Shown here in pieces: positions 1 to 64,000 of a DNA stretch of 64,000 nt. The position numbers and the translations under genes are program-made. The DNA is taken from assembly GCF_014701235.1 (NCBI RefSeq), contig NZ_AP022873.1, forward strand, positions 1,550,001-1,614,000, in the 5' to 3' direction. The notes under the pieces are model-generated. The model did not search any database. It had not been told where the DNA came from and worked only from the letters and a program-made list of their open reading frames with translations. This DNA comes from Dissulfurispira thermophila (GTDB taxonomy: Bacteria > Nitrospirota > Thermodesulfovibrionia > Thermodesulfovibrionales > Dissulfurispiraceae). Position 1 is the stretch's first letter. The number at the start of each line of letters is the position of its first letter.

Positions 1-335
1 CCAATGGCAAAGTCCACTGCATCCTTAACTGTCTTTATATTTTCCATAGATGGAAGAGATTTATTTTTCCCAAGAAAGAATTCAGACTCTACAATAGCCC
101 TCATATACTGGGATATGTCTTCCCATCCCTCTGGCTCGACATCTCCTATCATTGGCAATAAATCTGAAAATGTCTTTTCGTGGATTAATTCTTTCTCTGC
201 AAGGGTAGTGAAAAGTTTGTTCATGCCTTCATTATCTTTCTTGAATTTCTCTGCCATCGAAGTGTAAAACTGATACCCCAATTTTTCTGTCTGAATAGCC
301 TGACTTACAACCTCTCTGATAGAAAATTTCTCCAT
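1..335 (-). CDS. Rubrerythrin-like ferritin-fold protein (3' end beyond window)
   Basis: The visible N-terminal 111 residues start MEKFSIREVV and contain two helices typical of the rubrerythrin/ferritin-like superfamily, with EKLGYQFYTSMAE followed by a second segment EKELIHEKTF, which matches the E-x-x-x-x-H iron-ligand pattern. Such proteins bind a di-iron centre in the cytoplasm and usually detoxify peroxide in anaerobes. The ATG at 335 is preceded by AAGGAGGA, so the start is secure. The gene runs off the left edge, so the rest of the fold, and any C-terminal rubredoxin domain, cannot be seen. A short dispersed repeat (TTAACCTCAACC type) lies just upstream of the ribosome-binding site. 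The assignment to the superfamily is fairly firm; the exact activity is not known. Confidence 0.7.
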   Translation of the reverse strand, partial: MEKFSIREVVSQAIQTEKLGYQFYTSMAEKFKKDNEGMNKLFTTLAEKELIHEKTFSDLLPMIGDVEPEGWEDISQYMRAIVESEFFLGKNKSLPSMENIKTVKDAVDFAI

Positions 336-372
336 AATAGTCCTCCTTATCCTTAACCTCAACCTAATAATA

Positions 373-660
373 TTACTCCACTTTCAACAGTTTTCTCAAG
401 CGTCTGTCTGCTTGAAACACCTCATCTACATTATCTCCTATTAATTCCCATGAATAATCACCTTTTGCATTTCTGTGTAGCTTTATCCTGACAGGCTTTT
501 TAGGCTTTATCTGCTGTATCTGCGAATCTTTGCTGAATTGAAACTGCTGGCTCTTGTCAGCACCTATGGCATGGTAAGGTATAAAAATTGAAAATGCAAA
601 AAGCAAGATCAAAAAACACAATTTGAAATTAAACCCGTTATTTATGTTTAATTTTGCCAT
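373..660 (-). CDS. Small exported protein of unknown function
   Basis: This is a 95-residue protein with an N-terminal hydrophobic segment (about residues 12-34, ending near YHAIGA) that looks like a cleavable signal peptide. The mature part is short, basic and polar, with the pattern KPKKPVRIKLHRN and a YSWEL segment near the middle. I recognise no family. Its ATG overlaps the TGA stop of nadE by one base (TGATG), which suggests translational coupling as the last gene of the nitroreductase-nadE run. TTG and GTG codons immediately upstream in frame are alternative starts, but the coupled ATG is preferred. Confidence 0.55.
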   Translation of the reverse strand: MAKLNINNGFNFKLCFLILLFAFSIFIPYHAIGADKSQQFQFSKDSQIQQIKPKKPVRIKLHRNAKGDYSWELIGDNVDEVFQADRRLRKLLKVE

Positions 661-2390
661 CACCAACTCCTATATCTATTTGTTATTGGGAATCTTCTAT
701 CTCTACCAAATGCCCTCGGGGTTATCTTTATTCCGGGTGGAGATTGTCTCCTTTTATACTCACTGGTGTCAACCATCTTGATTACCTTTCTTACACACTC
801 CTCTTCACAGCCAAGATTGATTATTTCATCAAAGCTCTTGTCTTCTTCTACATATGCCTTTAGTATGGGATCAAGAATTTCATATGGAGGAAGTGTGTCT
901 GTATCCTTTTGACCTGATTTCAATTCAGCAGATGGCTCTTTTAATAAAACCCTTTCGGGGATTAAAGCCTTGCCCTCTTTTTGATTTTTCCATTTACATA
1001 TCCTGTAAACCAGTGTCTTTGCAACATCTTTAATCACAGCAAATCCTCCAGCCATATCACCATAAAGGGTTGCATATCCAACACTCATTTCTGACTTATT
1101 GCCAGTTGTTAGCACAAGCCATCCAAATTTATTAGAAAATGCCATTAGAATATTGCCCCTTATGCGCGCTTGAATGTTTTCTTCTGTGGTATTAGATGGC
1201 ATGTCTTTGAATTGAGGCTTCAGTGTATCAAGATATGTCTCAAAAATATCATTTATAGGCACTTCTATAATATTTATCTCAAGATTTTTTGCAAGCTCAT
1301 ACGCATCTTCTCTGCTCTCTTTGGATGTATAAGGAGACGGCATAAATATGCCTGTAACATTATCCCTTCCTATAGCATCTACAGCAATGGTAGCAACTAA
1401 AGAAGAATCTATCCCGCCGCTCAAACCAATGCACACCTTTTTAAATCCATTTTTACGAACATAATCTCTTGTGCCAAGGACAAGGGCATTATAGACTTCT
1501 TCCTCAATATGAAGGGGTGGAGAGGTAAATGGGTGAATGGGTGAATGGGTAGGAGACCGTTTCTTCCTTTCAATGATAATTTTTTCTACCATCCCCTTTC
1601 CAAGTGCGATAATCTGCTGTCTTCTGCGCGGATTATGCAGTCTTTTCATGAATACTGCGTCTAAATCTAAATCAACAATAATCATGTCCTCATCAAATTG
1701 TTTTGCTACACTAATAACATTTCCATCATGGTCAACTACAAAGCTCCGACCATCGAATACAAGTTCATCTTGTCCACCAACAGTATTTAGATATGCCATA
1801 ATTATATTGCTATCTGATGCACGGGTGGACAGCATTTTTTCTCTAAAAGAGGTTTTTCCAATGTGATACGGAGAGGCATTGATATTGATTATGAACTCTG
1901 CGCCTGATAATGCCTGAATAGTAGCAGGTCCTTCAGGATACCATATGTCTTCACAAATATTTACTCCAAAAGTTACATCTCCCATCTGATATACAGGATA
2001 CCTTGTGCCAGCCTGAAAATATCTGTATTCATCAAAAACCCCATAATTGGGAAGATGCACTTTATGGTAAATATCAACAATATTTTTTTTGTGAATTACT
2101 GCTATAGCATTATATATGTCATCTCTTTTATCAACAAATCCAACAATTACAATGAAATCATCTACAATGTGCTGAATATCTCTTAGGGCATTTAAGTTGT
2201 CTTCTATAAACTGTGGCTTTAAAAGCAAATCTTCAGGTGGATAGCCAGTAATTGCAAGCTCAGGAAAAGCTATTATATCAGGCTTGTATCTATCAGCATC
2301 ATTTATAAATCTAACTATTTTCTCAACATTACCACTGAAGTCGCCAACAGTGGAATTTATCTGGCAAAGGGCAATCCTTGCTGTTTTCAT
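660..2390 (-). CDS. nadE: Glutamine-dependent NAD+ synthetase
   Basis: The 576-residue protein catalyses the last step of NAD synthesis, amidating deamido-NAD with ammonia released from glutamine. The N-terminal half is a nitrilase-type amidohydrolase with Glu in [10 protein letters not shown] (about residue 44), Lys in HKVHLPNYG (about 110) and Cys in VNICEDIW (about 147). The C-terminal half is the ATP-pyrophosphatase domain with the P-loop SGGIDSS and the motif [14 protein letters not shown]. Between the domains is an unusual insert rich in Pro, His, Ser and Thr ([11 protein letters not shown]), encoded by a tandem repeat of GGGTGAAT-type units, which probably inserted as intergenic-type DNA. 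The gene lies 17 bases downstream of the nitroreductase gene. It ends with TGA, showing that TGA is a normal stop in this genome. Confidence 0.95.
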
Positions 2391-2407
2391 ATAATGATTT
2401 TAGCACA

Positions 2408-3070
2408 CTATTGGATCCATTTCACTATTTCATTGACATCAACCCTATCAGTTCTAAAACTATTAGCTTTATCCTCAACATCTGGATAGCCTATGGATAT
2501 GCCAAGAACAAGCCTCTTTGACTCAGGTATGCCAAGAAATTTCTTGACCACATCTGAATAATCCGTGAGAAATGCCTGAGGCACTGTTCCAAGACCATAT
2601 GAATGTGCTGCAAGCATAAGGCTCTGAGTAAACAGACCAATATCAAACAATGACCAGAGTGGGAGAGATGCATCTTGAAAAAGAAATATGCCATGAGGTG
2701 CTCCGTAAAACCTGAAATTTGCTATCTTTGACCTTTTACCAACCTCAGGATCGCTGAAGTCAATACCAAATCTTTCGCTCCTTTTCTTGAAAAGCTCTTT
2801 TATACGAATATCTATATGCGAGGGCCATGATTGAGGCTCTGGAATATCAGGTCTTGGCTTTTCACCTCTTTCAAACACCTCGATAAGATGCTTTGATAAT
2901 TCATCTTTTTTAGAGCCTGATACTATCACTGCCTCCCATGGCTGTGTGTTTTTATAAGAAGGACTCCATCTGGCAGTATCAAAAACACTCATTAATATTT
3001 CCTTTGATACAGGCTCAGGCTTGAATTTTCTGATACTCATCCTTGTTTTAATGCATTCAAGTGCATCCAT
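2408..3070 (-). CDS. Nitroreductase-family flavoprotein
   Basis: The 220-residue protein belongs to the FMN-dependent nitroreductase fold. Its N-terminus, ALECIKTRMSIRKFKPEPV, is the classic dimer and FMN-binding start, followed by ARWSPSYKNTQPWEAVIV and, later, QSLMLAAHSYGLGTVPQAF and LVLGISIGYPD. These are the usual conserved blocks. Members reduce quinones, nitroaromatics or other electron acceptors with NAD(P)H; the substrate cannot be inferred. The ATG at 3070 has GGAGG seven bases upstream. It is followed closely by nadE on the same strand, which may give a loose functional link through nicotinamide cofactors, but that is inference only. Confidence 0.85.
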   Translation of the reverse strand: MDALECIKTRMSIRKFKPEPVSKEILMSVFDTARWSPSYKNTQPWEAVIVSGSKKDELSKHLIEVFERGEKPRPDIPEPQSWPSHIDIRIKELFKKRSERFGIDFSDPEVGKRSKIANFRFYGAPHGIFLFQDASLPLWSLFDIGLFTQSLMLAAHSYGLGTVPQAFLTDYSDVVKKFLGIPESKRLVLGISIGYPDVEDKANSFRTDRVDVNEIVKWIQ

Positions 3071-3112
3071 AAAAAACCTCCATACATATTAAGTGTCAAA
3101 GTGTCAGAGTCT

Positions 3113-3700
3113 TTAATCTTTAATCTTTGATACCCTGACACTTTTAAAGTCTGTCCTCTGTCCTTCACTCTGACGCAGAATGTTAAGCAGTTTTCTTGCT
3201 ATCATAAAGATCCTCAAATATTTTTCATCCTGATAATCTCTATATGTATTTATATGAGGAATAAACTGACCCTTTTTAAAGATCAATGTTACCTCAGCAT
3301 AAATACCATCTTTTAAGTATATCCTATGAGAATAGTCTTTTGTAGAGGCAAGTACTATTTTCGCAGGGGTCAGATAGCCAGGGTCAAGATTTATATTTCG
3401 TCTTCGCACCCCATTTACATCAGATGAAAGACTTTTCTCAAGCTCATTAGTTATTAGCTTTATTGTGGAAAGATTTTCCTGATGTATCAGCTTTTTGAAA
3501 AATACAAATCTCCTATAAATAGACTCACCGAGTTCATCTTTGTAATAATCAGAAAAATCCCATTTTATTGCAGGGGTCTCCATAACAATCTCTCCAAATA
3601 TCCTTTCCAATGATTGTTGTGCTTCAATATAATAATCTTCATTTGAAAAAAGCGTACCTATAAAAAGAAGTGCCTTGTCTGGAGGAGTTGGTGATCCCAT
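3113..3700 (-). CDS. DUF4416 family protein
   Basis: The 195-residue protein matches the DUF4416 family, which is conserved in many anaerobes and has no assigned function. Recognisable blocks are KALLFIGTLFSN at the N-terminus, METPAIKWDFSDYYKDELG, and NLDPGYLTPAKIVLASTKD with KDGIYAEVTLIFKKGQF and YRDYQ near residues 115-160. It lies ten bases downstream of the tlpA-like gene, so the two are probably co-transcribed. The last roughly 17 residues (GQRTDFKSVRVSKIKD) are not family-like. They are encoded by a dispersed low-complexity repeat that seems to have replaced the native C-terminus. Confidence 0.8.
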   Translation of the reverse strand: MGSPTPPDKALLFIGTLFSNEDYYIEAQQSLERIFGEIVMETPAIKWDFSDYYKDELGESIYRRFVFFKKLIHQENLSTIKLITNELEKSLSSDVNGVRRRNINLDPGYLTPAKIVLASTKDYSHRIYLKDGIYAEVTLIFKKGQFIPHINTYRDYQDEKYLRIFMIARKLLNILRQSEGQRTDFKSVRVSKIKD

Positions 3701-3710
3701 CAGCCTTGAG

Positions 3711-4244
3711 CTAATTTAGACTATCATTTGTGAGCTTCATTATTTCAGCCATTACATCGGGGGAGTCCCAACGGATAGGACCGATTACCTTTTCTATTAT
3801 TATTCCTTTTTTGTTTATCACAAAGGTCTCAGGGACACCTGTAATTCCATATTCCATTGATACATTTTTATCATCTATCAACACAGGGAAATTAAAACCA
3901 TTTGCCTTCATATAATCCATCGCATTTGCAGGACTGTCTTTGTAAAGCACAGATATAAAAACCATGCTGTTATTTCCTTTTTGAGCCTCCACGAGACCCT
4001 GAATAGATGGATTTTCCATCTTACAGGTGTCTCACCACGGCGCCCAGAAATGAAGAAGGACAGTCTTTCCCTTCAAATCAGACAGTCTCCATATCTTGCC
4101 CTCTATATCTTTCAGTTCAAATGCTGGTGCATCAAGTCCTTTAGCTGCACGCTTTCCGTGATGCTCTGCTGTCTTTGTAAGAAAAAGTATTGCTGCTACA
4201 CCAGCAGCAAAAATAATCGCCAATACAAATCCTTTACCTTTCAT
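3711..4244 (-). CDS. TlpA-like thioredoxin-fold protein, predicted selenoprotein (W-U-x-x-C)
   Basis: One frame of 177 residues is interrupted by a single TGA at 4034-4032, precisely where the first cysteine of the thioredoxin active site belongs: the sequence reads FWAPW, TGA, D-T-C-K. Read as selenocysteine this gives U71-D-T-C74. The N-terminus has one membrane segment (about residues 5-23), then the TlpA/AhpC-TSA signature APAFELKDIEGKIWRLSDLKGKTVLLHFWAPW, and after the TGA the conserved cis-Pro loop GITGVPETFVI. The protein should be a membrane-anchored periplasmic thiol or selenol oxidoreductase. A strong nested hairpin starts at the TGA (see separate entry). A disrupted pseudogene is the alternative, but the intact frame on both sides and the exact Cys position favour Sec. 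Automated callers would split it into 70- and 102-residue genes. Confidence 0.8.
3993..4034 (-). promoter_or_regulatory. Candidate bacterial SECIS hairpin in tlpA-like mRNA
   Basis: Starting within the in-frame TGA, the mRNA can form a nested stem. GAGAC (4033-4029) pairs with GTCTC (3997-3993), CCTG (4027-4024) pairs with CAGG (4001-3998), and an apical stem GATGGA (4020-4015) pairs with TCCATC (4011-4006) around a loop of three A. One unpaired A and a small TAA/TATT internal loop separate the parts. About 15 bases lie between TGA and the G-containing top of the stem, the lower edge of known bSECIS spacing. The pairing is seen directly; its role in SelB recruitment is inferred. Confidence 0.65.
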
Positions 4245-4265
4245 CTTAACCTCAACCTTAACCTC

Positions 4266-6722
4266 TTAATTGACCGATACAAGCATTGATTCTTCTGCTT
4301 CAATGAAAGCAGGTCTATCATGCTCAAGGATTACTTTTACCACAGATGTGTTTTTGAATCTGCCCTTTATCAGCTCCTCTGAAAGATAATCTTCTATCTC
4401 GCGGGCAATAGCCCTTCTCATTGGTCTTGCTCCGTAGGTAGGCTGATAATATTTATTAAGCAGCCATTCCTTGACCTCGTCAGATACATCTATAGTCAAT
4501 GCATGCTCTGCAAGTTTCTTATTGGTCTCTATTATCAGAAGATCGACAATTGACAACAAGTGCTGTCTTTCAAGAGGATGAAAGACTACTGTTTCATCAA
4601 CACGATTAAGAAACTCGGGGTTAAATGTCCTTTTTAATTCTGATAAGACATTTTCTTTCATCTTGTTATATGCATCTTCCGATGAGGCACTATAAAATCC
4701 GAGTGGGGTTGCCTTTTCTATAATCCTTGCCCCAAGATTAGATGTCATAATGATTATAGTATTTCTGAAATCTACTTTTCTGCCATAACTATCGGTAAGC
4801 ACACCTTCATCAAGAATTTGTAAAAGCATGTTAAAGACATCTTGATGCGCCTTTTCTATCTCATCAAAAAGTATTACAGAATACGGCCTCTTTCGGATTT
4901 TCTCTGTGAGCTGGCCACCCTCTTCGTAACCCACATAGCCAGGAGGTGCGCCCGTTAATCTCGATACATTAAATCTCTCCATATACTCTGACATATCAAG
5001 TTTTACAAGTGCATTCTCATCATTAAACATGAACTCTGCAAGTGCTTTTGCAAGCTCGGTCTTTCCAACGCCGGTTGGACCAAGAAAGAAAAACGACCCA
5101 ATAGGTCTATTTTTGTTTTTCAAGCCCGCCCTTGATCTGCGAATTGCCTTTGCTACAGCCTTTATAGCATCATCTTGACCAATTATTCTCATATGCAAGG
5201 TCTCTTCCATTTTCAAGAGTTTCTCTGATTCAGCTTCCTCAAGCTTATAAAGGGGGATTCCTGTCATCTTCGAAACAGTATATGCTATATCTTCCTCTCC
5301 AACCACAGGGATTTCCTTGTTCAGAGAATCCCTCCACTTTTTATACTGGAGTTCGTAAGTCTTTTTGAGCCTATCTTCTTGCGCCCTGACAGCTTGAGCC
5401 TTTTCAATATCATGCAATCTCACATATAGGCTCTTTTCTTTTGCAAGCTGGATTAACTCAGTTTCCATATCTCTTAGTTCCTGTGGGATTGTTGCTCTTT
5501 TGAGTTTAAGTCTCGAACCAGTCTCGTCTATTACATCAATTGCCTTGTCAGGAAGGTATCTGTCTGTTATATACCTATCAGATAGCCTTGCAGCAGCTAT
5601 AATTGCTTCATCGCTGAACTTTACCTTATGATGATTCTCATACTTTGGTCTTATGCCTTTTAAAATCTCTATAGTTGTCTCTTCATTTGGTGCCTGAATG
5701 TATATAGGCTGAAATCTTCTTTCGAGTGCACCGTCTTTTTCTATATATTTTCTGTATTCATCAGGAGTTGTTGCACCTATGCACTGCAACTCTCCTCTTG
5801 AAAGTGCAGGCTTTAACATATTAGATGCATCAACAGAGCCTTCTGCAGCACCAGCCCCAACAAGTGTATGAAACTCATCCACAAACAAAATAATATTTCT
5901 CTCAGATTGAAGTATCTCACGCATTACTGCCTTGAGCCTTTCTTCAAACTGTCCCCTATATTTCGTACCAGCAATAAGAGCGCCAACATCGAGGGAAATT
6001 ATCCTCTTGCCTATGAGGGTATCAGGGATATCTCCCATAACTATCTTTTGCGCAAGCCCTTCTACAATTGCAGTTTTGCCAACTCCGGGTTCTCCGATTA
6101 TAGCAGGGTTGTTCTTAAGCCTTCTGCCAAGCACCTGGATTACTCGCTCTATCTCATCCTCTCTGCCGATTACAGGATCGAGCTTTCCTTCAACGGCAAG
6201 AAGTGTGAGGTCTCTGCCAAACTCGTCGAGTGCTGGTGTATTTGTCCTTCTACGCTCTTTATGGTGGTGTGTTTGCTGAAATTGCGGCTTGATTGCAAGG
6301 TTGATAGTCAACTGCCTTGCACTTAACAAATTAGCACCAAGGTTTCTGAGAATCTTGCCAGCAATGCCCTCGTCTTCTCTTATGAGACCTAAAAGGAGAT
6401 GCTCACTCCCTATATAGTTATGACCTAAAAGTCTTGCCTCTTCTATAGACAACTCCAACACCTTCTTTGCCCTTGGTGTAAATGGAATATCACCGAATGT
6501 CAAAAGGTTGCTACCTACAGGCAGATTTCTCTCTACCTCGAATCGTATTTCATCTATAGACAAGCCCATCTTTCTTAGTATAGCAATGGGTATGGTGTCT
6601 TCTTCTCTTAATATAGCCAGAAGGAGATGTTCTGTGCCTAAATAGTCATTGTTTCTTCTTTCAGCCTCTTCCTTAGCATATATTATTACCTTTCTTCCTC
6701 TCTCTGTAAATTTCTCAAACAT
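4266..6722 (-). CDS. clpC: ATP-dependent Clp protease ATP-binding subunit ClpC
   Basis: The 818-residue AAA+ unfoldase should feed substrates to ClpP in the cytoplasm. It has two N-terminal Clp_N repeats (residues about 1-150), a first AAA module with [13 protein letters not shown] and the VDEFHTL Walker B, a UvrB-like coiled linker, and a second AAA module with [20 protein letters not shown] and the sensor TSNLGA. The chosen ATG (6722, [13 protein letters not shown]) is the family's usual start and has AAGGAG seven bases upstream; a longer reading adds 16 unlikely residues. The gene is divergent from priA, with their starts under 90 bases apart. It is followed after 21 bases, filled by a dispersed TTAACCTCAACC repeat, by the tlpA-like gene. 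Confidence 0.93.
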
Positions 6723-6809
6723 CTCTATTCTCCTTGAATGGTATATAAAAATATTACTTGTTTTGAACAAAGGTTGTCAACAAAGCCCTATATCTTTTAT
6801 CTTATCTAC

Positions 6810-8699
6810 ATGATGTATGCTGATGTTGTTTTCCCATTTAAGCTTTCGCCTCTTACTTATAAAGTGCCTGAAGATGCACCTGATAACTTAAAAGGCAGAA
6901 TAGTAAAAGCACCTCTTATGGGCAAAGGTCACTATGGACTAATTGTATCAGCAAGGAATGAATCATTGTTAGAGAAAAAAAAGAATATCAAGATGATTCA
7001 AGAGATACATCATCATTTTGCATCAGAATCAACCCTTTCATTTATGAAATGGCTTTCTGATTATTACCTTAGTCCTATGGGAATTGCTCTAAAAAGCATT
7101 TTTTTCGAAGAAGCAGTAAATATATGCGTAAAACATGATGTATCATGCATCGAGAGTCAAAGGGGTACCAAAAAAGTCGCAAACTTTCAACACTCTTATA
7201 AATCATTTCTCTATCATGCACCGTCAATATCTCACGAATATTATTTGCTTGATGAGGTCTTAAATAGAACATATCCTGACATACACGGCGCTGTAATCCT
7301 TGTCCCAGAGGTCAGTCAGATAGAGAATCTCCATGATATGCTGAAGAATATATTTGGTGAAAGACTATGTGTTATACACAGCAAACTTACAAAAAACAAA
7401 AGATTAGAGACTATCAAACAAATAATCACAGGACAATCTGATATAATACTTGGCACAAGGTCTGCCATACTTGTCCCTATCAGTAATATCTCTTTTATAG
7501 CGGTTACAAGCGAGCACAGCACTTCTTACAAAGGCGAAGAAGGACTAAGATATAATGCAAGGGATGCAGCAGTAATGAGAGGTTTTATCGAAAAGTCGCA
7601 TGTGTTTCTATCTTCTGTCTGCCCGTCTGTGGAATCCATATATAATGTGAAGACAGGCAAATATAGTCCCACTGCTCCATCACATATTGCCCCCCAGAAA
7701 GTCGAGAATCGGCCTAAAATAAAAATTATTGACTCAAGACTCAAAGGACAAAAGACAATGACTATATCCAGAGATGTTATAAAACAGGCAAGAGATATTG
7801 CATCAAAAGGAGGGAGATTTCTCTTTATCATTAATACAAGAGGATACTCACTCATAAGATGTGAGGATTGCGGACATATAGCACAATGCAACAAATGTAA
7901 CATACCACTGGTGTTTTATAAAAACAGAAATATCGTTAAATGCCACTATTGCGGCTTTGAACAAACAATCCACGAAAGCTGTGAGGAATGTAAAGGCTTT
8001 AATATAAAACCATTTGGAGCTGGTATAGAAAAGATAAAGGAAGAAATAGAAGATGTATTGAAAATAAAGACCATTACTTTAGGAAAAGACTATATGCCGT
8101 GGGTTATTGACAAAGACATTGATGCAGCCTCTTTTGCAATTGGGACATCTTATACAGCAAAAAAACTTAGGGATGAAAAATTCGATGCCATTGCTCTATT
8201 TAATACAGACTGGCTTTTTACACGGCCAGATTTCAGGGCATATGAGAGGACATTTCAGGAAATAACAATGCTTACAAATATCTTAAAGCCTGACGGCTCA
8301 CTCTATTTACAGACATGGTATCCGAAAAAAAGGATTTTAAGATTTATAAAAAACTATGATTTTAAGACATTTTACGAGTATGAATTACTACAGAGGAAAA
8401 TCCTCGATTATCCACCATTTTCGAGGATCATACTCTTCAATATATTCATGAAAAAAAATGCAGAAAGATCTTTACATGATATAGATGAAATAATAAATAA
8501 TATCGATAAACAGGGGTTAGAGATATTAGGACCGGTTGATATTGCATCGCCCCTGAAATCATATAAATATTGTCTGCAAATATTTATGAAGTCAAAAGAT
8601 AGGAAGATATTACATAGTCAGGCAGAAAGGCTTTTAATCGAATTAAAAAAAATAAAGGGCGCAAAGATAAACGCAGATGTTGACCCGCTAAAGATATAA
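6810..8699 (+). CDS. priA: PriA-like primosomal protein N' lacking helicase motifs
   Basis: The 629-residue protein follows the PriA architecture. It has an N-terminal 3'BD-type start (MMYADVVFPFKL), a helicase-like core with ILVPEVSQIE, LGTRSAILVPI and GLRYNARDAAVMRG, a zinc-binding insert with eight cysteines (CEDCGHIAQCNKC, then CHYCGF and CEECKG), and a C-terminal domain with LDYPPFSRI. PriA restarts stalled replication forks. Its ATPase motifs are missing here: the Walker A site (normally GVTGSGKTE) reads HAPSISHEY, the DEEH box reads TSEH, GTGTE reads GAGIE, and the GRAGR arginine finger is absent. It is therefore probably a DNA-binding, non-helicase loading platform. The start among ATG 6810, 6813 and 6738 is uncertain; 6810 gives the family-like N-terminus. 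It overlaps ribF tail to tail by 12 bases. Confidence 0.85.
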   Translation: MMYADVVFPFKLSPLTYKVPEDAPDNLKGRIVKAPLMGKGHYGLIVSARNESLLEKKKNIKMIQEIHHHFASESTLSFMKWLSDYYLSPMGIALKSIFFEEAVNICVKHDVSCIESQRGTKKVANFQHSYKSFLYHAPSISHEYYLLDEVLNRTYPDIHGAVILVPEVSQIENLHDMLKNIFGERLCVIHSKLTKNKRLETIKQIITGQSDIILGTRSAILVPISNISFIAVTSEHSTSYKGEEGLRYNARDAAVMRGFIEKSHVFLSSVCPSVESIYNVKTGKYSPTAPSHIAPQKVENRPKIKIIDSRLKGQKTMTISRDVIKQARDIASKGGRFLFIINTRGYSLIRCEDCGHIAQCNKCNIPLVFYKNRNIVKCHYCGFEQTIHESCEECKGFNIKPFGAGIEKIKEEIEDVLKIKTITLGKDYMPWVIDKDIDAASFAIGTSYTAKKLRDEKFDAIALFNTDWLFTRPDFRAYERTFQEITMLTNILKPDGSLYLQTWYPKKRILRFIKNYDFKTFYEYELLQRKILDYPPFSRIILFNIFMKKNAERSLHDIDEIINNIDKQGLEILGPVDIASPLKSYKYCLQIFMKSKDRKILHSQAERLLIELKKIKGAKINADVDPLKI

Positions 8700-9653
8700 C
8701 TGGTCTTTTCTCTTTGAGAGTATCTGTTTTGCTTTTTGTATATCTTTTTTTATCTGGTCTTCAAGCTCACTAATTCCTGAAAATTTCTTTTCATCCCTTA
8801 TTCTGTCAATAAAGTGTATCCTTATCTGTTGTCCAAGCAAATTGCCACTGAAATCAAACAAATGAGCTTCATAGCTTTTTGAAATATCGCCAAAGGTTGG
8901 ATTTTTGCCTATATTAGCAACACCATCGTAAATTTCATAGGCTATAGCCCCTTGTCTACTGCACATTGAGACCTTTACAGCATAAACACCTTCTTTTGGC
9001 ACAAGTTCGTTTGAGGTGGTAATATTTGCAGTAGGCGTATGAAGCAGAGATGCCCCTCTTCCAGCCCCTTTAATCACCGTCCCATCAATATGATATGGCC
9101 TTCCAAGCATTCGCGACGCCTCACAGACCCTTCCTCTTAAAATAAGACTTCTTATTCTGCTACTGCTAACAATATCGTCATAAACCTTAGCATATCTGAC
9201 AACATTCACACCAAATCCGTATTTCTTCCCTCTTCTTCTAAGTAGTTCTGTCGTGCCCTTTTTACCCTTTCCAAAGGCATAATTATGACCAACAATTATC
9301 CATTTTGCCATTATTTTATCAATGATTACTTCTTTGATAAATCTATCCGGGTCAGTCTTTGCAAACTCCTTGCTAAAACCAATACATATGAGAACATCTA
9401 TGCCCGTATCTGATATGAGCCTTGCCTTGTCATCAAATGTTGTAAGCATCTTTAATCCCCTTTCAGGTGCAAGTACTCGCACAGGATGTGGCTCAAATGT
9501 TATTGCCACTGGTGTGCCATGAATTTCATTAGCCTTTTCTACAACCTTTTTTAATATCTTTTGATGCCCAACATGAACACCATCAAAATTTCCGATAGTG
9601 ACAACAGGATCTGGATAGTCCAATTTGTTGGATAAGTCTCTGATTATTTTCAT
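8688..9653 (-). CDS. ribF: Bifunctional riboflavin kinase / FAD synthetase
   Basis: The 321-residue enzyme phosphorylates riboflavin to FMN and adenylates FMN to FAD. The N-terminal nucleotidyltransferase domain shows VTIGNFDGVHVGHQKIL and later ISSSRIRSLILRG-type SSSxxR residues; the C-terminal flavokinase domain begins at RPYHIDGTVIKGAGRG and includes GVYAVKV and GKNPTFGD. The start ATG overlaps the coaE stop as ATGA, and coaE similarly overlaps mutS, so the three genes form a translationally coupled operon. The length is normal for the family and no key residue is missing. Confidence 0.93.
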   Translation of the reverse strand: MKIIRDLSNKLDYPDPVVTIGNFDGVHVGHQKILKKVVEKANEIHGTPVAITFEPHPVRVLAPERGLKMLTTFDDKARLISDTGIDVLICIGFSKEFAKTDPDRFIKEVIIDKIMAKWIIVGHNYAFGKGKKGTTELLRRRGKKYGFGVNVVRYAKVYDDIVSSSRIRSLILRGRVCEASRMLGRPYHIDGTVIKGAGRGASLLHTPTANITTSNELVPKEGVYAVKVSMCSRQGAIAYEIYDGVANIGKNPTFGDISKSYEAHLFDFSGNLLGQQIRIHFIDRIRDEKKFSGISELEDQIKKDIQKAKQILSKRKDQLYL

Positions 9654-10225
9654 AGCTTGCTGTATATCTCCTCGACTTGTTTCCTCGTATTTTCAATATC
9701 ACGGGTGTTGTCTATTGTAAAATCAGACCTTTTAATCTTCATTTCTATTGGAAACTGGCTTTTCAGTCTCTTCCTTATATCATCTTCTAATACACCTTTT
9801 TTCTTCAAACGTTCAATAGCTGTATCCTCTGATGTATAGACAGTTATTATCTTATCAAATCTGTTCTGATAGCCCCTCTCAAATATCACAGGTGCTTCTA
9901 TTATAACAATGGCAGATGGATCTGTTATCTTGGCTATTTCTTCATCTATCCGCTTAAAAACCATTGGATGTAAAATATTCTCAAGGGAAATCCTGAGGTG
10001 CGGATGCTCAAAAATAATTTCAGCAAGCTTCTTTTTGTTTATTTCTGACTGCTGGATTATATCATCTCCAAATACCTTTTTGATTTCATAAATAACTGCA
10101 TAGTCAGAGAGGAGTTGCCTTACTATATCATCTGCGTCAATGACAACAGCACCGAGTTCTCTGAACATCTTTGCCACGGTGCTTTTCCCCATTCCATAAT
10201 TTCCTGTAAGTCCTATAATTATCAT
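9650..10225 (-). CDS. coaE: Dephospho-CoA kinase
   Basis: The 191-residue kinase performs the final phosphorylation in coenzyme A synthesis. It has the P-loop GLTGNYGMGKST at residues 5-16, the substrate motif VIDADDIVRQLL, the lid region with HPHLRISLENILHP, and VIIEAPVIFERGYQ. The length is typical. Its ATG overlaps the TGA stop of mutS (ATGA), and its own TGA overlaps the ribF ATG, so the gene is coupled in the middle of a three-gene operon. Confidence 0.93.
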   Translation of the reverse strand: MIIIGLTGNYGMGKSTVAKMFRELGAVVIDADDIVRQLLSDYAVIYEIKKVFGDDIIQQSEINKKKLAEIIFEHPHLRISLENILHPMVFKRIDEEIAKITDPSAIVIIEAPVIFERGYQNRFDKIITVYTSEDTAIERLKKKGVLEDDIRKRLKSQFPIEMKIKRSDFTIDNTRDIENTRKQVEEIYSKL

Positions 10226-12801
10226 GCTATACCTTCTGCCTTTTTCCTCAATTCCATTATCTTCTTTAATGCCTTCTGCGGAGTAAGATTTTCAACATCT
10301 ATATTTAATAACTCCCGCACTATTGGATCACCAGCAAAGAATAAATCCATTTGCGCAGCGCGTGGAATCAATGTATTTGACTCCCTCTTTTGGAGTTTCT
10401 CTAATACAGACTTTGCATTTTCTATAACACTGTCAGGCAGACCTGCGAGTCGTGCAACTTGAATGCCGTAACTCTTGTCTGCAGGTCCTTTTTCTATCTT
10501 CCTTAAAAATATAATCTCATCTCCCCATTCCTTAACAGCTACATTGTAATTCCTGACTCCATCGATAATTAAAGCAAGGTCTGTAAGTTCATTGTAGTGT
10601 GTGGCGAACATAGTTCGTGCCTTAATCTTATTTGCAAGGTATTCTGCTACCGCCCACGCAATGCTTATGCCATCAAAAGTGCTTGTACCCCTTCCAACCT
10701 CATCAAGAAGAATAAGGCTCCTTTCAGTTGCGTTATTCAAAATATTTGCTGTCTCTATCATCTCAACCATAAATGTACTCTGCCCTTTTGTGATGTAATC
10801 TGATGCCCCTATTCTCGTAAATATCCTGTCAACAATACCCACCACTGCACTATTGGCAGGAACAAAAGAGCCTATCTGCGCCATCAATACAATTAGTGCT
10901 GTCTGACGCATATATGTAGATTTACCCGCCATATTTGGCCCTGTAATAATCAAAAGTCTGTTTTCCTTGCAGTCAATACGGGTGCTGTTTGGTATGAACT
11001 TTTCATCTAAACTCCTGACCCCTGCCCCTTGCCCCTTAATCCCCAGAAGTCTCTCGATAACAGGATGCCTTCCATCAACTATCTCGATTACATCACTATC
11101 TGAAATAACAGGCCTTACATAATCATATCTCTTTGCAACAGTTGATAGCGAAAGAAGAAAATCCATTATTGCTATCTGAGCCGATGTCTCAAGGAGTTGA
11201 CTTGTATATTTCTGCATTTTCTCAAGTATGTTCATATATATCTCATATTCGAGTTCTCTTAGCCGATCCTCTGCACCAATTACCTTTGTTTCATATTCCT
11301 TCAACTCAGGAGTTATAAATCTCTCACAATTTGCAAGTGTCTGCTTTCTTATATAGTCATCTGGGACAAGATGCAGATTTGGTTTTGTAACCTCTATGTA
11401 ATAGCCAAATACCTTATTAAAACCTATCTTTAATGATGATATACCAGTCCGCTGTCTTTCTTCTGTTTCGAGTCTTGCTATGAAGTCCTTACCACTCACA
11501 GAGATGTTTCTTAATTCATCTACCTCTTTGTTAAAGCCTCTTCTTATTATTCCGCCTTCTCTTGGATTGACAGGTGGATTTTCAACAATGCTAAAGTCTA
11601 TCATGTCTTTTAAATCAATAAACTCAGATATATTGTTTCCGATTTCTCTTATATATTCATTTTTTGAAGATGATAAGAGTTTCTTTATTTTTGGCATGTG
11701 TTCGATAGAGCCTTTAAGGGCTATCAAATCTCTCGGTCCTGCAGACTTTGAAATAATCCTCGATGTCAATCTTTCGATGTCCTGTATCTTTCTAATGGTT
11801 GTGCGCAAGTCCTCCATAAGTTCATAGTCCTCGATTATCGCATGAATAGCATCTTGTCTCTTAATTATTTCATCAGAAGATAATAACGGCATTGTAATAG
11901 CATTTCTCATAAATCTACCGCCCATTGGTGTCAATGTTTCATCTAAAACCCACAGCAAAGAACCCTCCAGAGAACCATCCTTTAAATTATGCAAAAGTTC
12001 GAGATTTCTTTTTGTAGATGAATCTAAAAACATATATGATGTCTGATTCAAAACAGAGATTTTCTTAAATGTAAGGATTTTCTGTGAATCCTCAAGATAG
12101 CTTATAAGCGCACCCGCTGCTGATATAGCTGCATTCATATTGCTACATCCATAGCCATCAAGAGACGATACTCTGAAATATCTGAGGAGGGTCTTATATG
12201 ACTCTGTATAATCAAAATACCAGTCATCATAATAAGATACATAAAAACCCTTGAGTATCTCCTGATAGTATATGTTGTCCTTCATACTATATGGGCAGAG
12301 TATCTCCCTCGGTTCATGTCTTGCAATTTCATCATCTACTGATTTCTCTGTCTCATAGACTATAAACTCCCCCGTTGAAAGGTCAGCCACTGTTATGCCT
12401 ATCATGTCCTGATGTGGAAATATGCTCATTATATATGCATTTTCTTTTGGCTGTTCAGGAATATGTGTTCCAGGTGTTATCACCTTTACAACATCACGCT
12501 GGACAATTCCTTTTGCAAGTTTGGGGTCTTCTATCTGCTCACATATGGCTACCTTATGACCCGCTTTTATAAGCTTTGTGATATAACCATCAACAGAGAA
12601 ATATGGGACTCCGCACATTGGCATCGGGTCATCCTTGCTCTTGTCTCTACTTGTAAGGGCTATCTGTAATATATTAGATGCTATCCTGGCATCTTCACCA
12701 AACATCTCATAAAAATCTCCAAGCCTGAAAAGAACAATTGCATCATGATATTTTTCCTTAATACTAAAATACTGTTTCATCAAAGGAGTAAGTTCAGACA
12801 T
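10222..12801 (-). CDS. mutS: DNA mismatch repair protein MutS
   Basis: The 859-residue protein recognises mismatches and recruits MutL. The N-terminal mismatch-binding domain has the Phe-x-Glu motif in LFRLGDFYEMFGEDA, with the conserved MPMCGVPYFSVDGYI. The C-terminal ABC-type ATPase carries GPNMAGKSTYMRQ, LLDEVGRGTSTFDG and MFATHYNEL. A short segment just before the ATPase (IKGQGAGVRSL, encoded near 11008-11043) is absent from usual MutS sequences and derives from a C-rich low-complexity repeat that kept the frame. The gene is first in the mutS-coaE-ribF coupled operon. No mutL is visible in the window. Confidence 0.95.
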   Translation of the reverse strand: MSELTPLMKQYFSIKEKYHDAIVLFRLGDFYEMFGEDARIASNILQIALTSRDKSKDDPMPMCGVPYFSVDGYITKLIKAGHKVAICEQIEDPKLAKGIVQRDVVKVITPGTHIPEQPKENAYIMSIFPHQDMIGITVADLSTGEFIVYETEKSVDDEIARHEPREILCPYSMKDNIYYQEILKGFYVSYYDDWYFDYTESYKTLLRYFRVSSLDGYGCSNMNAAISAAGALISYLEDSQKILTFKKISVLNQTSYMFLDSSTKRNLELLHNLKDGSLEGSLLWVLDETLTPMGGRFMRNAITMPLLSSDEIIKRQDAIHAIIEDYELMEDLRTTIRKIQDIERLTSRIISKSAGPRDLIALKGSIEHMPKIKKLLSSSKNEYIREIGNNISEFIDLKDMIDFSIVENPPVNPREGGIIRRGFNKEVDELRNISVSGKDFIARLETEERQRTGISSLKIGFNKVFGYYIEVTKPNLHLVPDDYIRKQTLANCERFITPELKEYETKVIGAEDRLRELEYEIYMNILEKMQKYTSQLLETSAQIAIMDFLLSLSTVAKRYDYVRPVISDSDVIEIVDGRHPVIERLLGIKGQGAGVRSLDEKFIPNSTRIDCKENRLLIITGPNMAGKSTYMRQTALIVLMAQIGSFVPANSAVVGIVDRIFTRIGASDYITKGQSTFMVEMIETANILNNATERSLILLDEVGRGTSTFDGISIAWAVAEYLANKIKARTMFATHYNELTDLALIIDGVRNYNVAVKEWGDEIIFLRKIEKGPADKSYGIQVARLAGLPDSVIENAKSVLEKLQKRESNTLIPRAAQMDLFFAGDPIVRELLNIDVENLTPQKALKKIMELRKKAEGIA

Positions 12802-12842
12802 GCTTTAAACCTCTCAGTTAAAATCTATAATTTGAAATTATA

Positions 12843-13115
12843 CTACAGACAGGATAAATATACCCACACCTTGCCGTCAGTCCGTGATTCTGTAATCCTT
12901 TTCCTTAGCAATATCCTTCTCAATCCGCTCCCTTATCACCTGCCCCACAACTGCCTCGTAACAAGGTCAGACAAGCCGTTTTTAAGTTCTTCTTTGAGGA
13001 GTTTATAGAGGTTGTAGGATTGCACAAAATTACATTGGCTCTATATACTGCCAAGGTCGTCAGACATCTACATGATAAGAGCTATTTCATCTAAATCTAC
13101 TCGTAGTTTTTTCAT
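12843..13115 (-). pseudogene. Decayed small gene coupled to the SWIM gene
   Basis: An ATG overlaps the stop of the SWIM gene as ATGA, so a gene once followed it in translational coupling. The frame begins MKKLRVDLDEIALIM, which resembles the start of UPF0158-type proteins, then meets two TAG codons and continues as YNLYKLLKEELKNGLSDLV. After a further shift it continues as VIRERIEKDIAKEKDYRITD and ends near 12843. These pieces look like real protein but cannot be translated as one chain. The region fills the roughly 300 bases between mutS and the SWIM gene. The family guess is weak. Confidence 0.4.
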
Positions 13116-14764
13116 ATACCCTTTATCTCCTCCATCAAAGCAGATCTTCTCCTGTATTTTTCTCTCATGTGGTCAATGTATCTTATAAACTTATCCTGAG
13201 TTCCCGGAATTTCTTTCATAAGTTTTAACCAGTAAGCAGTTTGAAGGTATGCATCTCTCTTTTTTACATTTTCCGTAAATTCGTTTATCTTCTCTTTATA
13301 AAGCTCAAAGCATTCTTCAGGATATCTATCGCGAATCTTTTTGACTATTGAATGGAAGACATCAAATTGGATGCTTTTTCTGGCAAGGTTTAACATCCTC
13401 TCATAGTCATTTTCAAGCAAGTAAATCTTGAAAAGCAGATCATAATCCCCATTAAGAAGTTTTTCCAACCGTTCTATAACAGATAGCCTTTCCTGTTCGG
13501 TCTTTATTACCTTTCTGATCTTCTCGTAATAAGCAATGTCTCTCTCCAGTTTCAAAAGCGCCATCAGATTTTCAATTATCTTCAGGTAATCTGTTTCTGG
13601 ATTATAATGTTTATCAAGAAACTCTCTTAATTCCTTGAGAGAATCAGACAGCCTGTAGCTGTAATAAAAATCTTTTTTCCTGTCCTGAATAATCTCAATA
13701 GCTTTTTCTGCAACAGCTATAGCATTTTCTCTTCGATTGTGTTTATTGTAAAATTCTGAAAGTTGGACAGCAATTTCAGGATATTCTTTATAATGCTTCT
13801 CGCCAAAAGAGAAGACAGCTTCTGGTTCGCCTTTTACTATAAGAAGATTAAACTTAATGGGTGGGATGAAATCCATGCCTTGTTTATTGAGCATATAATC
13901 GGCTTCTTCAGAGGCATTGATAATTTTCTTAAAGACATCATTGAAAACCCTTTTACCTTCAAACTCACTATATGCCCGTAAGAAATAATCAAGATACAAC
14001 TTTTTATCATTTAATGAAAGGGACATTTTCTGGATATTTTCTGCCGTTGCATTAAATGAGCGCACTGCTTTATAATGAATATCATCGTAAAAATCCTCCA
14101 ATCTTTCGTCTCTGAGCAAGTCAATGCAAGCATCGCAGATGCCCTGATGTATCTTTATCGCCTCTTTGTAATTTTCCTGAGAGGTATATTTTTTTGCTGT
14201 TTCAGTAAATTTATCCATGACCTCGCTAATCGGATGCTCATATGGGTCATGATAATGAGCATAGTAATACTCTTTGCCTTTTAAATTTTTTAAGACCGAA
14301 AGAATTTCCTTTTTATATTTTTCAAGTGTATTTTCCGTCTCCTCCTTCCCTCTTGCAAATATCTTGAAGTCTTCAAGCAAGGAGGAGTCAGCGGTCAATA
14401 TTTGAAAAAGGAATTCCCTCAGCCTGCCGCTGTCCACCTTATCTAAGAGGGTTCTGACTGCTTTTGCGTCATCTTTATGCTTCTTTATTTTTCTGCCCTG
14501 GTTAATTGCAATCATTGTTGCTACTACATGTTTGCAAGCTCCACCCCAATCGTATGGACATGTGCATTCAGCATTTATTTTTCCGTCCTTTTCAGCTATT
14601 GTCACCGTATAAAGCTCACTGCCCTGAACATGAGCAATATAAGCGCCATTTTCTATCTTCACTTCATCAACTGCTCCATTCTCATAATACTCATATCCTT
14701 TAACTAATGAGCGCCCTGATGCAAGACGCTGAATAATGTCTTCGTTTATCTCAGGCAGTGGCAT
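13112..14764 (-). CDS. SWIM zinc-finger domain protein
   Basis: The 550-residue protein has an N-terminal SWIM domain with the pattern C-x-C-x7-C-x-H (CTCPYDWGGACKH, about residues 87-99), which can bind zinc and often DNA or protein. The remainder is predicted to be almost wholly helical, with many EKxIEI and Y-rich repeats resembling TPR-like solenoids (for example AIAVAEKAIEII). Such SWIM-plus-solenoid proteins are widespread but uncharacterised, sometimes beside helicases. It follows a 152-residue acidic protein by about 40 bases and is followed by a ruined gene whose ATG overlaps its TGA. The start has GGAGG upstream. No catalytic domain is visible. Confidence 0.75.
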   Translation of the reverse strand: MPLPEINEDIIQRLASGRSLVKGYEYYENGAVDEVKIENGAYIAHVQGSELYTVTIAEKDGKINAECTCPYDWGGACKHVVATMIAINQGRKIKKHKDDAKAVRTLLDKVDSGRLREFLFQILTADSSLLEDFKIFARGKEETENTLEKYKKEILSVLKNLKGKEYYYAHYHDPYEHPISEVMDKFTETAKKYTSQENYKEAIKIHQGICDACIDLLRDERLEDFYDDIHYKAVRSFNATAENIQKMSLSLNDKKLYLDYFLRAYSEFEGKRVFNDVFKKIINASEEADYMLNKQGMDFIPPIKFNLLIVKGEPEAVFSFGEKHYKEYPEIAVQLSEFYNKHNRRENAIAVAEKAIEIIQDRKKDFYYSYRLSDSLKELREFLDKHYNPETDYLKIIENLMALLKLERDIAYYEKIRKVIKTEQERLSVIERLEKLLNGDYDLLFKIYLLENDYERMLNLARKSIQFDVFHSIVKKIRDRYPEECFELYKEKINEFTENVKKRDAYLQTAYWLKLMKEIPGTQDKFIRYIDHMREKYRRRSALMEEIKGI

Positions 14765-14804
14765 CCATTACCTCCAATAAAAACATATCTGAAATTCATA
14801 TCCC

Positions 14805-15263
14805 TCAATGAAAAATGTTTGATCCTTTTATTAGCCTCAGATTTTTCAATCCATTCTCTGCAAACTCTTCCTCATATGCACTGAGAAAAGGCCATTCCTT
14901 GTCTAATCTTTCCTCTGGTTCCATCTCTCTTAGGGCTTTTTCTCCACATTTTTCTTCCATATCTCTTGCTGCCATCCTGTGTATAAGTTCATCCCAAAAT
15001 GTGTCATTATTATATTTGTCAACAATTTCTTCAACGTCAGACTCATCCAGAAATTCTTCTGTCAGGAAAAACATCTTGAGATCCTCATCGTATTCGACAG
15101 AATCATCCATCCCGAAATCCTTGCAAAAAGATAGGATATACTGCTCAAGTTCATCAAACTCCAAAATCCTGTCATCAGTGCGATGGGCGTTAGCCATCCA
15201 AGTGCCGAGGTGAAGAAGCTTAATAAGTGTCTTATACTGTTTTTTTGTGATGTTAATCTTCAT
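14805..15263 (-). CDS. Acidic hypothetical protein
   Basis: The 152-residue protein is strongly acidic, with stretches such as LTEEFLDESDVEEIVDKYNND, and predicted to be mostly helical. It opens with KINITKKQYKTLIKLLHLGTWMANAHR and ends without a recognised domain. I have seen this general type as an uncharacterised conserved protein in diverse bacteria, but cannot name a family. No signal peptide or membrane segment is visible. The ATG has GGGAG eight bases upstream. The gene precedes the SWIM gene in the same orientation, so they are probably co-expressed and may act together. Confidence 0.6.
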   Translation of the reverse strand: MKINITKKQYKTLIKLLHLGTWMANAHRTDDRILEFDELEQYILSFCKDFGMDDSVEYDEDLKMFFLTEEFLDESDVEEIVDKYNNDTFWDELIHRMAARDMEEKCGEKALREMEPEERLDKEWPFLSAYEEEFAENGLKNLRLIKGSNIFH

Positions 15264-15336
15264 AAATTCTCCCTTTTTAGTCTTTTTGATATTTTATCTA
15301 TCTCCTCAACGAGGTCTTGCTAAATGCCATTTGATT

Positions 15337-15475
15337 TTAGAATCCCCCAAGCTCAAGAATACCAACCATTCCATAAGGGTCAATAAAAGAAACTTCACGA
15401 AGGTCCATATTGGTTGCGTAGTTAAAAACCTGTAAAACATGTTCAGAAGTCTTGAGTCATTTTTTCTGCTGGCAT
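15337..15475 (-). pseudogene. Remnant of a STAS-like domain protein
   Basis: A short start (ATG 15475, MPAEKMTQ) shifts frame into an open stretch HVLQVFNYATNMDLREVSFIDPYGMVGILELG, ended by TAA at 15337. The pattern REVSFIDPYGMVGILE resembles the N-terminal part of small STAS/ATPase-linked regulatory proteins. Only about 45 residues survive, with at least one frameshift, so it is not a working gene. The remaining bases on either side (15264-15336 and 15476-15534) show no gene. Confidence 0.4.
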
Positions 15476-15534
15476 ATTTACTCCCGCTTTATTATATAAT
15501 AAATAAATTTTCTAATTTCCCGAAGAAGTAAGTA

Positions 15535-16044
15535 ATGACGGCAAAAAGAATAATCTCCTTAATTGTTATATTAATATCAGGTGCTTTTCTCTTTTCCTCA
15601 AACACATTGGCGGCATTGTCAAAGGCAGACAAGGTTATTGTCATCAAAAGTAAAAGGATCATGCTGCTGCTAAAAGACGGGGAAATCATAAAAACCTACA
15701 GGATCGCCCTCGGTAAAAATCCAGATGGCCGTAAAATTCAGGCAGGTGATCAAAAAACACCTGAGGGGACTTACACCATAACCTCTAAAAACAAGCACAG
15801 CAAATATTATAAGGCAATCAATATATCATATCCAAATGAATCTGATATACAAAATGCCAGAAGGCTCGGTGTATCTCCTGGCAATAGCATAGCAATTCAT
15901 GGTCTGCCAAAGGAGTTGGAGGACATAGATAAATTTCATAGGCGTCTGGACTGGACAGACGGATGTATTGCTGTTACAAACAAGGAAATAGATGAAATCT
16001 GGCAAATCGTTCCAGACGGCATTCCAATCGAGATTAAACCTTAG
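15535..16044 (+). CDS. L,D-transpeptidase (YkuD/ErfK family)
   Basis: The 169-residue exported enzyme has an N-terminal signal segment (about residues 5-27), then a YkuD domain with KSKRIMLLLKDGEIIKTYRIALG, GDQKTPEGTYTI and the catalytic block HGLP followed by WTDGCIAVTNKEIDEIW, which holds the active-site His and Cys (HGx...GC). These enzymes form 3-3 crosslinks in peptidoglycan or attach lipoproteins in the periplasm. The size suits a minimal single-domain member. It is a single gene, convergent with the downstream TPR gene and divergent from the STAS remnant. Confidence 0.88.
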   Translation: MTAKRIISLIVILISGAFLFSSNTLAALSKADKVIVIKSKRIMLLLKDGEIIKTYRIALGKNPDGRKIQAGDQKTPEGTYTITSKNKHSKYYKAINISYPNESDIQNARRLGVSPGNSIAIHGLPKELEDIDKFHRRLDWTDGCIAVTNKEIDEIWQIVPDGIPIEIKP

Positions 16045-16070
16045 GCTGATAAGCACAATGATAATTTATA

Positions 16071-17105
16071 CTACCTGTAAAGCAAATCAAACAATTCTTC
16101 TGCACGACTTGTATCAAGCTTATTCAGGATTATATATTCTTCATAAGCAGCATCCTTATCACCATTTAAATAATAAGCAATGCCAAGATTGAAATGAGTG
16201 TTAGGATTTCTTGAATTAATGCCGAGGGCTTGCTCAAAAACATCAATGGCTTCTGAATATTTTCCAGTAATAATGTAAACAGTACCGAGTTTATTATAAA
16301 GTGCCTGAACATCAGGCTTAATCTTCAGTGCTTGTTTATAGGCATTAATAGCATCTGAATATCTGCCGAGTTTGTAATATATCATGCCTAAATTAGCATG
16401 TGCATCTATGTGGTCAGGTTTAATCTTTAAAGTTTTTCTGTATGCCTCTATGGCATTGGCATATTGTTTCACACTTTCATATTTTAAACCCTTTATAAAG
16501 TATTCATCAGGATTGTCTTTTTTTTCTTCTAATTTTCTTGTAGATTTTTTAGTCCCAAAAGGAACCTCTAATAATTTTTCTGGTTCTGTTTTAAGTGGTA
16601 TAGGTGTTTCTACTTGCGGTGTTTCTATTGATTTTTTTGGAGTGAGTTCTTTTTTTGAGAATTTCTTATGCAATGCAATTTGTCTTTTGATATAATCAGA
16701 GAGTTTAAAATCAGATGGGATATTGACAGCAATAAGCCCGTCTGCCTTTATCTCAAATAATGCTATGTCATGCCTTCTATTATAAGATATTAACTTATTG
16801 ATAGGATAAGATCCCTTATCTTCAATTCTTACAATAAGCACATATTCTACATCCTCAAGCCATTGAGAGATTATCTTGCAATTCGTTGCTATTATACCGT
16901 TGCTGTCAACTATAAAACCGCTTTCAGAGGCAATCTCAACCCCATTCTTGTCATAGATAGAAATAGCAACAATAGCTTTTTCCTGTTTCTGTGCAAAATC
17001 AGGAATTTTAGCTTCAACTAAAATAACAGAAAAAATGATAAAGAAAAATATAACAACAAAAAAGACTATAAATGAAATGCTTTTCTTTACTTCCATCCAT
17101 GACAT
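16071..17105 (-). CDS. Membrane-anchored TPR protein with degenerate trypsin-like domain
   Basis: The 344-residue protein has one N-terminal membrane or signal segment (about residues 8-31), a short trypsin-like module, a Pro/Lys-rich linker, and four TPR units from about residue 200 (FIKGLKYESVKQYANAIEAY, AHANLGMIYYKLGRYSDAI and so on). The trypsin-like part keeps SGFIVDSNGIIATN and NRRHDIALFEI but has CK where the catalytic His should be, and the second barrel with the catalytic Ser is missing. It probably acts as a periplasmic scaffold. It overlaps the end of the tetrahaem cytochrome gene, implying co-expression. Two in-frame ATGs (17105 and 17096) are possible starts. Confidence 0.7.
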   Translation of the reverse strand: MSWMEVKKSISFIVFFVVIFFFIIFSVILVEAKIPDFAQKQEKAIVAISIYDKNGVEIASESGFIVDSNGIIATNCKIISQWLEDVEYVLIVRIEDKGSYPINKLISYNRRHDIALFEIKADGLIAVNIPSDFKLSDYIKRQIALHKKFSKKELTPKKSIETPQVETPIPLKTEPEKLLEVPFGTKKSTRKLEEKKDNPDEYFIKGLKYESVKQYANAIEAYRKTLKIKPDHIDAHANLGMIYYKLGRYSDAINAYKQALKIKPDVQALYNKLGTVYIITGKYSEAIDVFEQALGINSRNPNTHFNLGIAYYLNGDKDAAYEEYIILNKLDTSRAEELFDLLYR

Positions 17106-17695
17106 CCGTAACAGAATTTTCCCCTATCATTATGCCTCAAAAAAAATTGGTTATCACTTACATGTGGATCATGACAGCTTGAACATTCAATCCTTCCATT
17201 TTTTATAAGGTCATTTACTATAAGTGCGCCTCTCCATCCTGATAGTGAGGCATTTCTTGGTCTCAGGTGTCTGCTGTTCTCATTATAGGTAACAGACACT
17301 ATATGATGATTACGCATACTCCCTATTTCATTAGTGGCTTGGTTTATTTGCAACTGCGTCAGATTGCTTTTTTGCCATGTTTTTTCGTCAATGTTAAGAT
17401 TATACGCTTGTATCCCGTCATGGCAAGAAAGACATACCTTTGACAATGTATTAGGAGTCATCTCTTCATTTGCTCCAGCCATGCTTGACCCATATGTGAG
17501 ATATATTGCTGATTTTGCCTCCTTATTCCATGCCTGAACACTGATTGGCTCTGTATGGGGGGTATGACACCAAATGCAGACCTCTACCTGATGTTTGTAT
17601 GAAAGATTATGCTTTGTATTTTCGATACCGGCAAATGCTATACAGACATATAAGAGTAATAAGGCTAATGTTACGATTAAAACCTTTCTGCTCAT
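17087..17695 (-). CDS. Exported tetrahaem c-type cytochrome
   Basis: The 202-residue protein has a cleavable signal (about residues 4-22) and four CxxCH haem-attachment sites: CIWCH, CLSCH, CSSCH and CYGCH, the last seven residues from the C-terminus. HTPHTEP and HDPHVS after haem sites resemble doubled-CxxCH proteins. It should be a periplasmic electron carrier, matured by the ResB/CcsB system found elsewhere in the window. It lies 12 bases downstream of rnr and overlaps the TPR gene, so the multihaem gene, rnr, this gene and the TPR gene seem to be one transcription unit. No redox partner can be named. Confidence 0.85.
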   Translation of the reverse strand: MSRKVLIVTLALLLLYVCIAFAGIENTKHNLSYKHQVEVCIWCHTPHTEPISVQAWNKEAKSAIYLTYGSSMAGANEEMTPNTLSKVCLSCHDGIQAYNLNIDEKTWQKSNLTQLQINQATNEIGSMRNHHIVSVTYNENSRHLRPRNASLSGWRGALIVNDLIKNGRIECSSCHDPHVSDNQFFLRHNDRGKFCYGCHGWK

Positions 17696-17707
17696 AATAT
17701 AAAAATT

Positions 17708-19804
17708 TTATATCCCCAAAACTATCTCTCTTTCCTCCATGTCAACCCTATCTATCCTTACCTTTAATTCCTTACCTATTGTAAATCTCTTTTTCTTATG
17801 AATACCATAAAGGCTCAGACTCTTTTCATCATATTGATAAAAATCATCAGTCATATATGATACATGAAGAAAACCCTCAACATAATAATCCTTTAGCCTT
17901 ATCTTCAATCCATATGGTGTAACAGATATAACCCTTCCGTCAAATTCTTCTCCCACCTTATCTTTCATAAACCATACTCTCATAGCACTCAAGACAGCCC
18001 TTTCCACTTCATCAGCCTGTCTTTCCATCCTTGATGAATGAAATGCTATGTCAGGCAAAATGGATTCGAGTTCTTTGATTCTCTTGTCACTGAGATGTTT
18101 TTTAGTTAAGACCTCCCTTAATATCCTATGTACCACAAGATCAGGGTATCTTCTTATTGGTGAGGTAAAGTGTGTATAAGATTCAGAAGCAAGTCCAAAA
18201 TGTCCTACATTCACTGGAGAATATTTAGCTTGTTTCAGGCTCCTCAGTATCATATGATTTATTATATCTTCCTCTGGAGTCCCATGAATCTGTTTAATCA
18301 AACTCGAAAAGTCTTTTGGTACTACAGCCTTTGTCTTTTTTAGAATTTTAAGAGAGCTTATAATCTTTGTTATATCTTCAAGCTTCATTGGATCTGGTTC
18401 TTCGTGTATCCTGTAGATGCTCGGAACATTAAGTGCCTCGAGATAGCTTGCAACAGCCTCGTTTGCAGCAATCATAAACTCTTCTATTATCATATGAGCA
18501 AAATTTCTTTCAGCCTTTACAATATCCTCTAAATTTCCCTGAACATCAAGAAGCACTTCAGGTTCAGGAAGATCAAAATCAAGACTACCCCTTTTTAATC
18601 TGCGAGACTTTAGGATATTGCACAAGTCTCCCATTATCTCAAGCGCCTGAAGCAGATAATCATATCTCTGTCTTTCTTGCATATCTTCATCTACAAGAAT
18701 CTTCTTTACAGATGTATATGTCATCCTCTCATTGCTGTTTATAATGCTGGGATAGAATCTTACATCAGTCCGCTCTCCATGCATGTCAAAATCCATCTCC
18801 ACAGTAAATGCAAGTCTGTCCACCTCGGGCTTTAGACTACAAAGATCTTCAGAAAGTTCTTTAGGAAGCATGGGGATAACTCTGTCAGGAAAATAAACAC
18901 TTGTGCCTCTTTTTCTTGCTTCTCTATCTATTAATGAATCCCATCCCACAAAAAAACCAACATCTGCAATATGCACCCACAGTCTGTAACCACTGTCTAT
19001 TTTTTTTATTGATATAGCATCGTCAAAATCCTTTGCCCTTTCTCCATCAATAGTTATTGTAAGGAGATTTCTTATGTCTTTTCTTTTATGCTCACTGTTT
19101 TTAAGCCCTTTTACATAAAGACTTTTTGCCTCTTCAATAACATTGTGTGGAAATCTCCTTGGCAAATTAAATTCATCTATTATGCCCTCTACTTCATCTA
19201 CAGGGCTTTGCGGTTTTTCTAATATCTTTATTATCTTGCCAGATGGCGGTCTTTTGTCTGATGGATAGATTACTATTTCTGCAATCACAATATCGCCATC
19301 TTTTGCCTTTCCTTTTTCATTAGGGGCAATATAAAGATCAAATGGCACAGACTTGTTTTTAGGTCTGACATAAAATCCTGTCCTGACCACCTCAAATGTG
19401 CCAACCAGTCTTGTATGCGCCCTCTGGAGTATTCGGATTATAGCGCCTTCTCTTCGACGTCTGTTCTCAATCCTCGCAATAACCCTATCATTGTCCATTG
19501 CACCAATGGCTGCCCTTGCAGGAATAAATATATCCCTTTCACCCACTTTCTCAGGTATCACAAATCCATATCCATCTCTATGTGCCTCAAAATAACCTGT
19601 AACAAGATTCATTTCTTCGGCAGGCCCATAAAGACCTTTCCTTGTCCTGACAATATCTCCGTCATTGACCATTTCTCTGAGAAGCCTTTTGAGTCTGCGC
19701 CTTTCAGGAGGGGTAAGATTTAACTTAAAAACAATCTCTCGAAAGCTGACAGGTTGAGTAGCCCTTTCTTTAAAAAAGGTTATCAGCAAATCCTTTGTAA
19801 TCAT
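17708..19804 (-). CDS. rnr: Ribonuclease R
   Basis: The 698-residue 3'-5' exoribonuclease has an N-terminal winged-helix segment (LKRLLREMVNDGDIVRTRKGLYG), cold-shock-like OB domains, a catalytic RNB domain with ERAKDFDDAISI and the conserved aspartates, then SPIRRYPDLVVHRIL, and a C-terminal S1 domain ending VDMEEREIVLGI. It degrades structured RNA. Its ATG overlaps the stop of the upstream multihaem cytochrome gene by four bases, so translation is coupled, an odd pairing of RNA decay with electron transport. The basic tail seen in enterobacterial RNase R is absent. Confidence 0.92.
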   Translation of the reverse strand: MITKDLLITFFKERATQPVSFREIVFKLNLTPPERRRLKRLLREMVNDGDIVRTRKGLYGPAEEMNLVTGYFEAHRDGYGFVIPEKVGERDIFIPARAAIGAMDNDRVIARIENRRRREGAIIRILQRAHTRLVGTFEVVRTGFYVRPKNKSVPFDLYIAPNEKGKAKDGDIVIAEIVIYPSDKRPPSGKIIKILEKPQSPVDEVEGIIDEFNLPRRFPHNVIEEAKSLYVKGLKNSEHKRKDIRNLLTITIDGERAKDFDDAISIKKIDSGYRLWVHIADVGFFVGWDSLIDREARKRGTSVYFPDRVIPMLPKELSEDLCSLKPEVDRLAFTVEMDFDMHGERTDVRFYPSIINSNERMTYTSVKKILVDEDMQERQRYDYLLQALEIMGDLCNILKSRRLKRGSLDFDLPEPEVLLDVQGNLEDIVKAERNFAHMIIEEFMIAANEAVASYLEALNVPSIYRIHEEPDPMKLEDITKIISSLKILKKTKAVVPKDFSSLIKQIHGTPEEDIINHMILRSLKQAKYSPVNVGHFGLASESYTHFTSPIRRYPDLVVHRILREVLTKKHLSDKRIKELESILPDIAFHSSRMERQADEVERAVLSAMRVWFMKDKVGEEFDGRVISVTPYGLKIRLKDYYVEGFLHVSYMTDDFYQYDEKSLSLYGIHKKKRFTIGKELKVRIDRVDMEEREIVLGI

Positions 19805-21735
19805 AGCTCTTTTTTAAACTTCTCTATCCTTTCCAGTGCACCATCTTGATTGTGAAGGACAACTCCTTTGAGTTCTTTAAACTGCTTCTGTATTCTCTTA
19901 TCCTTATCCTTATCCTTAACATAATTATCGAGTATTTTAAGTTCATTATCAAGTTTATTTGCAATCAGTAGATACCTGTTATATTTCTCTTTCTTTGCTT
20001 TTATAGAAAAATCGCCTGACATCTGCCATTTGTCCTTAAAAAATATCCATGATGCAAAGTCTTCTAATCTATAGCCCTCAAGCAATTTAATAGGAGTTGT
20101 ATTTCTCATATCCATAATTCTCAATCCATGTTTATCCGCTATAATTCTATGCCCTCCTTTAAAAGGCTCTGCCCCCTGATTATCCATAAATTCCCATGTG
20201 GAGACAGCTATTTGCTGACTGTTTTGTATTGGCTTTTTATGGCAACTCTCACACTTCCTCGCCTTGCCATATGGATGGGATGCTTGTTGAATTTCGAGCC
20301 ATAACAAATGTTTATTGTTAGCATGTGCATTAAAAGTGCCGACAAGATAATATGCATCCCTTGTCTCACCATTAGGCCATCTAAACATAATCCTTTCAGA
20401 TGGTCTGACATCAGGCTTAATATTTCCAACACTATGCGGCCATATTTTTACAGGCATCCATTTGCCCTTTTGATCTTTCAGGAGTATTGGAGGTCCCTGA
20501 ATGCCGTAATAAAGTGAATATTTCTTAAACGGATTCTCCTTACTCGCAATCAATCCGGGTCCCCATACAGTAATCTGATACCCTCTCAACTCACTTATAT
20601 GGCATGTAGCGCAATCCATATTTTTATGAATACTCTTTGCATGAGCCTCTTCTATCTCTATATGACAATCCTGACAGCTTGCCTTTCTCTGCATATCACC
20701 CATACCCTTTTCGCCTGTGGTATGGCAGTCAACACAATGTATATTTTTCTTATAATGAACATCAGGATTCATTCCTGTTGGTATAGAGTAATCGCCTCCA
20801 ATATAGGTCTCTCCTCGTCTGCTCTGCATGGCACCCGGATGACATATGCTTGTCCCCCTTCCATATCCAGCACAGCTTATAGAAGTAGGTTTGTTTGTAA
20901 AATTGTGAACACCCTTTTTTCTGTCAGGCTCATAGTGGCAATCAAGACAGCCAGCATGACAGATATTGCAGAATTTCTGTTTAGCAGTTGCTTGTTCCTT
21001 TGAGAAAGGCAAATTGAGTTCTTTTCTTATATCTTCTGTATTTTTAAATTGAAATCCAGCACTCCTTAAAACTTCAGATGGCAATAAATCAGCAAATGAA
21101 GGACCGCAATTATGAGGACCGTAAGGTTCAAGCCATGTCCTCATTGTCCTCTGTCTGAAATTTGTTGCCATAATAGTTGTCTTAAACTGCTTGAGTTCCT
21201 CAAAATGGCAGCCTGATTTGCCGCATGTCTTTTTTGCAATATCGGGGTCAAAGTTGAATGTCTCTGGATTTCTATCATGCCATAGCACATTCCTCACATC
21301 AGGGTGTGGCAATAACTCCCCATTATATCTGACCTTTGGCAGCATATTTCGTATCATGTCATTCCCTGATGGTAAAAGTGGTTCGGGATAAACATCCTTT
21401 CTCTTCAATACATTGCCGTCGTCATCTATCAATAAAACAGCAAGCATTCCTTTATGAGCCTTATCAGGTTCCTTTGCCCTTCCATCACCCAGATGACATT
21501 CATGGCACTTTACATTTGGATGATTGGATTGCTTTTCAACCATCTCTTGTGTCATATAAAATTGTGGATAACCCAGTTTGGTCATCTTTTCCTTATCCGA
21601 GTGGCATCTTATGCACTCCACACTGGTATCCTTCCATGCCTTATAACTCAAAATGGTTATGACCAATAGAAATTGAACAACAAAAATAATGACTGTTTTT
21701 TTATTGATATAATCACTGATAGTTCCTATTTTCAT
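19801..21735 (-). CDS. Membrane-anchored multihaem c-type cytochrome with atypical haem sites
   Basis: The protein of about 644 residues has one N-terminal membrane anchor (IIFVVQFLLVITILSY) and a large periplasmic domain. Eight standard CxxCH motifs are visible: CIRCH, CHECH, CNICH, CLDCH, CVDCH, CQDCH, CATCH and CESCH. Two further sites have wider spacing, CGKSGCH (C-x4-C-H) and C-x9-C-H ending TSICH, which might bind haem c or metal. The C-terminal third is haem-free and lysine-rich; a DKDKDKR stretch there is encoded by CCTTAT repeats. It probably passes electrons from the quinone pool or a periplasmic donor. The ATG at 21735 is the likely start; a TTG nine codons upstream is possible. 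Confidence 0.82.
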   Translation of the reverse strand: MKIGTISDYINKKTVIIFVVQFLLVITILSYKAWKDTSVECIRCHSDKEKMTKLGYPQFYMTQEMVEKQSNHPNVKCHECHLGDGRAKEPDKAHKGMLAVLLIDDDGNVLKRKDVYPEPLLPSGNDMIRNMLPKVRYNGELLPHPDVRNVLWHDRNPETFNFDPDIAKKTCGKSGCHFEELKQFKTTIMATNFRQRTMRTWLEPYGPHNCGPSFADLLPSEVLRSAGFQFKNTEDIRKELNLPFSKEQATAKQKFCNICHAGCLDCHYEPDRKKGVHNFTNKPTSISCAGYGRGTSICHPGAMQSRRGETYIGGDYSIPTGMNPDVHYKKNIHCVDCHTTGEKGMGDMQRKASCQDCHIEIEEAHAKSIHKNMDCATCHISELRGYQITVWGPGLIASKENPFKKYSLYYGIQGPPILLKDQKGKWMPVKIWPHSVGNIKPDVRPSERIMFRWPNGETRDAYYLVGTFNAHANNKHLLWLEIQQASHPYGKARKCESCHKKPIQNSQQIAVSTWEFMDNQGAEPFKGGHRIIADKHGLRIMDMRNTTPIKLLEGYRLEDFASWIFFKDKWQMSGDFSIKAKKEKYNRYLLIANKLDNELKILDNYVKDKDKDKRIQKQFKELKGVVLHNQDGALERIEKFKKEL

Positions 21736-21799
21736 TTCCTTAATCCGCAATAGAAAATTCAAATACTATGACCATTTTTCACCTGATAGGTTTTAGACT

Positions 21800-22723
21800 T
21801 TAAAGATTAGAAGAATTAGATGGTTGAGATGGAGGGATTGTAGAAGGGAGGCTCAGTTTTATTACTTGTCCCTTTTCCCCGAGTCCTTCAAACTCCTTAC
21901 CATCAAATTTCAGCTTTACTCCAGCAGCATTTCCTATTAGAAGATTTATAGATTGATCAGCCCCATAATTCACTTTCTCTCCAGCATTCAAAAGCATCTC
22001 CTTTTTATCACTACCATCTATGACTATTTGTATCCATGTCTTATCTGTAGCAGTAATATCAAGATTATGCCTTTTCTTCTGAACAGGCATATCTTTATCA
22101 ATTGTTTTATCAGGCAAAGCTATAGAAGTATTTGGTGTTGCTGTTGGAGGAGGAGGGTTTGAAGGTGGAGATGCTTCATGGATATCATATTGTGCCCCGG
22201 GCAGCATCTTCTGACTTACATGGGAGGTATTTTTACCACCGGGAATTAATAGATATATCAAGAGAGCTGCTCCAATTGCAGAGCCAGCCATTACTATTGT
22301 CTTTGTAAACTTCTTGAAATCTAAATGCTTTTTCCTATCTGTTATTTCTACATGAGAATAATCCATTGGCTCTGATTCAGAAATAGGCACCTTACCAATG
22401 TCCTTTACCAACATATTATTATTAGAATTAGATATATTGGCAGGGGACTTTTCACACGATTGAATATCTACAGGATTCTTTTCTTTTGCAGCTTTTACTT
22501 CTTGGAGGTATGCATCATAAGGGGCAATTGCTGCATCAGGAGGGTATCCAAGAAACTTTGCATATATATTGATATACCCTCTCGTATATACCTCTGCAGG
22601 CAGTTTTGAGAAATCCTCATCTTCAATTGCCTTGAGATAACTTGCCTTTACGCGTGTTATCATGGCAATATCTTTAATATCCTTGCCCAGTCTTTCTCTC
22701 TGTTCTTTAAGTGATTTTGCCAT
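21800..22723 (-). CDS. rodZ: RodZ-like protein (HTH, membrane segment, DUF4115)
   Basis: The 307-residue protein has an N-terminal Xre-type helix-turn-helix (LKEQRERLGKDIKDIAMITRVKASYLKAIEDEDFSKLP, residues 4-41) with the family's EVYTRGYINIYAKFLGY, a single membrane helix (TIVMAGSAIGAALLIYLLIP, about residues 140-160), a Pro/Thr-rich periplasmic linker, and a C-terminal DUF4115 domain (TDKTWIQIVIDGSDKKEMLLNAGE). RodZ links MreB to the cell-shape machinery. No mre genes are nearby. It lies upstream of the multihaem cytochrome gene in the same direction and is divergent from the cupin gene. Confidence 0.82.
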   Translation of the reverse strand: MAKSLKEQRERLGKDIKDIAMITRVKASYLKAIEDEDFSKLPAEVYTRGYINIYAKFLGYPPDAAIAPYDAYLQEVKAAKEKNPVDIQSCEKSPANISNSNNNMLVKDIGKVPISESEPMDYSHVEITDRKKHLDFKKFTKTIVMAGSAIGAALLIYLLIPGGKNTSHVSQKMLPGAQYDIHEASPPSNPPPPTATPNTSIALPDKTIDKDMPVQKKRHNLDITATDKTWIQIVIDGSDKKEMLLNAGEKVNYGADQSINLLIGNAAGVKLKFDGKEFEGLGEKGQVIKLSLPSTIPPSQPSNSSNL

Positions 22724-22832
22724 ATATATGGTATAAATTTACCACAATTTTAAAATAAATACCAGACCACGACAAAATTGACCCTGATGTGCCAGCCTTG
22801 TTGCATAAAATCGCTCGATTCAGGTATATATT

Positions 22833-23354
22833 ATGGTAATGAAAAAGGTCATTTTGTCAAATATGGGCAAGCAGACTGAATATGCAGATTCATGTGACTG
22901 GAAAGCCCCAAAGATAGAGCATAAGAGAGAAAAGGCAAAAGCACAGAAATCAACAATATACAAACACAAGGGCAATTTTAAATGGAGCGGTGTTAAAACA
23001 GAGAAATATAAGCACAATAGTAGAGGATGGTCAGCCATTGTAAGAAATGTGCTAATCGGAGATCACGGAGAGACATGCAAATTTCACCTCAGATATTTTG
23101 AGATACAGCCCAATGGATACAGCAGCCTCGAAAGACATAACCATGAACATGTAGTTGTGTGCATAAGAGGCAAGGGCAAGGTCTTAATGGGGGAAAAATT
23201 TTATACTATCAAATATCTTGACACTATTTATATAGCACCAAATACTGTTCATCAACTATCAAATCCATATGATGAGCCTTTCGGATTTTTCTGCATTGTA
23301 AATGCAAAAAGAGACAAACCAAAAGAAGTGAGAAGTAAGAATAAGAAAAAGTAA
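22833..23354 (+). CDS. Cupin-domain protein
   Basis: The 173-residue protein has a basic N-terminal stretch of about 80 residues and a C-terminal single cupin domain. The metal-binding face is visible as SSLERHNHEHVVVCIRGKG and later APNTVHQLSNP, giving three histidines but no clear Glu ligand. Cupins of this type may be small metalloenzymes or ligand sensors, and the substrate cannot be inferred. The C-terminus (RSKNKKK) is encoded by an AG-rich repeat. The gene converges with secA, with only four bases between stops. Two ATGs (22833 and 22839) are possible starts. Confidence 0.75.
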   Translation: MVMKKVILSNMGKQTEYADSCDWKAPKIEHKREKAKAQKSTIYKHKGNFKWSGVKTEKYKHNSRGWSAIVRNVLIGDHGETCKFHLRYFEIQPNGYSSLERHNHEHVVVCIRGKGKVLMGEKFYTIKYLDTIYIAPNTVHQLSNPYDEPFGFFCIVNAKRDKPKEVRSKNKKK

Positions 23355-23358
23355 GAAG

Positions 23359-26016
23359 TTAGCTTGCTCCGCAGCATTTCTTATATTTCTTTCCACTTCC
23401 ACACGGACATGGTTCATTTCTCCCAACCTTTCTGTCTCTGTGTACAGGCTGCTGAGATGCACCGCCATCTCCTCGATTATAAACAAGTCTTTGTTGAGAT
23501 TTTATTTTTATTTCTGACTCATCTTCATGTCTTATCTGAACCTTGAAAAGTCTCATCAAGACTTCTGTATTTATCCTTCGGGACATGTCAGCAAAGAGTT
23601 CAAATGCCTCTTTTTTATATTCAACAAGGGGATCTCTCTGGGCATATCCCCTCAATCCTATGCCTTCTTTTATATGGTCTATGGCTAAAAGGTGGTCTTT
23701 CCACTGGGCATCTATAACCTGAAGAAGAATCATCTTTTCTATATAACGCATAAATTCATAGCCCGCCTCATGCTCTTTTTTCTCGTATATCTCCTTTGCC
23801 TTTGAGATAATAAGATTACCAATATCTTCAAGGCTTGATTCTTCAATCTGTAAATCCACAGAAAACAAGCCATAGACTGCATCTTTAAGTCCTTTCAAAT
23901 CCCATTCACCAGCATCAGGGCAGTACATAGCAAGGAGTTCATCCACCTCATTTTCTATCATCTCAAATATCTTTTCTTTAAGTGAGTCGCTCTCCAGCAC
24001 CTCCCGTCTGAATGAATATATTTCTTTCCTCTGTTTGTTCATCACATCATCGTATTCGAGGAGATGCTTTCTTATATCAAAGTTGTGTGCCTCTACCCTC
24101 TTCTGTGCATTTTCTATAGCCTTTGTAACCATTTTATTTTCAATTGGAATATTCTCATCCATCTTGAGCAGATTCATCAGGCCATTTATCCTATCAGAGC
24201 CAAATATCCTCATAAGGTCGTCTTCTAATGAGAGATAAAATCTCGAAGACCCTGGGTCTCCTTGTCTGCCTGACCTTCCGCGAAGCTGGTTGTCTATCCT
24301 CCTTGCTTCATGACGCTCTGTGCCAATTATATGAAGCCCTCCCGCCTCGATAACCTGATCCTTTTCTTTTTCACATATCTCCTTTGCCCTTTCAAATGCC
24401 ATTTTGAAATCTTCTTCTGTATAGTCTTTCTTGTCCTTTAATAACTCCCTTGCAAGTCCATCAGGATTACCGCCAAGAATAATATCCGTGCCCCTACCCG
24501 CCATATTAGTTGCAATGGTAACTGCTCCAAATCTTCCCGCCTGAGCCACAATCTCTGCCTCTTTTTCGTGATACTTGGCATTAAGGACAGAGTGCCTTAT
24601 CCCTCTTTTTTTCAGCAGATGACTTAATACCTCTGATTTTTCTATAGATGTAGTTCCAACTAAAACAGGCTGCCCTCTTCTGTTACATTCTTCTATATCA
24701 TTTATAACTGCATTGAACTTTGCTTTTTCGCTTTTGTATATAACATCTGGATAATCTTTTCTTATCATTGGTCTGTTTGTAGGTATGACAACAACATCGA
24801 GATTGTATATCTTTGCAAATTCCTCTGCCTCTGTATCGGCAGTGCCTGTCATGCCCGCAAGTTTGTTGTACATCCTGAAGAGATTCTGAAAGGTTATGGT
24901 TGCAAGTGTCTGGTTTTCACTCTCTATCTTTACTCCCTCTTTTGCCTCGATTGCCTGATGAAGTCCATCGCTCCATCTCCTTCCGGGCATAAGCCTTCCT
25001 GTAAACTCATCTACTATAATAACCTCTCCATCTTTAACAACATAGTCAACATCTTTCTTAAATAAATGGTGCGCCCTCAGAGCCTGAAGCACATGATGAA
25101 CAAGTTCTATATTAGAAGGGTCATATAGATTGCCGACCCCTAAAAGTCTTTCTACTTTTGAGCTTCCTGACTCTGTAAGAACGACATTTTTAAGTTTTTC
25201 ATCTATCTTGAAATCCACCTCTGTCTTGAGGTTTGGTATTATCTTATTCACTTTGTAATACTTATCCGTTGATTCTTCAGATGGGCCTGATATTATAAGC
25301 GGTGTCCTTGCTTCGTCTATAAGAATGCTGTCAACCTCATCAACAATTGCGTAGTTCAATTCTCTCTGGGCAAAATCAGATGGGTCATATTTCATATTAT
25401 CCCTTAAATAATCAAAGCCAAACTCATTATTTGTGCCATAGGTTATATCAGCAAGATATGCCTCTCTCCTCGTGCATGGTCTGAGATGATTAAACCGCTT
25501 ATCTTGCGATGTATATGTAGGGTCAAAGAGAAATGAGTTGTCGTGCTGTATAACACCCACAGAAAGTCCTAAAAAGTTATAGATAACCCCCATCCACTGG
25601 GCATCTCTTTTGGCAAGATAGTCATTTACAGTAACTACATGAACTCCTCTTCCATCAAGGGCATTGAGATATACAGGGAGTGTTGCAACAAGGGTCTTAC
25701 CCTCGCCTGTCTTCATCTCTGCAATCTTTCCCTCATGCAGCACTATTCCACCAATGAGCTGCACATCAAAGTGCCTCATATTCAAAAGGCGTCTCGATGC
25801 CTCTCTTACAACAGCAAATGCCTCTCTTAAAAGGTTATCAAGGGTCTCGCCTGATTCGATTCTCTTTCTGAATTCATCTGTTTTTGCCTGCAGTTGCTCA
25901 TTGCTTAAAGATGCAGTTGATGGTTCAAGATTGTTTATCTCATCAACAAACTCAAACAGTCTCTTCAGTTCCCGTTCATTTTTTGTACCAAATATCTTTT
26001 GCAAAATACCTACCAT
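23359..26016 (-). CDS. secA: Protein translocase ATPase SecA
   Basis: The 885-residue motor drives preproteins through SecYEG. Visible features include the Walker [17 protein letters not shown], the [20 protein letters not shown] Walker B region, the crosslinking domain, [10 protein letters not shown], the HELICc motif [12 protein letters not shown], and a C-terminal zinc SEC-C motif ([19 protein letters not shown]) that binds SecB or ribosomes. The ATG at 26016 ([10 protein letters not shown]) is the family start and has GGAGATGA upstream; a longer in-frame reading of 28 residues is not family-like. The gene is divergent from pilT. Confidence 0.95.
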
Positions 26017-26093
26017 AATTTCATCTCCATTTTCTATACTAAACAACAAGAGATAATTTGTGCAACTTGACCATATCATAAACCCAGTGGCAC

Positions 26094-26122
26094 TTGACAA
26101 AATACATAGTGTTTGATATGTT
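26094..26122 (+). promoter_or_regulatory. Predicted sigma-70 promoter of the pilT genes
   Basis: TTGACA at 26094-26099 and TATGTT at 26117-26122 are separated by 17 bases, and a ribosome-binding site GAGGGGAG follows just before the pilT ATG at 26158. The fit to the vegetative consensus is good but has not been tested. Confidence 0.55.
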
Positions 26123-26157
26123 TTGAATTATTATAAAAGAAAAAGAGGGGAGTTAAT

Positions 26158-27231
26158 ATGGCAAAGATAGACGCTTTTTTCAAACTAATGCTCGAACAGG
26201 GCGCCTCTGACTTACACATGGTCTCAGGACAGCAGCCCGTCTTACGCATCAGGGGAGATATGGAGAGGGTTCAATATAATGTCCTTGATAATGACGAGTT
26301 AAGGGGCATGCTTTATGAAATCACACCTGAAGACAAGATTAAAATCTTCGAAGAGACAGGGGATGTTGATTTCGGCTATGAAATCCCGGGCATGGCAAGA
26401 TTCCGCGCCAACTTGTTCCTCCAAAAATATGGTATAGGTGCTGTATTCAGGCTTATTCCAAGTGAAATCATGACTATAGAGCAGCTTGGGCTTCCACCAA
26501 TATGTAAAAAGTTTGCTATGCTCAGTAAAGGTTTGGTGCTCGTTACAGGACCTACAGGAAGCGGTAAATCAACTACACTGGCTGCAATTATAGATTATGC
26601 AAATAAAAATCGTAAAGACCATATCATTACTGTAGAAGACCCGATAGAATTTGTCCATAAAAGTCAGGGTTGCATAGTTAATCACAGAGAAATAGGCACA
26701 CACACAAAATCATTTGCTGCTGCATTGAGAGGTGCATTGAGGGAAGACCCTGATATCATACTTGTAGGAGAAATGAGAGACCTCGAAACAATACAACTTG
26801 CACTAGAGGCAGCAGCTACAGGACATCTCGTATTCGGCACGCTCCACACTACCAATGCACCAAAAACAGTGGATAGGATAATAGATGTCTTTCCATCTCA
26901 TCAACAAGCACAGATAAGAACAACCTTATCAGAAAGTCTCAAGGGTGTAATTGCCCAGAATCTATTTAAGAGAGTGGACAAAAAAGGAAGATGTGCAGCA
27001 TTAGAAATTCTTGTATGCACATATGCAGTAGGTGCACTAATAAGAGAGTCAAAGACACACCAGATACCTTCAGCCATGCAGACAGGCAAGAAGTATGGAA
27101 TGCAAACACTGGATGATGCAATAATGGAACTTCTATTGAAGAAGTGGATAAGTCCTGAAGATGCATATGATAAAGCTATAGATAAACAAAAATTTGTTCA
27201 GTTTCTAAAAGAGCCTCCACCAGAGTTTTAG
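26158..27231 (+). CDS. pilT: Type IV pilus retraction ATPase PilT
   Basis: The 357-residue hexameric ATPase powers pilus retraction for twitching motility. It has the N-terminal PAS-like domain (LMLEQGASDLHMVSGQQPVLRIRGDM), Walker A GPTGSGKSTTLAAI, the Asp box, Walker B DPDIILVGEMRDLET, and the His box GHLVFGTLHTTNA, then the C-terminal AIRNLIRE-like segment GALIRESKTHQIPSAMQTGKKYGM. A good promoter lies upstream. A second pilT-like gene follows after a repeat-filled gap of 157 bases. Confidence 0.93.
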   Translation: MAKIDAFFKLMLEQGASDLHMVSGQQPVLRIRGDMERVQYNVLDNDELRGMLYEITPEDKIKIFEETGDVDFGYEIPGMARFRANLFLQKYGIGAVFRLIPSEIMTIEQLGLPPICKKFAMLSKGLVLVTGPTGSGKSTTLAAIIDYANKNRKDHIITVEDPIEFVHKSQGCIVNHREIGTHTKSFAAALRGALREDPDIILVGEMRDLETIQLALEAAATGHLVFGTLHTTNAPKTVDRIIDVFPSHQQAQIRTTLSESLKGVIAQNLFKRVDKKGRCAALEILVCTYAVGALIRESKTHQIPSAMQTGKKYGMQTLDDAIMELLLKKWISPEDAYDKAIDKQKFVQFLKEPPPEF

Positions 27232-27240
27232 AGATATGCT

Positions 27241-27358
27241 AATGTCATTCGTAAGGCGAAGCCGAAGCAATCTGACACGAGGTGCCATTCCGAACGAAGT
27301 GAGGAATCTCATTAGGGTTTGCTTCGCTTCGCTCGCAACTTCGGCTCGGAATGATAGA
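27241..27358. repeat. Dispersed REP-like intergenic repeat
   Basis: The gap between the two pilT-like genes is filled by a GA/CG-rich repeat of the type CATTCGTAAGGCGAAGC and TGAGGAATCTCATTAGGG, closing with CAACTTCGGCTCGGAATGA. Short arms such as CATTCCGA and TCGGAATGA are inverted. The same word family (GAGATTCxTCGCT and GGAATGAC) recurs inside the 42-kb MITE and, in frame, inside the lytic transglycosylase gene near 34588. No gene is seen here. Confidence 0.7.
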
Positions 27359-27388
27359 TAAGAGGCATTTAAATATAGGGAGGGAATT

Positions 27389-28585
27389 ATGAGAAAACCT
27401 GAAATAGATTACATACTATCCACAATGCTGGACAGCCATGCAAATGTCTCTGACCTGAATCTCACGGTTGGAAAACCGCCGCAGGTCGAATCATCAGGAC
27501 AGCTCGTTCCTGTATTGTTTGAAAATATCTCTTTAGATAGTCTGACACCTTTTCAAACAGAAATTTTTGCACTTAATCTCATAAACGCTGACCGCCGCCT
27601 TACCGAGACCTTGATCAAAGAAGGTTCATGCGACCTTTCATATCACTTGCCTGATAAAGCAAGGTTCAGGGTTAATATATTCTCTCAGAGGGGATCATAT
27701 TCTATAGTATTAAGAAAGCTATCAACTACTATTCCAACACTTGCTGATTTAAAAGTACCTGAAGTGCTTGCACAGATAGCAGAGGAAAAAAATGGGCTAG
27801 TGCTTGTTACAGGAGCAACAGGCAGTGGTAAGTCATCCACACTGGCTGCAATTTTGCGGATTATTAATGAGACAAAACCTGTGCATGTAATCACACTCGA
27901 AGACCCTGTAGAATTTGCACACCCACATATCAAGGCAACATTTAATCAGAGAGAACTCGGCATAGATTTTGATACATTTGCAAATGGTCTGAGAGCCGCA
28001 TTGAGACAGGCTCCAAAGGTAATACTTGTTGGCGAAATGAGAGATAGAGAAACTGTCGAAATAGGATTGACTGCTGCAGAGACAGGTCATCTTGTATTGT
28101 CAACATTACATACTATTGATGCCGGGCAGACTATTAACAGAATAATAGGGATGTTCGAACAAGAAGAAGAAAAGCAAATAAGAACACGGCTTGCTGATAC
28201 AATAAGGTGGATTGTAAGTCAGAGGCTCGTGCCTAAAATAGGTGGCGGAAGAGTGGCTGTAGTTGAAGTAATGAAGAGCAATATAAGAGTAAAGGATACA
28301 ATATTGAATGGAGAATCAGAAGGAAAGACATTCTATGATATTATCGACCAGGGCGAGGCATTCGGGATGCAGACATTTGACAAGGCATTGATAAAACTAT
28401 ATGAGGATGGTGTTATTACTGAAGAAACTGCTATTGCATATGCATCTAAAAAGCCAATCGTTGGTAGAGGTATAGACATGATAAAGGCAAAACGAGGAGA
28501 GAAAACAACTCCCATAGAAGGATTAAAGCTGGATAAAGAATATGAAAAAAAGATAAAAGAGCAGCAATTTAAGTCTAAAATTTAG
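27389..28585 (+). CDS. PilT/PilU-like ATPase
   Basis: This second ATPase of the PilT family has 398 residues. It has Walker A VTGATGSGKSSTLAAIL, Walker B APKVILVGEMRDRETV and GHLVLSTLHTIDAGQT. Compared with the first copy it has a divergent N-terminus and an extended, lysine-rich C-terminus (about 40 extra residues, ending KKIKEQQFKSKI). This suits PilU or PilT2 paralogs that assist retraction. It lies downstream of pilT and upstream of a receiver-like gene in one orientation, preceded by GGGAGGG at the ribosome-binding position. Confidence 0.88.
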   Translation: MRKPEIDYILSTMLDSHANVSDLNLTVGKPPQVESSGQLVPVLFENISLDSLTPFQTEIFALNLINADRRLTETLIKEGSCDLSYHLPDKARFRVNIFSQRGSYSIVLRKLSTTIPTLADLKVPEVLAQIAEEKNGLVLVTGATGSGKSSTLAAILRIINETKPVHVITLEDPVEFAHPHIKATFNQRELGIDFDTFANGLRAALRQAPKVILVGEMRDRETVEIGLTAAETGHLVLSTLHTIDAGQTINRIIGMFEQEEEKQIRTRLADTIRWIVSQRLVPKIGGGRVAVVEVMKSNIRVKDTILNGESEGKTFYDIIDQGEAFGMQTFDKALIKLYEDGVITEETAIAYASKKPIVGRGIDMIKAKRGEKTTPIEGLKLDKEYEKKIKEQQFKSKI

Positions 28586-28621
28586 TAACAATCTGCACTA
28601 ACATTAAGGAGGTCGATAATC

Positions 28622-29080
28622 ATGCCAGAGATAGAAGAGTATGGAGAAGGTTTTAAGACAGCACTCATTTGCGACGATAATCCAGAGACTCAGGATAGCA
28701 TAAACTCTGCATTGAAAAATCTAAATTATAAAATAGACATTTCTACAAATAGTGCTGATACCTTTGAAAAGGTAAGGTTCAATCAGTATGATGTAATTAT
28801 CCTGAATGAAAATTTTGCAGGCAGCACCCCTGAAAATAATGAGGTATTAAAGTTCTTCCAGAACATGCCCATGATTTCAAGAAGGCATATATTCCTTGCC
28901 CTTATAGGCCAAAATTTTAAAACACTTGACAACATGACAGCATTTTCTAAAAGTGTTAATGCAGTAATCAATAAATCAGATATAGCGAATCTGACAAACA
29001 TCCTTAAAAAATCTATTGCTGACAACGAACAGTTTTACAAGATATATAAAGAAACATTGAGAAAATTAGGAAAGAGATAA
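28622..29080 (+). CDS. Degenerate response-regulator receiver protein
   Basis: The 152-residue single-domain protein resembles CheY-like receivers: TALICDDNPETQDSINSAL has the acidic pair, and the second and third strands follow. The phosphoacceptor position has Asn (YDVIILNENF) instead of Asp, and the usual switch Thr region reads FLALIGQNF; a Lys is kept in VINKSD. It therefore probably works without phosphorylation, perhaps as a protein-interaction partner. Location 36 bases after the pilT-like gene, with AAGGAGGT before the ATG, suggests a role with the pilus motors. It ends directly against the stop of glgB. Confidence 0.7.
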   Translation: MPEIEEYGEGFKTALICDDNPETQDSINSALKNLNYKIDISTNSADTFEKVRFNQYDVIILNENFAGSTPENNEVLKFFQNMPMISRRHIFLALIGQNFKTLDNMTAFSKSVNAVINKSDIANLTNILKKSIADNEQFYKIYKETLRKLGKR

Positions 29081-30982
29081 CTATTCAGGCTTAAATATCA
29101 ATACAGACAAAGGTGGAAGTGTAAGATTCAATGAAAATTGTCTTTCATGGTGCGGAATATCATCAGCATAGACACCGCCCATATTTCCTAAATTCCCTCC
29201 CCAATAAATTTCTGAATCACTGTTCATTATCTCCCTATAATATCCACCTTTTGGCACACCTATTCTGTATCCAAACCTCGGAACAGGTGTGAGGTTAAAA
29301 ACAAAGACAAGAAAATCGTCATGTTTTTTTGCCCTTCTAATAAAGGAGATTATACTCTGTTCAGAGTCATGAAAATCTATCCACTCAAATCCATGCCACT
29401 CAAAGTCAACCTCATACATCGCAGGCTCTTTCTTATAAATATTGTTCAAATCTGACAGAAATCTCTGAAGTTTTCTGTGTGGCTCATATTCAAGAAGATG
29501 CCAATCAAGGCTATCGTCAAAATTCCATTCACGCCACTGCCCAAATTCAGACCCCATAAATAGGAGTTTTTTTCCTGGATGACCATACATATATCCATAA
29601 AGTGTCCTTAGATTTGCAAACTTCTGCCACATATCTCCCGGCATCTTATCGAGCATAGATCTTTTACCGTGGACGACCTCATCATGAGAAAATGGCAGAA
29701 CAAAATTTTCAGTAAATGCATAAAGCATACTGAATGTGAGATTATTTGAATGATATTTTCTGAAGATTGGGTCTTTAGAAAAATATTCAAGTGTATCATG
29801 CATCCATCCCATATTCCACTTCATGCTGAAGCCAAGCCCTCCAAGATAAGTTGGTCTTGAAACACCCGTCCATGCTGTTGATTCCTCTGCTATTGTTAGA
29901 ACACCGGGATGGTATTGATGCACAACCTCATTAAATTTCTTCAAAAAGTCTATTGCCTCGAGATTTTCATTACCTCCATAAATATTTGGTATCCAATCTC
30001 CAGGCTCTCTTGAGTAGTCGAGATACAGCATTGATGCAACAGCATCAACTCTTAATCCATCGATGTGATATTTTTCGAGCCAAAAAAGCGCATTTGAGAT
30101 AAGATAATTTCTTACTTCATTCCTTCCATAATTAAATATCAATGTCCCCCAATCTCTGTGTTCGCCCTTTCGCGGGTCTTCGTGTTCGTATAAACATGTG
30201 CCATCAAATCGTCCAAGACCATGTGCATCCTTTGGAAAATGAGCTGGGACCCAATCTATAATTACACCAATCCCATTTTGGTGGCATTTATCAACAAAAT
30301 ACATAAAATCCTCGGGCCTGCCAAATCTGCTTGTAGGTGCAAAATATCCTATTGTCTGATATCCCCACGATGCATCCAGTGGATGCTCTGAAATAGGCAA
30401 AAGCTCTATATGCGTAAATCCGAGTTCCTTGACATAAGGAATCAATTTATCCGCAAATTCTCTATAAGTAAGAAACCTATTCCCATCATCTGCTACCCGC
30501 ATCCACGAGCCAAGATGCACTTCATAAATAGCAATAGGCAATTCAAACCAGTTTTTCTTTTTCCTCATCTCCATCCACTCGACATCTTGCCATTTGTGCT
30601 TGTTTTCTATGTTATACACTATGGCAGCACTCTTTGGCCTTACCTCGAAATAAAAGGCAAAGGGGTCAGCCTTTTGTTCCTTATAACCCCTGTATTTTGA
30701 TTTAATCTCAAATTTATACAATTCGCCTTCATCAAGACCAGGAATAAATATCTCCCATATACCCGATTCTCCGAGTAGTTTCATTTGATGCCTTTTCCCA
30801 TCCCAGTTATTGAAATCACCTACAACACTCACACTTTTTGCATTTGGCGCCCATACAGCAAAATGCACACCCCTTATGCCGTCTATCTCCATAACATGCG
30901 CGCCTAATTTTTCATAATTCTTATAATGCGTGCCTTCGTTTATAAGGTAAAGGTCAAAATCCGTAAGAACTCTCTTTTTCAT
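29081..30982 (-). CDS. glgB: 1,4-alpha-glucan branching enzyme
   Basis: The 633-residue enzyme makes alpha-1,6 branches in glycogen. It has an N-terminal CBM48 domain ([23 protein letters not shown]), a GH13 barrel with the nucleophile in [12 protein letters not shown], the acid/base Glu in [10 protein letters not shown], the HDE block [13 protein letters not shown], and the C-terminal amylase domain. The length matches GlgB without the extra N1 module. It stands alone on the minus strand, with no other glg gene in the window, and is divergent from aroC. Confidence 0.94.
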
Positions 30983-31051
30983 AAGAAATATTCTATCACA
31001 TTCAACAAAATTATTGACGACAAGAGTTATTTAAGGTATCTTAAAAATATC

Positions 31052-32224
31052 ATGAATAAATTCAGGTTTCTTACTTCAGGCGAATCTCATGGCAAAGGTC
31101 TAATAGGAATCCTCGAGGGCATTCCATCAGGGCTTTCTTTATCATCAGAAGACATTGATAAAGAACTCAAAAGGAGGCAAATGGGATATGGACGTGGCGG
31201 AAGGATGAAGATCGAAAGCGACCACGCAGAAATAATATCAGGCATAAGATGGGGAAAAACTATAGGCTCTCCAATATCACTCATCATAGAAAACAAAGAC
31301 TGGAAAAATTGGCAGCAAGGCATGTCATCAGAAAGTAATTACGAAGGCTCTATCCCTCCTGTAACAAGACCGAGGCCGGGTCATGCAGACCTTGCAGGTG
31401 CTTTAAAATATGGTCACAGAGATATTAGAAATATCCTTGAGCGGTCAAGTGCAAGGGAAACAGCCATGCGCGTTGCTATTGGTGCTATAGCTAAAAAATT
31501 CCTATCAGAATTTGGGATAAATATCGGAAGCTATGTAATACAGATAGGAAACTTGAAGATTTCAGATCCCAGATCTCAGATCTCAGATTTCAGAGAAATC
31601 TTCAAAAAAACAGAAGCATCTCCTGTGAGATGCCCTGATGAAGATGCATCAAAAAAAATGATGGAATTAATAGACACTGCTGCAAATAATGGAGATACAC
31701 TTGGAGGGGTATTCGAAGTGATTGCAACCGGTATACCTTTGGGTCTTGGAAGCCATATACAATGGGATAAAAGGCTCGATGGAAGGCTTGCACAGGCATT
31801 GATGGGAATTCAGGCAATAAAAGGAGTAGAGATCGGAAAAGGTTTTGAAATGGCTGAAAGAACTGGTTCAGAGGTTATGGATGAGATATTTTACAATGGT
31901 TCACGGTTTTACAGAGAGACAAATCATGCAGGCGGGATCGAGGGTGGCATAACAAATGGAATGCCTGTGGTTATCAGGGCAGCAATGAAACCTATCCCTA
32001 CTCTGAGAAAACCACTGCAATCCGTGGATATAATAACAAAAAAGCCTTTTGAGGCTGCCTATGAGCGCTCAGATACATGCGCAGTCCCCGCCGCTGCTGT
32101 TATCGGTGAGGCAATGACAGCAATAGTAATCGCCGATGCCTTCCTCGAAAAATTTGGCGGTGACAGCATGGAAGAAACAAAGAGGAATTTCGATGCTTAT
32201 GCAGAATATTTAAAGAGTTTTTAG
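31052..32224 (+). CDS. aroC: Chorismate synthase
   Basis: The 390-residue FMN-dependent enzyme converts EPSP to chorismate. It shows FRFLTSGESHGKGLIGILEGIPSG at the N-terminus, RPRPGHADLAGALKYGHRDIRNILERSSARETAMRVA in the middle, and AGGIEGGITNGMPVVIRAAMKPI with the C-terminal RSDTCAVPAAAVIGEAM. The ATG at 31052 gives the family start; further upstream codons are not family-like. A segment KISDPRSQISDFREI (about residues 170-185) is an in-frame insertion made of TCAGATCTCAGAT-type repeats. Alanine dehydrogenase follows after three bases. Confidence 0.94.
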   Translation: MNKFRFLTSGESHGKGLIGILEGIPSGLSLSSEDIDKELKRRQMGYGRGGRMKIESDHAEIISGIRWGKTIGSPISLIIENKDWKNWQQGMSSESNYEGSIPPVTRPRPGHADLAGALKYGHRDIRNILERSSARETAMRVAIGAIAKKFLSEFGINIGSYVIQIGNLKISDPRSQISDFREIFKKTEASPVRCPDEDASKKMMELIDTAANNGDTLGGVFEVIATGIPLGLGSHIQWDKRLDGRLAQALMGIQAIKGVEIGKGFEMAERTGSEVMDEIFYNGSRFYRETNHAGGIEGGITNGMPVVIRAAMKPIPTLRKPLQSVDIITKKPFEAAYERSDTCAVPAAAVIGEAMTAIVIADAFLEKFGGDSMEETKRNFDAYAEYLKSF

Positions 32225-32227
32225 CCC

Positions 32228-33331
32228 ATGATTATAGGTATTCCAAAAGAGATAAAAAGGCACGAATACAGGGTTGGAATCACCCCATCTGGTGTTAAAG
32301 AATTAAAAAGAGATGGCCATACAATCCTCATAGAGATTGGTGCTGGAGAAGGCAGTGGCTTTTCTGATGATGAATATCTAAAGGCAGATGCTGATGTTGT
32401 TGACAGAGAGACTGTATTTAAAAAATCAGATTTAATTGTAAAGGTAAAAGAGCCTCTTCCTGAGGAATATGATCTAATTAAGGAAGGCCAAGCAATATTC
32501 ACATATCTGCATCTTGCACCAAATCGAGAACTCACAGAGCTTTTATTAAATAAAAAGATAGCTGCACTCGGGTACGAAACCCTCCAAAGAGACGGATTGC
32601 TTCCACTCCTTGCACCAATGAGTGAGATAGCAGGTAGAATGGCACCGATTGTTGGAGCATATTATCTGCAAAAGATTCACGGCGGTAGAGGCATTCTACC
32701 TACCGGTGTCTGCGGCGTCCTGTCTGCAAAGGCATTAATACTCGGTGCCGGGGTTGTAGGCACAAATGCAGCCCGAGTATGTATTGGTCTTGGAATGGAT
32801 ACAATCGTAATGAACAGAGGAATAGAAAGATTACAAAAGATAGATGAAATGTTCACTGGAAAGGTAAAGACTCTGCCAATGAATATAAGCAATATACAAG
32901 AAGAGATTAAAAATGCCGATATTATAATTGGGGCAGTTCTTGTGCCCGGAGGAAGAACTCCGATACTTATAACAAAGGAAATATTAAGGACAATGAAAAA
33001 AGGCTCTGTAATAATAGATGTGTCTGTTGATCAGGGAGGGTGTGCAGAGACATCAAGACCAACCACCCACGACAATCCTGTTTATGAAGTTGATGGCATA
33101 ATACATTATACTGTTGCCAATATGCCCGGTGCATATCCGATGACATCTACACTCGCACTGACAAATGCAACACTGCCTTATATTAAAACTATTGCTAAAA
33201 ACGGCATTGAAAAGGCAATGAGAGAAGACCCTGCCATCAAAAGTTCGCTTAATACTTATATGGGATACATAGTAAACCAGGCATTGGCGGATTCGCTGGG
33301 TGTAGCATATAAAAACATCAATGAGATATAA
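32228..33331 (+). CDS. ald: Alanine dehydrogenase
   Basis: The 367-residue NAD-dependent enzyme interconverts L-alanine with pyruvate and ammonia. It starts MIIGIPKEIKRHEYRVGITPSG, has the substrate-binding Lys in DLIVKVKEPLPEEY and the catalytic His in TYLHLAPNREL, the Rossmann signature ILGAGVVGTNAARV, and IIDVSVDQGGCAETSRPTTHDNP. All key residues are present. It lies immediately after aroC and immediately before the lytic transglycosylase gene, suggesting a single transcript. Confidence 0.94.
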   Translation: MIIGIPKEIKRHEYRVGITPSGVKELKRDGHTILIEIGAGEGSGFSDDEYLKADADVVDRETVFKKSDLIVKVKEPLPEEYDLIKEGQAIFTYLHLAPNRELTELLLNKKIAALGYETLQRDGLLPLLAPMSEIAGRMAPIVGAYYLQKIHGGRGILPTGVCGVLSAKALILGAGVVGTNAARVCIGLGMDTIVMNRGIERLQKIDEMFTGKVKTLPMNISNIQEEIKNADIIIGAVLVPGGRTPILITKEILRTMKKGSVIIDVSVDQGGCAETSRPTTHDNPVYEVDGIIHYTVANMPGAYPMTSTLALTNATLPYIKTIAKNGIEKAMREDPAIKSSLNTYMGYIVNQALADSLGVAYKNINEI

Positions 33332-33332
33332 A

Positions 33333-35348
33333 ATGAGCGATTTGTTTTTAAATATCATTAGAAAGAGCATAGCGGCTATATTAATTCTGTTTCCAATAAG
33401 CTCACTTGCAGAGGACTTTTCCAGTTACCTATTAAATGGAAAAAATAGCCTCAATAAAAACGACTATGAAAATGCAATATCACAACTAAGCACAGCCTAT
33501 GAAAAACTGCCTATATTAGGCGACTATGCGCTTTTTTGGAGGGCAAAGGCATATGAAGACATGGGCAATATTGATAAAGCAATTACTGATCTAAGAATGA
33601 TTAAGGAGAGATTCAAAGATTCACCGCTTATTAAAAATGTCCGCATAAAAGAGATAGAACTCATTCAGAAAAATTCAGAAGACAGAAATCAGAAATCAGA
33701 AGTCAGAAAATTATTAGAAGAATTCATCAAAGATTATCCATCTGAATTGAGCATCAAGTATGCATATGCTTCATTACTCAAAGAAAATGGCGAAATAGAA
33801 AAGGCAAAAAAGATATTCAAAGAGATATATGTATTAGTATCGCCACTTTCTAAAAATGCACTACATGAACTTTCTAATTCTGATATTACAGCAGAAGACC
33901 TCATAAAAAAAGGAGAAAACCTCAATAGGGCATGGATGTTTAATGAAACAGAAAAATACATGAGACAAGCACTGCAAAAGATAATAGAGGATAAAAACCA
34001 AGAGACATCATCGATTAGAAATCAAATACTCGAAAAGCTTGCATATTCTATTTTCAGACAGAAACGATATAAAGAGGCAGCAGAAATTTATAAAGAGTTA
34101 AACAATCGCTACTGGAGGGCAAGGTCAGTATTTAGAGCCGGCGATATGGAGACATTTGAGTCAGAATTACAGGAACTAATAAAGACAAGAGACAAAAGGG
34201 TTGCATCTATATTAATTGCATATGGTTCAAAACAAAGAAGGGATGGCAATACTGAGAAGGCACTGGAAATATTCAACAACACATTAGCAAGATACCCATC
34301 TGCAAAAGAAGATGCATTGTGGGCAAAGGGTTGGACATATTACCTTTCAGGTGATTATAAAAATGCATTAGAGATATTTTCACAACTTCATCAAACATAT
34401 GGAGACTCAAAATATCTGTACTGGAAAAATAAGTGTTTGGCATATATGGGTAATGAGCCATCAGTTATGAACTATACCGTTCCTCACAGAGACTATTATG
34501 GATTTCTGTCCATGCTAAAAAACTCACCAGATAAAAATGTTATTACAAGGAGCAATAGTGACAAAGTAATCCATAAAGACGAGATTCCTCGCTCTGCTGG
34601 GAATGACAGATTGGATCAGTCAGCCTCTGCCCATTACATTTCACATGCATATGAGAGGGTTGACATCCTGATAAGGCTCGGACTGAACAACGAGGCTATT
34701 TTAGAATTAAAGCACATGGCAAAGAAAAATCCTGATCATAATAGGCTCATCTATATAAGTTCTCAACTAAAAAAACTTGGCATTTATAATATCTCTGTTA
34801 ATCTCATAACAAAAATTCAATACAATGAAAAAATCCATGATTTGTTTTATCCAATGGCATTTCAACAAGATGTAGAAGAAGCTGCAAGAAAAAACAACAT
34901 TGATCCACTTTTAATAATGTCTATTATGCGAGAGGAGTCAAGATTTAACATCAATGCACTCTCTATTGCAGGTGCAGTCGGATTAATGCAACTCATGCCT
35001 TCTACTGCCAATAAATATGACAGGCATGTAAAAATTACTCTAAAAAATACAAATCAACTCTATGAACCAAAAACAAACATTCTCATTGGTTCATATTACT
35101 TAAAGCATCTTATAAAAAATTTCAAATCCCTTCCTCTTGCAATTGCAGCATACAATGCTGGTGAGGAGATTGTAAGGGAATGGCTGAAAAAGGGCAGTTA
35201 TAATACAGTAGATGAGTTCATAGAAGACATACCTTACGATGAGACAAGAAACTATGTAAAGAGGGTTTTAACTACCTATTTTGAATATATGAGAACAAGT
35301 CGTGATGTAGATATAGCCTTGACCAAGAAATATATCGGGGATCTATAA
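33333..35348 (+). CDS. slt: Soluble lytic murein transglycosylase (Slt70-like)
   Basis: The 671-residue periplasmic enzyme cleaves peptidoglycan. It has an N-terminal signal segment (about residues 8-25), a long helical TPR-like superhelix, and a C-terminal SLT domain with the catalytic Glu in IMREESRFNINALS (about residue 535), then GAVGLMQLMPSTA and AIAAYNAGEEIVREWL. Two in-frame insertions of dispersed repeats are visible: SEDRNQKSEVRK near residue 115, and VITRSNSDKVIHKDE followed by IPRSAGND near 405-425, the latter from the same repeat family as the pilT gap. The ATG at 33333 lies just past the ald stop. Confidence 0.9.
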   Translation: MSDLFLNIIRKSIAAILILFPISSLAEDFSSYLLNGKNSLNKNDYENAISQLSTAYEKLPILGDYALFWRAKAYEDMGNIDKAITDLRMIKERFKDSPLIKNVRIKEIELIQKNSEDRNQKSEVRKLLEEFIKDYPSELSIKYAYASLLKENGEIEKAKKIFKEIYVLVSPLSKNALHELSNSDITAEDLIKKGENLNRAWMFNETEKYMRQALQKIIEDKNQETSSIRNQILEKLAYSIFRQKRYKEAAEIYKELNNRYWRARSVFRAGDMETFESELQELIKTRDKRVASILIAYGSKQRRDGNTEKALEIFNNTLARYPSAKEDALWAKGWTYYLSGDYKNALEIFSQLHQTYGDSKYLYWKNKCLAYMGNEPSVMNYTVPHRDYYGFLSMLKNSPDKNVITRSNSDKVIHKDEIPRSAGNDRLDQSASAHYISHAYERVDILIRLGLNNEAILELKHMAKKNPDHNRLIYISSQLKKLGIYNISVNLITKIQYNEKIHDLFYPMAFQQDVEEAARKNNIDPLLIMSIMREESRFNINALSIAGAVGLMQLMPSTANKYDRHVKITLKNTNQLYEPKTNILIGSYYLKHLIKNFKSLPLAIAAYNAGEEIVREWLKKGSYNTVDEFIEDIPYDETRNYVKRVLTTYFEYMRTSRDVDIALTKKYIGDL

Positions 35349-35406
35349 GTTTATTTTTTATATAAAAATCGTGTATTATCTACTGGTTTAACGCCATCGG
35401 CGATCT

Positions 35407-35436
35407 AAAATTTAAAGTTTAAAATTCAAAGTTTGA
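35407..35436. repeat. AT-rich tandem-like repeat before the zap genes
   Basis: The 126 bases between slt and the ZapB-like gene contain AAAATTTAAAGTTTAAAATTCAAAG-type repeats, followed by an AGGAGGAGG ribosome-binding site. No RNA gene or hairpin terminator could be recognised. Confidence 0.5.
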
Positions 35437-35474
35437 CGCCTTGATACTTTAACACTTATAAGGAGGAGGTTACA

Positions 35475-35696
35475 GTGGAAGTATTGAAAACATTTGATGA
35501 GAAAATAGCCATTGCAGTTGAAAAAGTAAGGTCATTAAAAGAAGAAAAAGAGAGACTCGAAAAAAGAGTCAAAGAACTTGAGGATGCACTCAGATTGAAA
35601 GATATAGAAATCGAGAGACTCGGCATGGAAAAGTCATCCATAAAGAATCAGATAGAAGACCTACTAAATGAACTCGAAACAATTGGGCTTAAATAG
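35475..35696 (+). CDS. Small coiled-coil protein, ZapB-like
   Basis: The 73-residue protein is a continuous coiled coil (VEKVRSLKEEKERLEKRVKELEDAL and onward) with heptad spacing over most of its length. It lies five bases upstream of zapA, which makes a ZapB-like division role likely. The start is GTG at 35475, selected by a strong AGGAGGAGG eight bases upstream. Sequence alone cannot distinguish true ZapB from other small coiled coils. Confidence 0.7.
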   Translation: MEVLKTFDEKIAIAVEKVRSLKEEKERLEKRVKELEDALRLKDIEIERLGMEKSSIKNQIEDLLNELETIGLK

Positions 35697-35701
35697 AAAT
35701 T

Positions 35702-35977
35702 ATGGGCAGCATAGAAGTACATATCCTCGGACAGAAATATATAATAAAAGGTGATGCACCCCCTGAGTATATTCAGCAGATTGCAAACTTTGTTGATGAA
35801 AAACTAAAGGAGGTTTACAAAATATCACCTGACATTACACCACTTAAAGCAGCAATTCTGACAGCATTGAATATTGCAGATGAACTCCACAGGGTCAGAC
35901 ATGAATACAATTCAATATCACAAGGAATAAAGAATATAGAAAATAAAGCAGACAGTATTATAAGGCTCTTTGATTAA
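35702..35977 (+). CDS. zapA: Cell division protein ZapA
   Basis: The 91-residue protein stabilises the FtsZ ring. It has the ZapA fold: an N-terminal beta segment (SIEVHILGQKYIIKGDAPPEYIQQIANFVDEKLKEV), the conserved TPLKAAILTALNIADEL, and a C-terminal coiled coil. The length is typical. It overlaps the opposite-strand GGDEF gene by 20 bases at the 3' ends. Confidence 0.87.
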   Translation: MGSIEVHILGQKYIIKGDAPPEYIQQIANFVDEKLKEVYKISPDITPLKAAILTALNIADELHRVRHEYNSISQGIKNIENKADSIIRLFD

Positions 35978-36908
35978 CAGACTCAATGTGTCTTTTGTCT
36001 ATCTTAAAACAACTGCCACCCGCACACTTTGCATATTTTTTCATTTCTGATGCCACTTCTGCTATCTCGCCATAGTGTGAGAACTTCCTGAATCTATTAT
36101 GCGCCACCCCTATTGAAATACCTATAAAAGGGAATGTCCTTTTATTCCCTTCCCTATCAACTGACTCTATAAAGCCCCTTGCCCTGTCATCATAATCATA
36201 AAAGGTAGGTATTATCTTATTGAAGTTATCTATAATCTCACCAGCAGTCTTTTCAATATATTCCATGTCCATAATAAAAACAAAATCATCACCACCAATA
36301 TGCCCCACAAAGCTGCCGTGCGCCTGATTTTGCCTGACTGTATTCAGGATAAGTCGCCCTATCATCTTTAACACTTCATCACCTCGACTGAAACCATACC
36401 TGTCATTATATGGCTTGAAATAATCAAGATCAGCATAGGCAAGTGCAAAGACCTCATTATTGTCTAGTCTTTTCTGTATCTGTTTAATTATAGCGATATT
36501 CCCAGGCAGTCTCGTCAGTGGATTAACCTCGACCATTCTTTCAGCCCTGTGTATACAGAGACCCACTGTTGCAATCAATTCAACTTCAAGACACGATTTC
36601 CTTAGATAATCATCAATAAGCATGCTGTCCCAGTCGTAAACAACAAACTGGTCATCGAATACAGCAAGTACAGGGAGTCTGCCAAATATCGGGTCGCTCT
36701 TTATTTCATTCAACAGAGTAACAGCAAAGACATCATCAGGAGAAATATCTATAATCATGAGGTCAGGTGATGAACTATAAATATAATCCAATGAAGACTG
36801 TATAGTAGAAAAGTCAACAATCGTGTATGAGTCTTTAAGCAGCCTGTCAACAATGCTTGTTAAAACCACATCTTTTGATATTACAATAATTGTCTTTAGA
36901 TTAGTCAT
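35958..36908 (-). CDS. Receiver-GGDEF diguanylate cyclase (GGDDF site)
   Basis: The 316-residue protein joins an N-terminal receiver-like domain (TIIVISKDVVLTSIVDRLL, with phosphoacceptor in LMIIDISPDD) to a GGDEF domain (LTRLPGNIAIIKQIQKRL, ADLDYFKPYNDRYGFSRGDEVLK). The active-site loop reads HIGGDDFVFIMD, that is GGDDF in place of GG[D/E]EF, so its cyclase activity is uncertain. It overlaps the upstream HDOD gene by eight bases (ATG at 36908), so the two are coupled. It is the last gene of a four-gene cluster with two HDOD proteins. Confidence 0.83.
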   Translation of the reverse strand: MTNLKTIIVISKDVVLTSIVDRLLKDSYTIVDFSTIQSSLDYIYSSSPDLMIIDISPDDVFAVTLLNEIKSDPIFGRLPVLAVFDDQFVVYDWDSMLIDDYLRKSCLEVELIATVGLCIHRAERMVEVNPLTRLPGNIAIIKQIQKRLDNNEVFALAYADLDYFKPYNDRYGFSRGDEVLKMIGRLILNTVRQNQAHGSFVGHIGGDDFVFIMDMEYIEKTAGEIIDNFNKIIPTFYDYDDRARGFIESVDREGNKRTFPFIGISIGVAHNRFRKFSHYGEIAEVASEMKKYAKCAGGSCFKIDKRHIESVNQRAL

Positions 36909-37737
36909 CGGAAAGAAGGAAATCCTCTGCCTGAGATAGAGAATCTTCCATTTCATCAAGTATATCTTTTATGTCTGACTCTGATAGATTAAGCATTTGC
37001 CATGCAGTATTATTAATCACTGGCACAAAGTTATCCCCTGCAAAACCAAATCCCTTCGCCCTTATAAGAATGTCCGATATGTGCACTATAGCTGTATGCA
37101 TGGTTACATTTTTAGACAAATGTGGCTTGTGGTGATATTCTATAACCTCAATAAGACTTCTTGGAAAATTCCATTTTTGAGCGATCCATGCCCCTGCATC
37201 GGCATGATTGATACTAAAAAAATTCTTTTCAGCATCAAATATAAAGACACTCTTTGTCTCTGCATCAGATATAATCTTTTTATATTCTTCAGAAAACTTC
37301 AGTCCCAGAACAACCTTGCCAATATCATGTAAAAGTGCTGCAACCGATACCTCCTCTGGCTCCTTTAAATCTTTTTTCTTTGCGATTATCCTTGCAGCCA
37401 CAGCACAGCCAAGTGAATGCTCCCAAAGACCAACCATGGTCTTCTGCATCGCCTCAAATACAGAGACGCCAAGAAGCATTCCTTTTACAACATTGAGACC
37501 AAGCAATATCAATGCCTGATTTACAGATGATATTCTACCCGGAAAACCATAAATTGGTGAATTAACCACCTTAAGCACCCTTGATGTAAGGACAGGGTCA
37601 TTTGATATAAAAGTGCCTATTTCATTCAATGAAATTTTTGGATTTTCAATGACACCAAGAAGCTTTTTGAGAATACTTGGTATCGTTGGGAGTGTGTCTA
37701 TCTTCTCTATCTGACTGCGTAATAACTGTATATCCAT
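36901..37737 (-). CDS. HDOD-domain signalling protein (copy 1)
   Basis: The 278-residue protein is a single HDOD domain: IDTLPTIPSILKKLLGVIENPKISLNEIGTFI at the N-terminus, TSRVLKVVNSPIYGFPGRIS, then ALLHDIGKVVLG and the WNFPRSLIEVIEYHHKPHLS region. HDOD proteins are HD-fold relatives that usually act as regulatory partners; here the HD pair and several histidines are present. It is closely similar to the protein encoded at 38079-38921, so this is a tandem duplication separated by a 98-residue gene. Confidence 0.85.
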   Translation of the reverse strand: MDIQLLRSQIEKIDTLPTIPSILKKLLGVIENPKISLNEIGTFISNDPVLTSRVLKVVNSPIYGFPGRISSVNQALILLGLNVVKGMLLGVSVFEAMQKTMVGLWEHSLGCAVAARIIAKKKDLKEPEEVSVAALLHDIGKVVLGLKFSEEYKKIISDAETKSVFIFDAEKNFFSINHADAGAWIAQKWNFPRSLIEVIEYHHKPHLSKNVTMHTAIVHISDILIRAKGFGFAGDNFVPVINNTAWQMLNLSESDIKDILDEMEDSLSQAEDFLLSDD

Positions 37738-37739
37738 AA

Positions 37740-38036
37740 TTATTTATACAATCCCTCTACATGCTCTTTAATCAATCTTTTCAGCATACCCATATGAGGC
37801 TCATTCTCTGTTTTTTTAAACCGTGCATCTATTTCAGCAAGGGCGTCTTCTTTTGATTTCTGAGGCTTTGATATTCCCTCAACAAAAACACTGCTCACAT
37901 TCATATTCTGAAGCTTCTCGATAAGTGCATTAGTAATTTCAGTGCCTTCTCCAAGGAGTATCATCCCAGCTTCATTGACAACTGGCTTTGATAGCTTCAT
38001 ACCTGGCTTAAGATTATTAACCCCAACTTTTGGCAA
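37740..38036 (-). CDS. Small HD-GYP-associated-type domain protein
   Basis: The 98-residue protein starts PKVGVNNLKPGMKLSKPVVNEAGMILLGEGTEIT, which is the motif that precedes HD-GYP domains in many c-di-GMP phosphodiesterases (DUF3391-like), with IEKLQNMNVSSVFVEG. The HD-GYP domain itself is absent. The protein lies two bases upstream of HDOD copy 1 and about 40 bases downstream of copy 2, and probably works with them. It has no membrane segment. Confidence 0.65.
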   Translation of the reverse strand: MPKVGVNNLKPGMKLSKPVVNEAGMILLGEGTEITNALIEKLQNMNVSSVFVEGISKPQKSKEDALAEIDARFKKTENEPHMGMLKRLIKEHVEGLYK

Positions 38037-38078
38037 GATATTACCTCCTCTCTTACTTCCTGTGCTATTATATCACAA

Positions 38079-38921
38079 CTATAAGTCAATAAGTATAACA
38101 TCTTCCATATGCCCAAAAGACTCGCCTATTTCATAAAGTATATCCTTTATATCTTCTTCTGTCAGATTGAGCATCTCAAATACAGTGGGATTTATTGCCG
38201 GCACAAAATTATCTCCTGCAAAACCAAATCCATATGCCCTCACGAGTATATCAGACAGATGCACTATTGCTGTCTGCACAGGGACATTCCTCGAAAGATG
38301 CGGCTTGTGGTGATATTCTATAACCTCGATCAGGCTCCTCGGAAATTTCCATTTATCTGTAAGCCATGCCCCAACCATTGCATGGTCAACGCTGAAATAT
38401 TTTCTTTCAGACTCAAATATAAAAATATCCTTTGTTTCTGCTTCCTTTAACACCCGCCTGTATTCATTAGAAAACTTCAGCCCCATTACTACCTTACCAA
38501 TATCATGTAAAAGCGCTGCAACTGATACCTCCTCAAGATAGCCGAGTGCTTTTTTTTGAGAGATTATCCTCGATGTAACAGCACATCCAACAGAATGCTC
38601 CCACAATCCAGACATCACCTTCTTCATGACCTCAAATACAGATACCCCTAAAAGCACCCCTTTTACAGTGTTAAGACCAAGCAATATCAATGCCTGACTT
38701 ATTGTAGATACTCTACCGGGGAAACCATATATAGGTGAATTAACAACCTTTAGTATCCTTGTTGTAAGGGCAGGGTCTTTCATTATAAAATTGCCTATCT
38801 CGCTGAGAGAAATTTTTGGATTTTCTATAAGATTCAGTAGATTCTTTAAAACAGGCGGTATTGTAGGAAGGTTTTCTATTGCCTCAACCTGACTGCGTAT
38901 TTTCCATGCATCTATTGCCAT
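38079..38921 (-). CDS. HDOD-domain signalling protein (copy 2)
   Basis: The 280-residue HDOD protein is a paralog of copy 1; both have the blocks LTTRILKVVNSPIYGFPGRVS, ALILLGLNTVKGVLLGVSVFE, EVSVAALLHDIGKVVMG and SLIEVIEYHHKPHLSRNV. It is the first gene of the cluster. The ATG at 38921 has GGAGG about eight bases upstream. The two copies probably act in the same pathway with the GGDEF protein, such as motility, division or stress control, but the window gives no direct evidence of the target. Confidence 0.85.
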   Translation of the reverse strand: MAIDAWKIRSQVEAIENLPTIPPVLKNLLNLIENPKISLSEIGNFIMKDPALTTRILKVVNSPIYGFPGRVSTISQALILLGLNTVKGVLLGVSVFEVMKKVMSGLWEHSVGCAVTSRIISQKKALGYLEEVSVAALLHDIGKVVMGLKFSNEYRRVLKEAETKDIFIFESERKYFSVDHAMVGAWLTDKWKFPRSLIEVIEYHHKPHLSRNVPVQTAIVHLSDILVRAYGFGFAGDNFVPAINPTVFEMLNLTEEDIKDILYEIGESFGHMEDVILIDL

Positions 38922-39041
38922 CAATTACCTCCAAGACTATAAAATTATAGCATAAATCCATAACCCTTTCACTCATTGCTATTTGCACAAGGTCATATAA
39001 TCTGATATGCTTTAAAAAAATACAGTAAGGAGGGAAAAGTC

Positions 39042-39659
39042 ATGAAAGAAGATGTCAAAGAATTATTAAAAACAATGTATGATATGGCAAACAATGCAGA
39101 AAATTGTATATCTCTTTTACAGACCGCTTTCATCTATAATTCTCTGAAACCATTAAAAGACTGTGAGTCAAATATCGAAGCAATTAAAAAAGCAGAGCCT
39201 GCACTAACAAAAAAAATTACAGAGCTTGCACGGGATAATCCTGAACTAAAGCAATATATCTCTGTCCCGGTACATCTCCTGAGAATTGGAGAAAATATAG
39301 AAAAACTAACAGGACTTATGAATAAAAAAATAAAAGACAATATACTATTTAGCGATAAAGCTGTTACAGAAATCACCTTCCTTCTGCAAAGACTTATTGA
39401 TATATTAAGGCCAACAGCAGACATGATACTTGCAAAAAACACGATACTTAGAAGATATGTCGAAGAATCAGAAGCAGGCATAGTAAAAAGGGCAACAGAA
39501 TATGCAACACTACACGAAGAAAGATTAATAGAGGGACTATGTCTGCCAGTAGCATCATCTCTTTATATAAATATGCTTGATGCAATAAAAGGAATAGCAT
39601 GGCATGCAAAAGAAATTGCCATAAAACTCGTGGAATGGTCATTGCCAAAGGCACAATAA
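39042..39659 (+). CDS. PhoU-like helical protein
   Basis: The 205-residue protein resembles the PhoU-like (DUF47-related) family of helix bundles, with patterns such as MYDMANNAENCISLLQTAF and EKLTGLMNKKIKDNILFSDKAVTEITFLLQRLIDIL. These proteins can bind metals and regulate phosphate transport. No phosphate transporter is nearby. A strong AAGGAGGG lies before the ATG. The gene is divergent from the HDOD cluster and is followed by a radical SAM gene after four bases. Confidence 0.65.
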   Translation: MKEDVKELLKTMYDMANNAENCISLLQTAFIYNSLKPLKDCESNIEAIKKAEPALTKKITELARDNPELKQYISVPVHLLRIGENIEKLTGLMNKKIKDNILFSDKAVTEITFLLQRLIDILRPTADMILAKNTILRRYVEESEAGIVKRATEYATLHEERLIEGLCLPVASSLYINMLDAIKGIAWHAKEIAIKLVEWSLPKAQ

Positions 39660-39663
39660 ATAT

Positions 39664-40578
39664 ATGACATTTGTACCATCTTATCGCAGGCTCTCAAGTG
39701 CTGAACTGTGGGATAAAGTAGAAACTGCCGAGAATATATTGAAAAAATGCACCCTCTGTCCAAGAGACTGCAAAGTAGATAGGACATCTGGCAATGTCGG
39801 CTTTTGCAGGACAGGGGATAAGCCTTTTGTTGCAAGCTGGGGACCTCATTTCGGAGAGGAAAGACCACTTGTTGGAAGATTTGGCTCTGGAACTATATTT
39901 TTTAGCTTCTGCAATCTTGGATGCATATTTTGTCAGAACTGGACTATTAGTCATCTTGGTGAAGGCAATGAAATATCATTTGAAAAGTTAGCTGAAATAA
40001 TGTTAGAAATTCAGGACATAGGGTGCCACAATATAAACCTGGTTACCCCAACACACCAGATGCCCATGATATTGCATGCAATTGCTATTGCCTCTGAAAA
40101 AGGCTTGAGCATTCCAATTGTGTATAATTGCGGAGGCTATGAATCCCTTGAGGCAATAAAAATCCTTGACAGAGTCATAGATATATACATGCCTGATTTT
40201 AAATATTCAGATTCACAAATGGCACTGAAATATTCAAAAGCAAAAGATTACCCTGAAAAAGTAAAGGCTGCAATAAAAGAGATGCACAGACAGGTTGGAG
40301 ACCTCATAATTGATGAAATGGGGATAGCCCAGCGGGGTCTCCTCGTAAGACATCTTATCCTGCCAGAAGGGATTGCAGGCACAAAAGAAATCATAAGATT
40401 TATCGCAGAAGAGATTTCAGAAAACACATACATAAACATCATGGACCAATATTATCCATGTTATAAAGCATTTGAATATCCACCTCTTGACAGAAGGATA
40501 ACAACAAAGGAATATTCAGAGGCTATAAAAATAGCAATGGATGCTGGTTTGAAAAGAATTGACGGAGTAACAATATGA
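39664..40578 (+). CDS. Radical SAM protein, PflX (COG1313) type
   Basis: The 304-residue protein belongs to the radical SAM group related to pyruvate formate-lyase activators. Its N-terminal region has four cysteines (CTLCPRDCKVDRTSGNVGFC), a likely auxiliary cluster or metal site, and the SAM-cluster motif is FCNLGCIFCQNW (C-x3-C-x2-C, about residue 82). NLVTPTHQM and IYMPDFKYSD are family blocks. Members may install glycyl radicals or modify peptides; the substrate is unknown. The stop overlaps the ATG of the downstream metallo-hydrolase by four bases (ATGA). Confidence 0.83.
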   Translation: MTFVPSYRRLSSAELWDKVETAENILKKCTLCPRDCKVDRTSGNVGFCRTGDKPFVASWGPHFGEERPLVGRFGSGTIFFSFCNLGCIFCQNWTISHLGEGNEISFEKLAEIMLEIQDIGCHNINLVTPTHQMPMILHAIAIASEKGLSIPIVYNCGGYESLEAIKILDRVIDIYMPDFKYSDSQMALKYSKAKDYPEKVKAAIKEMHRQVGDLIIDEMGIAQRGLLVRHLILPEGIAGTKEIIRFIAEEISENTYINIMDQYYPCYKAFEYPPLDRRITTKEYSEAIKIAMDAGLKRIDGVTI

Positions 40579-41957
40579 AAATCAGATTTCTTGGTGGAGT
40601 CAGGACAGTTACAGGCACATGTTTCCATATATCTGTAAACAATATGCAAATGCTCATAGACTGCGGCATGTATCAGGGAGAAAATGCAGATGAAATAAAT
40701 AAGATCTCATTTAATTTCAAACCTGAAAATATAAACTATCTCTTTTTAACACACGCACATATAGACCACTCGGGGCTCATTCCAAAACTTGTAAAAGATG
40801 GATTCAAAGGTAGAATACTAACCACTTCAGCTACAGCAGACTTGTCAGAAATAATGCTCTATGATTCAGCACACATACAGGAAAAGGATGCAGAATGGTT
40901 GACAAAAAAAGCATTGAGAAAAGGCATTAATGCTGTATTTGAGCCACTTTATACAGTACAGGATGTAAAGACCTCAATCCCAATGTTTGAAAGAAAATCC
41001 TATGGAAAAGTAGAACACATTGGCAAGGGTGTAAAATACAGGTTCATAGACGCAGGCCATATACTCGGATCAGCTACTCTTGAGCTATGGTATCAAGACA
41101 GCCCGATAGAGAAAAGAATAGTTTTTTCAGGTGATATAGGTAAGAAAGGAAATCCTATAATCAATGACCCACAGCATGTGGAGACAGCAGATTATGTAGT
41201 AATAGAATCCACTTATGGAAACAGAATGCACAAGAGCATAGAAGAAAGCATCGATGAGCTTGTAGAAGCAATAATGATTACATTCAAAAAAGGCGGAAAT
41301 GTCCTCATACCTGCATTTGCCGTTGGAAGGACCCAGGATATTTTATACACCCTGAATAAACTTGTTAAACAAGAAAGACTTTACAATCTGCATGTGTATG
41401 TTGACAGCCCCCTTGCTGAAGATGCCACAAAGGTTTATCTTGCACATCCTGAATGCTTTGATGAAGAGGCCATGAAAATGTTCAACAGAAAAAATGACAC
41501 AGCCCTACATCTACATTTCACTCATTCAATCGAGGACTCCATGAGAATCAATAAGATAAAGTCAGGTGCCATTATCATTGCAGGAAGCGGCATGTGTGAT
41601 GGAGGAAGGATTCAACATCACTTTAAGCACAATCTATGGCGCTCTGAATGTAGTGTAATATTCGTAGGATTTCAAGCAAAAGGGACACTGGGACGCAAAA
41701 TCATCGAAGGTGCAAAGATAGTCCATGTGCTTGGAGAAGATATAGCTGTAAAGGCAAAGATATATACCATTGGTGGATTTTCTGCTCACGCAGATCAGAA
41801 AGAACTTTTAGATTGGCTTGGAGTGTTTTCAAACAAACCAGAGGTATTTATAGTGCACGGCGAAGAAAATGTCTCTATTGAATTCGAAAATATTGTCAAA
41901 AAGAAATTTGGTTTTGTAACCCATGTGCCGGAAAAAGGAGAAGAATTTGAGATTTAA
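40575..41957 (+). CDS. MBL-fold beta-CASP hydrolase (RNA-processing type)
   Basis: The 460-residue protein is a metallo-beta-lactamase-fold hydrolase with the beta-CASP insertion (COG1236/Ysh1-like). Motifs visible are LTHAHIDHSGLIP (the HxHxDH zinc site), the Asp in FSGDIGKKGNP, IESTYGNRMHKS, VLIPAFAVGRTQD, and the C-terminal GGFSAHADQKELLDW, typical of the CPSF-like RNases. It is probably a cytoplasmic ribonuclease or phosphodiesterase. The ATG overlaps the upstream radical SAM stop, so both are expressed together. Confidence 0.88.
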   Translation: MKIRFLGGVRTVTGTCFHISVNNMQMLIDCGMYQGENADEINKISFNFKPENINYLFLTHAHIDHSGLIPKLVKDGFKGRILTTSATADLSEIMLYDSAHIQEKDAEWLTKKALRKGINAVFEPLYTVQDVKTSIPMFERKSYGKVEHIGKGVKYRFIDAGHILGSATLELWYQDSPIEKRIVFSGDIGKKGNPIINDPQHVETADYVVIESTYGNRMHKSIEESIDELVEAIMITFKKGGNVLIPAFAVGRTQDILYTLNKLVKQERLYNLHVYVDSPLAEDATKVYLAHPECFDEEAMKMFNRKNDTALHLHFTHSIEDSMRINKIKSGAIIIAGSGMCDGGRIQHHFKHNLWRSECSVIFVGFQAKGTLGRKIIEGAKIVHVLGEDIAVKAKIYTIGGFSAHADQKELLDWLGVFSNKPEVFIVHGEENVSIEFENIVKKKFGFVTHVPEKGEEFEI

Positions 41958-41972
41958 GCATATATTCGATAA

Positions 41973-42140
41973 CACATCTGTCCAAAATAACCTATTAATG
42001 TTAATGCCTTGATATTACTTGTTCTAAAAAGCGAGATTCTTCGCTACGCTCAGAATGACAAACACACTATCTGTCATTCTGAAGGAGCGAAGCAACTGAA
42101 GAATCTCGAAGTGAAGCATCTCTTATTTTGGACAGATGTG
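41973..42140. mobile_element. 168-bp MITE with 18-bp terminal inverted repeats
   Basis: The element begins CACATCTGTCCAAAATAA (41973-41990) and ends with its exact reverse complement (42123-42140). It is flanked by a perfect 9-bp duplication ATTCGATAA at 41964-41972 and 42141-42149. Inside is a large imperfect palindrome built from GAGATTCTTCGCT and TCTGTCATTCTGAAGG words, related to the dispersed repeat near 27.3 kb. It encodes nothing, so it must depend on a transposase elsewhere. It sits harmlessly between the ends of two convergent genes. Confidence 0.85.
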
Positions 42141-42174
42141 ATTCGATAAACAGTAATAACACGACAATCACTGT

Positions 42175-42657
42175 TTATGTTACCAGAATCATCTCCACAT
42201 CCATTGTCTGAAGATTTACGATTGCAGCAGTTGGTTTTCCATAAAGCCAGCCACAGACCTCTCCTGGATTTACTATCAAAGTATTTTTGATCTTTTTAAC
42301 CATCGGTTCATGCGTATGCCCAAAAACAACAAGGTCAAAATGCCCGCTGTCTGCAAGCTCATCAACAACATCAGGCTCATGCATAATAACAATCTTTTTT
42401 TCATAAAGACTAAATTTATAAGGCTGGGTATAAATCCTGTCCTGATAGAGTTTCTTCAAGAGAATTTTCTCTCCATCATTATTCCCGAATATGCCTGTAA
42501 AACCGCCTTTAAAATGCTTTATAACCCTCCATGTAAAAGGCGATGTAAAATCCCCTGCATGAATAATATGCTCAACATTTCGTGAATTGAAAATCTCTAT
42601 AACCTTTCTTAGATTATCAAGATGGTCATGTGTATCAGAAATAATGCCCACAATCAT
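42175..42657 (-). CDS. YfcE/MJ0936-type metallophosphoesterase
   Basis: The 160-residue protein is a compact metallophosphoesterase: GIISDTHDHLDNL at the N-terminus, HIIHAGDFTSP, GIFGNNDGE, VIMHEPD and FGHTHEPMVKKI carry the metal ligands. Members hydrolyse phosphodiesters in vitro; the physiological substrate is not known. The ATG at 42657 is preceded by GGAGG, and a TTG four codons upstream is not needed. Confidence 0.87.
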   Translation of the reverse strand: MIVGIISDTHDHLDNLRKVIEIFNSRNVEHIIHAGDFTSPFTWRVIKHFKGGFTGIFGNNDGEKILLKKLYQDRIYTQPYKFSLYEKKIVIMHEPDVVDELADSGHFDLVVFGHTHEPMVKKIKNTLIVNPGEVCGWLYGKPTAAIVNLQTMDVEMILVT

Positions 42658-42880
42658 AAAAACCTCCAAATTAGCTCAGTCATTTTATCACAGTTAGAAA
42701 ATCTATCACAACTCATGGAAGAATCATTCAAAAAAAATAAAAAACAGGTGAATAGATGAACTGAAAATTTGAGCCCCTGGAAAAGATAAGAAACATATGC
42801 GACATTAGGGAGTAATGGATTGTTATACAAAAGCGTACCCTATTTTTAGTAGAATACGAGGCTGGAGGAGGTATCAGAGT

Positions 42881-43324
42881 ATGGTTGCCAGCCTTAGAAG
42901 ATTTTTGGAAAATGAAGTTGCACAGCAAAGACTAAAGATTATCAAGTTTTATGAGAAGTATGGGGAGGAAGCAACAAAGGAAGCATTTGGGGTTGACAGG
43001 AAATTAATAAGCAAATGGCGTAAGAGGCTAAAAGAAAACGGTGGAAGACTTGAGGCATTAGTACCGCATCTGTTTAGTTATCCCAGATGTCCAAAAATCA
43101 ATGCCCACATAGAAAGATATAACAGAACCATACAGGAAGAGTTTATAGATAATCATGTGGACATCATTCATGATAAGAGGCTGTTTCATCAACAACTTGC
43201 TGATTACTTAATCTTCTATAATACCAAAAGAATTCATAAATCGCTCAACAAAAAAACACCTATACAGTTTATAATTGAAAAAGGAGGAATGTCGCAAAAG
43301 TCCTTATCTTATACATCATATTGA
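42881..43324 (+). pseudogene. Internally deleted IS transposase
   Basis: From the ATG at 42881 (after GGAGGAGG) the frame encodes a helix-turn-helix start (MVASLRRFLENEVAQQRLKI, then KYGEEATKEAFGVDRKLISKWRKRLKENGG). It jumps after LEALVPH straight to the end of an integrase core: INAHIERYNRTIQEEFIDNH, then IFYNTKRIHKSLNKKTPIQF. The central part with the first two acidic catalytic residues is missing, about half the expected length. A matching 9-bp inverted repeat (TGCGACATT at 42798-42806 and AATGTCGCA at 43288-43296) marks the approximate element ends. It cannot be an active transposase but could be trans-mobilised. Confidence 0.75.
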
Positions 43325-43387
43325 CAAACTATAATAATCAAGTTATACTTTTTTTGTGAAGTAAATCTGTTTTATGGAGGTAAAGCT

Positions 43388-43675
43388 ATGCCTACAGTAA
43401 CTGTATCATCAAAAGGACAGATCGTCATGCCAAAAAAGATACGGGATGCCCTCGGCATAAAGCCAAAACAGAAGGTTTTTTTGAAGGTTGTGCAAAATCA
43501 TGCCGAAATCATACCGCTGCCAGAAAATCCTGCCGAGGCATTCTGCGGTATTTTCAAAGAGGGTTCATCACTGACAAAATCACTGCTGAAGGCTCGAAAG
43601 GAGGAAACAAAAATTGAAGAGAAAAATACTGCTCGATTCCTACGCACTTCTGGCATATCTAAAAAAAGAAGATAA
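43388..43675 (+). CDS. vapB: AbrB/MazE-type antitoxin
   Basis: The 95-residue protein begins with a SpoVT/AbrB DNA-binding swapped-hairpin domain (TVSSKGQIVMPKKIRDALGIKPKQKVFLKV). Its C-terminal half should bind and block the adjacent PIN toxin. The gene overlaps the toxin gene by 62 bases, a common arrangement in toxin-antitoxin modules. GGAGG is present before the ATG. The pair would bind its own promoter. The far C-terminus (after KIEEKN) may be only an overlap read-through, as it is not typical of the family. Confidence 0.8.
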   Translation: MPTVTVSSKGQIVMPKKIRDALGIKPKQKVFLKVVQNHAEIIPLPENPAEAFCGIFKEGSSLTKSLLKARKEETKIEEKNTARFLRTSGISKKRR

Positions 43676-44015
43676 CTACAAGAAAGTGATGGAATTACTA
43701 AATCTGGCGCCTAACGATTGTTTTATTATAATGAATGAAATTAATGTCGGAGAAAGTTATTATATTATCGCCAGAGAAAGAGGAATCAAGCAAGCCGATT
43801 ACTTTATTGAAACTATTCTCCCCAATCTTCCAATAGATATTATATCCAATTCGTTCAACCAGATTATAGACGCCTCCAAAATTAAAGCAGACCACCCTAT
43901 TTCTTATGCTGATTGTTTTGTTGTTGCTACAGCCATCCGCGAAAAAGCAATAATTGTTACAGGCGATCCTGATTTTAAGCGATTTGAAGATATTGTTGAT
44001 GTAGAATGGATATAG
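43614..44015 (+). CDS. vapC: PIN-domain toxin VapC
   Basis: The 133-residue PIN-domain protein has the first Asp in ILLDSYALLAYL, the Glu in MNEINVGESYYI, the second Asp pair in HPISYADCFVVATA, and the final Asp in IIVTGDPDFKRFED. Such toxins cleave tRNA or rRNA. The start is TTG at 43614, positioned by AAGGAGGAAAC just upstream; no ATG gives a full domain. With the AbrB-type gene it makes a complete module inside the decaying island, so it may still be active. Confidence 0.85.
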   Translation: MKRKILLDSYALLAYLKKEDNYKKVMELLNLAPNDCFIIMNEINVGESYYIIARERGIKQADYFIETILPNLPIDIISNSFNQIIDASKIKADHPISYADCFVVATAIREKAIIVTGDPDFKRFEDIVDVEWI

Positions 44016-44177
44016 CAAACTTAGAGATTCCAGACTACTGAGGGAGTGGCAAGTTGGTATGTCAAGAGGCTTCGGTACAATCAAGAAAGTGGAGAGTTAA
44101 TAAAAGCATGAGACAAAATAAAGGCTGGCTGATAGCAGAAATACGATATAATTTTACATAAGAAGGAGGTGGTTAAA

Positions 44178-44444
44178 ATGACGATAATTAGCAAGGAGAA
44201 AGTAAAAGATATGTATTATGCCAACTTGATGTATGAATACCATAGAGTCACTGAAAAGATCAGGCTCTTTGAAAAAAAATACGGTATGCCATTTGATAGA
44301 TTTGAAAAGGACTTAAAAGGCTCTGAAAAAGAAGACATTGAAAAATGGGATGATTACATGGAGTGGAATGGATATAAAAAGGTTCTTCAGAGACTGATCA
44401 AGGAAAAAAAGGAGCTGGAAATTGGAGATTATAAAGTGCGTTGA
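44178..44444 (+). CDS. Small protein paired with a DUF6516 gene
   Basis: The 88-residue protein is largely helical and charged (MYYANLMYEYHRVTEKIRLFEKKYG, DDYMEWNGYKKVLQRLIKEKKELE). In many genomes a small protein of this form precedes a DUF6516 gene in a two-gene toxin-antitoxin-like unit, so it is the probable antitoxin. Its end overlaps the DUF6516 start by 23 bases. AGGAGGT lies seven bases before the ATG at 44178. The role is inferred from context. Confidence 0.6.
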   Translation: MTIISKEKVKDMYYANLMYEYHRVTEKIRLFEKKYGMPFDRFEKDLKGSEKEDIEKWDDYMEWNGYKKVLQRLIKEKKELEIGDYKVR

Positions 44445-44769
44445 GAAAAGTGGCATAATCAAAAGCTATGATATCCTTGTATTAGAAACTTTTGAAGGTG
44501 GCTTTTACATAAAAATTAGAGCCTTATTAACTGATAATACTGAACTGCATATCAGGGAATATTCTGATATTGATGAGAGAAACTATTCATATCATTGGCA
44601 GGATTCTACTGGACGGCTTTTAATGCGGTGAGATAATGCAGGACACCACAGACATATTGAAATATATCCACATCATGTTCATCACAGTAATGATATTCTA
44701 CCGAGTTATCACATCTCCTGTGAAGAAATACTGAAGGATATTAAAGGCAAAATCTCGCTTACTCCCTAA
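44422..44769 (+). pseudogene. DUF6516 family gene interrupted by a nonsense codon
   Basis: The frame from TTG 44422 (MEIIKCVEKSG) to TAA 44769 would code 115 residues, a normal DUF6516 length, but a TGA at 44629-44631 interrupts it after LLMR. The family has Trp here (R-W-D-N-A), and the frame resumes cleanly with DNAGHHRHIEIYPHHVHHSND. TGG to TGA is therefore the likely change. The position is Trp and not Cys, so it is not a selenocysteine candidate. It is probably an inactivated toxin, consistent with decay of the surrounding island. Confidence 0.65.
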
Positions 44770-44800
44770 CTCATTAACTCTTTAATCAATAAACCGAAAC

Positions 44801-45232
44801 ATGCAACTCGTCATAAACACATACGGCTCATATCTCCAGAAAAATGGAGACTGTTTTAAGGTGAAGACTGATGACAAGGTCTTTGAAGTCTCATGCAAGA
44901 AGGTGTCATCCATTCTTATTTCAACAGCCGCTTATATAACAACCGATGCGATTAAAATGGCAATGGAGAATAATATTGACATCGTTTTTATAGATGAATT
45001 CGGCGACCCTTATGGCAGGGTATGGCATACAAAACTTGGAAGCACAACACTTATAAGGAGAAGACAGCTTGAGATCGCAGAGACAGAAGAAGGGCTTAAA
45101 CTTGCACTGGAGTGGATTAAGACAAAATTTAATAATCAGATAGAGTTCCTTAAAAGACTCAGGCAGACAAGGCCTCATAGATCTGCTGAGATTACTATGA
45201 ATTGGGGATTGGGAATTGGGGATTGGCTTTAA
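44801..45232 (+). pseudogene. cas1: Truncated cas1 fragment
   Basis: The first 130 residues match the N-terminal domain of Cas1, the CRISPR integrase: MQLVINTYGSYLQKNGDCFKV, VSSILISTAAYITTDAIKMAMENNIDIVFIDEFGDPYGRVW, and RRRQLEIAE. The catalytic C-terminal half is missing. The frame is cut after RQTRPHRSAEIT by a low-complexity repeat (GGGATTGGGAATTGG units) that supplies the last residues and the stop. No cas2, other cas gene or CRISPR array could be found in the window. It is a remnant and not a working adaptation gene. Confidence 0.7.
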
Positions 45233-45275
45233 GGACTCTTCCTTCCCTATTGGCTAATTCCCAATCCCCAATTAT

Positions 45276-45359
45276 GGTGATCCAACAGGATAGATGCATA
45301 GACTGTGAGCAGTGTATAGAGACGTGCATAGTGACGAATAATGTGCCAGAATATTGAGG
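45276..45359 (+). pseudogene. Ferredoxin-like fragment
   Basis: A 27-residue open frame, MVIQQDRCIDCEQCIETCIVTNNVPEY, holds a perfect 4Fe-4S motif C-x2-C-x2-C-x3-C but lacks the proline usual after the last Cys and the rest of any ferredoxin. It immediately follows the cas1 fragment repeat. It is probably debris from a larger iron-sulfur protein gene. Confidence 0.35.
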
Positions 45360-45376
45360 CAACGATTCAATTTCAT

Positions 45377-45481
45377 TTAGATTTTTGGTGAGGCAATTCG
45401 GTATTCTATCAAATCCTTGTCTAATGTTATGTTAACCTTGCCTTTATGCATTGCAGACAAGCTCCCATTCTTTATACTCAT
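45377..45481 (-). pseudogene. Possible ribbon-helix-helix antitoxin remnant
   Basis: The frame from ATG 45481 encodes SAMHKGKVNITLDKDLIEY within 34 residues and then ends. The pattern KVNITLDKDLIEY is like the start of small RHH-type antitoxins, which normally continue for another 30-40 residues. The downstream part is lost. No ribosome-binding site is clear, and the remaining bases to 45580 hold no gene. Confidence 0.3.
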
Positions 45482-45580
45482 AATATGCGATTATTATACG
45501 CTTTATGTCAACATATCTAAAAATCCATAAATCTGTAGCCAAGCATCGTGAATGCATGTATCATTACGGATTGTGGAACT

Positions 45581-46600
45581 TTACAATGGCAGATATGCCT
45601 TTGGATTTAAATCCATGCCCGCGATATTACCAGCTTTAAAATGGTGATAGCCAGCTACGGCTATCATTGCTGCATTGTCTGTGCAAAATTGTATTGATGG
45701 TAGATATAATTCTATCTCTCTTTCTTCTGCCATTTTCTTCATCCGCCTTCTTAATTCACCATTTGCCGAAACTCCACCTGAAAGTGCAACCCTTTTTATT
45801 CCTTTTTTCACTATAGCCCATTCTACTTTTCTTACAAGCACATCAACAACTGCAGCCTGAAATGATGCAGCAATATCGCATATGAATGTTGACTGTTGAG
45901 CGATAGGTGTTATAGCATTCTGACTGTTAACAACTGTATTTCTAACTGCTGTCTTAAGTCCACTAAAGCTGAAATCAAAGGATTCAGGAACATATGCCCT
46001 TGGAAAATCAAATGCCTTCGGGTTGCCTTGCCCGGCAAGTTTGTCTATTGCTGGACCACCAGGATAACCAAGCCCAAGTAGCTTTGCTACTTTATCATAT
46101 GCCTCTCCGGCTGCATCATCCCTTGTTTTACCAAGTTCCATATATTGTCCAAAACCGTCTACAATATACAGACTCGTGTGTCCACCTGATACAATAAGGG
46201 ATAAAAATGGAAATTCAGGTTTGTCTTGTAAAAATACAGAAAATATATGTCCTTCAAGATGATTAACTGCCACAAGTGGTATTTTTTTTGTATATCCCAC
46301 TGCTTTTGCAAAGCCGCATCCAATAAGCAGTGAACCTATCAAACCCGGTCCATAACAAACAGCAATGACATCTATATCATTAAGGGTAATGCCAGCATTG
46401 TTCAATGCCTCATCTACAACTGGCCATATCATCTCAATATGTCTTCTTGAGGCAAGTTCTGGCACAATGCCGCCATATTTTTTATGGATGTCAGATTGCG
46501 AAGAAACTACGTTGGAGAGTATTCGTTCTCCATCAATAACTACCGAAGCTGATGTATCGTCACACGATGTATCGATTCCTAAGACTCTACATTCCTCCAT
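45581..46600 (-). CDS. tsaD: tRNA threonylcarbamoyladenosine transferase TsaD
   Basis: The 339-residue ASKHA-fold enzyme transfers threonylcarbamoyl to A37 of ANN-decoding tRNAs. It shows GIDTSCDDTSASVV, GIVPELASRRHIE and NHLEGHIFSVFL (the metal histidines), VSGGHTSLY, and ALSGGVSANGELRRRM near the C-terminus. All are conserved, so it should be functional. It overlaps ccsB by 14 bases, linking it by position to cytochrome c maturation without an obvious functional reason. Confidence 0.95.
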   Translation of the reverse strand: MEECRVLGIDTSCDDTSASVVIDGERILSNVVSSQSDIHKKYGGIVPELASRRHIEMIWPVVDEALNNAGITLNDIDVIAVCYGPGLIGSLLIGCGFAKAVGYTKKIPLVAVNHLEGHIFSVFLQDKPEFPFLSLIVSGGHTSLYIVDGFGQYMELGKTRDDAAGEAYDKVAKLLGLGYPGGPAIDKLAGQGNPKAFDFPRAYVPESFDFSFSGLKTAVRNTVVNSQNAITPIAQQSTFICDIAASFQAAVVDVLVRKVEWAIVKKGIKRVALSGGVSANGELRRRMKKMAEEREIELYLPSIQFCTDNAAMIAVAGYHHFKAGNIAGMDLNPKAYLPL

Positions 46601-47672
46601 ATGAATGCAATCCGCTCAACAGTAGATTTACACCAAGATATGTAAATACTGTAGATACAAATCCTATTACTGCAACTATTGCTATCTTGTTGCCTCTCCA
46701 TCCCCTTAGAAATCTTGCATGGAGATAAAATGCATAAACAAACCATGTTATCAATGACCATGTTTCTTTAGGGTCCCAGCTCCAATATCTGCCCCATGCC
46801 TGATCGGCCCATATAGCACCAAAGATAAGTCCACCAAGTGTGAATATCGGAAAACCTATGGCTATGTTTTTATATGTAAGGTCATCAAGCAGTTCATAAG
46901 AGATAGAAAAAGACTCTATGAGTTTTTTAAGGGCATAACCATATCTCCATACCAAAAACACAAAAACACCAGATAAAGCATAGCTGAAAAGCACAACCAT
47001 GCCTGAACTGCTTCTAAATGTTGCCTTGAATAAATAACTCTTAATAAAAGCCTCTGGAGTTTTTACTACAATTTTAAATGTCAAAAAGTCTATGCCCATG
47101 GCAATAAGAATGGAAAGAAATATCCCCAGTGTCACAGTCCAGAAAATATATGCCCCGCTCTTTTTATTGTCCGTTGTTACAGCAAGATACATTATGGCAG
47201 TTGCAAAAGATATAGCAAAGGTTGCATATGAAATAAAGCTCAGTGTAACATGTGCCAAAAGCCAGTTGCTCTGAAGTGCAGGTATAAGAGGATGGATATT
47301 CTTATCCATTCCAGATATGTCAATAAATGCCAGTGCCATACCTGCTATTGGTGTAATGAATGCACCGAATGAGCGATTCTTATATTTCCACTCAATTATG
47401 AGATAGCCCAATATCAGACACCATACAAAAAATATCAATGATTCGTATAGGTTTGTCAGAGGTATAGCCCTCATTATACCCATCTGTCCTATATCATAAA
47501 ACTCTTTGCCTCTTATAAAAAATGCTATGGTCTGAGAAACAAAGCCCACAGATGTTATTGTTGTAGCTATAATGCCTACTGTAGAGTTTTTAAATACGAG
47601 ATATGCTATATAAGCTACCATTGCAAGAATATATGCAATACTCGATATGCCAAAAAACTGGGAACTATCCAT
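46587..47672 (-). CDS. ccsB: Cytochrome c biogenesis protein CcsB/CcsA-type (ResC)
   Basis: The 361-residue integral membrane protein has about eight to nine hydrophobic helices and the haem-handling WWD-like signature WGRYWSWDPKETWSLITWF at about residues 292-310, with conserved His residues in helices on either side. With ResB it forms the system II haem export and ligation complex, moving haem to apocytochrome CxxCH sites outside the membrane. It overlaps resB by eight bases. The multihaem cytochromes in this window are likely clients. Confidence 0.92.
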   Translation of the reverse strand: MDSSQFFGISSIAYILAMVAYIAYLVFKNSTVGIIATTITSVGFVSQTIAFFIRGKEFYDIGQMGIMRAIPLTNLYESLIFFVWCLILGYLIIEWKYKNRSFGAFITPIAGMALAFIDISGMDKNIHPLIPALQSNWLLAHVTLSFISYATFAISFATAIMYLAVTTDNKKSGAYIFWTVTLGIFLSILIAMGIDFLTFKIVVKTPEAFIKSYLFKATFRSSSGMVVLFSYALSGVFVFLVWRYGYALKKLIESFSISYELLDDLTYKNIAIGFPIFTLGGLIFGAIWADQAWGRYWSWDPKETWSLITWFVYAFYLHARFLRGWRGNKIAIVAVIGFVSTVFTYLGVNLLLSGLHSYGGM

Positions 47673-49089
47673 GTAAACCTCCTGACAATTTCTCTATCTT
47701 TTGCTCAAAAGCTGCTTTATTTTTGTTGACTGACGCTGCAATAACAATCCTTGTGCCATTCTTATCCTCGTTGAGATTTATCCATATCCTTCTATGACTC
47801 ATAAAGAATGCTGCATATAAGCCTATTGCCATAACAATGCAGCCCAAATATACAATCCATACACCAGGGTCCTTTCTGACTTGCAGTCCTGTATATTGCG
47901 CTCCCCATAGGTCTTTGAATTCAATTATGCCGTCAGGCACCTTCCATGTCTGAGGGTATCGCTTAAGTATCCATTGGTTATATTTTGGTTTGCCGTTTTC
48001 TGTAAATTCGACAAACACTGCAGGATTATTCATCATCTCTGCATATGTAAAAAGTCTGCCTGATTCATCAATGCCAAGTGCAGGGCTGAAGTCAGAAACC
48101 TTCCCCATTATGTTTGTATCAGGGATATTAAATGATTCGCCAAATTTAATCTGAATATCTTGTTCTTTCCCATTATTTGAAGTCACACTGAATTTAAACA
48201 ATGAGTCCTTTGTAGGTGAAAAGCCATAGCTTGATTGATAAAATGTTATTCCTTTATATCTTAAGGGTCTGTTGACATCTATCTCTGTTACTTCTTTGCC
48301 ATTTATTTTAACAGGCCTACCGTTTTCTAAAATTGTAAGCCAACTCTTAAATGCCTTTGGTGTGTCAGAATTTTCATAAAAAGAAACCTCAAAGTCATTA
48401 CATCCTATCTCAAAGCCAAGAGGGATTTCTTTTCCATTTCTCGTATATGCAACTGCAGAGGTTGTGCCTTCAAGCAAGTTCAAAGATGCATTAAACCCAA
48501 AGAATATGCCAATAACAGCTCCAATGAGTATGAGGATTATGCTGAAATGTGTTACATAAACTCCAAGTCTGCTCAATCTACCTTTTTCTGCATATATCTG
48601 CAACCCTTTATCCACAATATGCACATTTGCCTTAAACCCAATATTTCTAAGTAATGACTCCACTGTTGTTTTTGCATTGTCGAGTTTTTCTTTTAGTATC
48701 ATCTCTTTTTTTATCGGCATAGTATTAAGGACATCATGGGAAATTGGTTTTATAGGCTCTTTTACCATGTTCCATATTCGTGGAAGTCTGTCTAAAGAGC
48801 AGATGATAAGGTTTGCTGCAAATATAAACAATAAAGCAATAAACCACCATGAATGAAACATATTAGTAAAACCAAGTGAATCCAATATTCTGAATACTGT
48901 CGGAGATGCTTCTCCAAAGAACTTCGAAAGCAGTTTTATGTTTCGCTCTGGCTCTGCTCCTTGTTCAATGATTGTTCCAACGATTGATGTAAGTGATATT
49001 ATCGAAAAGACAACAACTGCAAGGGTTATAGATGAAAAAAAGTTCCATACCCTATTAACAATACCCTGATTTTGTTTTTTATTGCTCAC
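47665..49089 (-). CDS. resB: Cytochrome c biogenesis protein ResB
   Basis: The 474-residue protein has three N-terminal membrane segments (near residues 15-38, 80-100 and 170-195), a large periplasmic domain with GFEIGCNDFEVSFY and RPLRYKGITFYQSSYG, and a C-terminal membrane helix (VWIVYLGCIVMAIGLYAAFF) followed by HRRIW. This is the usual ResB layout for system II. It starts the resB-ccsB-tsaD run. Two hairpins and a 23-bp repeat lie in the leader region upstream. Confidence 0.92.
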   Translation of the reverse strand: MSNKKQNQGIVNRVWNFFSSITLAVVVFSIISLTSIVGTIIEQGAEPERNIKLLSKFFGEASPTVFRILDSLGFTNMFHSWWFIALLFIFAANLIICSLDRLPRIWNMVKEPIKPISHDVLNTMPIKKEMILKEKLDNAKTTVESLLRNIGFKANVHIVDKGLQIYAEKGRLSRLGVYVTHFSIILILIGAVIGIFFGFNASLNLLEGTTSAVAYTRNGKEIPLGFEIGCNDFEVSFYENSDTPKAFKSWLTILENGRPVKINGKEVTEIDVNRPLRYKGITFYQSSYGFSPTKDSLFKFSVTSNNGKEQDIQIKFGESFNIPDTNIMGKVSDFSPALGIDESGRLFTYAEMMNNPAVFVEFTENGKPKYNQWILKRYPQTWKVPDGIIEFKDLWGAQYTGLQVRKDPGVWIVYLGCIVMAIGLYAAFFMSHRRIWINLNEDKNGTRIVIAASVNKNKAAFEQKIEKLSGGLHG

Positions 49090-49447
49090 CTTTATCCCCT
49101 CTCCCTCTAATTATAAGATAGTTCAAGTCGTTCAATATTGAACTTTTGCTCTCCGCTCTTTGCAATAACGGTTCCCCAAAAGTCGCAAGACTTTTTGTGG
49201 AACAGAATGACATTGCAGAAGGTTCATGCAATATAGGTTTAAATGATACCAGAATCAAACACTTAAAATCAAAGCTTAAAGGGACAAAGTCCCTTTAAAA
49301 CCCTAACAAAAGAAGACAGACTCTAATAAGAAAAAGAAAGGCTGAGGTTAAGGTTGAGGGAAAACAAGTTACAGTTGGAGAAAAAGTCTTTTCTCAACCT
49401 CAACCTTAACCTATTTTTTATTTAGGGAGTTTGAGGGATAAAGTCCC
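49090..49447. other. Gene-free interval with several inverted repeats
   Basis: These 358 bases contain no plausible gene. They hold a 23-bp repeat at 49121-49143 (see 53628-53650), a near-perfect hairpin GTTCCCCAAAAGTC / GACTTTTTGTGGAAC at 49170-49202, a hairpin TTAAAGGGAC / GTCCCTTTAA at 49276-49298, and a perfect 14-bp inverted repeat AGGTTAAGGTTGAG (49345-49358) with its complement at 49399-49412. The last is the same repeat word found near 353 and 4250. The kinase gene ends at 49448, so one stem may help transcript ending, but no T-tract terminator is convincing. Confidence 0.6.
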
Positions 49448-51094
49448 TCAAAGTTTTATAGGGATTACAACTGTGAAAACAGAGCCTTTGCCATATATGC
49501 TTTCAAAATCTATGCTGCCGCCAAGAACGGTCGTCAGTTTTTTCGCTGCAGATAGACAAAATGAAACAGGATAATAAGAAAACTCCTCAAAGATTCTCTC
49601 TGCTATTTCAGGGGCAAAACCTGAGCCTGTATCAGCAATTGTTATCTCTGCGTATTCTTTATCTTCTTTTACAATGTGAGAACATAAAAGAGTTACTGTC
49701 CCAACTTCTGTAGAATTTACAGCATTCATAACAAGGATGGTCAGCAACTGTCTCAATCGCTGCCTGTCTGTGTGTATGGGATTATTGATAAATATATCCT
49801 GACAGTCCATGACTAATTCTATTTCCTTTGTTTCTATAGCAAATCTTACAGAATCTTCGACTTCTCTTAAAAGTTCACAAATATTGGATTCCTCTTGAGA
49901 AATAGTAAGACTTTCATTGTTGAAATGTGAAGTATCAAGGAGTGCTGACTTCAGTATGGATTGTTCTCTTGTCCTTATATTTTCTCTCAGATTAGATTCC
50001 CACTCTCGCAGTCCTTCCACCATGTCATCAAATGCCTTTTTTAATTCTAATAGCTCTCCTTTATAATTTTTTCCAGCATCAACATTCATGTCACCAGCAG
50101 CAACAGACTTAAAGGCATTTATCAACCTGAAAACGGGTTTTGTAATAAGCCTTTTTGACAGATATGCATTCTGTATTACCATCAGCAGAATTATTGCACA
50201 TGCAATGGATAGATATATGATAAGCAGCATGTTAAATGGTCTTGCAACATCTACCTTTTTTACCATAGTAATTAATCTGAAGGGTGCATGTTCAAGGTCT
50301 GCCATATAGAAAAATATGCCATCCTTATACTGAACAATGTCACGGCTGTCTTTATGGATATTGTATCTTATTTTCCTGATAGGAATACCCTCTCCTGTCA
50401 GAACAACATTACCATCTTTATCTATCACATCTGTCTTCTCACTTTTATAAAGGCCATTTTTTATCTTCAAAAATTCTACAAGTTCATCAATTTTTACTGA
50501 GGCATAAAGCAGGGCTATCATGTTGTCATGCATATCAAATACAGGGGTTATAAATCCTATGCCTCTATCGAAAATAGCATCAGCACCAAAGCCAATAACA
50601 ATCATTGATTTCAGTCCTATAGCTTCTTTGAAAAACATCCTGTCAGACCAATCAGTTTCTTCAATGCCGATTTGAGTGCTCGAGATTACCTTCCCATCCA
50701 TCGAGATAAGACAAAGGGCATCATACTTTTTAGACGACACTTTTTCTTTAAGGAGTTGAAAAATTCTGGTTTGTGCCTGAACTAATGCCTCCCGAGTTTT
50801 TCTACCTTTCGATTGTTTTTGTTTATCTTTCAATATTGCAGTGATGTTATCTCTCAATAATTCCAGCCTTGAAAGGTCTTTGATGTCAGTCCTGTAATAC
50901 TGAAACCATGAGTCTATTGCTATCTTTCTGTCTGATGTCAGATTAATAATGTGCAGTTTATGAAAATCCCTTAGAAAATGTGAATAGCCAAATATATAAA
51001 AGCCAATACCTCCAGCAATAAAAATAGCCAATACTATAAACAGCGGCAATAAAGAGAGCCTTGTATTCAATCTCTGGAAAAATTTTACCTTCAT
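49448..51094 (-). CDS. Membrane sensor kinase-like protein (dCACHE, HAMP, HATPase)
   Basis: The 548-residue protein has a membrane segment at residues 15-37, a periplasmic dCACHE-like sensor domain, a second membrane segment (near 287-310), a HAMP region and a C-terminal GHKL ATPase with LVMNAVNSTEVG (N box), ADTGSGFAP (G1) and GKGSVFTVVIPI. The expected histidine phosphoacceptor helix is not recognisable: the segment ILKSALLDTSHFNNESLTISQEE has no H-E/D-x-x-T/P. It could signal in an unusual way or through an atypical H box. It lies 23 bases downstream of a receiver-GGDEF gene, a likely partner. Confidence 0.75.
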   Translation of the reverse strand: MKVKFFQRLNTRLSLLPLFIVLAIFIAGGIGFYIFGYSHFLRDFHKLHIINLTSDRKIAIDSWFQYYRTDIKDLSRLELLRDNITAILKDKQKQSKGRKTREALVQAQTRIFQLLKEKVSSKKYDALCLISMDGKVISSTQIGIEETDWSDRMFFKEAIGLKSMIVIGFGADAIFDRGIGFITPVFDMHDNMIALLYASVKIDELVEFLKIKNGLYKSEKTDVIDKDGNVVLTGEGIPIRKIRYNIHKDSRDIVQYKDGIFFYMADLEHAPFRLITMVKKVDVARPFNMLLIIYLSIACAIILLMVIQNAYLSKRLITKPVFRLINAFKSVAAGDMNVDAGKNYKGELLELKKAFDDMVEGLREWESNLRENIRTREQSILKSALLDTSHFNNESLTISQEESNICELLREVEDSVRFAIETKEIELVMDCQDIFINNPIHTDRQRLRQLLTILVMNAVNSTEVGTVTLLCSHIVKEDKEYAEITIADTGSGFAPEIAERIFEEFSYYPVSFCLSAAKKLTTVLGGSIDFESIYGKGSVFTVVIPIKL

Positions 51095-51117
51095 TAATTC
51101 ATCCTTTCTTTGAGAGA

Positions 51118-52023
51118 CTATGTCCCTTTATATACAACAACACGGTTCCTTCCACTTTCCTTTGCACTATACAGTGCGCCGTCAGCCTGTCCGATGAGCC
51201 TGTCAGGTGAGAGTTCTGTCTCACCATTGTATATAGTAACACCTATGCTGATCGTAACAGACAGTCGCATATCGCCATTGTTGCTGTCTTTGCAAACAAA
51301 TGTCCTATTTTGCACAGTTGCCCTTAATTTTTCAGCAGCAGTAATAGCACCTTCAGCACTGGTATTTGGCAATAATATAATAAACTCTTCTCCTCCATAT
51401 CTTGCAACTATATCTTCTGCCCTCAACACAGATAATAAAGCACTGGATATCTGCTTCAATATCTCATCTCCACAGCCATGCCCATAAGTATCATTTATTC
51501 TTTTAAAGAAGTCTATGTCGAGCATCATCAGAGACAGGGGTTCTTTATACCTGACAGACCATGCAATCTCTTCAAGAAATCTCTCCATAAAAAACCTGCG
51601 ATTATAGAGGCCTGTGAGATAATCCCTATCCAGAAGTTTTTCGAGTTCTTTAATCCTGTCGCATGCAAATGTAATATTTTTGATTCTTGATAAAATCTCT
51701 TGCTTAAAAAAAGGGCGCGAGATGTAGTCATATGCACCAAGTTCATATCCCTTTACTAATTTGAGACGAGACCTTTTAGAGGCAATAAGAATTACAGGGA
51801 TGCCTCTTGTAGAAGGTGCTGACTTCAGTTGGCTTAATATTTCAAGACTGCTCGGATTAGAAAGTAATATGTCAAGAATAATAACATCAGGTTGTTCAAC
51901 ATAAATATTGTCAATAACTTCCTTGCTATCCTTTACAAATACACAGTCATAGCCCTCTTCAAGCAGTATGCTGCTCATAATATCTTCTACATCATCTGTA
52001 CTGCCAGCAATTAAAACCTTCAT
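51118..52023 (-). CDS. Receiver-GGDEF diguanylate cyclase
   Basis: The 301-residue protein has a receiver domain (MKVLIAGSTDDVEDIM, phosphoacceptor in PDVIILDILLSNPS, Lys in YDYISRPFFKQEIL) followed by a GGDEF domain with DYLTGLYNRRFFMERF and the intact active site RYGGEEFIILLPN. It should make c-di-GMP when the receiver is phosphorylated. The upstream I-site RxxD is not obvious. Its downstream neighbour is the sensor kinase-like gene, suggesting one two-component pathway. Confidence 0.88.
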   Translation of the reverse strand: MKVLIAGSTDDVEDIMSSILLEEGYDCVFVKDSKEVIDNIYVEQPDVIILDILLSNPSSLEILSQLKSAPSTRGIPVILIASKRSRLKLVKGYELGAYDYISRPFFKQEILSRIKNITFACDRIKELEKLLDRDYLTGLYNRRFFMERFLEEIAWSVRYKEPLSLMMLDIDFFKRINDTYGHGCGDEILKQISSALLSVLRAEDIVARYGGEEFIILLPNTSAEGAITAAEKLRATVQNRTFVCKDSNNGDMRLSVTISIGVTIYNGETELSPDRLIGQADGALYSAKESGRNRVVVYKGT

Positions 52024-52101
52024 AAATCAATTATAACCCAAATCGGTGAATCTGTGAATTGGTAAAGGGGTGAAAGAGAAAAGCTTCACGACTCCACCTA
52101 T

Positions 52102-53598
52102 TTATATGATTTCCAATGTCTTTATAAGCGCCTCTGCCTTTTTAAGAGTCTCGTAATATTCCCTTTCTGGGTCGGAATCAGCAACAATTCCAGCACCAGC
52201 CTGAACATATGCAACGCCTTCTTTTATAACAAATGTCCTTATGATAATATTCATATCCATATTGCAAGAAAAACCTATATAACCAAGAGAGCCTGTATAA
52301 GGACCTCTTCTAACAGGTTCGAGTTCGTCAATTATTTCCATACACCTTACCTTTGGCACACCTGTAATAGTACCACCCGGGAAAACAGCCTTTATCACAT
52401 CAAAACAGGTTTTGCCTTTTTCGAGGATGCCTCTTACATTAGAAACAATGTGAATGACATGAGAATAATCTTCTGTAATCATTAACTCATCCACTACCAC
52501 ACTACCATATCTTGAAACTCTTCCAATATCATTCCTTTCGAGGTCTATAAGCATTATATGCTCTGCCCTTTCTTTTTCATTCAATAAAAGCTCTGCTCTC
52601 ATCTGTTCATTTTCTCTGAAGTCCTTACCTCTTGGCCTTGTACCTGCAATAGGTCTTGTTTCTACAACATCATCTTTTACTCTTATTAATCTTTCAGGCG
52701 ATGAACTAACAATTTGATAACTTCCAAAATCAGCATATGCTGAAAATGGAGATGGATTAACTCTCCTGAGCACTTTATAGATTTCCCACGGATCCCTATC
52801 ACCTATTTCGGCTGCAATCCTTTGCGAAAGATTTGCCTGAAATATGTCTCCAGCAGCAATATATTCCTTTGCTCTCCTGACAATATGCATATATTGCTCT
52901 TTTGACATTTCGTAATTAAGTAATATGCGTTGCGCATCAGGACTAATGCGCCGCGCATTTGTCGAATAATACTGACTACTAATAAATAATTCTTCACTCG
53001 CTTTTTCATATGCCTTGTGCCAATCAATATGTGAAATGTCTCTATATCCAAGCCCTGTATCCCTTGCACCGGGAGAAAGTATTTTCCATGCCCTTTGCTG
53101 TTGATGATCAAAAGCAATTACTCTATCAACCATAAAGAAATGTGCATCAGGAATAAAGAGGTCATCAATAGCAGTTTCAGGCAAGTTTTCGATATACCTT
53201 ACAAAATCATAACTTAACAATCCTATAGCCCCTCCTTGAAACGGAGGAAGTTCTATGGCATATCTCTGTGGATATGCCATTACAAGTTCCTTTAATCTCT
53301 CTATCGGATTTCTGAAAGAAACAGTATTACGCCATGTCTCGCATCCTTCATAAATTGCCTCTATATTTACCTCTCCATTTTTAACTCTAAAAACAAGATA
53401 TGGGTCAAAAGCAATAAAAGAGTATCTGGCTATCTTATATGGACCCTTTACACTTTCAAGGAGGATAGAATTTTCCCTACAACCAATGGATTCATAAATA
53501 ATATGAGGATCAGCATAAGGGATCTCTATATAAAGTGAAGGAATACTGCCATTTTTGACTGCATATAAGAAATCTCTTTTGTTTATATTTAACTTCAT
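52102..53598 (-). CDS. trpE: Anthranilate synthase component I
   Basis: The 498-residue chorismate-binding enzyme has YSFIAFDPYLVFRVKNGEV, GLLSYDFVRYIENLPET, then ISQANLSQRIA-like IFQANLSQRI, ETRPIAGTRPRGKD, and the C-terminal EHIMLIDLERNDIGRVSRYG and GTITGVPKVRCMEIID. PIAGT favours TrpE over PabB. It uses glutamine-derived ammonia with TrpG, which is not in the window. The gene is single, and no leader attenuator or T-box could be recognised upstream. Confidence 0.9.
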   Translation of the reverse strand: MKLNINKRDFLYAVKNGSIPSLYIEIPYADPHIIYESIGCRENSILLESVKGPYKIARYSFIAFDPYLVFRVKNGEVNIEAIYEGCETWRNTVSFRNPIERLKELVMAYPQRYAIELPPFQGGAIGLLSYDFVRYIENLPETAIDDLFIPDAHFFMVDRVIAFDHQQQRAWKILSPGARDTGLGYRDISHIDWHKAYEKASEELFISSQYYSTNARRISPDAQRILLNYEMSKEQYMHIVRRAKEYIAAGDIFQANLSQRIAAEIGDRDPWEIYKVLRRVNPSPFSAYADFGSYQIVSSSPERLIRVKDDVVETRPIAGTRPRGKDFRENEQMRAELLLNEKERAEHIMLIDLERNDIGRVSRYGSVVVDELMITEDYSHVIHIVSNVRGILEKGKTCFDVIKAVFPGGTITGVPKVRCMEIIDELEPVRRGPYTGSLGYIGFSCNMDMNIIIRTFVIKEGVAYVQAGAGIVADSDPEREYYETLKKAEALIKTLEII

Positions 53599-53627
53599 GT
53601 GTAATACGCAAGTTATTTTTCAGCATA

Positions 53628-53650
53628 GTTCAATATCGAACGATTTGAAC
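53628..53650. repeat. 23-bp repeat upstream of trpE
   Basis: GTTCAATATCGAACGATTTGAAC matches the reverse complement of 49121-49143 at 21 of 23 positions. It contains the dyad TTCAATATxGAA. Both copies lie just upstream of minus-strand genes (trpE and resB) but in opposite directions. It may be an operator or a small dispersed repeat. Confidence 0.5.
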
Positions 53651-53692
53651 CATTTTGTAAGGATGATTTAATGCACATCTGTTGCCATAAGT

Positions 53693-54412
53693 TTATGCTG
53701 TAAGCATTTCTAAAGAGATAAGCTCCAGTGCCTTGATAGGGTCTTCTTGTTTCAATATCCCCCTTCCCATGACAATATAATCTGCTCCGCTTTTTAGTGC
53801 CTCTTTTGGTGTTGTTGTCCTTTTCTGGTCATCAGGTGCTACCCACGAAGGTCTGATACCTGGCGTGACCACAAGGAAATCCTTTCCACAGTGCTGCTTT
53901 ATCATAGAAATCTCATGAGGCGAGGCAACAACTCCATCGAGTCCAGCCTTTTGTGCCAGCAGTGATAAATGTCTTACATGTGTTTTGATGCCATGAGAAA
54001 TAAAGAGTTCATTTTTCAAAGCACTGTTATCAAGACTTGTCAACACAGTAACGCCTATTATCTTTGGTTTTTGAATATTTTCCTTAATACACAATTCAGA
54101 AACAGAATCACTGCACCGCTTCATCATATCATATCCACCTGATGTATGGACATTAAACATATACACACCAAGTCTTACTGCTGCAAGTGCTGCTTTTGTG
54201 ACAGTATTGGGAATATCATGAAACTTCAGATCTAAAAATACCTTCTTGCCCTTGTTATTAATATCCTTAACTATACCAGGACCCGCTGAAACAAAAAGTT
54301 CAAAGCCAACCTTAAATACAGATGCATAATCACCAAGCATATCCACAATATTCAGTGCATGTCTTGCATCTGATACATCAAGGGCAATGATCAGTTTTTC
54401 CTTCCACGGCAT
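53693..54412 (-). CDS. pyrF: Orotidine 5'-phosphate decarboxylase
   Basis: The 239-residue barrel enzyme makes UMP in pyrimidine synthesis. It has IIALDVSDARHALNIVD, the catalytic Lys in FLDLKFHDIPNTV, and GADYIVMGRGILKQEDP near the end. The full length and catalytic residues are normal. It lies three bases downstream of dcd, so nucleotide metabolism genes are grouped here. Confidence 0.94.
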   Translation of the reverse strand: MPWKEKLIIALDVSDARHALNIVDMLGDYASVFKVGFELFVSAGPGIVKDINNKGKKVFLDLKFHDIPNTVTKAALAAVRLGVYMFNVHTSGGYDMMKRCSDSVSELCIKENIQKPKIIGVTVLTSLDNSALKNELFISHGIKTHVRHLSLLAQKAGLDGVVASPHEISMIKQHCGKDFLVVTPGIRPSWVAPDDQKRTTTPKEALKSGADYIVMGRGILKQEDPIKALELISLEMLTA

Positions 54413-54415
54413 ATA

Positions 54416-54964
54416 TTACATCCTCGGAAGTGTTATTCCTTTTTGTGCTTGATATTTTCCTGACTTGTCTTTGTAAGAAACCTCACATAATTCTGCTGCC
54501 TGTAAGAATATCAGTTGTGCTATGCCTTCGTTAGCATATATCTTTGCTGGTAGAGGTGTAGTATTAGAAATCTCTATTGTTACATGACCTTCCCACTCTG
54601 GCTCAAGAGGAGTAACATTTACAACAAGCCCACACCTCGCATATGTTGACTTGCCAAGACATATCACCAGCACATCTCTTGGAATCCTGAAATATTCCAG
54701 GGAGCTGGCAAGGACAAAAGAATTTGGAGGTATAATACAGACATCTCCTTTATAGTCAACAAAGCTCTTTGGATCAAAATTCTTTGGGTCAACAACAGTG
54801 TTATTTATATTTGTGAATATCTTAAATTCATCACTTATCCTCATATCATAACCATATGAGCTAACACCGTATGAAATAACACCCTTTCGAACTTGCTTTT
54901 TACCGAAAGGCTCTATCATCCCTTTTTGAGCCATCTCCTTTATCCACCTGTCATTTTTAACCAT
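54416..54964 (-). CDS. dcd: dCTP deaminase
   Basis: The 182-residue enzyme deaminates dCTP to dUTP, a step toward dTTP. Family blocks are [64 protein letters not shown] with the catalytic Glu, and [12 protein letters not shown]. It is close to pyrF on the same strand. The remains of a hepT-like gene lie just upstream. Confidence 0.94.
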
Positions 54965-54984
54965 ATGTTACTCCATTACTTCAT

Positions 54985-55133
54985 TTACTTTTTTATAAAT
55001 TCTCTTATGTCAGAAATCCTTTTTTTTAACCGTCACTATATTTTGCCAGTTTATCTCCAAATATTGATGAACTGTCTCATTTCTATGTTTTACCAGAGGC
55101 GCAATAGTGTTAAACTTTCAATCCTCCTGTCTA
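54985..55133 (-). pseudogene. Decayed HepT-like toxin gene
   Basis: Directly after the MNT gene, broken frames carry KHRNETVHQYLEINWQNIV and, after a one-base slip in a run of A, RISDIREFIKK. RNETVH fits the R-x4-H ribonuclease motif of HepT/DUF86 toxins, which normally follow an MNT antitoxin gene. Only the C-terminal half can be traced, with at least two frameshifts. The toxin is therefore most likely dead. Confidence 0.5.
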
Positions 55134-55520
55134 CTATGCCACCATCTCTACACTCCTTTTATATCTTATACCTTCCGCCTCATGTAATACCCTATGAGTA
55201 ACCATGTAAAGAGTATCTTCGTCAGGTTCGATCAATGGCATCCCTTTCAGCGCCGACTGGACTATAAAAGGCGATTCGTCTTCATCGTCCAGTCTCAATA
55301 TCTCTATTTGTTTATCAGAGGCCATAAGGATTGCATCAATAATATCATCCATCTCTTTTTCGTCTTTTGCATTGATATAGACTGCAATATCAATATCAGA
55401 CCTCTCATGCTCTAATCCAGCAGCATATGAACCATAAAGGTAGGCAAGCAATACCTTGCCGTCTCTCTTAAAATTATTCAACGCTTCCTTTAATTTTTTT
55501 ATGTCATTAGAAATTTTCAT
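55134..55520 (-). CDS. MNT-type nucleotidyltransferase (MntA antitoxin-like)
   Basis: The 128-residue protein has the minimal nucleotidyltransferase motif YLYGSYAAGLEHERSDIDIAVYI (GS-x10-DxD). In intact modules, MntA AMPylates the HepT toxin to silence it. Here the partner is ruined, so this gene is an orphan. The ATG at 55520 gives a family-length protein; its ribosome-binding site is weak, and in-frame codons upstream add 16 residues without similarity. Confidence 0.75.
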   Translation of the reverse strand: MKISNDIKKLKEALNNFKRDGKVLLAYLYGSYAAGLEHERSDIDIAVYINAKDEKEMDDIIDAILMASDKQIEILRLDDEDESPFIVQSALKGMPLIEPDEDTLYMVTHRVLHEAEGIRYKRSVEMVA

Positions 55521-55598
55521 ATTTGTTACAATACCATAGACATAATTCTGTAGGCAAGGCAAAGGCATGGATTATAGCGATTTTCAAAGGAGACAGTC

Positions 55599-55826
55599 TT
55601 ATTCTCCAATAGTTTCTGCAATCTCTTTTAAAAGATTGAGGGCATCATTTGCAGCAACTTCATCTACCTTTTGAATTGCAAAGCCTGCATGCACTAATAC
55701 ATAATCTCCTATTTGTGCTTCCTCTGGAAGAAGCAGCAGGCTTATTTCTTTCCGAGCACCATAAACATCTACAGTAGCAAGTAAATCATTTATCTCGACA
55801 ATTCTTGATGGGACAGCAAGACACAT
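55599..55826 (-). CDS. hypC: Hydrogenase assembly chaperone HypC/HupF
   Basis: The 75-residue chaperone starts MCLAVPSRIVEI, where the N-terminal Cys (after Met) binds the Fe(CN)2CO unit with HypD, and has GDYVLVHAGFAIQKVDEVAA. It delivers the iron unit to the large subunit precursor. It overlaps the protease gene in the hydrogenase operon. The ATG at 55826 is fixed by MCLA, with GGAG upstream. Confidence 0.9.
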   Translation of the reverse strand: MCLAVPSRIVEINDLLATVDVYGARKEISLLLLPEEAQIGDYVLVHAGFAIQKVDEVAANDALNLLKEIAETIGE

Positions 55827-56287
55827 TCTACGCTCCATTCATTCAATTTTTTGATAACAGCATCTATCAAGGTCTCTATTTTCTCATTAATCTCATCTGT
55901 CATGTCAAGACCAACATCAATAGATTTAGGCTGTATGCCAATAAGACATATTTCTGGAGGCAATATATCCATCAATTTTGCAGCAAAAAGTACATCAGAA
56001 AGATTTATATGATGGACAGAGAGTTTTGAATTAAGGATAGAAGGGATAGCTTCATTTTCAATTATACTGATATAACCATATTCTTTTGCAAAATCAACTG
56101 CATCAACAATCAGGACTTTATCGCGACCCTCAAGTAATGGCAGAAGATCGAGGCCCATGGTCCCACCATCTATTACCTCCACATCGGGAGAAAAGGTATA
56201 CCTTTGTTTTATGGTGTTTGCTACATGGACCCCGACGCCCTCATCTTTTAAAAGTATATTACCCAAACCAATAAGTGCTATATTCAA
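55790..56287 (-). CDS. hyaD: Hydrogenase maturation endopeptidase (HyaD/HybD family)
   Basis: The 165-residue protease removes the C-terminal tail of the hydrogenase large subunit after nickel insertion. Conserved features are GLGNILLKDEGVGVHV with the first metal ligand, VIDGGTMGLDLL with Asp, VDAVDF and LSVHHINLSDVL with the His. The large subunit encoded upstream has the expected cleavable tail of 15 residues. The gene lies between the cytochrome b and hypC genes. It must accept a Sec-containing active site if the predicted recoding is correct. Confidence 0.9.
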   Translation of the reverse strand: MNIALIGLGNILLKDEGVGVHVANTIKQRYTFSPDVEVIDGGTMGLDLLPLLEGRDKVLIVDAVDFAKEYGYISIIENEAIPSILNSKLSVHHINLSDVLFAAKLMDILPPEICLIGIQPKSIDVGLDMTDEINEKIETLIDAVIKKLNEWSVECVLLSHQELSR

Positions 56288-56315
56288 TCAAACCTCGCAA
56301 TTCATCTTAAAACTG

Positions 56316-56960
56316 TTATTCTTCCTCCACTGTCTTATATCCACTGAATATAGAACTCATAACACCATTCCTCTCTGCTCTGTCCAGCAGCCACCCTATA
56401 TAAACATGAGCAATAGAGAAGGCAATTATCAGCCACATTATAATGTGATGATAGAGCCTTAAGGTCTGCGCACTGAACAGCGACAGCATCCAGCCACCCA
56501 TGAGCTTCCATAAAAAACCAACATGGCTCTGTGAGTAAATAGCAAACCCTGTAAGAATCTCCACGATGAAGAGGATAAACAGTCCAAGATACACATAAGT
56601 GGCGCATGCAGTATGTCCCACAGTCTTAGGCGGTTCTTTTTTCAGAAACAGATAAAACATCGTTACATCCACTAATTCTTTGAATTTGCCTTTACTGAAG
56701 GGATTAAAAATCTTCCAGTTCGCATACCTATTTCCAGCTATCGCCCAGTATATCCTTATCAGAAAACTCATTGTAAAAAGATATGCAGCAACAAAGTGTA
56801 TAAGCCTCATCCATCCCATTACATACTGCTCAGTGGAAATAACATGAACAAACGGATTGCCAATATAATATCCTGTAATTGACAGAGAAGCTATACTGAA
56901 GACATTTATCCAGTGAGTCAGCCTTACAGGAAATTCCCAGACATAAACCCTCTTTAACAT
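56316..56960 (-). CDS. hyaC: [NiFe] hydrogenase b-type cytochrome subunit
   Basis: The 214-residue protein has four membrane helices with haem-binding histidines: RLTHWINVFSIASLSITGYYIG, MRLIHFVAAYLFTMSFLIRIYW, YVYLGLFILFIVEILTGFAIY and RLYHHIIMWLIIAFSIAHVYIGW. It anchors the hydrogenase and passes electrons from H2 to the quinone pool. It lies ten bases downstream of the large subunit gene. Confidence 0.92.
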   Translation of the reverse strand: MLKRVYVWEFPVRLTHWINVFSIASLSITGYYIGNPFVHVISTEQYVMGWMRLIHFVAAYLFTMSFLIRIYWAIAGNRYANWKIFNPFSKGKFKELVDVTMFYLFLKKEPPKTVGHTACATYVYLGLFILFIVEILTGFAIYSQSHVGFLWKLMGGWMLSLFSAQTLRLYHHIIMWLIIAFSIAHVYIGWLLDRAERNGVMSSIFSGYKTVEEE

Positions 56961-56970
56961 GGCATCCCTC

Positions 56971-58680
56971 CTATACGATTTTTATTCTCGTTACTTCTCT
57001 GCCACTGGCATCCACCACATGAACAGCACATGCCATGCATGGATCAAATGAATGAACAGTCCTCAATATCTCAACAGGCTTGTTAGGGTCTGCAACAGGT
57101 GTACCGATTAGTGATGCTTCATATGGTCCCCTCTGCCCCTTTGCATCTCTTGGCGAACCATTCCATGTGCTTGGAACAACACACTGGTAATTTGCAATTT
57201 TTTTATCTTTTATTAACACCCAGTGTCCGAGTGCTCCTCTTGGTGCCTCATGGAAACCATATCCTTTGGCTTCCTTAGGCCATGAAGAAGGATCCCATTT
57301 ATCCCCATTGTGTATGCGGTAATCCCCTTTTTTCATGTTCATAGCAAGCTGTTCAATCCACACTGACATCATCTCTGCTGTAACAAGTGTTTCTATGCCT
57401 CTTGCTGCAACGCGTCCGAGTGTCGAGAATAATGCCTCTGCACCCACTCCAAGTTTTTTCAGCACACTGTCCACAACCTCTTTAACTCTCTTATGCCCTG
57501 ATGCATAAGCAACGAGCATCCTTGCAAGCGGTCCGACTTCCATAGGCATATCTTCATATCTCGGTGCCTTGAGCCAACTATATTTCTTATTTGTATCAAG
57601 GAACTCATAAGGAGGTTTGGGGCCTGTGTATTTGAAGTTTGTCTCTCCTTCCCACGGATGTTTTGCTTTTGCATCCCCTTCTTTGTACTCATACCATGAA
57701 TGCGTTACATACTCCATAATCTTTGTATGGTCAACTGGATGAACCTTGCTCAAATCCTTGTTCTTTATAATCCCTCTCGGCAGCCACAGATTTTTTGTAT
57801 CAATTTCATTGTCATTCGGAAATTCTCCACAGGCAAAGAAGTTACCCACCCCTCCTCCATAATTTGCCCACTCCTTATAAAAAGAGGCAACAGCAAGGAG
57901 GTCTGGAATATATACCTTCTCGACAAACTCCAATGCCTTTTTTGCTAAACCTGACATGAATGCAATACTGTCTGCATTTAAGGCATTCTGGCTGTTGGGG
58001 TCAACAGGTATAGACATGCCGCCCACGAGGTATGTCTGTGCATGAGGATTCTTTGCGCCAAGCAATGCCTGAATCCTTATTACATCTCTCTGCCATTCAA
58101 GAGCCTCGAGATAGTGGGCTACTGCCATAAGATTTGCTTCCGGAGGCAGTTTGTATGCTGGATGCCCCCAATATGCATTAGCAAATGGACCAAGTTGTCC
58201 GCTTTCAACAAGCGTCTTTACTCTATTCTGAATCCCTTTAAAATAAGACGCTGATGATTTAGGCCAGTCTGAGATAGATTGTGCAAGCGATGATGTCTTT
58301 GAAGGGTCTGCTTTAAGAGCGCTCACAATATCAACCCAGTCAAGTGCATGCAGATGATAAAAATGTATTACATGGTCCTGAACATACTGTATGCCAGTAA
58401 TAAGATTTCTGATTATTCGCGCATTATCAGGTATTATGATTCCAAGTGCATTTTCTACAGCTCTCACGGAGCTGGTTGCATGAACAGTTGTTCAAACACC
58501 TCATATTCGCTGGGTAAATGCCCATGCATCTCTTGGATCTCTGCCTTTAAGTATAATCTCTATGCCTCTAAACATTGTGCTGGATGACCATGCATCCACC
58601 ACCTTACCACCCTCTACCTGGGCCTCAATTCTGAGATGTCCCTCAATCCTTGTAATTGGATCAATTGCTATCTTTGCCAT
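56971..58680 (-). CDS. hyaB: [NiFe] hydrogenase large subunit, predicted double selenoprotein (U60, U63)
   Basis: A 569-residue frame starts at ATG 58680, with AAGGAGG upstream, 12 bases after the small-subunit stop. It opens [22 protein letters not shown] (conserved RIEGH) and continues to the N-terminal Ni-binding motif, where two in-frame TGA codons (58503-58501 and 58494-58492) replace both cysteines: [21 protein letters not shown]. The C-terminal motif DPCMACAVH (C548, C551) is normal, with a 15-residue tail for the protease. Everything else is intact. Sec at both TGAs makes a UGVU/CMAC active site. A hairpin lies 24 and 33 bases after the TGAs. Standard callers would truncate the protein at a GTG (58467) and lose the N-terminus. 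Pseudogene decay is the main alternative. Confidence 0.85.
58458..58474 (-). promoter_or_regulatory. Candidate bacterial SECIS hairpin in hydrogenase mRNA
   Basis: CAGCTC (58474-58469) pairs perfectly with GAGCTG (58463-58458) around the loop CGTGA, whose second base is G, as in the bSECIS consensus. TGCA at each side can extend the stem beyond an internal loop. The loop G is 24 bases from the second TGA and 33 from the first, both inside the known range (about 16-37), so one element could serve both codons. A smaller stem TGAAC/GTTCA overlaps the second TGA. Confidence 0.6.
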
Positions 58681-58692
58681 TCCTTGCCTCCT

Positions 58693-59760
58693 TTATTCTT
58701 CGGTCTTTTCTCTTTTCTTTGTTGTGCTTGCTATGGCATGTGCTGCCACACCCGCTGCTGCAACTGCTGCAATACCAAGCCCAATCTTGTCAGCGGTTGT
58801 CTCAACACCAAAGCCAGGCACCTTTGGAAGCCTTCTATAAAAAGGCGTCATTGTATCCCAGAAATTTGGTGTTGCACATCCTATGCAGCCATGCCCCGCT
58901 TGTACCGGCCAACTTGTTTTTTCATTATATTTCATTGTTGGGCAATTCTGATATGCTGAGGGACCTTTACAGCCCATTTCATAAAGGCACCAGCCGAGTC
59001 TGTGACCTTCGTCTCCCCATTTTCTGACAAACTGTCCAGCGTCAAAATGGGCGCGTCTTTCGCAATTATCATGTATCCTCTTGCCAAATGCAAAATATGG
59101 ACGCCCAAGACCATCAAGATTTGGTAAAGAGCCAAATGTAAGATAGTGCACTATGGTTGCTGTTATGTTTTCTACATTCACAGGGCATCCCGGAAGGTTG
59201 ACTACAGTTCCACCAACAGCTTCTTTTACACCAACCGCACCTGTAGGATTTGGATTTGCCGCAGGCAGCCCTCCATATGCTGCACATGTGCCAACAGCAA
59301 TTGTTGCAAGGGCATTTCCGCACACCTCTTTTGCAATATCAATTGCTGCCCTACCACCAACACAGCAATAAACACCACCATCTTTCAGAGGGATAGAACC
59401 TTCAACAACAACAAAATATTTACCTTTATGATTTTTGACTACATCCATAAGTGATTTCTCTGCTTGTTTTCCGGCAGCAGCCATTATAGTTTCATGATAA
59501 TCAACTGATAAGATATCCAGCACTATCTCGGCAACAGTGGGTTTGTTCGCCCTTAGTAGTGCCTCAGTATCACCAGCACAGTCCTGATATTCAAGCCAAA
59601 CAAGGTAAGGCTTCTGTTTCTTTTCAAGTGCTTCTGCTATTTGGGACACAAAGCCCGATGGCAGCGCCAGTGTTGCTGCCATAGCAGTGCAAAACTTAAT
59701 AAAGTCCCTTCTTGACACCCCTCGTCGTGAAAGACTGTCAAAGAGATTGTCGTCATACAT
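58693..59760 (-). CDS. hyaA: [NiFe] hydrogenase small subunit (Tat-exported, C-x-x-D proximal site)
   Basis: The 355-residue subunit carries the iron-sulfur relay. A Tat signal (RRGVSRRDFIKF) leads the folded heterodimer out of the cell, and a C-terminal helix (IGLGIAAVAAAGVAAHAI) anchors it. The proximal cluster site reads QDCAGDTE, with Asp where the second Cys usually is (CxxC), as in the three-Cys one-Asp proximal cluster known from actinobacterial-type (group 1h) enzymes. Other ligands are present: VGTCAAYG, LPGCPVNVE, HDNCERR, GWCLYEMGCKGP, YQNCPT and GHGCIGC. AGGAGGTG lies before the ATG. It begins the operon. Confidence 0.92.
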   Translation of the reverse strand: MYDDNLFDSLSRRGVSRRDFIKFCTAMAATLALPSGFVSQIAEALEKKQKPYLVWLEYQDCAGDTEALLRANKPTVAEIVLDILSVDYHETIMAAAGKQAEKSLMDVVKNHKGKYFVVVEGSIPLKDGGVYCCVGGRAAIDIAKEVCGNALATIAVGTCAAYGGLPAANPNPTGAVGVKEAVGGTVVNLPGCPVNVENITATIVHYLTFGSLPNLDGLGRPYFAFGKRIHDNCERRAHFDAGQFVRKWGDEGHRLGWCLYEMGCKGPSAYQNCPTMKYNEKTSWPVQAGHGCIGCATPNFWDTMTPFYRRLPKVPGFGVETTADKIGLGIAAVAAAGVAAHAIASTTKKREKTEE

Positions 59761-59786
59761 AAAACACCTCCTGATAATAAAAAATT

Positions 59787-60008
59787 GTGGGTTTCACGAA
59801 ATTCGTAATCCATTGATTTTATGATTTGTTTGACATAGCTTTTTTAGGCTTGCCCTCCTATCAAGATTTTCATTTATTTTCAATTAGTTATATGTCTAAA
59901 AATCTCTCTTTCACCTCATTTTTAGCAGTTTACCCCTCACCCTATCCTACCCCTCACCCTATCCCTCTCCCCAAAAGGGAGAGGGAATTTTTTAATTTTG
60001 TGAAACCC
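59787..60008. mobile_element. MITE-like insertion in the hydrogenase operon leader
   Basis: Inverted ends GGGTTTCACGAAATT (59789-59803) and AATTTTGTGAAACCC (59994-60008) match at 14 of 15 positions. A perfect 12-bp direct repeat TAATAAAAAATT flanks the element at 59775-59786 and 60009-60020, as expected for a target duplication. The interior holds tandem CCCCTCACCCTATCC units and a hairpin CCCTCTCCCC/AAAAGGGAGAGGG, but no gene. Without it the promoter would lie about 30 bases from the ribosome-binding site; with it the leader is about 270 bases. Confidence 0.75.
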
Positions 60009-60034
60009 TAATAAAAAATTCTTATCTAAAAATA

Positions 60035-60063
60035 AGATTAGGATAGAACACGCAGATTGTCAA
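60035..60063 (-). promoter_or_regulatory. Predicted sigma-70 promoter of the hydrogenase operon
   Basis: On the minus strand TTGACA (60063-60058) and TAATCT (60040-60035) are separated by exactly 17 bases. It lies between the hypF stop and the hydrogenase small subunit and reads toward the latter. No operator could be identified. Confidence 0.55.
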
Positions 60064-60098
60064 GATTTTTTTTTGCTTTCCTGAAATTGTAGATTGCA

Positions 60099-62636
60099 TC
60101 ATTCTGCTAATTGCTTTGCTTTAACCATCTCTCTTGCAATATATGCCTGACCAAGTGATATGCCAGCGTCATTACATGGAACCTTTTCATTTGTATGGAC
60201 ATTGAATCCTGAAGCTAAAAGCTGACTAATTGTGCCATCTAAGAGATATTCGTTCTGAAAGACACCTCCGCTCAGTGCAACATTTCTTATCCTGTATTTT
60301 TTACTTATACGGTCAACAGTTTCTGTTATCACATCAATCAGTGTATTATGAAATTTAATAACAATGAGACCCTTATCCTTTTTGAGTTTTATATCTTTAA
60401 TTATCTCTAAAATCATCTCCGAAAAATCTACAATCATAGGTGAATAGGTATTTGTATCCAATATTTCATATGGATATTTCTCACTGTGAACCGTGAACCG
60501 TAAACTATGAACCATGTTTTCCAATGCTATTGCAGCTTCACCTTCAAAGGTGTTTTCATCACACAACCCTGTAATTGCAGATACTGCATCAAACAACCTG
60601 CCAGCACCTGAAGAAAGAGGTGAGAACTGTTTATTGTCGATGAGTTTTAATATATTTTCAATTCTTTCTCTGCTATATCTGTCAACAAACCCGATGGAAT
60701 CAAGGCAATCCCAAATAAGAGAAGCATCAAATCTCAAATTTTGAATTTTAAACTTTGGATTTTGAATCGCCGAAGACATTTCTGACATTTTGACACTTTG
60801 CGATATATAACTTATTGCTGTCCTCCAGCATTCCCTTATAGCCCTATCACTGCCCGGCAGCGGAATATATTTAAAATGAGCAACTCTTTCAAATCCTTTT
60901 AAATCACAAATAAGAAATTCTCCACCCCAGAGATTTCCATCTGTCCCATATCCAGTGCCATCAAATGCAACCCCTATGACCTTATCCTTCAAGCCCTTTT
61001 CAGCCATAACAGATGCTATATGTGCATAATGGTGCTGAATGCCATAAAAAACAGGCAATAGGTGATGGGTGATGGGTGACGAGTATTGAAAATTTAAGAC
61101 TTGGGATTTGTGATTTGTTTGAGATTTGAAATTTGAGATTTGAGATTGCAACAATGCCCATTGTGTGGATAAATAATTAGGATGCAGGTCATAGGCAATA
61201 GCAACAGGATTTGCTCTGTAAACCTGTTTAAGATTATCAAGGGTTTCTTCGAAAAATTTTAAAGTCTCAAGGTTTTCCATATCTCCAATATGCTGGCTTA
61301 CAATGGCATAACTGCCTCTTGTGATAGTAAATGTGTTTTTAATATCAGCACCACAGCCTAAAACATCAGGTCCGTCATCATTTAGCTTAATCGGCTCCGG
61401 AGTATAACCTCTGGCACGGCGGATAAAAGATATTTTGTGCCTACCGCCTATCACCTTGACAACAGAGTCATCCACCCTCATAAAAATATCCCTATTGTGC
61501 ATGACAAAGGCATCTGCAATGTCTGAAAGTTTTGATATTGCCTCATCATTGCTTATGACTACGGGCTCTTCAGATAAATTACCGCTTGTCATGACAAGGG
61601 CATCAAAATGAGCAGTAAACAGTGAACGGTGAACAGTGAATTGATTGGGAGGATAATAAAACAAAAGATAATGTAAAGGTGTATAAGGAAGCATAAAGCC
61701 GAGATATTTGTTATTTGGAGCAATCTCCTCAGGAAGCCTCTTACCTATTCTGTATCTACCTATTGCCTCTTGTCCATTGCCTCTTTTTTTGAGCAACACT
61801 ATTGGTCTGCGTCTATCTGTAAGTAATTTTTCTTCTATGTCAGAAATCTCACAGAATTGCCTGATGGCTTCTATGTCAGGAGACATAAGAGCAAATGGCT
61901 TATTGCTACGTCTTTTTTTTCCCCTCAATCTCTTAACAGCATCTTCATTTTCAGCATCACAACAGAGATGAAAACCTCCAAGTCCTTTGATAGCAACAAT
62001 TCCACCATGTTTTAATAATTCTATTGCTGCTTCTATCGGATTTTCTTTTTTATTGACTGTGAACTGTGAACTGTGAGGCGTAAATTCTAATTTTGGCCCG
62101 CACTCATGACATGCATTGGGTTGGGCATGAAATCTGCGGCTGCGTGGGTCATTATATTCAGAGAGGCATTCATGACACATATTAAACACTGACATCGTTG
62201 TATTTGGTCTATCATATGGAACCCGTTGTGTTATAGAATATCGAGGCCCGCAGTTTGTGCAATTTATAAATGGATAAAGATAGCGCCTGTCAGAAGGATC
62301 GAGTAGTTCTTTCAGACAGTCATTACAGATAGAAACATCAGGAGAGATAAGCGTGAATCTCCCTGTATCAATACTCTCGACAATTATGAAATCATCATAG
62401 CCATTAAAAGGCAGTTTTTCTGTTTCGATGCTTTCTATTTTTCCAATCGGAGGGCACTTATCCCGGATGAATATGATAAATTCATTAAGAGACTCTCCCT
62501 CGACATCTATGATGACGCCATCAGATGTATTTTTTACATAACCCTTGAGATTAAGACTTTTTGCAAGATTATAAATAAAGGGCCTGAAACCCACGCCCTG
62601 AACAATACCTTTAATTGATATGAGTATGCGATTCAT
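60099..62636 (-). CDS. hypF: Carbamoyltransferase HypF
   Basis: The 845-residue enzyme makes carbamoyl groups that become the CN ligands of [NiFe] hydrogenase. It has an acylphosphatase domain (VQGVGFRPFIYNLAKSLNL), two zinc-finger motifs (CNDCLKELL, INCTNCGPRYS; CHECLSEY, NACHECGPK), a YrdC-like domain (GGIVAIKGLGGFHLCCDA), and a Kae1-like domain (AFDGTGYGTDGNLWGGE, ALSGGVFQNEYLL). At least five in-frame insertions of intergenic-type repeats are scattered between and within domains, such as HSSQFTVN, NQFTVHRSLFTAH, QSQISNFKSQTNHKSQ, NPKFKIQNLRF and SLRFTVHSEKY. It is upstream of the hydrogenase operon on the same strand. Confidence 0.93.
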   Translation of the reverse strand: MNRILISIKGIVQGVGFRPFIYNLAKSLNLKGYVKNTSDGVIIDVEGESLNEFIIFIRDKCPPIGKIESIETEKLPFNGYDDFIIVESIDTGRFTLISPDVSICNDCLKELLDPSDRRYLYPFINCTNCGPRYSITQRVPYDRPNTTMSVFNMCHECLSEYNDPRSRRFHAQPNACHECGPKLEFTPHSSQFTVNKKENPIEAAIELLKHGGIVAIKGLGGFHLCCDAENEDAVKRLRGKKRRSNKPFALMSPDIEAIRQFCEISDIEEKLLTDRRRPIVLLKKRGNGQEAIGRYRIGKRLPEEIAPNNKYLGFMLPYTPLHYLLFYYPPNQFTVHRSLFTAHFDALVMTSGNLSEEPVVISNDEAISKLSDIADAFVMHNRDIFMRVDDSVVKVIGGRHKISFIRRARGYTPEPIKLNDDGPDVLGCGADIKNTFTITRGSYAIVSQHIGDMENLETLKFFEETLDNLKQVYRANPVAIAYDLHPNYLSTQWALLQSQISNFKSQTNHKSQVLNFQYSSPITHHLLPVFYGIQHHYAHIASVMAEKGLKDKVIGVAFDGTGYGTDGNLWGGEFLICDLKGFERVAHFKYIPLPGSDRAIRECWRTAISYISQSVKMSEMSSAIQNPKFKIQNLRFDASLIWDCLDSIGFVDRYSRERIENILKLIDNKQFSPLSSGAGRLFDAVSAITGLCDENTFEGEAAIALENMVHSLRFTVHSEKYPYEILDTNTYSPMIVDFSEMILEIIKDIKLKKDKGLIVIKFHNTLIDVITETVDRISKKYRIRNVALSGGVFQNEYLLDGTISQLLASGFNVHTNEKVPCNDAGISLGQAYIAREMVKAKQLAE

Positions 62637-62672
62637 TTCTTTAAAGACAGGCTAATCCCTCAACCTGTCTTT

Positions 62673-63323
62673 TTATGTAACCTTTTTAACAAATATCTCC
62701 TTTGCGAGTTCAGGGTCTATAGCAATCGTAGTCTCATCTACTTGAAGCACAATCGACGGCCTCTTCTGTATTAACTTTATTATCGTTCCCGGAATAATAC
62801 CGATAGAGCTTAACCGTCCTATCCTCGCCACCTCTGACGGTGTAATGAACAATATTTTCCCGTTTTGTCCTACTTCGAAATCAGCAAGCCTTACAACAAC
62901 AGGCTGTACATCAATTCTGTATTTCTTACAGCAATCTCCTCTCGGAATTGGCTTTCCATGCGGGCATGTAGTAGGATGTCCAAGAAATGTGCATACACTA
63001 TCTGTAAGCTCTTCGCTGAGTATATGTTCCATTTTGCAAGCATCTTCATGAACAACATCTCCTGAAAGATCAAAAACATCAATAAAAAGTCTCTCTGCCA
63101 GTCTGTGCCTTCTTATAAGACCCTTTGCTAACTCATTGCCTTTGTCAGTAAGCCTTATATTATCGCCGTTAACAGTAACAAGCCCTTCATCTATCAGAAA
63201 CTGGGTTAGGGTATCAACATCAGTGTCATCTGAACTCAATTTAAATCTATTTATGATAGAGACCCCTTCTTCACTCAATTCCCACAAAAGCTCCAGTGCT
63301 TCATCAATCCTTTCTTTTTCCAT
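62673..63323 (-). CDS. DtxR-family metal-dependent regulator with FeoA-like domain
   Basis: The 216-residue protein has an N-terminal winged helix (IDEALELLWELSEEGVS, TQFLIDEGLVTVNGDNIRLTDKGNELAKGLIRRHRLAERL), a DtxR dimerisation domain with metal-ligand candidates (VHEDACKMEHILSEELTDSVC, HPTTCPHGKPIP), and a C-terminal SH3/FeoA-like domain (PSEVARIGRLSSIGIIPGTIIKLIQKRPS). It should sense Fe(II) or Mn(II) and control uptake genes. The target is not in view; hypF follows after 36 bases, so the two may share a transcript. Confidence 0.85.
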   Translation of the reverse strand: MEKERIDEALELLWELSEEGVSIINRFKLSSDDTDVDTLTQFLIDEGLVTVNGDNIRLTDKGNELAKGLIRRHRLAERLFIDVFDLSGDVVHEDACKMEHILSEELTDSVCTFLGHPTTCPHGKPIPRGDCCKKYRIDVQPVVVRLADFEVGQNGKILFITPSEVARIGRLSSIGIIPGTIIKLIQKRPSIVLQVDETTIAIDPELAKEIFVKKVT

Positions 63324-63356
63324 TATATCTCCATGACAAAATATAGTTCGAATAGT

Positions 63357-64000
63357 TCAACTCTGTTCAAGCGGTAACACTAAATCCATAACCTTTTGAA
63401 AACTTTTTCTGTGTATAGGACATGGTCCGTACTTATTTATTTTATCAAGATGTGCCTTTGTTGCATAGCCCTTATGTTTATCAAACCCGTATTGCGGATA
63501 GATTGAATGATAGCTTTTCATAATTCCATCTCTTACTACCTTAGCAATAATTGATGCTGCAGCAATAGAGGCACTTTTTGCATCACCCTTTATAATAGAC
63601 ATCTGTTTTACATCCATGGACGGAATGGTAAGGGCATCTATCAGGATTATATCAGGTCTGATAGACATATTATTTGTTAAATCTACCAGTGCAGCATACA
63701 TTGCTTGCCTTGTTGCTCTTAATATATTAATCCTGTCAATTACATTAGCATCAACTATGCCGATGCCTATGCACAAGGCATTGAGAAGTATCTCATAAAA
63801 GAGTATTTCCCTTTCTTTTTCAGGTATCTTCTTTGAGTCCCTTATCCCTTCTATTCTGACGCCACAAGGTAAGATTACAGCAGCCGCTACAACCGGACCA
63901 GCCACAGGTCCCCTGCCAGCCTCATCTATCCCAGCGATTATACCAAATCCATTCTTCCTAATGGATTCGTCGTATTCATAGGGGTCTATGCTTGTTAGTT
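63357..64000 (-). CDS. rnhB: Ribonuclease HII (5' end beyond window)
   Basis: The frame is open from the window edge and encodes YEYDESIRKNGFGIIAG-IDEAGRGPVAGP, then VVAAAVILPCGVRIEGIRDSKKI, ILIDALTIPSMDVKQMSIIKGDAKSASIAAASIIAKVVRD and YGFDKHKGYATKAH. The catalytic DEAGRG pair and the later Asp residues are present. It removes RNA from RNA-DNA hybrids. The true start lies just outside the window, since about 11 residues before IDEAGRG are still in frame at position 64000; a GTG at 63905 is only an internal codon. Confidence 0.93.
   Translation of the reverse strand, partial: LTSIDPYEYDESIRKNGFGIIAGIDEAGRGPVAGPVVAAAVILPCGVRIEGIRDSKKIPEKEREILFYEILLNALCIGIGIVDANVIDRINILRATRQAMYAALVDLTNNMSIRPDIILIDALTIPSMDVKQMSIIKGDAKSASIAAASIIAKVVRDGIMKSYHSIYPQYGFDKHKGYATKAHLDKINKYGPCPIHRKSFQKVMDLVLPLEQS

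Follow-up and report, generated by a model that had tools for sequence, protein, structure and literature searches.

Several segments of the hypF gene of Dissulfurispira thermophila look like translated repeats, and the question raised by this locus is whether they are insertions or native loops and, if insertions, where they came from and what keeps them in frame. The gene lies in the window analysed here (the whole stretch of 64,000 bp, positions 1550001-1614000 of a single-contig genome of 2.37 Mb) and was compared with relatives from the Nitrospirota, order Thermodesulfovibrionales. Its product is up to 80% identical to the HypF of relatives. A profile search matches it to all five HypF Pfam families and an AlphaFold2 model, built on an alignment of 66 sequences, has a pLDDT of 90.5 and a pTM of 0.91: on the family matches and the pLDDT, hypF was judged to be intact.

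Six in-frame stretches of hypF (A to F, of which B is weaker) consist of degenerate tandem heptamers (Table 1). All five segments quoted in a sequence-only reading of the gene are present, and all five prove to be translations of period-7 arrays. At a score of at least 10 the gene holds six arrays (D counted as two), whereas codon-shuffled HypF genes hold 0.6 per 96 genes; the arrays are thus well beyond chance.

Table 1. Heptamer arrays of hypF and related features, in coordinates of the window.
Feature	Position	Strand	Words	Peptide	Segment quoted in the sequence-only reading	Remarks
hypF	60099..62636	-				Carbamoyltransferase for [NiFe] hydrogenase maturation; 845 aa; array host
Array F	60483..60516	-	GTGAACC (sense GGTTCAC)	VHSLRFTVHS	LRFTVHSEK
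Array E	60727..60775	-	AATTTTG	SSAIQNPKFKIQNLRF	PKFKIQNLRF (60727-60767)
Array D	61050..61147	-	GGTGATG then ATTTGAG	QSQISNFKSQTNHKSQVLNFQYSSPITHHLLPV	SNFKSQTNHKSQ	Words back to back
Array C	61609..61640	-	TGAACAG	NQFTVHRSLFTAH	SLFTAH
Array B (weaker)	61740..61785	-	Degenerate GGCAATA-type units	QEAIGRYRIGK
Array A	62056..62076	-	ACTGTGA	HSSQFTVN	HSSQFTVN	Three perfect units
In-frame heptamer array	31557..31594	+	AGATTTCAGATCCC...			In 432-aa ORF
In-frame heptamer array	33676..33708	+	CAGAAGA/CAGAAAT			In 675-aa ORF
Related copy of site E element	35389..35436	+	CGCCATCGGCGATC then TAAAATT array			Outside hypF

A total of 105 HypF proteins from relatives were aligned, and the length of each slot was taken as the number of residues between conserved anchors. 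The array segments are not conserved among these proteins, in which other words occupy the sites. All six sites are shorter in 3VTH, the solved HypF that matches best. Conservation of the segments in distant HypF proteins would have refuted the sequence-only reading, and it was not seen. Slots B, D, E and F exceed those of array-free relatives (site E has 36 residues here and 14 in most relatives; site F has 30, against 23 in most array-free relatives), while at site C congeners carry other words within one common slot length, 3 residues below the slot here. Site A measures 19 residues with or without an array and in several congeners holds AATTTCA instead, which makes array A a replacement of the same length with no net insertion. 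Four or five of the six arrays therefore lengthen HypF. The claim of at least five in-frame insertions stands for B, D, E and F, and for C with its three added residues, but not for A. Nor were the repeats all freshly absorbed: the array D composite is common to this genome, L017 and L019, and the array F word is also present in congeners L017 and L026, so that D and F are older than this species.

It is scarcely credible, given this alignment, that the segments are native loops that merely look repetitive. Site A shows what the native-loop reading would expect, the loop there being equally long and of similar alternating pattern in many array-free relatives, but at sites B to F that reading failed, and it is opposed by the lack of conservation, by a period of seven at the level of DNA, by words and phase that change and by the absence of the segments from the solved protein. 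The pLDDT of the AlphaFold2 model drops at residues 281-300, 331-340, 501-530, 611-640 and 711-720 – the array loops – although sparse alignment at the arrays may account for part of the drop. The bias towards loops is clear: HypF arrays occupy surface loops.

The same loops are used repeatedly, and with different words. A set of 96 distinct HypF genes yields 97 arrays, where codon-shuffled versions yield 0.6, and almost every array falls within one of eight loops that together make up 180 of the 845 positions. Words at site A include ACTGTGA, AATTTCA, GTTCAGA, ATTCAAA, GTTAAAA, CAGTCAT and GTTCGGA, the last from a Chloroflexi genome, and arrays in the same HypF loops extend to further families and phyla (L104, L105, L110). 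The loop pattern recurs in CbiA (18 arrays) and likewise in FliOP and NifEN, whose arrays (14 and 24) far exceed the 0.1 expected for each. A role for arrays in creating the FliO-FliP and NifE-NifN fusions was rejected, since the fusions are present in relatives without arrays. In 231 ortholog pairs between this genome and five close relatives, 13 of the 17 position-matched arrays had a different word, and a clear array in one genome often faces a similar, apparently decayed one in the other (SRSLFTVYDSLKTM versus SRSLFTVHCSLKTM). Array loops also contain, in frame, dispersed repeats of the PPLSPPLxKGG and HAEFVSASYETLKQVQGD types (HypF of L013, L019 and L026; CbiA of L165). A cobalamin biosynthesis cluster (L130; G000:2280001-2300000) is unusually rich, with 13 in-frame arrays in 20 kb, among them a 99-bp GATGGAA array in the interdomain linker of CbiA.

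The change of word at equal length at sites A and C points to overwriting, whether through ectopic exchange or through concerted change, although re-insertion may account for it instead. That a distinct machinery copies arrays between loci and overwrites them at constant length, so that slots are rewritten from a cross-phylum vocabulary and this becomes a main source of new loop sequence in these lineages, seems to us unlikely. Less likely still is that much of the turnover reflects, in place of new insertion, homologous recombination between related species in which hypF segments take old arrays with them. The states of site D (shared by this genome, L017 and L019 on the one hand, and by L002, L026 and L013 on the other) disagree with the masked HypF tree, and such recombination may thus contribute; but it leaves unexplained both the species-specific core at site E (see below) and the arrays found in the same loops in other families and phyla.

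The counts of words, strand and frame that had been proposed as a check were made on 864 kb (the window plus 40 stretches, about 40% of the genome) and showed an excess of period 7 and a bias towards stop-free strands. Exact-lag runs returned 81 period-7 arrays, compared to 0 in Markov shuffles; 28 arrays have period 8 and 16 period 6, and counts at the other short periods lie close to background. With the threshold lowered slightly, 50 of 549 ORFs of at least 200 aa carry one or more arrays (about 9%), and 72 arrays lie within such ORFs while 18 are clearly intergenic. The sequence-only reading was right that the hypF words are repeats, but the label of low-complexity, intergenic-type sequence does not fit a specific period-7 class most of whose detected members lie in genes; likewise hypF, with six arrays, does lead, but only as the extreme of the 50 sampled ORFs with arrays. 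Array load is uneven among genomes: per 100 kb it is 65 in congener G001, 30 in G015 and about 13 in both this genome and G002. A dozen relatives have none in samples of 40 kb (the entries for G035 and G054 are runs of N), and one 50-kb stretch of E. coli K-12 contains no period-7 array.

Arrays within genes bear the mark of a filter. Genic arrays have on average 2.42 of three frames open on the coding strand and 1.08 on the other; over all six frames, 3.5 are open in genic arrays and 1.67 in intergenic ones. Array density per 100 kb is 10.9 in genes and 31.4 between them, 2.9 times higher, a ratio that is approximate because ORFs were called by length; an open frame also partly defined the genic arrays. 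Selection for frame had been proposed, and a filter of strand and frame was indeed found, but the strand bias is adequately explained by purifying selection that keeps only harmless insertions: positive selection for frame is not needed.

Comparisons between loci bear on how arrays reach new sites. Among 117 arrays there are 148 pairs with identical words, where random genomic 7-mers would give 14 (maximum 22 in 20 simulations), and 27% of words recur in the HypF arrays of other species (5% expected). Of the 148 genomes of the phylum that were compared, 33 contain one particular word repeated four times, the reversed control being nearly empty. In hypF, array E runs into a 13-base core, TGAATCGCCGAAG, at 60763-60775. 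This core is not itself tandem and is usually flanked by AATCTT-type arrays; this genome has 21 exact copies, one of them in hypF, and congeners G001-G003 have 0. The hypF copy is in frame at site E, where congeners have other sequence. The related copy elsewhere in the window is 83% identical over 53 bp to 60722-60773, and copies match beyond the array. At least 10 bp of flank is shared with another locus by 81 of 127 arrays, but of the same number of random windows (127) 35 gave some match as well. Only array E, of the six in hypF, has the core attached, and for arrays A and F a comparison with 40% of the genome gave no significant further copy. Together, the sharing of words and the species-specific core indicate dispersal by copying, and thus a spreading process of the kind that the sequence-only reading had supposed.

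An account in which nothing moves is nevertheless worth weighing: each array would be born locally, when a 7-mer present by chance expands through slippage or is duplicated in tandem, and the words held in common would be those that expand easily. Units are less alike the further apart they stand along an array (similarity 0.82, 0.78, 0.72, 0.63), as such growth would produce. In many bacteria no long simple repeat is commoner than the heptamer, for which an explanation based on the footprint of the polymerase has been proposed (PMC4692102, PMC4679880). Site B resembles the local expansion of a unit also found in G002, where AGAGGCAATAGACA stands twice in tandem at the equivalent place, and the word-sharing test is compatible with some words expanding more readily than others, TCA/TGA being twice as common as expected. 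However, slippage cannot make the non-tandem core, which is dispersed and present in hypF; composite arrays of several words, the shared flanks and the ten-fold excess of identical words also speak against purely local birth, which we consider doubtful.

Folding of the hypF arrays is no better than that of shuffled sequences, and a hairpin form was rejected for them. Array hairpins do occur elsewhere in this genome, and other copies of the site E core form larger composite elements, some of which have inverted ends that fold strongly; where neighbouring arrays have matching words, seven pairs are inverted and none is direct. In composite intergenic elements of about 130-190 bp (L127:9140-9300, L127:10650-10800, L129:9550-9740, L145:10170-10360 and L150:8690-8840), several heptamer words are joined to an octamer array (CCCCTTCA) and to the CGCCGAAGGCG core, and some of the elements have inverted ends. 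As regards MITEs, which are defined by terminal inverted repeats, a target-site duplication and a cognate transposase, one of these elements has inverted CGTCTTCGGYGATTCAA arms (L150:8724-8840), and no target duplication or transposase was identified. An ORF for N-acetylmuramoyl-L-alanine amidase contains a nested hairpin (L138:11605-11805), with heptamer arms outside and octamer arms inside, whose DNA fold z-score is -7.5.

A search among candidate causes and carriers found no copying enzyme. MutL does not track array load: the protein is found in array-rich and array-poor genomes alike, missing only from the incomplete G005, and loss of mismatch repair was thereby ruled out as the cause. The presence of a reverse transcriptase (RVT_1) does not follow array load, nor does that of a Y1/REP-type transposase (Y1_Tnp). 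A viral carrier was rejected, a 27-bp array word being found in only 21 stretches of a viral collection and the core in 2.

We consider it probable that degenerate heptamer arrays form a population spread over the whole genome, to which the in-frame arrays of hypF belong, and that its members are copied, filtered and turned over. A limited vocabulary of words would build this population, and arrays would be copied to new places, at times together with a second word or with a core that is not repetitive. Such copying is well supported for the site E element; for the other arrays we infer it. Once in place, arrays probably grow, shrink and homogenise through slippage and unequal exchange, as the fall in unit similarity with distance suggests. 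Within genes, copies would persist only on three conditions: a coding strand free of stops, a net length divisible by three and a tolerant surface loop as the site. Since few loops would qualify, the same ones are reoccupied and words turn over between species. Old arrays would lose their pattern through point mutation and come to look like ordinary protein sequence. The account requires no benefit to HypF. As a guess, the copying step itself may be a form of break repair, or of template switching, for which short matches act as primers.

Arrays could instead be functional, either as selected linkers or as phase-variation switches of HypF and hence of the hydrogenases. Seven is not a multiple of three, so gain or loss of a unit shifts the frame; site A has three perfect units, and the same loops are used again and again. 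Against this, perfect arrays of at least three units number only 12 in 864 kb, most arrays being degenerate, and slippage should therefore be slow; words are not conserved at a site; and the host genes examined are ordinary ones (biosynthetic, cell-wall, flagellar) in a genome where so sizeable a fraction of ORFs has arrays. A function of this kind is very unlikely.

Beside hypF, the gene for the large subunit of a [NiFe] hydrogenase (56971-58692, minus strand) is interrupted by exactly two TGA codons. They stand where the N-terminal pair of cysteines that bind the metal would be (RI-TGA-GV-TGA-TT). The DPCMAC motif at the C-terminus is normal, and with TGA read through the entire frame matches Pfam NiFeSe_Hases. 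This may be a hydrogenase with two N-terminal selenocysteines; a tRNA-Sec was not found in the scanned part of the genome. Between the small subunit gene and hypF lies a perfect two-copy direct repeat of 17 bp, TACCCCTCACCCTATCC (59931-59964).

If the preferred account of a copied and filtered population is true, non-triplet tandem repeats, usually deemed harmful in genes, would be a major and continuing supply of in-frame insertions to conserved enzymes throughout the lineage. The arrays would then amount to a natural experiment on loops that tolerate arbitrary sequence, and annotators and structure predictors should be cautious over repeat-coded peptides such as SQFTVHS and FKIQNSK. Why the unit has seven bases and how the repeats spread would be testable by comparing array-rich with array-free sister genomes.

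Among known systems, the small dispersed repeats (SDR) of Nostoc are often embedded in heptameric repeats. They are alike in having a short, hairpin-capable core dispersed with flanking heptamers, as is CGCCGAAGGCG here, and differ in belonging to another host phylum; the species-specific core with its flanking arrays fits the SDR trait of a recently dispersed core within heptamer arrays. Cyanobacterial STRR sequences occur in RNase P RNA and in the tRNA-Leu intron. RNase P RNA (RF00010) was not found in this genome (G000) and most relatives (it is present in G032, G042 and G044), and a protein-only RNase P would therefore be expected. Heptamer repeats are over-represented in bacteria and have been studied in Nostoc and Xanthomonas, mostly between genes and as G-rich GGGNATC types (PMC4692102). 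The cyanobacterial and Xanthomonas repeats share with the present arrays tandem 7-base units, a patchy occurrence among relatives, variable numbers of units and several words per genome. Here, however, many words are found, largely in frame in conserved enzymes and turning over at fixed loops, and genic arrays outnumber clearly intergenic ones, whereas STRR-type repeats would be expected mainly between genes.

TAACTGA repeats of Beggiatoaceae, Cyanobacteria and Bacteroidetes are likewise seven-base direct repeats, patchy across phyla; their reverse orientation is open in all frames, and stops limit their orientation in genes (PMC4679880). They differ in comprising one word, mostly near start codons, with copies in ORFs mainly at protein ends, and related heptamers are rarely repeated there (PMC4679880). 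Rickettsia palindromic elements are also dispersed and lie in frame within metabolic genes that are unrelated to one another, whose proteins tolerate them, but they are palindromic, about 150 bp long (100-150) and encode conserved peptides, while the hypF arrays are tandem, non-folding and 21-98 bp long (PMC10969869). In Geobacter metallireducens a single heptamer family, GGGACCG, is described as four-unit elements within genes (PMC2700814); it differs in its one conserved word, its four units and a regulatory interpretation, and the passages that describe it report no turnover of loops between species (PMC2700814). Heptamer repeats on the one hand, and mobile repeats inserted in frame on the other, are already known; a literature search of partial coverage did not find the combination seen here described, in which heptamers of many words lie in the interior of conserved enzymes and turn over at fixed loops.
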